A stretch of 26,779 nt of DNA from Pilasporangium apinafurcum (taxonomy: Eukaryota > Oomycota > Peronosporomycetes > Pythiales > Pythiaceae): assembly GCA_001600495.1 (NCBI GenBank), contig BCKE01000069.1, positions 75,223 to 102,001 on the forward strand, read 5' to 3'. A program made the position numbers and the translations under genes. A model generated the notes under the pieces. The model saw only the letters and a program-made list of their open reading frames with translations. It searched no databases and was not told the DNA's origin. Of the stretch, positions 1 through 26,779 are shown in pieces; positions within the stretch are counted from its first letter, which is position 1; each line of letters begins with the position of its first letter.

Positions 1-418
1 GGTCTTGGATGGTAACCACAATCCTCGAGATCTACTTTTTACGTGGCATTTCTACCAATCTGGACAGTCTTGACTTGCTGTCCTTGAGACCGGAACCACT
101 GTTGATCTCCTCGGGCATGTAATGTCATTGAGTTGCATCCTTTCTTGAAAAGAAGGATAGTGGAGAAAAGATCTCATCGCAGAGAATTGAAAACAAGTTT
201 CTATCGATAGGGAGATAAAACACGTCAAAGCATATCCCACCGGTGGGAGAAACGGGGGAATAAAGGTTAAAAGCCATCAAGAAAGGGTGGCGAAAGGTCG
301 TGTTGCTTGCGTCTCCTCATTCTTTTTTATATGCTGAATCTTCTTGTGCAACGGTGCGATCGATTCGATTGGTGACGTTGCATCGGTGGAGCCATTGTAT
401 TTGACGATCATACGAGTA
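1..418. other. Left-edge region without a supported gene
   Basis: No gene is supported here. The minus strand has a short open stretch (about 37-115, ending in a run of basic residues) that could be the last exon of a gene, but no splice or homology support was seen. The clearest structure is a transposon-terminus-like sequence at 254-270, described separately, so part of this region may be the end of a mobile element whose body lies to the left. Confidence 0.4.
236..270 (+). mobile_element. Solo copy of the TTAA-element terminus
   Basis: Positions 254-270 carry GGGGGAATAAAGGTTAA, the same motif (ending in TTAA) that bounds the element at 16826-17519. Just inside it is a 12-bp perfect palindrome (236-247), mirroring the palindrome next to the terminus at 17482-17501. 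The orientation implies an element body to the left. No matching opposite terminus was found in the window, so this is either a solo end or an element cut by the window edge. Confidence 0.45.
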
Positions 419-1277
419 ATGAAAGATCGGGACACACATGACGCAGCAGCAAGCGACGTAGAAGCCACGAAACGATATGTTATGAGTGACTTGAAGGCTG
501 TTTACGATGATATTGTTCGTGATGACTCACGTGGCATTGGTGGATATCTGTGGAAATTTCCATCAGAAGGAAGCAACAACAGTCAAGAGCAACAATCCAC
601 GCGACGTCTACTGCCTCCTCCAGCTCCATCTTCTTCTTCCCTTCGAAATAACTGGGACAAAATTTATGCATCAACTGTTAGTGATCAGGATGTCTACCCC
701 CGGAAGTGTGATCTTTGCCATGTGTGTTGGGTATCGAGTCGAGATGACGAGGTCGACCACGTCCGAGATTGTAAATCAAGTAAAACAACATTATCTTCTC
801 CAAGTTCAGCACATTCCGCAGATAATCTTGTCAGCAAGTTGGGTACCGCACGGCGCGTTTGGTGTGAAATTGATAGCGCTCTGACCCGTTTACAGGTCGG
901 TTTGATGCGTAACTAGCAAGTGCGGTATGATGTACATAGGGCTTATGGTGATTTTTGATTGTTGGTGATAGTGGCGAGCTGAAATCAATGCTCTGCAGAA
1001 CCCCTCAGTCGACATGATTCCGTTTGTCGACATCTTAGAGGTTACCACACCCGACCAGCCTCCATGCAGTTTCCAAATTGTGACCAGAGATTCGCGACGA
1101 ATCGTCTTTCAACATCGACCTGAATGCAGTGAGAACGAGCAACACGGAGAAGCGCAGGACATGGGAACGAAGATGATCGATGCCGAGCAGTGGTGCGAGT
1201 ATTTGGATGTTTTTAGCCAATACGCGAGACAGCAGGCAACAAAGACGAATCAGCCAAGCAGTCGTACGATTATATAA
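419..1277 (+). CDS. PH-domain protein with an inserted Cys-rich segment
   Basis: Two exons, 419-895 and 999-1277, give 251 residues. The 103-nt intron 896-998 is phase 0 with a CAG|GT donor and a TGCAG acceptor, and splicing joins the two halves of one fold. The protein looks like a pleckstrin-homology domain, a phosphoinositide- or protein-binding adaptor. A GGYLWK start motif lies at residues 41-46, RRVWCEI at 145-151, then an IPFVDILEV strand, SFQIVTRDSRRIVFQ, and the closing helix with the conserved Trp (AEQWCEYLDVF). About 95 residues separate the first and second strands. They are Ser/Pro/Gln-rich and hold a cysteine cluster (C97, C100, C103, H114, C118) that could bind metal. I chose ATG 419 because the frame above it has only a TTG start. 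The partner and pathway are unknown. The stop lies about 77 nt before the next gene on the same strand. Confidence 0.65.
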
Positions 1278-1354
1278 AATACGATAGTTGAGGACTTGAT
1301 AGAAACACTGACCATCACGTTTGTGTAGCTGAAAAGGTGGACGATCAACAGACG

Positions 1355-2760
1355 ATGGAGACAATAGTGCTGGCGCAGATTACTCGCGCAATACTCAGTG
1401 GTGACGAACAAACTTTAAAAGAAATTTTAGAATCGGGTGATAAGAGCTGGCTTCGGTCGCTCACAGACGAAAGCGGCAGTTCCCTTCTCATCATAGCATT
1501 TAAACTTGGTGCTGGACAAAACATTATTAATATGCTGCTTAGTGCTGGAGTCGACTGCAACGACAAGAATCAGGAGTGAGTACCGTAAATGTACCTATCT
1601 TTGTCATCTCTCTCATGCACCCGCCTCACCAGCATTTTTGGTTTGTCTCACGTCAACAGAGATGAAAGTCTCTTGCTACTGGTTGCTGCATCGGGTGATA
1701 TCGATATTATGCGTATCTTACTTGCAGCCGATTACATTGAAATTGATCAACGTTGTGCACTTGGAGCAACCGCTTTCCATGCTGCGGCCAACGCAGGCGA
1801 CGTGCAGGTACACGTTTCCATTGGATTCATGAGTCAATTCAGCAACCTTTGATGGTAAAGTGCTCTCTTTTTCTTGTCTAGATCATGGAGTTACTTTGTG
1901 ATGCAGGGGCATCTCCTTCCACAACTGACGCCAATGGATGGACAGCGATTCACTATGCAGCAGCGTGTCCGACAGGTGTCGATGCTCTGCATTTCTTGTG
2001 CGAGTTAGTTCCAGAATTGATTGATGCGCAGTGCTGCGAAGGCAATACTCCATTGCATGTCGCCTCTGGGTACGGCTGTGTCGAAAATGTCCGTGCATTG
2101 CTTGAAACAGCCGCGAACCCTCATCTTCAAAACTCTTCCGGTCTCAACGCGTATCATGTCGCGCTTTACAACAACAAAATCCCCTGTGCTGTCGCCATCA
2201 ACGACTATTTGAACAGTTCGTCTCGTCTAGACTACAACTTTACAGCAAGAAAGTCGAACGATGAACTCGAGACGACGGAGCTACAACCACTGGTATCATC
2301 TGTTATTGGCAAAACCGACGCGATTTCTGCTCCTGCGATCGTGGATGACGTCATTCATGAAAGCGCCTGGATCCAGTTAGTCACAGACGATGGTTTGCCG
2401 TATTTCTATAACTCTGTTACGGGAGAATCCACGTGGCACAAACCGTCAGAGGGAACTTATCAGCAGGCATACATATTTGGTGACACTTGGAGCGGTGAAC
2501 AAAGCGAAGATTTATTCGGCTTAGACCGAGAGCACATGGATGGAGCCCAATCGTTACCGCTATGTATGGTTCCAATGGTCAGTTTATTGAACTCATTGGA
2601 TGATCCCATGGCTGCTTCAAAATTAGACTTCAAATGGAGGAAATTGCGTCAAAAACGCCGACAGCAGGTTATGAAGCACCGTCAGCGGTACCACATGACT
2701 AGTCATCAAGCGTCCGAAATGACAAGAGATACTGTTCGACCAGTTAATCTGGATTTGTAA
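1355..2760 (+). CDS. Ankyrin-repeat protein with a WW domain
   Basis: Three exons, 1355-1575, 1660-1807 and 1882-2760, encode about 415 residues. The introns are 84 nt (GTGAGT donor) and 74 nt, and both keep the reading frame. Ankyrin repeats fill roughly residues 20-200, with recognisable consensus pieces such as GWTAIHYAAA and GNTPLHVASGYG. A WW domain covers residues 286-311, with both signature tryptophans (W286, W308) and the YFYNSVTGESTW core, so it should bind proline-rich ligands. A strongly basic stretch follows at about 373-392 and could be a nuclear-localisation or RNA/DNA-contact segment. The combination suggests a scaffold or adaptor. ATG 1355 is used because the frame just above it has only GTG; a further 5' exon cannot be excluded, since an AG acceptor-like site lies at 1328. 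Confidence 0.8.
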
Positions 2761-2837
2761 GAACTATTAGTACACGCGAATGCCCAATTAACTTAATGTG
2801 AACCAGAAAGAAACACTTTAAAATACCTCCTTTGACA

Positions 2838-5343
2838 CTATTTTGTATCTGTTTGAATCTTCTGGATCAAAACGCTGATAAGGACTCGACCCTCGATATC
2901 TCTTGGGATTTGATCCACTACAACAATCCTTTCCAAGGCAAACGCATCACCCTGCTTCTTCTTCATAATGAAATGATGAATTGTAGCAAGACTATCGTCC
3001 ACAAACTTTAATGCTCCATCAGTCAGCTTTATAGCCAACGTAAAGGAAATCTTCGGTGCTTCAGTTTGATGCTCAAAATCCTTTTCGTTTCGTTCAGTAG
3101 GTAAAACTGCAACGTCTGAGACAAGCGGATGTGAAGCGACCAGCTCTTCACAGGGAAGCGTTGCACAAACGAGCGTGTTCTCATCAAATTCATAACCTGG
3201 AAATTTGGCTGTAGCAACAACATTGAGTTGAGTACTGTCGGCGCTGATACTGACGAATATTCCAGTCGGCACAATTTGATTTCGTGTGTAAGGTACTGTG
3301 GAGTCAATGCACACTTCATAAATATCTAATTCTTCTCCAAGTCGTTTGGGCTTGCTTAAACGACACTGCACTCCACTTACAGCCGCTCCTAGCTCCTGTA
3401 GAGCAGATGTTCGTTTCCGAATCGGGTCTAGTAATTCCTTTGTCATCAGCACGCATCCTACAGTCACAAAAGTCGATAATACACGCCAACATTGCAGTTT
3501 AGATTGCCAAGACGCCAAGCCTTTTAGTACACTAGGCAACATGGATGTTGGCGCGCCAGCACAGACGATTGATCGCAGGGCAGTTGACTCGAGATTCCTC
3601 AAAGTGCTGCACTTGGATAATCGCACTAACAATATTGGCGAGAGGATGAGAGTAGATACCTACGTCAACAAAGAATTCCGTGCATATGTGAGCCTCATCC
3701 CATTTATATATTGAGTAAACACAGCGAGTTGTACTACCTGGTAATTTGATAAACACTTCACAATCACCTGCTCTAATGATGGTGTTGCCTGTTCTGAGAG
3801 CAGTAGCAGCGATTTCCCAAGTACAATCGCAGGAAGTATGCCTAATGTCAATCCGCCAGGATGGTAAGCTGGCAAACAACTCAAGATCCAATGGCTTGGA
3901 ATGCTGCCGTCATCGTCGCAAAAAACTTGAGAAGTAAATGCTGTCACAGCACGTTCGACACTGACGATGACCTCAAAGTGCGTGACTTTCGTCACGTGGT
4001 CTGCTTCAATGAACTCGAGCGCAATCGTCTCTGGCGATACCTTTATCATTTAGGCAAGTGAAGTTAGAAACCATGGGTGATGATAGCGTTGGAATTGAAC
4101 CACATACCTTTTTGAAAAGAATACTCCGACGCGTTGTGTTTGTGGCTAACTTGTTGAACGAAATGAAGTCGGTTGATTCTGTTATATTGCTTTGCAGAAC
4201 GACTACGTTCTGTTGGCGCCTACGAGTTTTCTTTGTATTGCTCCCGTCCGATGGTGTATCCCATACCACCCATAGGTATTCACTCATAGGTTTGTGCTGA
4301 CTATCGATTGCTCCTACAGCAATCGCCCCATCAAGACTCCAGATAGCCAACACAAGCACCAGATATTCCATGCATGAGGACGCGTTCGTTATATCCACAA
4401 CATCATGTGTCTGAAAACCGTGCATTTCTAAACCGGCAGCTACTCGCTCAACGATCTCCACGAATTGGTGGTACCGCAAGATTTTTCCTGTTGTGTGGTG
4501 TTCTATTATGCCAGCTCCTCCACAGTGAAGACGAGCGTACTGAAGCACATTGGCGCTGATATTCAGTCCATGCAGCCCAGATAAATCCATTGGATATCCC
4601 ACAAGTACATTTTCACACTTCATATCCACCTTCTCGTCATTTTGCATTTTTATTGAGAAAGGGTCATCTTGCACCAGCACTGCGTCTGATGAATCCCTCT
4701 CTTTTGCTTCTCGCACTGTTACGGCGTGGGATTTCTGCGGAAACAATGAATTTACTGTGAATGACCAATGCCACGATAGGACTCGTATTCGTCATGACAT
4801 GAAAGCAAAATCTTACCAGTCCATCCTCTACCGCTACCAGACGATCACGAATAGTCTGAAAAACCTCCTGTGTTTCCCCATAGACACATTACTTTTCACA
4901 ATTAAACAAGAATTTCCTTTCAACCATCTTATGCAGAAGACAATAGATGTACTTCATGCTGATCGTGTGTCATGTCCATGCGCGCGTTTGTTTCCTCACG
5001 TATGCGCTCAATTTCTCTACTCAGAAACAACCCAACAGATAGAGCAGGCTCATAAATTGGATTCGCAGTACAATGTACCGTTAATGTTTAATGCACGCGT
5101 CCTCACTTGTTCATATGAGCTAGCGCAGTCTCCATTTCCATTCGCCAGCGCGCATTGCGGTCTATCATCTGCTGCTCAAGCATCTGCACACAACGAGCAA
5201 TTTCATCGGCGCAAGCGCTCTACAGAGACGAGAAGTTTTGAGCGGTAACATTTTATGGGTTAGTAGACAGAGCGTAAAAGATGATCGAGCGCAGCATGCA
5301 TGGACAAGACCTGCATCTCCTTCAACCACGTTCGTTCCGCCAT
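2838..5343 (-). CDS. AMP-binding (acyl-CoA synthetase-like) protein, probably catalytically impaired
   Basis: Seven exons on the minus strand: 5343-5311, 5219-5107, 5016-4953, 4867-4817, 4734-4108, 4040-3738 and 3659-2838, about 670 residues. All junctions are GT-AG and in phase. The exon 4 acceptor could instead be 12 nt further in, and the first 11-residue exon is the least certain. Residues 12-100 are charged and helical, probably a coiled coil. From about 120 onward the protein follows the adenylate-forming (ANL) fold: an N-terminal LQYARLHCGG segment, the LPAYHPGG motif (352-359), a CAGAP motif, and a C-terminal ELVASHPLVSDVAVLP stretch. The usual Ser/Thr/Gly-rich ATP loop is replaced by IEADHVTKVTHFEV (307-320), and the C-terminal catalytic lysine position reads R655 in IEGRVL. 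A degenerate AMP-binding domain, as in DIP2-type proteins, fits, but the exact family is not fixed. Confidence 0.65.
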
Positions 5344-6211
5344 TTCTTTCTATTACATTGAAGTGGCGTCCAGGATTCATTCAGGTTGTCAATAATTGCG
5401 TAAATAGGTCCATTATACATAATATATTAATTTCTGACCGATTAGCATCGTGTGCAGCAAGTAAGCAGACAGGATGAATGGGACACCTTTCACATGCGAG
5501 CGCATACGCTATCATGAAACGACGAAGACAGTCACATAGAGCTTTTCCAGGTACGATATCGCATAGCAAGTCTTGTGAGCATGCATTCGTTGATCCTGGA
5601 TACTTGGACCCATTCATGGTGCGAAATTACGATAAGATGTACTTTCTGGAAAGTACCCACACGTTAATTAAAGGATTGCAATTTGGATTCCTCGATTCTA
5701 TACGCCAAAGGATACATGAAAAAGGAATCGTTGTCATCCCAGTACATAAAACACACCAATAACATAACAAAACATTGAGCGTTGCATTATGTCTCCAGGT
5801 CAGGCACATCCATTCGCCCATCACGCACCATATCGTGTCGTCTTCTTTTAGCCAATTGTCACAACTTGTACTGTTTCGCAGTCAATTTGATTGGATAGCT
5901 ATTGGGATGTTAAAAACCTTTGTCCGGTCTTTGGTCAATTATTGCCAAGGTCAGGCACTCTGGTGTGGCTGGGCTATGTCGATGAATATCAGTTGCGCCT
6001 GACCTTAGTGTTTGATTGATCGACATGATTTTTTAGTACATCTTCTCGCTGTCTGCAACTAGGTTCTTGAGTATCCATCCAGTATTGATGGTAAATGAAG
6101 TGGCAGTATTGAACACATAATGCATCCAATCGCAAATTACATGTTTCTTCCTTTAACACATGCACTTTCATTTTGGTACTCACCTAGCCAGATTCAACAC
6201 GGCAACAAGTA
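5344..6211. other. Divergent intergenic region
   Basis: This 868-bp gap separates the minus-strand AMP-binding gene from the plus-strand aminotransferase gene, so it should hold both promoters. A minus-strand open stretch at 6171-5989 begins with ATG and reads like protein (several Cys, no low-complexity sequence), and further open pieces follow at 5824-5627 and 5617-5381. I could not join them with in-phase introns, so no gene is called. An 11-bp direct repeat (5797-5807, 5948-5958) with an inverted partner (5996-6006) is present. Confidence 0.35.
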
Positions 6212-8299
6212 ATGCGCAACTACCCAGCCAAATTTCTGCAGAAGAAATCTTCGTCGCGGTATTTTTGTGAGGAACTCGAGGAGGATTTGTCTTCACGGAT
6301 TGCGTCCACCAACCACGTCGATGCGGAAACTGATCAATTGACGCAGTTCATTGCCGCCAATGTGATCGGCAAAGACACACTCTTTGACTCACCATTCGGT
6401 CAAAAAGCGCTATGTTATGCAGATTACACTGCAAGCGGCAAATCTCTTGCGTGTATCGAAGATTTTATCCGCCAGGAAGTGCTGCCACTATACGGGAACA
6501 CGCATACGACCACATCGATTACTGGGTTGCAAACCACGTGCTACCGTCATGAAGCCCGGCAGATCATCGCGCAGGCTGTGAATGCCAAACTCGATCAGGA
6601 TTGCGTGTTGTTTACCGGTCAGGGCAGTACGAGCGCGATCAGCAAGCTTGTTAACATCCTTGGCCTGAATGTGCCTGATGAACGGAGCTACAACATCCCA
6701 AAACAACGACGTCCTGTGGTGATTGTAAGCCCATTTGAGCATCATTCTAACTTGCTTCCATGGCGAGAAAGCATTGCTGAGGTCGTCATGATCCCAGAAA
6801 ATGACCATGGACGGATGGACTTAAACGCATTGCGTCAGAAACTAAGAGAATATAAAGATCGGCCATTGAGAATAGGGTCTTTCTCTGCTGCGTCGAATCT
6901 CACAGGGGTATTGGCGGAAGTCGATCATGTGTCAGCGATTTTGCATGAGTATGGTGCGTTAGTATTCTGGGATTATGCGACTTGTGCTCCTTATGTGAAC
7001 ATCGACATGAATCCCATCGTTGGTGGATCCATGCGGCCATATGTCTACAAGGACGCAATCTTCATTTCTGGTCATAAGCTCATTGGAGGTCCTGGTTCGC
7101 CTGGCGTCTTGGTCGTGAAGGAGAAACTGCTCAGGAACGCAGTACCAACCGTGCCCGGTGGCGGCACTGTCTTCTTTGTCACAGAAAAAGATCATCGATA
7201 CCTATCGAACCCCATCGAACGAGAAGAAGGCGGCACACCTGACATCATTGGCAGCATTCGTTTAGGTTTGGCGTTCCAATTGAAGCAACGAGTCGGTCCT
7301 GCAAACATCATGGCGATTGAGAAGCGACACGTCCAGCGCGCACGGGTATCTTTGAAGAAAAATCCAAATATTGTGATCCTTGGAAGAAACGATGTGAATC
7401 AATTGCCCATTTTCTCGTTCTTAGTGCGCTTTGGTGATCGTTTCCTACACTATAACTTTGTCTGCGCGCTGCTGAATGATCTCTTTGGAATTCAAACACG
7501 CGGCGGATGTCAGTGTGCTGGCCCCTATGGTGCTCGCTTGTTGGGCTTGAAGAAACACGACATTGTAGTACTAGAAAACGCTATGCTTAACGGCAATGAG
7601 ATATTGAAACCAGGCTTCTCACGCATGAGCTTCCCATATTTTATGGCCGACGCTGATGTCGAGTATATCTTGGAAGCTGTACATTTCGTTGCGAACGAAG
7701 GCTGGAAGTTTCTACCACAGTATAAGTACAATCCCAAGAATGGTGCCTGGAATCACAGGACGCGATTTAACGAGTTTCCAAACCGTAAGTGGCTTTCAAG
7801 TTTCACTTGTGGTAACCAACAACAAGCTTCCAAGAGAAAACGATTAAGTATTAGCTCATTACCCACAGAGAAACCAAGACATGTGACCGATCTGCGCGCG
7901 CATCAGCAGGAAAACTTGACCCTAGCAAAAAAACTCGCGAAAGACAGCTTTGGCAAGCGATTTGCACGCATTTTCCAGCACCGGTCACTACCAAGCATGG
8001 TGGACAAGAAGCAGGAATCGATGCGATGGTTTGTCGACCCAGCAGAAGCCTCCGATGCAATCATCCGTGGCGTGAAACCAGGGTTGAGTAGCAAAATTTG
8101 TGGCCCATGTCAGCCACAATTGTATTTAACAAACAAGCTGAAAAATCAATATTGTGAGAGTGAAGACATACCGCTGATTCGACCGAATGCAACTACATTG
8201 GAGGCGTTGGACTTGGAAGCCATCACGCTTGGAAGCGATCGAAGCATGAACAAACGAGACAACTTCTCGTATTCATTGGTAGACGATATTTTTGTGTAG
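6212..8299 (+). CDS. Class V aminotransferase / cysteine-desulfurase-like protein
   Basis: A single intronless frame of 695 residues starts at ATG 6212. It is a PLP-dependent fold-type I enzyme of the class V family. The Schiff-base lysine is in SGHKLIGG (K289), preceded by a conserved FWDYATCAPYVNIDMNP block. An RGGCQCAGPYG motif (C433, C435) sits where cysteine desulfurases carry the sulfur-accepting cysteine. The likely activity is removal of sulfur from cysteine or a related substrate; this is family-based inference. It is a close paralogue of the neighbouring minus-strand gene across nearly its whole length, including the post-catalytic RWFVDPAEASDA segment and the linker. It ends before the PP-loop domain present in that neighbour. 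The two stops are 185 bp apart, tail to tail. Its short divergent C-terminus (about residues 660-695) has no counterpart. Confidence 0.85.
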   Translation: MRNYPAKFLQKKSSSRYFCEELEEDLSSRIASTNHVDAETDQLTQFIAANVIGKDTLFDSPFGQKALCYADYTASGKSLACIEDFIRQEVLPLYGNTHTTTSITGLQTTCYRHEARQIIAQAVNAKLDQDCVLFTGQGSTSAISKLVNILGLNVPDERSYNIPKQRRPVVIVSPFEHHSNLLPWRESIAEVVMIPENDHGRMDLNALRQKLREYKDRPLRIGSFSAASNLTGVLAEVDHVSAILHEYGALVFWDYATCAPYVNIDMNPIVGGSMRPYVYKDAIFISGHKLIGGPGSPGVLVVKEKLLRNAVPTVPGGGTVFFVTEKDHRYLSNPIEREEGGTPDIIGSIRLGLAFQLKQRVGPANIMAIEKRHVQRARVSLKKNPNIVILGRNDVNQLPIFSFLVRFGDRFLHYNFVCALLNDLFGIQTRGGCQCAGPYGARLLGLKKHDIVVLENAMLNGNEILKPGFSRMSFPYFMADADVEYILEAVHFVANEGWKFLPQYKYNPKNGAWNHRTRFNEFPNRKWLSSFTCGNQQQASKRKRLSISSLPTEKPRHVTDLRAHQQENLTLAKKLAKDSFGKRFARIFQHRSLPSMVDKKQESMRWFVDPAEASDAIIRGVKPGLSSKICGPCQPQLYLTNKLKNQYCESEDIPLIRPNATTLEALDLEAITLGSDRSMNKRDNFSYSLVDDIFV

Positions 8300-8484
8300 C
8301 AAATAGCTACAAAACTCTGAGAACTTGACTGGCAATGATACTTTTTTTACCATACTTTTCTTCGCGACAATTGCAGAGCGCTAAAATATGACAGGTGCTA
8401 CATAGAGCCATTCGTATATCATACTTATGGATCTATTAAGGTCAAAAGCTTACGGTTGTATATAGAGGTAGAAGCTCAGTTTTT

Positions 8485-11400
8485 CTAGGAATTAGTTGCT
8501 ATTGCTTCAATGTCACCATTTACCTCGGTACTATTCGCCACTTTACCATTGGCAACGGGCTGTTTTCTCGGTTTCGTTGACGGAGCTTTCGGTCGAATCT
8601 GTTTGGCTTGTTCAATGCGGGTTCGAATAGCGTTCATCGGTTCATAGATGGAGTCATCCATGAGCGGCAAAAGTGCACGTCGAATACTATTGTACATGTC
8701 AGGATACAAACTCTCCTCTTGTGCAAGCATTTTCTTGACACGATGGCGCTCCTTTGGTTCCTCAAAGCACGCTGGGCAGTTTTCATTGATCACAGGCAGT
8801 CGAGCATCATAGGCAAATTTCTTGAGTTCATGCTCACGTACATATGCCAATGGCCGCAAAATTTCGACGTCTTTTTGATCATTCCAGTATTTCGCCTTCA
8901 TGGTACGCAATTGTCCATTGTGGATAGCAGACATGAGGAAACTCTCGGCCAAATCATCTAGATGCTGCGCCAAAACCAACTTGTTAAATTTGTGCGTACG
9001 ACAACATGTGTACAACAAGCCACGCTTCATACGCGAACAGTAACTGCAGATCGAATCACCCGATAATTCACACGCTGCACGTTCGATGATATTCTCCGAT
9101 AGGTAGTGATATTCGACACCAAGTGCTTTCATGTAATCCTTCAGTGGACTTGGATCAAATGATGGTGTTTGCGGATCCACGGTCGCACAGGCCAACACAA
9201 ATTTGACTGGTGCACGTTTTTGAAAACTGAGTAGAATATGAAGCAAACTTAAAGAATCTTTTCCACCAGACACCCCGAGAAGCAATCGATCGCCATCCTG
9301 GATCATTCCCCACTGCATCATCGCCTGACCAACCCAGCGCATAAGCTTCTTTGGTGGCGTTGGAAAGAGCTTTGTCGCAGTAACTTTCTGTGTCATCTGG
9401 GTCGTAATTTCTTGCACATGAGAGAGACTAACTGTGGCACTGCCATTTATGGTATCATTGGTGTGGCTAACGTCAGATCGAAGAGGGTACTTGCCTCCAG
9501 TCTGACGATCATCGGACACTATACCATTGTCTTTGAATGAAGGAGGACAGCAGTTTTGTGTTTGGCACGCTGCCCCAGTACCCGAAGTGAGCGACGTGAC
9601 TGCTACTTCCAGTGCCTTCAAAGTACCATTTTTAGCTTCAACTGGATTCGCAGCAATGTCCCATTGGTGATGAAGTGTGCCTGTGAGATATCGCTCCGGA
9701 TGGTACGGGCCACAAATTTGAGAGCTAATAGCAGGTTTTACACCCTGTCGAAGTGCATCGGAAGCTTCCGATGGATACACAAACCAACGTAGTTCTTCAT
9801 ATGACTCTTCTAGCATCTGTACAGCAGAAGTAGCTACCGAAATCGTATTCTTGGTACAATCTTCGGCAAGTTTCCTTGCCAACACGAGATTTTCTTGTTG
9901 ATGGGCTCGCAGGTCAAGCTCATCGATACTCACACTTGTTTCACTTACAGGTGCTGGGCGTTCCATGTCCGTTGCAAAATGTGTTAGCCATTTACGGTTT
10001 GGGAATTTTGTGAAACGCGTTGTATGCTTCCATGCCCCACTCTTATGATTAAATTTGTATTGCGGCAAAAATTTCCATCCTTCATTCGCAACGAAATGAA
10101 TGGCTTCCAAAATGTAGTCCACATCGGAATCTGTCATAAAATATGGAAAGCTTATGCGAGAAAACCCTGGACGCAGCATTTCTTTTTTCTCGATCAGCGC
10201 ATTCTCCAGTGCCAGTACATCCTTTTTCTTTAATCCCAACAATCTAATCCCATATGGACCAGCGCACTGGCAGCCTCCACGTGTTTGGATGCCGAATAGA
10301 TCATTCAGCAATGCACACACAAAGTTGTAATGCAGGAACCGTTCTCCGAAGCGTACAAGAAACGAAAATACCGGCAGTTGATCCACGTCATCGCGTCCAA
10401 GCAACACGATACTCTCGTTCTTGCTGAGCGATGCACGCACACGTTCCACATGCCGCTTTTCAATCATCATGATGTTTCGAGGTCCCACTCGTTGCTTCAA
10501 TTCAAATGCAAGACTGAGGCGAATACTGCCAATGATATCCGGGGTGCCGCCTTCCTCGCGTTCCGCTCGATTGGACAAGTATCGATGATCTTTTTCAGTG
10601 ACAAAAAACACAGTTCCACCACCAGGAGCTGTTGGCACCGCATTCCCAAGCAATCGCTTTTTCACAACCAGCACACCAGGCGAGCCTGGACCACCGACGA
10701 ATTTGTGGCCAGAGATGAAAATGGCGTCTTTGTAGACGAAAGGGCGAAGCTCGCCACTCACCACAGGGTTCATATCAATATTGACGTACGGTGCACATGT
10801 CGCGTAATCCCAGAATGCCAAAGCACCATGTTGATGCAAAATAGCGGTGATCATGTCGGTGTCGGACAAAATTCCCGTTAGATTCGAAGCTGCAGAGAAT
10901 GAGCCGATTTTCAGTGGACGGTCTGCAAATACTTGCAGTTTTTCGCGTAACACTTCCAAATCCATGTGGCCACGGTCATTCTCTGGAATCATAATCACTT
11001 CTGCAACACTTTCCCGCCAAGGCAAAAGGTTTGAGTGATGCTCAAACGGACTCACAAATACCACAGGACGGGGGGTACCTGGTGGCAACGGGATATTCAG
11101 TCCAAGCGCCGTCACCAGCTTGCTCACTGCGCTTGTGCTACCCTGGCCCGTGAATAATACGCAATCTTCTGCACCTCGTCCAGTGATCTTTGCATTAACT
11201 GCTTGTGCGATGATCTGTCGTGCTTCATGACGGAAACAGGTGGTCTGCAGCCCTGTGATTGATGTTGTCGTGTGTGTATTGCCATACAACGGCAACACTT
11301 CGTCACGAATGTAATCTTCAATGCACGCAAGCGGCTTGCCACTGGCCGTGAAATCTGCGTAACAGAGCGCTTTCTTCCCATACGGAGACTCAAACAGCGT

Positions 11401-11586
11401 CGTTCGGCCGATCAGATTGCGTGCAATATACTGCACCAACTGGTCTGCTTTCGCATCCTGTGCTGGTGCGACGTGGTTCGCTGATTCGATGCGTTCGCTC
11501 AAATCCTCCTCTAACTCTTCACAGAACACGCGCGTGGATGCATTTACTGTTGCGAGTTCTTCTTCTTCTGCACGCAGCGTCGTCAT
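8485..11586 (-). CDS. Cysteine-desulfurase-like protein fused to a TtcA-like tRNA thiolase
   Basis: An intronless frame of 1033 residues starts at ATG 11586; the frame extends slightly upstream to a TTG only. Residues 1-600 are a class V PLP enzyme with the lysine in SGHKFVGG (K295) and RGGCQCAGPYG (C439, C441). After a linker of low conservation (about 610-730) comes an N-type PP-loop ATPase of the TtcA/Ctu1 type. It has SGGKDS at 773-778, a CSYC pair (C847, C850), the LAQHLDDLAESFLM and ILRPLAYVRE blocks, and a NENCPAC pair (C937, C940). TtcA proteins use such cysteines to hold an iron-sulfur cluster while 2-thiolating a tRNA cytidine. The fusion therefore places a sulfur donor and a tRNA-thiolating enzyme in one chain. 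The substrate base (C32 or U34) cannot be decided here. The tail (about 995-1033) is low-complexity and Lys/Pro-rich. Confidence 0.85.
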   Translation of the reverse strand: MTTLRAEEEELATVNASTRVFCEELEEDLSERIESANHVAPAQDAKADQLVQYIARNLIGRTTLFESPYGKKALCYADFTASGKPLACIEDYIRDEVLPLYGNTHTTTSITGLQTTCFRHEARQIIAQAVNAKITGRGAEDCVLFTGQGSTSAVSKLVTALGLNIPLPPGTPRPVVFVSPFEHHSNLLPWRESVAEVIMIPENDRGHMDLEVLREKLQVFADRPLKIGSFSAASNLTGILSDTDMITAILHQHGALAFWDYATCAPYVNIDMNPVVSGELRPFVYKDAIFISGHKFVGGPGSPGVLVVKKRLLGNAVPTAPGGGTVFFVTEKDHRYLSNRAEREEGGTPDIIGSIRLSLAFELKQRVGPRNIMMIEKRHVERVRASLSKNESIVLLGRDDVDQLPVFSFLVRFGERFLHYNFVCALLNDLFGIQTRGGCQCAGPYGIRLLGLKKKDVLALENALIEKKEMLRPGFSRISFPYFMTDSDVDYILEAIHFVANEGWKFLPQYKFNHKSGAWKHTTRFTKFPNRKWLTHFATDMERPAPVSETSVSIDELDLRAHQQENLVLARKLAEDCTKNTISVATSAVQMLEESYEELRWFVYPSEASDALRQGVKPAISSQICGPYHPERYLTGTLHHQWDIAANPVEAKNGTLKALEVAVTSLTSGTGAACQTQNCCPPSFKDNGIVSDDRQTGGKYPLRSDVSHTNDTINGSATVSLSHVQEITTQMTQKVTATKLFPTPPKKLMRWVGQAMMQWGMIQDGDRLLLGVSGGKDSLSLLHILLSFQKRAPVKFVLACATVDPQTPSFDPSPLKDYMKALGVEYHYLSENIIERAACELSGDSICSYCSRMKRGLLYTCCRTHKFNKLVLAQHLDDLAESFLMSAIHNGQLRTMKAKYWNDQKDVEILRPLAYVREHELKKFAYDARLPVINENCPACFEEPKERHRVKKMLAQEESLYPDMYNSIRRALLPLMDDSIYEPMNAIRTRIEQAKQIRPKAPSTKPRKQPVANGKVANSTEVNGDIEAIATNS

Positions 11587-11761
11587 TGCGGTCGCCAAAG
11601 GTTAACGTTTCTGCTGATGCTTGCACCTCTTCCACCCAAATCAAAACTGGGACCAAGAATGATGTTCACTTGGTGAACTATAGAAATGTATTTAGATATA
11701 GATTAGAAACTATCTATCTGGGCATGAAAGGGTATTTATATAAAATGGATCCATCTTTTGC

Positions 11762-12831
11762 ATGAATGGCTTCACGTATTCCCTCTCAATCAACACTGTG
11801 CTCAGGATACCCCAACTCTCCACAGAATTTCCGGATAGCCGTTTGTATCCAATCTCTGCATTTAGAGAGATGGCGTTTCCAGAATTGAAGCCATCACTTG
11901 AGTTTGCTGTGGCTCTTGGACGGGTAGGTATCGATTGGTTGAACTTCAGCAAGTAACGTTGAAAATGGTCATTTGCCTTCCTCATTATATACAAACTCGT
12001 ACAGGAGGATGACTTCAGGCTTCTGTGGATCTGTTGTTGGTTACAGCCTCCTGATATATGTACCATTCCACTGATGTTGCAATATCTCTTGCAGATACCG
12101 TTGTGGCTGAACGGGTCCAATAATTTCAGCACGAAGAGCAGAATTCGATCCATGTTGAAGTGCGTAAGGTGCTCCATGTATGGATGTTTATCGTAGTTGT
12201 CACTTGCTTGTCTATCTATATCCAACGCCTGTACTCAGGGAGAACATGGGTGCAAGGAACAGTATCAAATTGAGGGGTACCGTCGCACAACAAACACCGG
12301 CATCAATCGCTTCGTTCCACCACGCAAGCATAAAGATTGAACTTTACCGATCCATATTCAACATTCTTTATGATAGTGCCTTACTAAAAAATCATCTCGA
12401 ATTGCTTCGCATTGAATGCAATGAAACCATCCAAACTGTGAACAACGGGATCACCATTCTTTCGCAGTTTTACAGAGATCATACAGCAACCGGGAGACAT
12501 TGCTATATGCCGAGCAGACATCACACAATTAACCAGCGGCCAAGAACAACTCGTGAAGGCTGTCATGGAAGAATGCCGTCGCAGTGGTGGGTCACTATAC
12601 TTTGAGTGGTATCCGAAATTATTCTATACGTTCCGTGAGGGTTCCGGTATGTGCTATGTGTTGATGACAGGTGCTCACACTGATTCGATCTCAATGCAGT
12701 ACGGAAACCCTGGTAGTGTGCTGCATCTCGGCGTGGACGATGTTTTCGTGGGCTTCTTCGTGGTGAATAATATCATGCATGCTGACTGGATCTTTACCAC
12801 CTACGAATTCGTGATGCTGATTGATCAATAA
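11762..12831 (+). pseudogene. Decayed aspartic protease, copy 1
   Basis: No single frame is open, but pieces in all three plus-strand frames follow the order of a pepsin-like aspartic protease. A propeptide-like N-terminus lies at 11762-11956. A segment near 11990-12060 resembles the strand and catalytic DTGS region (SVDLLLVTAS, then a stop and YMYHS). A C-terminal open piece at 12439-12831 has QLTSGQEQLVKAVMEEC, YPKLFYTF, GMCYVL and LHLGVDDVFVGFFVVNN, the last resembling the LGD-x-F-LR-x-Y closing block. Stops and frameshifts break the gene between these parts, and the catalytic Gly of the DTG motif is not preserved. It is homologous to the copy at 16615-17960, which shares the C-terminal block and the VMEE segment. 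The family assignment rests on motif order, not a search. Confidence 0.5.
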
Positions 12832-14405
12832 AAGCTGCATGGACAATAAATTTAAGACATTCCAGTACATAGTATCACTGGCGCAATGTACTGTAGAGTT
12901 TTATTTGTGTCAAATTACACATGAGGAGCAAAGCGATTCAGACAGCTTGTAAAATCGTATGCGGTATGGGCATGTAATTGTCTGATACGTGACTGTGTAT
13001 ACTAGTACGCTCAAAGCGATAAATACATATTGTAGTAAGTTACTCAGTAAGAAGTGGTTGTCAGTGGTAATTGAGAAGATGAGCCTTTTGAAGGCCAGTC
13101 TACTCAGCTTTAGTCGTACACAATTAGCAAGGAGAGCATCACCAAACACAAATCGAGCCTTTGTTATTACGAAGAGACATTCTTTGACATTTACACCAGG
13201 ATGCGTGGATGGCACAAATGACAAGATTTCTGAATTGAAGTCACTAACGAGGTCTCATAAACAATACCTGATGAACCATGAAATTAGCACAACTAGAAAG
13301 ATTTTAACATTTACAAAGTATCATTTTTTTTCTGTATAGCGATTGATTGAAGCGTCGGTTTTCATTTTGTATCATGGCGCCATGTGATGTGCACCCAGTG
13401 ACTAAATCAAGATTGCCCATCATAGCCAACCCAATACCAATAGTGGAGGTGAATATGCTCAGATGACAGACATTGTCGGTGCCAATAGCCTGATTTCTTT
13501 TTGCGGAATTTGCAGAAAGATCTTGTCCAAGATGGAGTAGTTCATCAAACAGTATTCCCCATTTGCACAATTGGTTGATGACGAGGCGCAAATTATAATT
13601 TTAGGTGAAGCGAACAGTCGTCTCGTGGAACAACAAATATATTATTGTTGATCAAAGAGTTGGTGTCTATACCACCAAGATATTCTTTAAATGAGATAGC
13701 TTCTATGAAGCCAACCAGGACTCGTATCAGATATATCACCAAAAAAAGCGAAAGCAGTGGGTGCGCACGTACTACTTGAATTGATGAACATACAAAGTCT
13801 GATGTGGGTGGCGTACGTAAGTAGTTTGAATTGTAGATTCGACACACTCTTCGATATTACCTCTTTTTAGAACTTATATAAAATATAACCTTTTTTTGCT
13901 ATTTCTATTGATGTTTGCTGTGGATACCAGACGATTAATTGCATTGGGTAGTGATACCTACCCCTACTGAAAATATCTATCGAACAGCGTGAAAATTTCA
14001 TCTGACTTCCTTTTCGCCAGTCATTTCTCCCTATTCTGATATTTTTATTACATAATATATCATATTGTATATCAAATTTAACAATAATAGTATAATTGTA
14101 TGTTTTAAAAACGTGAGATGAACGATTTTTATACATTAATCTATATAGGGAGCACGTCTTTTCTGTTCGGAACGAAGTTATTTACCCATTGTGCGTATTT
14201 TTTATTTTTTTTCGTACCAGTACTAATGATTCGCAGGCAACTAGACGAAATGGTGGTCTTCTCTCCTCCTCTCTCTGGCGCAGTCGTCGTCTTTGTATTC
14301 CAGATTCTACCAGCATCTAAGCAGGAGGAAGACGTCTCTTGCATTCGTTGCTGACTCTCTTCTTCTCCTCCACTTCAGCGCTTCTACGGAAGAGACAGCG
14401 GTGAA
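12832..14405. other. AT-rich spacer without a supported gene
   Basis: No intact gene was found in this 1.57-kb stretch before the first GH5 gene. A minus-strand open piece (13847-13593) contains KEYLGGIDTNSLINNNIFVV, which faintly resembles the GGxD strand region of aspartic proteases. A further minus-strand piece runs 13591-13304. These may be a third, more decayed protease fragment, but the match is weak. The last 200 bp before 14406 are C/T-rich and likely carry the GH5 promoter and 5' leader. Confidence 0.35.
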
Positions 14406-16382
14406 ATGGCGGAGCATTATCCGCGTGCGATGGTCTCCGAGTCGAGTGCCAATTCGCTCTCATCCTCCACTTATGAGAACAGTGAATTGAGCAACAGCAA
14501 ATATGGAGTCTCGAATAGTAATTATAATGGAGACTCAGGCGTGATGCCACGCCCCACAGAATCTGGCGGTCGGTATAGCATGCGCCCTACGGAGATGAAG
14601 ATCACGGCCGTCGACCCGGAAGACGGATCCCCACCAGAGCAGAAGAAGGATTACAAAGGCCGATACCGCGTAAGTTCTTAGCATATTATTGGATATGTCT
14701 TCATTGATCAAATCACTGACGGATGTGTTTGTGTATATAGACCTGGCCTGGTATTTTGTTATTGCTTGCGCTTGTATGCGCTGGTGCGGCACTGATTACA
14801 CTGCAGGCAATTGACACACACGACCGTGCCATCACACAGCGGGAGCGGTACGAATTAGCGGAACAGGCGGGTCGTGCCATCAAAGACGGGAAAACGAGCG
14901 ACGGCGATATCATCTCGGATGATGGGCAAGTTGGGAACCCGAAAGCGTATCCGGATATGGGTTGTGAACTCCCCAACTACGTGAGCAAGGAAGGGCAGAT
15001 CTATGCTGTGGCCAAGAACGGCACCGAAGTGTCGGTTGGCATCAAGGGCATCAACTGGTTTGGCATGGAAACGTACGTTTTTCCCTTTATTAAACCGTTT
15101 ACTTGGATGCTTCGTGGGTCTGATTGCTCACGTCTCTGTTTGTATTTATTGATGCAGTGGGCTACGTATTCCATTTGGATTGTGGGAAAACCAGGAAAAT
15201 GGTACATCAGTGGTAAGTTCATTTTCTATGAAAGAAATCGCGTGTTTCAAAAAAGGGTTGCTAATGGGATGACGAATTTGCTGGCGTTTATTTGTGCAGT
15301 ACGAGATTGCGTCGTTCTTGGCACGTAACAAGTTCAACAGTGTTCGGTTGCCAGTGTGTATCTCGAGCATTTTGAGCAATGACCCACCAGAAAAATCGCT
15401 TATCAATGTCAACACGAACCGTGCGATCGACATTTCATCCTACATGTCGACCCTCCAGTCGATCATTCAGGCGCTCGGATACCGCCAAATCACGGTCATG
15501 ATCAGTATCCATACACTGTCAACGAAAGCCTCGGGTGGCGCATGGTATGACGCGGACTTGGGGGTTTCTGAAGACGATTTCCTGAATGCAGTGGACATGT
15601 TAACAGAGAACCTCTGCAGTTCCAAATACTGGAACATTCTCGGACTGGATTTGAAGAACGAACCTCATACATCTTCTTGGGGTGGTGCTGACCCAGATTG
15701 GGTGCAAGGTGCGGCCTTGATCGGCAATCGCATGCTGAAAGGTTGCAGCAATTGGATGGCGTTCATCGAAGGCACGAATGGCAACTATCCGATCACATTG
15801 ATGGGTGTGGAAGATGTCTACTACGATTGGTGGGGCGGTGGCTTAGAACATGCGCTAGAGACGCCCATAGAATTAGATACAAATGACAAAATCGTGTGGG
15901 CGCCGCATTACTACAACACGGGTGTCAATCCAGCGTGGTACTTTTACGAACCCGGTGCAGGTTTTGTCGAATTAGACGATGAGACGCTGAAAACGAATGT
16001 CGAAGCGACGATGGATGCCATGTTTGCGTACTTGACCAAAGAGAAGAAGTATGCGATGGTACTTGGTGAGTTTGCCGGGCTCTACGCAAAGGACGCACAT
16101 CCAAAAAAAACCACAAAGCGCACAACTGACTTTACGATCGAAGTCATGCTTGAGCGCGGTATGGCTGGTGGATACATGTGGTCTCTGAACCCAGAAAGTG
16201 CGTATCAGTACAATCCCGCCGATACGCAAGGGACGTTTACAGAAGGTTTACTGGAAGATGATTGGCTATCACCCGACAAAGTGTTTCTAAACGGCATGGC
16301 GGCGATGGATGCACTGCCGAATCTGAAGAAGTTCCCTTGCTTCCCTGAAGTCATTGAATCCTCATCGTCCTCGTCTTCGTAG
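14406..16382 (+). CDS. Membrane-anchored GH5 glycoside hydrolase, copy A
   Basis: Four exons, 14406-14669, 14741-15072, 15158-15212 and 15300-16382, encode 577 residues. The introns are 71, 85 and 87 nt, with GTAAGT or GTACGT donors, all in phase. Residues 1-88 are a Ser/Asn-rich, charged tail with no signal peptide. Residues 89-109 (TWPGILLLLALVCAGAALITL) are a single transmembrane anchor, so the catalytic part should face outside (type II topology, inferred). The GH5 domain starts near KGINWFGMET. It has the acid/base glutamate in LKNEPHTSSWG (E338) and the nucleophile in LGEFAG (E474), the usual NEP and GE motifs of clan GH-A. It ends in a serine run. The substrate is probably a beta-glucan of the cell wall (cellulose or beta-1,3-glucan); the subfamily was not determined. 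It shares near-identical patches with copy B. Confidence 0.9.
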
Positions 16383-16825
16383 ATTAATCAGACACGAAAT
16401 GGCGACAATATACTTTGTTGCTTTGACAGCCTATACAAGAGAAACTAGGAGGCAAAGAGGACATGTAAGTTTATATAGCATGACGCGCATTTTGTTCCAG
16501 ATTTACTGGTGTTTCATTCCCCACCAAACTAGACTAAATGCAGTAGTTACAAACTTCAGCCACATTCAATTTCGATCATACACAATCATGATCAGATTCC
16601 CTGTATGTCAAAAGTCATTGGCAACTCATCCATGTAACTTTCTCGACACAAATACAACTCCAGATCGTGTTGTGACAAAGTGAATGTGTGCAACGTGTGT
16701 CGATGAACATCAAGAATTCGTAGCTGTTGAAAACTGGATTAGTGTACATGACGTTGTCGACCACGAAGTAGCTTGTGAAGATATCACCTACTCCGAGATA
16801 CAGCACACTACCATAGTCACCACGT

Positions 16826-17519
16826 TTAACCTTTATCCCCCAGGTGTTCTGTACCACGCGTGACACAAAACACGTGGAGAAAATAGTTACACTCATCCGT
16901 TTCCGGAATCATAGCAGTGAGGACTTTTATCACCTCAGTTTTTGCTTTCGAGTACCAATTCATTCTTTTTCCTCGTGAACGCCTCGAGTCTCCTCTTTTT
17001 CTTCACTTGGTCGATGAAGAGTCTAAAAATGTTTATTGCGGTGCTGATGTCATGGTCCCACAATGTGCGATGGCATTCACTATTTTTGCAGTGTCACACA
17101 CCATAAAGATCCTTACCGCCAATTTCTTCGTTGAAGCGACACTCAATAGATGGGCGTGAGGTGATAAATACTTCAATTCAATATGTTTCGCTATTGAGAA
17201 GCTGGAAACAATTCATTCAAGAGACGCCACCGAAATGAGAAACTCTCAAACTCCTGAGAAATACCTTGTAGTGTATACTTGATTTTTCTAACTCCATATA
17301 TCAACCTTTTTTCCCATCCAAGGTGTATAATTTCATTTTTCTGGAAACGCGATTGATCGTCAACATGGCCTTTCAAGATGATTGCACACACAGCAAGAGC
17401 CACCAAGGAGTCTCTCCATTCAATGAATCCTAAACTCCACTCTCAAGGTAATCTTAGTTTTAATCTTTATTCCCACATCATTTGTACAACGCGTTGTACA
17501 AGTGGGGAATAAAGGTTAA
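16826..17519 (-). mobile_element. TTAA-flanked TIR element (piggyBac- or Sola3-like, non-autonomous)
   Basis: The element is bounded by TTAA at 16826-16829 and 17516-17519. Its inverted termini read CCTTTATCCCCCA (16830-16842) and, on the other strand, CCTTTATTCCCCA (17515-17503). The similarity continues imperfectly for about 50 bp; both ends contain TGTAC-x-ACGCGT followed by ACAAA and GTGG. TTAA duplication and termini starting with CC are known for piggyBac, and TTAA targets also for Sola3. No transposase gene is visible in the 686 bp, so it would have needed a helper. On its minus strand it holds a Met-less open stretch (17406-17191) and the Fanzor-like remnant (17174-16935). It sits inside the protease copy 2 pseudogene, and the other protease copy acts as the empty-site reference. 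Confidence 0.7.
16935..17174 (-). pseudogene. Fanzor (TnpB-like) C-terminal remnant
   Basis: Minus-strand translation gives TSRPSIECRFNEEIGG, then KDLYGV, one in-frame TGA, then HCKNSECHRTLWDHDISTAIN and IFRLF, ending at a stop at 16935. This is the layout of the C-terminus of Fanzor/TnpB RNA-guided nucleases: a TS-x-C start of the zinc ribbon, the second Cys-x(3-4)-Cys pair, then W-x-RD-x-x-A-x-NI, whose Asp is the third RuvC residue. Here the pair is C-x4-C and the Arg is His (WDHD). It then shows a basic tail with RLEAFTRKKN, as Fanzor1 proteins often end. The RuvC-I and RuvC-II parts and the N-terminus are missing, so it is not an active nuclease. The family call rests on motif recognition only. 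Confidence 0.6.
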
Positions 17520-17520
17520 A
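17458..17520. repeat. Nested hairpin at the element's right terminus
   Basis: A 20-bp perfect palindrome with an AACGCGTT core lies at 17482-17501. It is flanked on the right by the terminal motif GTGGGGAATAAAGGTTAA (17502-17519) and on the left by its near-complement TTAATCTTTATTCCCAC (17460-17476), with a 5-nt bulge at 17477-17481. The whole 60 bp can fold into one hairpin, and both outer edges are TTAA. Confidence 0.8.
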
Positions 17521-17960
17521 TGCGGGTGAATCAGTGTGAACAGCCGCCGCACATCGCACTTGTCGAAATTCTCACACGATATGTAAAACTATTGATACTA
17601 CCCAAGGTATTGTGACCCGTCAGAACCACAATATTCTTCCATCACCATTTTCATAAACATGAGTTGGTTGGGAGATAATTGGTTCTCCTGTTCCTGACAG
17701 CACGCGATTTCTTGGAGTTGCTACATGATTTGCGCAACATTTTAGAGAAATCGTGTCCCAGTACCCTTACATTATAGTCTGGATAGATAATAGGTTTCCA
17801 TACCACCATAGACGGCCGTATTATCCTCGAGAATATATAGCTCGGAGGACACAACTCTTCCTTAACCGACAGACTTGCTTTACGTGGAGACCATAGATGC
17901 GAAGGCAGTACATGCGAGGACGTGAACAGTGGGTACAGTTTGAACCATAATCGACGCAAT

Positions 17961-18896
17961 GGGTGGAAAATGTGCTAACTGATGAGTCTTAGAGAGGTGT
18001 GTGTGGGGGGAGAGGGGATTCACGATGAAGTGTCTAGTGCTTTTGTTCCAGCTTCGATTGATCCTCATTCTATGAGCACCAGATTCCCTAAACTTTCAGA
18101 TCTAGCGCCTATGCATCACAGCCTTTGCTTTCCTCATCACCAGCGCATTGTGTATCTAGAATTTTTGTACAGGATAATTGTTAAATGCTTCGATGTCTTT
18201 GGAATAAATGCTTACATGAAAGAAAAATGATTTTTTTTTGTGATTTATGAACCCACTACAAGCAGTACGCACCAATGCATATCAGTGGGTGTCAATGTGG
18301 GTGCGTGCAAAAGGATACCGAACCTAGCTAATAATGCGGTCTCTTTCCGCTTGAAAAATTAAAAAAGTGTTTCCAAAGTGAGCGTAGGATATCTGTGATC
18401 TAGAATACAGGCTCTCGACGTATACAAAGTCACCTCTTCCCCATAATACTTCAGTTCTGTGCAGCCTATCGATCAATCCATATTGACAACCATGATGTCT
18501 GCCCAGTATTTATATCTATTACCTCCAATTGGTTTGGCTTCGCCACGGTTTCACATCTCGATGTTGCTACAGAATCGATCATTTCAAGAATTAGGTTGAG
18601 AAAAAAAGAAACGATCTTCTTCCAGCAGTATTCCTCTAGCACTCCATCGGTTATCATCTGCTATGCATCCAAGAATCTCTCTTCTAACGGACGATGGAGT
18701 ACCAGTTGGTCGTTTCAGGGGTTACTGTTTCCCACCAAGAAAGAAAGTGCAAAGAGACGGCATTCTGTTTCCTTCTTTGGACAGTGCACGCGCGTGTGTG
18801 TGAGAGAGAGAGAGCCGCCAGCCACTCACTCATCCTTTCGTCTACCCAAAGATAAAGGAGGAGCGCTTGAGCACGTAGATCAAAGTCCTAAGACCA
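17961..18896. other. Spacer upstream of GH5 copy B
   Basis: No gene is supported. A short plus-strand frame near 18024 encodes a 16-residue hydrophobic peptide and is probably chance. A 63-residue minus-strand open stretch (18657-18466) has no recognisable motif. The last part before 18897 includes a GT/GA microsatellite and the presumed promoter of GH5 copy B. Confidence 0.4.
18789..18814. repeat. CG/GT/GA dinucleotide microsatellite
   Basis: A run of CG, then GT, then GA dinucleotides lies about 85 bp before the ATG of GH5 copy B. It is probably in its 5' leader or promoter. Such tracts mutate quickly; no function is implied. Confidence 0.8.
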
Positions 18897-20897
18897 ATGA
18901 GCGATAATTTAGCGTCTCAAGACCTCACATCTGCGTCGCAACTAAGCGATGGCGTCTCCGCTCCAACGTATCGCAACAGTGAGATTGCGAGCGGTATAAA
19001 TCGCGCATCCTCAGTCCACAATAGCAATGGGATCGTGGACGCTGAATTGATGCGAGCGACCGAGTCAGGTGGCCGAGCAAGTACGACTTCTTCCAGTGGT
19101 CGGATGACCGAGATGAGGCTTATGGCAGTGGACCCAAGTGACAGTGCACCGCCGGAGCAGATGAAAGACTACAAAGGACGCATTCGTGTAGGATTTGTCA
19201 ATAAATCATTCATCTTTATGAGTGCTCGATTATTGACTAAATTACTTGTTGCTCTTGATAGACTTGGCCGGGAATTCTACTCATGCTGGCGATACTCGGT
19301 GGTGCCTGTGCGCTCATCACGTGGCAATCGATTGAAACAAGCGATAGCGCGAAGATTCGACGTGCACGATACGAATATGCGCAGGAACAGGATCGTGCAA
19401 TTAAAGACAACAAAACGAACGATGATGGTGACATTGTCTCCGATGATGGGCAAGTCGGAAATCCGAAATCGTACCCGGATATGGGCTGCGAACTCCCGAA
19501 TTACCTTAGCAAAGATGGTCAGATCTATGCCGTGGCCAAGAACGGTACCGAAGTGGTGGTCGGTATCAAAGGTGTCAACTGGTTTGGCATGGAAACGTAC
19601 GTTGTGCTTTTGCGTTGAGCTTGAACGGTAGCAGTGACTGATAAAGCTGCTCTTGTACCTTTTTGATTGTATTACAGCGGTCTCAAAATCCCGTTTGGTA
19701 TGTGGGAAAACGAAGAGAATGGCACAACAGCTGTAAGTAGCCACGTTTTCTTGTGTTCTGTGAACTCTATTTTCGAATTAATTGTCTTATGTGGCGATCT
19801 CTGATGTGATTATATAGTACGAAATCGCGGCATTCCTGGCTCGCAACAACTTCAATAGCATTCGTTTGCCCGTGTGCATCGAGAGTATTTTAAGCGATGA
19901 AGGACCGGACAAATCACTGATCAACGTGTATTCGAACCGCGCAATAGATATTACGTCCTACATCTCGACAATCCAGAGTATTGTCGAAGTCATGGCATAC
20001 CGGCACATCACAGTTATGATCAGTTTACATACACTCACAACCGAGACATCAGGCGGCGCATGGTACGATGCAGATTTGGGCGTCACTGAGGAAGAATTCC
20101 TCACCGCTGTCGATACGCTGACGAAAAACTTGTGCAGTTCCAAATACTGGAACATTCTCGGACTGGATTTGAAGAACGAACCTCATACATCTTCTTGGGG
20201 TGGTGCTGACCCAGATTGGGTGAAAGGTGCGGCCTTGATCGGCAATCGCATGCTCGAAGGCTGTCCGAGCTGGCTGGCTTTTGTTGAAGGGACGAATTCT
20301 GCTTACGAAATCACGTTGATGGGCACAACTGCCACATACTATGACTGGTGGGGTGGTGGGTTGGAAAAAGCGGGTGACACACCAATTACGTTCGACGTTG
20401 AAAACAAACTCGTGTGGGCACCCCATTACTATACGACTGCCGTTAGTCCAGCATGGTACTTTTACGAACCGGGAAGCTACACGGAACTAGACGATACCAC
20501 GCTCAAATCCAATATTGAAGCGACGATGGATGCCATGTTTGCGTACTTGACCGAAGAGAAGAAGTATGCGATGGTACTTGGTGAGTTTGCCGGGCTCTAT
20601 TCGAAGGACGCACATCCAAAAAAAACCACAAAGCGCACAACTGACTTTACGATCGAAGTGTTGCTTGAGCGTGGTATAGCTGGTGGATACATGTGGTCTC
20701 TGAACCCAGAAAGTGCGTATCAGTACAATCCCGCCGATACGCAAGGGACGTTCACAGAAGGTTTACTGGAAGACGACTGGTTGAGTCCCAACACAGAGTT
20801 TCTGAACGGTATTGCAGCGTTAGATGTGCTGCCGAATCTGAAGAAGTTCCCTTGCTTCCCTGAAGTCATTGAATCCTCATCGTCCTCGTCGTCATAA
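18897..20897 (+). CDS. Membrane-anchored GH5 glycoside hydrolase, copy B
   Basis: Four exons, 18897-19187, 19262-19596, 19678-19732 and 19818-20897, encode 586 residues. The introns (74, 81, 85 nt) fall at exactly the same places as in copy A. A 97-residue Ser-rich cytosolic tail precedes the anchor TWPGILLMLAILGGACALITW. The GH5 domain has KGVNWFGMET, the acid/base E348 in LKNEPHTSSWG and the nucleophile E483 in LGEFAG, and ends in a serine run like copy A. Around the two catalytic glutamates and at the 3' end it is nearly identical in DNA to copy A, although intervening coding sequence and introns have diverged. The role should match copy A: cell-surface beta-glucan processing. Whether it acts on the oomycete's own wall or on a host wall is not visible from sequence. 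Confidence 0.9.
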
Positions 20898-21690
20898 GCG
20901 GATTTTTCTTCATTCATTCGGATGACTGGAGAGCCAATGATGTTAAATACATCTTCGTAGCTACCAAGAGAAGTTTTTTTATATTTCCTTTTTTGCATTA
21001 ATGTCGCGCATGCTTTGCTAATCACGATTTTCCCAGTCTTGGTGTAGTTTTGTTCATCTAGCTATCAACCAAATGTATCCATTTGTCTTGAAATACCTTT
21101 ATAAATGAATTTTTTGCGGTTGCGCCACCGAGTAATATTCTTTTCTGTGCTTATTATATACCTGTATAATTTTATATTAGCATGGCTTCAACAAACTGAG
21201 AAGAATCGCAACCCCATCCCTTTCATATCCTCGTTTCCTGATAAATCCGGATCAGCATTGCCCTACCGTTGCTATCTTTAAACTAGAATTACCATAATTT
21301 ATTTCTCTTTTACGTATATTATTTTAAAATAGTTAGATTTGTAGTCTTTTGCTACTTATATATTTAATCATGTATAGATTTACTTTAAATGTACTGAAAT
21401 AACAATATGTATAGGTGTTACACTGACCATCGTGTAATTGTGATGGATAGGCATCATCAACAGGACAAAGCACTGGTCGAAGCAGATGGCAGTCTGCCCA
21501 CTCTAGCTCCTGGAATGCTGGACGCTTATTGTGTGCACGTGAATGGAGTAGAGAAGCAAAGTATTGGCAAGTACACTAGAAAGAGGGGGAAGCAAGAGCT
21601 TCCGTTGGATGCCGCACTCGCTTTCTCATATTGTCTCCGTTCGTGCACCATTGCTCACACGCGTATCATTTTCGGTGCAAAACTGCAGTA
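20898..21690. other. AT-rich spacer upstream of GH5 copy C
   Basis: No gene is supported in this 793-bp spacer. A 94-residue plus-strand open frame (21407-21691) has no recognisable motif and runs straight into the start of GH5 copy C, so it is more likely leader sequence. The middle (about 21100-21400) is very AT-rich. Confidence 0.4.
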
Positions 21691-23714
21691 ATGCTGCCTG
21701 TTTTGGAGCCATACTCGCCCAATCCCAGTTCATTATCTTCCTATGACCGTCAATCGGAACAGCCGTGGCGCATCTCGGTGCTTTCGCAACATGGTCCCGT
21801 GAAACCCGTCCCGATCGAACAGGAGCTGCGCGCGTTGTACTCCACTGAGGATGACGAAGAAAATCCGTCCACACGAGAACAGGCCACGGCCATGCGGTTG
21901 GTTGTGAAGAAGGAAAGCAAGTTTGAGAAAAATTCCGACTATAGGGGGAAATATAGAGTACGTAGTTGCATTGAGCCATGACTTAGTATTATGATGGGCT
22001 TAAACCAAACTAACCGCTGCTGTTGGTTGCCAGAGGTGGCCAGGAATATTGCTGCTCCTGCTGGTATTAGCATTAGCGGGTTATATGATCGTCGATAATG
22101 CACAGAAGGCCTATGAAACGCGTGTAGCCCGAGGAATAGTCTACCAGAAGGCAGTAAAAAACCGACGATCCATACAGGACGGCCAGGACGATGAAAATCC
22201 CATTGTTTCAGATGATGGCGAAGTTGGCAACCCGAAAAGCTACTCGACCACGACAAGTAAGCGAACGCAATGCACCCATACTTGGATATCCTCAACCATC
22301 ACCCACTAAATGCGTTTGCTTGGTTATAGCATGCGAAATGCCGGACTACCAGAGTAAAAATGGACAAATCTATGCGGTCTCGGCGAACGGTACCGAAGTT
22401 CCTCTCAACATCAAAGGAATCAACTGGTATGGTTAATTTTTTGTAGAGCGCTTAGTTATATGGGGATATTCATTGAGGTATGCACATACAGGTTTGGTAT
22501 GGAAACAGCGCTGGCGTGTCCTTTCGGTCTGTGGGAAAACCAAATGAACGGCACTACTGCGGTATGGTTTCTTCTGTTGTAGCTCTGATGTGACTTCATC
22601 TAAACTGTAGTTATCTGTTTTATAGTATGAAATCGCCTCATTTCTGTCGCGCAACAATTTCAATGCTGTGCGGATACCTGTTTCTATCGAGAATATTTTA
22701 AACAACAACCCACCCGCGGACGGAATCATCAACAAGCAAAGCAACCGCGCTATCGACATTACTAACTTCATTTCGACGCTTCAGTCCATCGTGAAAGCAC
22801 TCGCCTACCGCAAGATTGGTGTACTGATCAGTTTGCACACCTTGACTAATGCTGATTCAGGTGTCAACTGGTATGATGAATCACTTGGTGTCTCACAGGA
22901 TGATTTCTTAAATGCGGTGGATACCATTTCCAAGGACTTGTGCGGCTCGGATTATTGGAACGTCATGGGTTTAGATTTAAAGAACGAACCACAAACTGCT
23001 ACATGGGGCACAGGTGATGAAGACGACTTTGTTGTAGGCTGTGAGAAAATTGCCAATGTCATGCACGAGAATTGTCCGCAGTGGCTTGGTTTTGTTGAAG
23101 GAGTCGTCGATAGTCACAAAATCACGATCGATGGTACGGTGATGACCTACTATGATTGGTGGGGCGGTGGTTTGCAAGGTGCAGGCGACGTCAAACCGCA
23201 GTTTTCGATCGCTAACAAGCTTGTATGGGCACCTCATTACTATACTACAGCCGTATCCCCACAAATGTACTTTTATGGTGACGGCACTACAGCTGACTTT
23301 TCGACGTTTGAAGAACTCTCCGATGACAACTTGAAAAGCCGAGTAGAAGTGACGATGACCGATATGTTTGGCTATTTAGTGGAAGAACATACCTACGCAC
23401 TACTACTGGGTGAATTTGCGGGATTATATACGAAAGACGCGCATCCACAGCTTACAACCAAGCGCACAACCGATAAAACCATCGAGGTGATGCTTGAGAA
23501 AGGCTACACTGGCGGGTTCATGTGGTCACTCAACCCAGAAAGTAAATACGCGTACAATCCTGCGAATGTCGAAGGTTCATTCACAGAAGGACTATTGGAG
23601 GACGATTGGTTGACGCCCAACGATGACTTTTTGAACGCGTTTACTCCAATGGATTCGATGGCGAATCTACGCAAGTTCCCGTGCTTTGAAGTAGAAGGTG
23701 ACGGGAGCGCATAG
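21691..23714 (+). CDS. Membrane-anchored GH5 glycoside hydrolase, copy C
   Basis: Five exons, 21691-21957, 22034-22256, 22330-22426, 22492-22561 and 22626-23714, encode 581 residues. The introns are 76, 73, 65 and 64 nt and all preserve frame. The layout matches copies A and B: an 89-residue charged tail, an anchor (RWPGILLLLVLALAGYMIV), then the GH5 domain with KGINWFGMET, the acid/base E340 in LKNEPQTATWG and the nucleophile E482 in LGEFAG. It is the most divergent copy. It has an extra intron in the stalk, and its second-domain intron sits 14 nt earlier than in A and B (inside the NWF codons). It also reads ALACPFG where A and B have GL(R/K)IPFG, and it lacks the terminal serine run. ATG 21691 is used because the upstream open frame begins only with TTG. 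Confidence 0.88.
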
Positions 23715-24180
23715 AGAGATAGAGAGTCTGATTATTCGTTATCTGTGTGCTGTCTTTTTGTTAAACATCTATAAAATATTGCTGATAGTGAAAGAAAGCG
23801 TCAATAGTGTACCACTGATGAGGCAGTAAGTGGGAAGACGCAAAACGTCGTTTTATGAGGTCAAAAAAAATGTAGCCATGTTGAAGCTCTTCAGTCGACA
23901 ATAACCTCATTAGAGTGCCATATCAACAACTCCTTACACGGATAGCTATGTAATGTCATTAAGTAGAGGTTTCGTATCTCTCCACTTGCCATCTCACGAC
24001 TTGGTAAAAACTTTTTACAGGTTGTCAGAGCGTAAAAATCCTGGAACGGGAACAGCTCCAAAAGGAAACGAAAATCAAGGTCAAGGTGAATATTGAGGTC
24101 ACAACCATCATCGCTCTGCTTGATCCATCGAATATCCACGCGGAAGGGAAGGCGAGAGCGAGTTAAAAGGGAAAAGGAAT
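23715..24180. other. Spacer between GH5 copy C and the TM9SF gene
   Basis: No gene is supported in these 466 bp. A minus-strand open stretch (24217-23891) overlaps the TM9SF start and has no recognisable motif. The region should contain the GH5 copy C 3' end and the TM9SF promoter. Confidence 0.4.
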
Positions 24181-26367
24181 ATGGGGAAACTATGGTGTCT
24201 TGCATTGACACTCGCAAGTGTCGCTGGATTCGTGAACGGAGACGTCGAAACGCATGAGGTACGCTCTTCCTATTGATGCAAATGATTATGGACAGATTCG
24301 TAATTCCGCATCTCGCTTATTCTTGGTGAAAACATGCTGTTAGTATGCTGTGGGAGATGAAGTCGTTGTGTGGGTTAACAAGATCGGTCCGTTCAACAAC
24401 CCACAGGAGACGTATACGTACAATTCGTTACCATTCTGTAAAGCTCCCGGCATGGAAGAACCTGAGGCACATGCGCTTGGCATTGGCGAGATTTTAGAAG
24501 GCAATGAGCTATTCAATTCTGGACAAATGGTGAAATTCGCAACGGATACACCCAAGACTATACTGTGCTCACAGACGCTGAGTGACAGTGATGCGCTCAA
24601 ATTTGCCGCAGCGGTGGATGAACATTATTGGTATCAGATGAGTGTCGACGATTTGCCCGTGTGGGGGCTCGTGGGGAAAGTCATGAAACCCACGGATGAT
24701 CCAGAATACCTCAAGCAGGTGCGTCGATTACAAATTCTTGTGAACCAAGACGATTTTGAGATTAAACTGATCGTATACTTGTATTTTTGTTGTAGTTTCC
24801 TGTGGGAACACGTGTACTGTACACACACAAGAAATACTCGATCTCGTATAATGGGCCTCATATCATTCACGTTAATCTCACATATTCCGATGTGCTCACA
24901 TCGATTGCGTCCAACAAGTAATTTGGACCGTTTTTTATGCTTGAAATGGTGATACAATGACCTAATGTGACTTCATGCGTGATGTGGTCTTTTAGGCGAT
25001 TAGAATTTACGTACGAAGTGATCTGGACAGAAACAAATATTCCATTTGAAGATCGCTTCGATCGTTACCTTGAAGACGAGTACGTTTGCCTGTGCATGGA
25101 CAAAATTGAATTGAAATGTCTGATTGTTGGTGATGCGTTCATAGATTCTTTGAGCACCAGATCCATTGGTTTTCTATCTTCAACTCGTTCATGATGGTGA
25201 TCTTCCTCTGCGGTCTCGTGGCGTTGATTCTTTTGCGCACACTGAAGAATGATTATGCAAAATTTGCTGAAGACGATGCAGAAGAAATGATGATGGATGG
25301 GAAAAGCTCCTTGCTGAAGGATGATTCCAATTCCGGGTGGAAATTGTTGCATGGTGATGTGTTTCGCGCACCACCATATTTGTTGCTCTTTTGTGCGCTT
25401 GTTGGTACCGGTGTGCAATTGCTGGTGCTCGTGACATTTGTAATGCTGATCGCGATCGTGTCGTCGTTGTACATGCAACCTGGAGGCATCGTTTCTGTGG
25501 GATTGACTGTGTATGCGTTTTCGTCGCTCGCCAACGGCTACGCAAGTGGTGCTTTTTACCATCAATTTTTCTACCCACGCGTGTCGAAGGACTGGATTCG
25601 AGCTATGTGTTTGTCATCAGCGCTTTTACCCACAGTCATCTTTGTGTCGGTGTTCTTCATCAACGCGTTGGCTGTGGCCTATGGTACTACATATGCCATC
25701 CCATTTGTGACAATCGTGCAAGTAGTGCTCGTGTGGTTCTTCGTCTCGTGCCCACTCGCAGTGCTTGGTACGATTCTGGGTCGTCATGGCGCAGCAAAAC
25801 AAGGATTCCCATGCCGTGTGAACAAATTTCCTCGTGAAATCCCGGAAGCAAGGTGGTACCTGCGTCCACCGGTGATGATCATGCTCACTGGTATTTTACC
25901 GTTTGGGTCCATTTTCATCGAGATGTATTTCATCTTTGCTTCGTTTTGGAACTACAAATTTTACTACGTCTACGGGTTCATGCTTCTGGTGTTTATTATT
26001 CTCACGATCGTAACACTATGCGTCACCATTGTGTGCACGTACTTCTTGTTGAACTCGGAGAATTATCGATGGCATTGGACGTCTTTTGCTGCTTCGGGAA
26101 GTACGGCGATCTATGTGTTCATCTACGCCATTTATTTCTATTTCTTCAAAACCAACATGTCCGGCTTCTTACAAACATGCTTCTACTTCGGCTACATGTA
26201 AGTGGTGCACAATATGCTCATATATGCATTTTGTATGTTAATGATCGCTTCATACGTTGCGCAGGGGTCTGTTCTGTTTTGCGTTTTTCATCATGTGCGG
26301 CTCCATCGGCTTTCTTGGTAGCAGTATTTTCACCAAGCGCATTTATCGGAATATCAAGTGTGAATAA
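24181..26367 (+). CDS. Transmembrane 9 superfamily protein (TM9SF, nonaspanin)
   Basis: Six exons, 24181-24258, 24344-24718, 24796-24917, 24996-25079, 25145-26197 and 26265-26367, encode 604 residues, within the usual family length of about 590-660. All junctions are GT-AG and in phase. Residues 1-20 form a signal peptide. A lumenal domain follows with VWVNKIGPFNNPQETY, YTHKKYSISYNG and FEDRFDRYLEDE, all family hallmarks. Then comes FEHQIHWFSIFNSFMMVIFL, which begins the first membrane helix. A cytosolic loop and a block of further helices follow, with FRAPPYLLL and SGAFYHQFFYP typical of nonaspanins. The protein ends in RIYRNIKCE, carrying the K-x-D/E Golgi retention signal recognised by COPI. 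The family acts in Golgi/endosome sorting of membrane proteins, adhesion and phagocytosis in other eukaryotes. Confidence 0.93.
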
Positions 26368-26685
26368 GTCGAAGATCAGCTTGTACATGTGGACGTGATC
26401 GTGCGTTTTGTTTACATGAGCGGCAGAACTGCAACAAACGCGGCGGATTGACTTCGTTACTTTGCTAGATGCTAACAACACACCAGAAAATCTCATAGAC
26501 CAGGACATGGTAAAATTTGTTAAAAGAAAAAGAGAAACATAAAAAGAGAGCCACCCATACTGCAAAAGATATGCCTGCAGCAGAACAACTCGTCTGGAAT
26601 ATATGATATCGGAGATTGTAGCAGTAAGTTTATTCATTGAGGACTTGGGCATATTACAGGTTATGAGGAAATACCAGTACTCTCT
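26368..26685. other. Convergent 3' spacer
   Basis: This 318-bp spacer lies between the 3' end of the TM9SF gene (+) and the 3' end of the partial minus-strand gene at the right edge. A minus-strand open stretch (26652-26218) overlaps the last TM9SF exon and is judged a shadow. Nothing else was seen. Confidence 0.4.
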
Positions 26686-26779
26686 TCAAAGGAAGGAATT
26701 GATGACTTGTATAGTAGCCTGCACCGTTCCTGCTATCATCCCAACAACTCCAAACACGATGATCCCATAATGGATAATC
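26686..26779 (-). CDS. C-terminal fragment of a probable amino-acid permease
   Basis: The minus strand is open from the right edge to a TGA ending at 26686. It encodes about 30 residues: IIHYGIIVFGVVGMIAGTVQ, then a short tail ending in SFL. One hydrophobic helix ending in G-T-x-Q close to the C-terminus is typical of amino acid/auxin permease (AAAP) transporters, which are abundant in oomycetes. The rest of the gene lies outside the window, so the family is tentative. It is convergent with the TM9SF gene. Confidence 0.45.
   Translation of the reverse strand, partial: IIHYGIIVFGVVGMIAGTVQATIQVINSFL

Follow-up and report, generated by a model that had tools for sequence, protein, structure and literature searches.

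The window, by which we mean the whole 26,779-nucleotide stretch of Pilasporangium apinafurcum DNA analysed here (contig BCKE01000069.1, positions 75,223 to 102,001), encodes on its minus strand a short cysteine-containing peptide flanked by inverted termini. Is this the trace of a eukaryotic RNA-guided nuclease and, if so, what has the element carrying it retained? The earlier note had read the frame as the C-terminus of a Fanzor/TnpB protein riding in a TTAA-target transposon of an oomycete, with a guide RNA overlapping the element end. The oomycete host is supported by 50 elicitin matches in this genome as against none in 14 control genomes, elicitins being a mark of oomycetes.

The minus-strand frame and its relatives

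The frame runs from 17174 to 16935 and comprises 79 residues and a stop codon, with one internal TGA at 17094-17096; it contains both LWDHDISTAINIFRLF and the basic RLEAFTRKKN tail, as had been described. Of 350 candidates for the fragment in the 36.47 Mb genome (136 contigs), 150 were scored, giving at least 150 matches, the best 20 of which are 80-100% identical to it and cover residues 1-72 or more. A RuvC-I query likewise gave at least 150 matches (150 scored of 189 candidates, with some loci counted as two pieces). In longer copies, the window-type C-terminus extends upstream into a frame matching SpuFz1 (8gkh), an experimentally verified Spizellomyces Fanzor1 of solved structure, and the Pfam family Cas12f1-like_TNB. 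The longer copy L032, the single query searched against SpuFz1 (a 475-residue frame minus its first 19 residues, with one X), matched it with E=5.9e-6; its Cas12f1-like_TNB match (1.4e-4, 22.4 bits) falls under the 26.3 cut-off, and that of L041, whose ORF lacks RuvC-I, lies barely above it (7.3e-6, 26.5 bits). With this match and the many relatives in the same genome, the identification as a Fanzor/TnpB C-terminus is confirmed.

The published Fanzor/TnpB motif is D-X(125,275)-[TS][TS]-XX-C4 zinc finger-X(5,50)-RD (Bao and Jurka 2013, PMC3627910), and a TDG motif in WED and a DPG motif at RuvC-I have been described for Fanzor1 (Yoon et al. 2023, PMC10711439). Both copies checked, L027 and L032, follow the former arrangement and possess the latter two motifs, having TDG, DPG, DEFRTS, CxxC...C4xC and RD/HD. 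The D-to-TS spacing is 174 residues in L027 and 173 in L032, followed by TS.LCCAC and CKNSEC and then by RD 4 residues on in L027, where a W-to-R change creates the earlier RD, or by HD 6 residues on in L032. Judged by these motifs, the element family is Fanzor1-type. No uninterrupted full-length Fanzor frame was seen among the fetched copies free of long N runs, which we count against a supply of the nuclease in trans, and a scan of viral contigs confirmed no relative among 139 pattern stretches.

The Fanzor-derived part of the window copy, 16938-17132 on the minus strand, corresponds to the last 65 codons of a Fanzor1-type nuclease gene and encodes the distal half of the zinc ribbon (CKNSEC), RuvC-III (WDHDISTAINI) and the basic tail, the one TGA included. 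The adjoining 17133-17174 does not code for Fanzor. It gives the first ~14 residues of the frame (EVFITSRPSIECRF), a peptide of the element's 5' leader that is also found upstream of the ORF in L036, and the founding deletion brought it into frame with the Fanzor tail, at a junction that recurs in L001-L021. The description of a Cys-rich ribbon followed by RuvC-III therefore holds for RuvC-III and the distal ribbon half and fails for the leader-derived residues. Set against the RuvC-I, II and III of a complete nuclease, half a ribbon and RuvC-III with an internal TGA make the window copy a remnant, not a Fanzor gene. Its reading frame shows the pattern of change of unselected sequence (N/S relative to neutral: singleton 0.95, shared 0.75), and its retention is thus better explained by position beside or within an RNA module than by coding.

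Element ends, target site and size classes

The element is a non-autonomous, Fanzor-derived unit of 687 bp at 16829-17515, with its sense on the minus strand and its 5' end at 17515. It sits in gene-like sequence whose paralog, at 12562-12824 on the plus strand, is uninterrupted at this point: by blastn, 12562-12686 aligns with 17645-17528 (66% identical, E=2e-4) and 12711-12824 with 16813-16700 (70% identical, E=3e-10). The gap between the two blocks is 24 bp in the paralog versus 714 bp at the element, a difference of 690 bp, or 687 + 3. Neither the paralog nor the pieces of the interrupted sequence have a Pfam match. A terminal palindrome at the 5' end (17459-17515, minus strand; inverted repeats I1, I2 and I4, and the 5' alignment) has as its outer arm the terminal inverted repeat (TIR) CCTTTATTCCCCAC. 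The inverted termini reported around the fragment are real, as repeats I1 and I2 show and as does the TIR pattern, which has 115 exact matches genome-wide versus 0 for the reversed control.

Comparison of the two ends of each copy places the target site duplication (TSD) of the window copy, TAA on the sense strand, at 16826-16828 on the 3' side and at 17516-17518 on the 5' side, where a T precedes it. Both ends could be read in 33 copies, and 28 of these entered the TSD test, L013 (left end not TTAN) being left out together with L024, L036, L040 and L056, four loci of various classes with a different 5' end. Left and right ends carry the same base after TA in 22 of these 28 copies, where shuffling gives a mean of 14.4 (p=3e-4). 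The exceptions are L019, L031, L037, L041, L044 and L050, and if L031, whose 5' end is odd, and L050, in which the N part is duplicated, are set aside, the figure is 22 of 26. With L047 also left out, 27 copies remain, and in these TA is preceded at the left end by T in 26 and at the right end by T in 15 and C in 12. For comparison with the TA target of Tc1/mariner elements, right-end TA is present in 27/27 two-ended copies, and the next base is also equal between ends in 21 of them. Taken together, the two ends are consistent with a duplication of 3 bp, TAN, that follows a T. A TTAA duplication, as had been supposed, is rejected because the right end is C-TAN in 12/27 copies and the paired data agree with TAN.

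A remnant of a piggyBac-type (TTAA) transposon is for these reasons highly improbable. The ends do often read TTAA...TTAA, in the window copy as elsewhere, and the genome contains three piggyBac-type matches, but the C-TAN right ends and the above-shuffled agreement of the post-TA base speak for TAN and not for the TTAA duplication of piggyBac, and the one piggyBac locus of the three that was read (L061) is without the family's TIR. There is next to no chance that the frame belongs instead to some other zinc-finger family, for instance one with an Elf1-like ribbon, and that its likeness to Fanzor is a coincidence. Profile searches with the window fragment alone were empty for NCBIfam and gave in Pfam only Zn_ribbon_Elf1 (E=0.028, under the cut-off); the HMM check that had been proposed for the translated fragment thus produced no Fanzor hit, and the Fanzor/TNB signal comes from larger relatives only. 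Those longer copies, which run upstream into the SpuFz1- and TNB-matching frame with the Fanzor motif set, refute a chance likeness.

Copies of the family fall into three size classes, with ends common to most copies read. The ~0.7 kb class comprises 21 loci including the window (L001-L021), whose matches all cross the same leader-tail junction. A ~1.5 kb class (17 loci) is devoid of RuvC-I and has the N part joined to RuvC-II, the zinc ribbon and RuvC-III. In the core-bearing class of ~2.4-2.5 kb, L039 and L059 have the standard TIR at both ends, several core-bearing loci being too short to show the 5' end. The search of the source genome for larger relatives, suggested earlier, thus returned longer copies with the nuclease core and common TIRs, and parent copies of the window element are supported by a RuvC-I/II/III and zinc-ribbon core in copies sharing its ends. 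We consider it probable that the window element arose by internal deletion within a Fanzor1 transposon family, losing the nuclease and keeping both ends and the 3' guide cassette.

In the RuvC-I-less class (L035, L037, L038, L041, L042, L044, L046 and ten others), ~300 residues including RuvC-I have been dropped and the Fanzor N-terminus is fused in frame to the downstream part. Exactly 18 nt separate reference positions N172 and C4 at 13 of the 17 loci, which looks like a single founding in-frame deletion. In seven copies, picked for the length of their frames, 302-387 codons are still open. A consensus-based count over the 17 copies, among them the 7 picked for long open frames, puts shared changes at 0.44 of neutral and singletons at 0.78, a hint of constraint. 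Over the same codons, however, pairwise dN/dS is 0.36 for RuvC-I-less copies (13 of 17), 0.35 for core-bearing copies and 0.42 for ghost copies (see below), the ghost and RuvC-I-less ranges overlapping, and we claim no selection for this ORF because its value is hardly below that of the ghosts. In a tree of the C part, 13 RuvC-I-less copies group together (support 40), and in a tree of the N part six of eight core-bearing copies fall among 13 RuvC-I-less copies (support 53).

The 3' module: guide RNA or palindromic end

The 3' 121 nt of the element and its TSD (16826-16946, minus strand) form a guide-RNA-like (reRNA or omega-RNA) module of three predicted stems, recognised by cmsearch with model R1 at 124.9 bits, the window copy being part of the model. 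By folding and alignment, stem-loop 1 (16918-16937) has the ORF stop codon TGA (16935-16937) as its first triplet, and stem-loop 2 (16896-16907, UCCG-GAAA-CGGA) has a GAAA loop. After a 6-nt linker follows a hairpin of up to 30 pairs (16827-16889; also recovered by cmsearch), formed from the 3' TIR and closed by TA of the duplication. This terminal stem is imperfect and partly mismatched in the window copy, which counts against guide function there. RNAalifold run on the alignment found both stem-loops again, recovered the terminal stem in part, and added a weak outer three-pair helix. Fold z-scores are -10.6 to -12.3 for L004, L036 and L059 and -3.0 for the window copy.

Published Fanzor1 reRNAs are described as having three stems, with TIR and TSD within the scaffold, and as running on for ~15 nt after the TSD (Yoon et al. 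2023), and the linker that joins stems 1 and 2 is reported to be 6 nt long (Saito et al. 2023, PMC10432273). By analogy with the former, the predicted guide of the window copy would be the first ~15-20 nt of right flank past the TSD (16806-16825, minus strand).

Covariation was assessed in 42 of 56 loci, after dropping eight without a 3' end, five with length out of range and L047. Across these loci 93.3% of cells are paired, as against 40-45% when columns are slid by 1-3, and doubly changed cells number 36 versus 16.6+/-3.2 in shuffled alignments (0 of 500 shuffles). One-sided changes on the sense strand of the 3' module give G-U in 106 cells and A-C in 37, where a neutral spectrum would give 55% G-U; excluding the pair in which G-U is the commonest state leaves 89 of 123. 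The 5' palindrome (31 of 34 rows, without L013, L029 and L031) has 27 G-U versus 28 A-C cells and one doubly changed cell. The contrast of 106:37 with 27:28 has Fisher p=0.0012, with cells that share ancestry, and by distinct pair types it is not significant (26:18 vs 11:14, p=0.32). RNA folding together with these counts shows a predicted three-stem structure that covaries across copies, and supports the idea of a guide RNA overlapping the element end, in that the putative guide-RNA module spans the 3' TIR and TSD bases.

The principal alternative is that the element is an ordinary MITE: it would have arisen by neutral internal deletion, its palindromic ends would be transposase binding sites only, and its Fanzor tail and stems would hitchhike with no RNA function. 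The neutrally evolving ORF remnant and the failure of pairwise dN/dS to separate the classes agree with this account, as do the damaged terminal stem of the window copy and the palindromic nature of both element ends, which have the TIR in common. Nonetheless, covariation and, in cell counts, the sense-strand excess of G-U over A-C characterise the 3' module and not the 5' palindrome, and stem-loops 1 and 2, although outside the palindrome, have 94.8% and 98.2% of their cells paired. A MITE of this kind is therefore, in our estimation, rather unlikely. We favor the Fanzor1-derived reading, and since the 3' module fits the published Fanzor1 guide-RNA layout, the window element is best read, by analogy, as a "ghost": an element with no working nuclease and a putative guide-RNA cassette usable in trans. 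It has the inverted repeats of the Fanzor copies, no complete Fanzor gene, and a scaffold that predicted structure and covariation indicate to be kept.

Known systems, proposed mechanism and transposase search

Ghost loci of Spizellomyces are reported to have inverted repeats and omega-RNA and no Fanzor ORF, their RNAs being active with SpuFz1 (Saito et al. 2023). Like ghost Spu-1 of Spizellomyces punctatus as described there, the window element combines Fanzor-type inverted repeats, no complete Fanzor gene and an omega-RNA-like 3' region, with no transposase found between the repeats. Unlike those ghosts, it keeps the last 65 Fanzor codons, and the family adds long palindromes at both ends and a third class, in which N-terminus is fused to C-terminus. 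The SfAV Fanzor1 element is likewise presented as a transposon that carries Fanzor alone, has TIRs and uses a short target of TTA type (Yoon et al. 2023; Bao and Jurka 2013), and as having a three-stem reRNA-type module with TIR and TSD in the scaffold (Yoon et al. 2023). It is non-autonomous, virus-borne and present in two copies in its genome, no deletion series being mentioned in the portions of these two accounts used here, and its duplication is given as TTAN versus TAN in the oomycete family. Oomycete Fanzor1 families PUl, PSo, PCa, PRa and Ala have been described (Bao and Jurka 2013) and are set beside the window family by description; some of them (PUl-4) are said to encode Fanzor alone, with Mariner-type TIRs and a TA duplication, and the passages on them used here contain no guide-RNA analysis. 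A literature search of titles and abstract openings, with many journals outside its range, found no oomycete ghost or amplified RuvC-I-less Fanzor. Fanzors, ghosts and TIR/TSD-containing guide RNAs are already known, and what is added here is a further member from an oomycete.

We propose that the element is moved by a cut-and-paste transposase encoded elsewhere, which would insert it at T|TAN and so duplicate TAN. Its 3' module would be transcribed as a guide RNA whose scaffold ends with the TIR hairpin, TSD bases closing the stem, and ~15-20 nt of flanking host DNA past the TSD would serve as guide. Fanzor protein from a larger copy could then act in trans with this RNA and, after excision, cut the matching empty site, the predicted target-adjacent motif being TTAN; for GtFz1, a TAM of TTAAN is reported (Saito et al. 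2023). Under this proposal, the cut at the empty site would lead to repair from the filled copy and so restore the element. Whether Fanzors help Fanzor-less elements to survive was raised and left as a possibility by Saito et al. (2023), and a series of core-bearing, RuvC-I-less and guide-only copies in one genome offers a test of it. For an oomycete Fanzor, the family also supplies a computed guide-RNA boundary, the predicted TTAN motif and naturally occurring variants of the scaffold. A more speculative extension, which we think improbable, is that the copies form a dispersed self-writing guide library, with flank-made guides read in trans by a few nuclease-bearing copies, and that the RuvC-I-less protein acts as a nuclease-dead competitor or regulator; if so, it would do in a eukaryote what TnpB-derived repressors do in bacteria.

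No transposase turned up between the element ends in the searches carried out. Transposase-domain matches in the genome comprise 59 DDE_3, 3 DDE_Tnp_1_7, 6 DDE_Tnp_4 and 11 DDE_1, none of which lies inside a TIR pair in a by-eye comparison of positions with 100 of the 115 exact TIR places; the DDE_3 matches at C17:529440 and C8:657822 fall outside the nearest element ends. The window also contains, at ~223-266 on the minus strand, an end of a second repeat family, also seen in L044, L049 and L051, which has the outer TIR CCTTTATTCCCC in common with the Fanzor element, followed by a different palindrome TCTCCCACCGGTGGGATA (26 genome sites at <=3 mismatches). This family may use the same transposase, and no transposase was recognised by eye in the frames of at least 120 residues in L049 and L051. 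One of the second-family ends, at C2:196009, has a DDE_3 match 3.4 kb inward of it, at C2:192648. Some second-family ends that carry the same variant form pairs facing opposite ways at distances of 19-37 kb (C5:786954/823528, C13:332985/351760 and C51:87626/110666 of the same assembly, G000), which suggests inverted segmental duplications. Five equal-scoring DDE_3 matches of mariner type, each with a 407-residue open frame (C12:703798, C35:332966, C51:93364, C68:53710 and C106:18134, G000), are possibly a recently active transposon.

Elsewhere in the window, three tandem related genes on the plus strand (14406-16382, 18897-20897 and 22049-23714), the Fanzor element lying between the first two, are of GH5 cellulase type (Pfam PF00150 on two, the third by frame resemblance). 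The neighbouring genes at 6212-8299 (plus strand) and 8485-11598 (minus strand) look by eye like paralogs, and a Pfam search of the latter found class-V aminotransferase and PP-loop domains.
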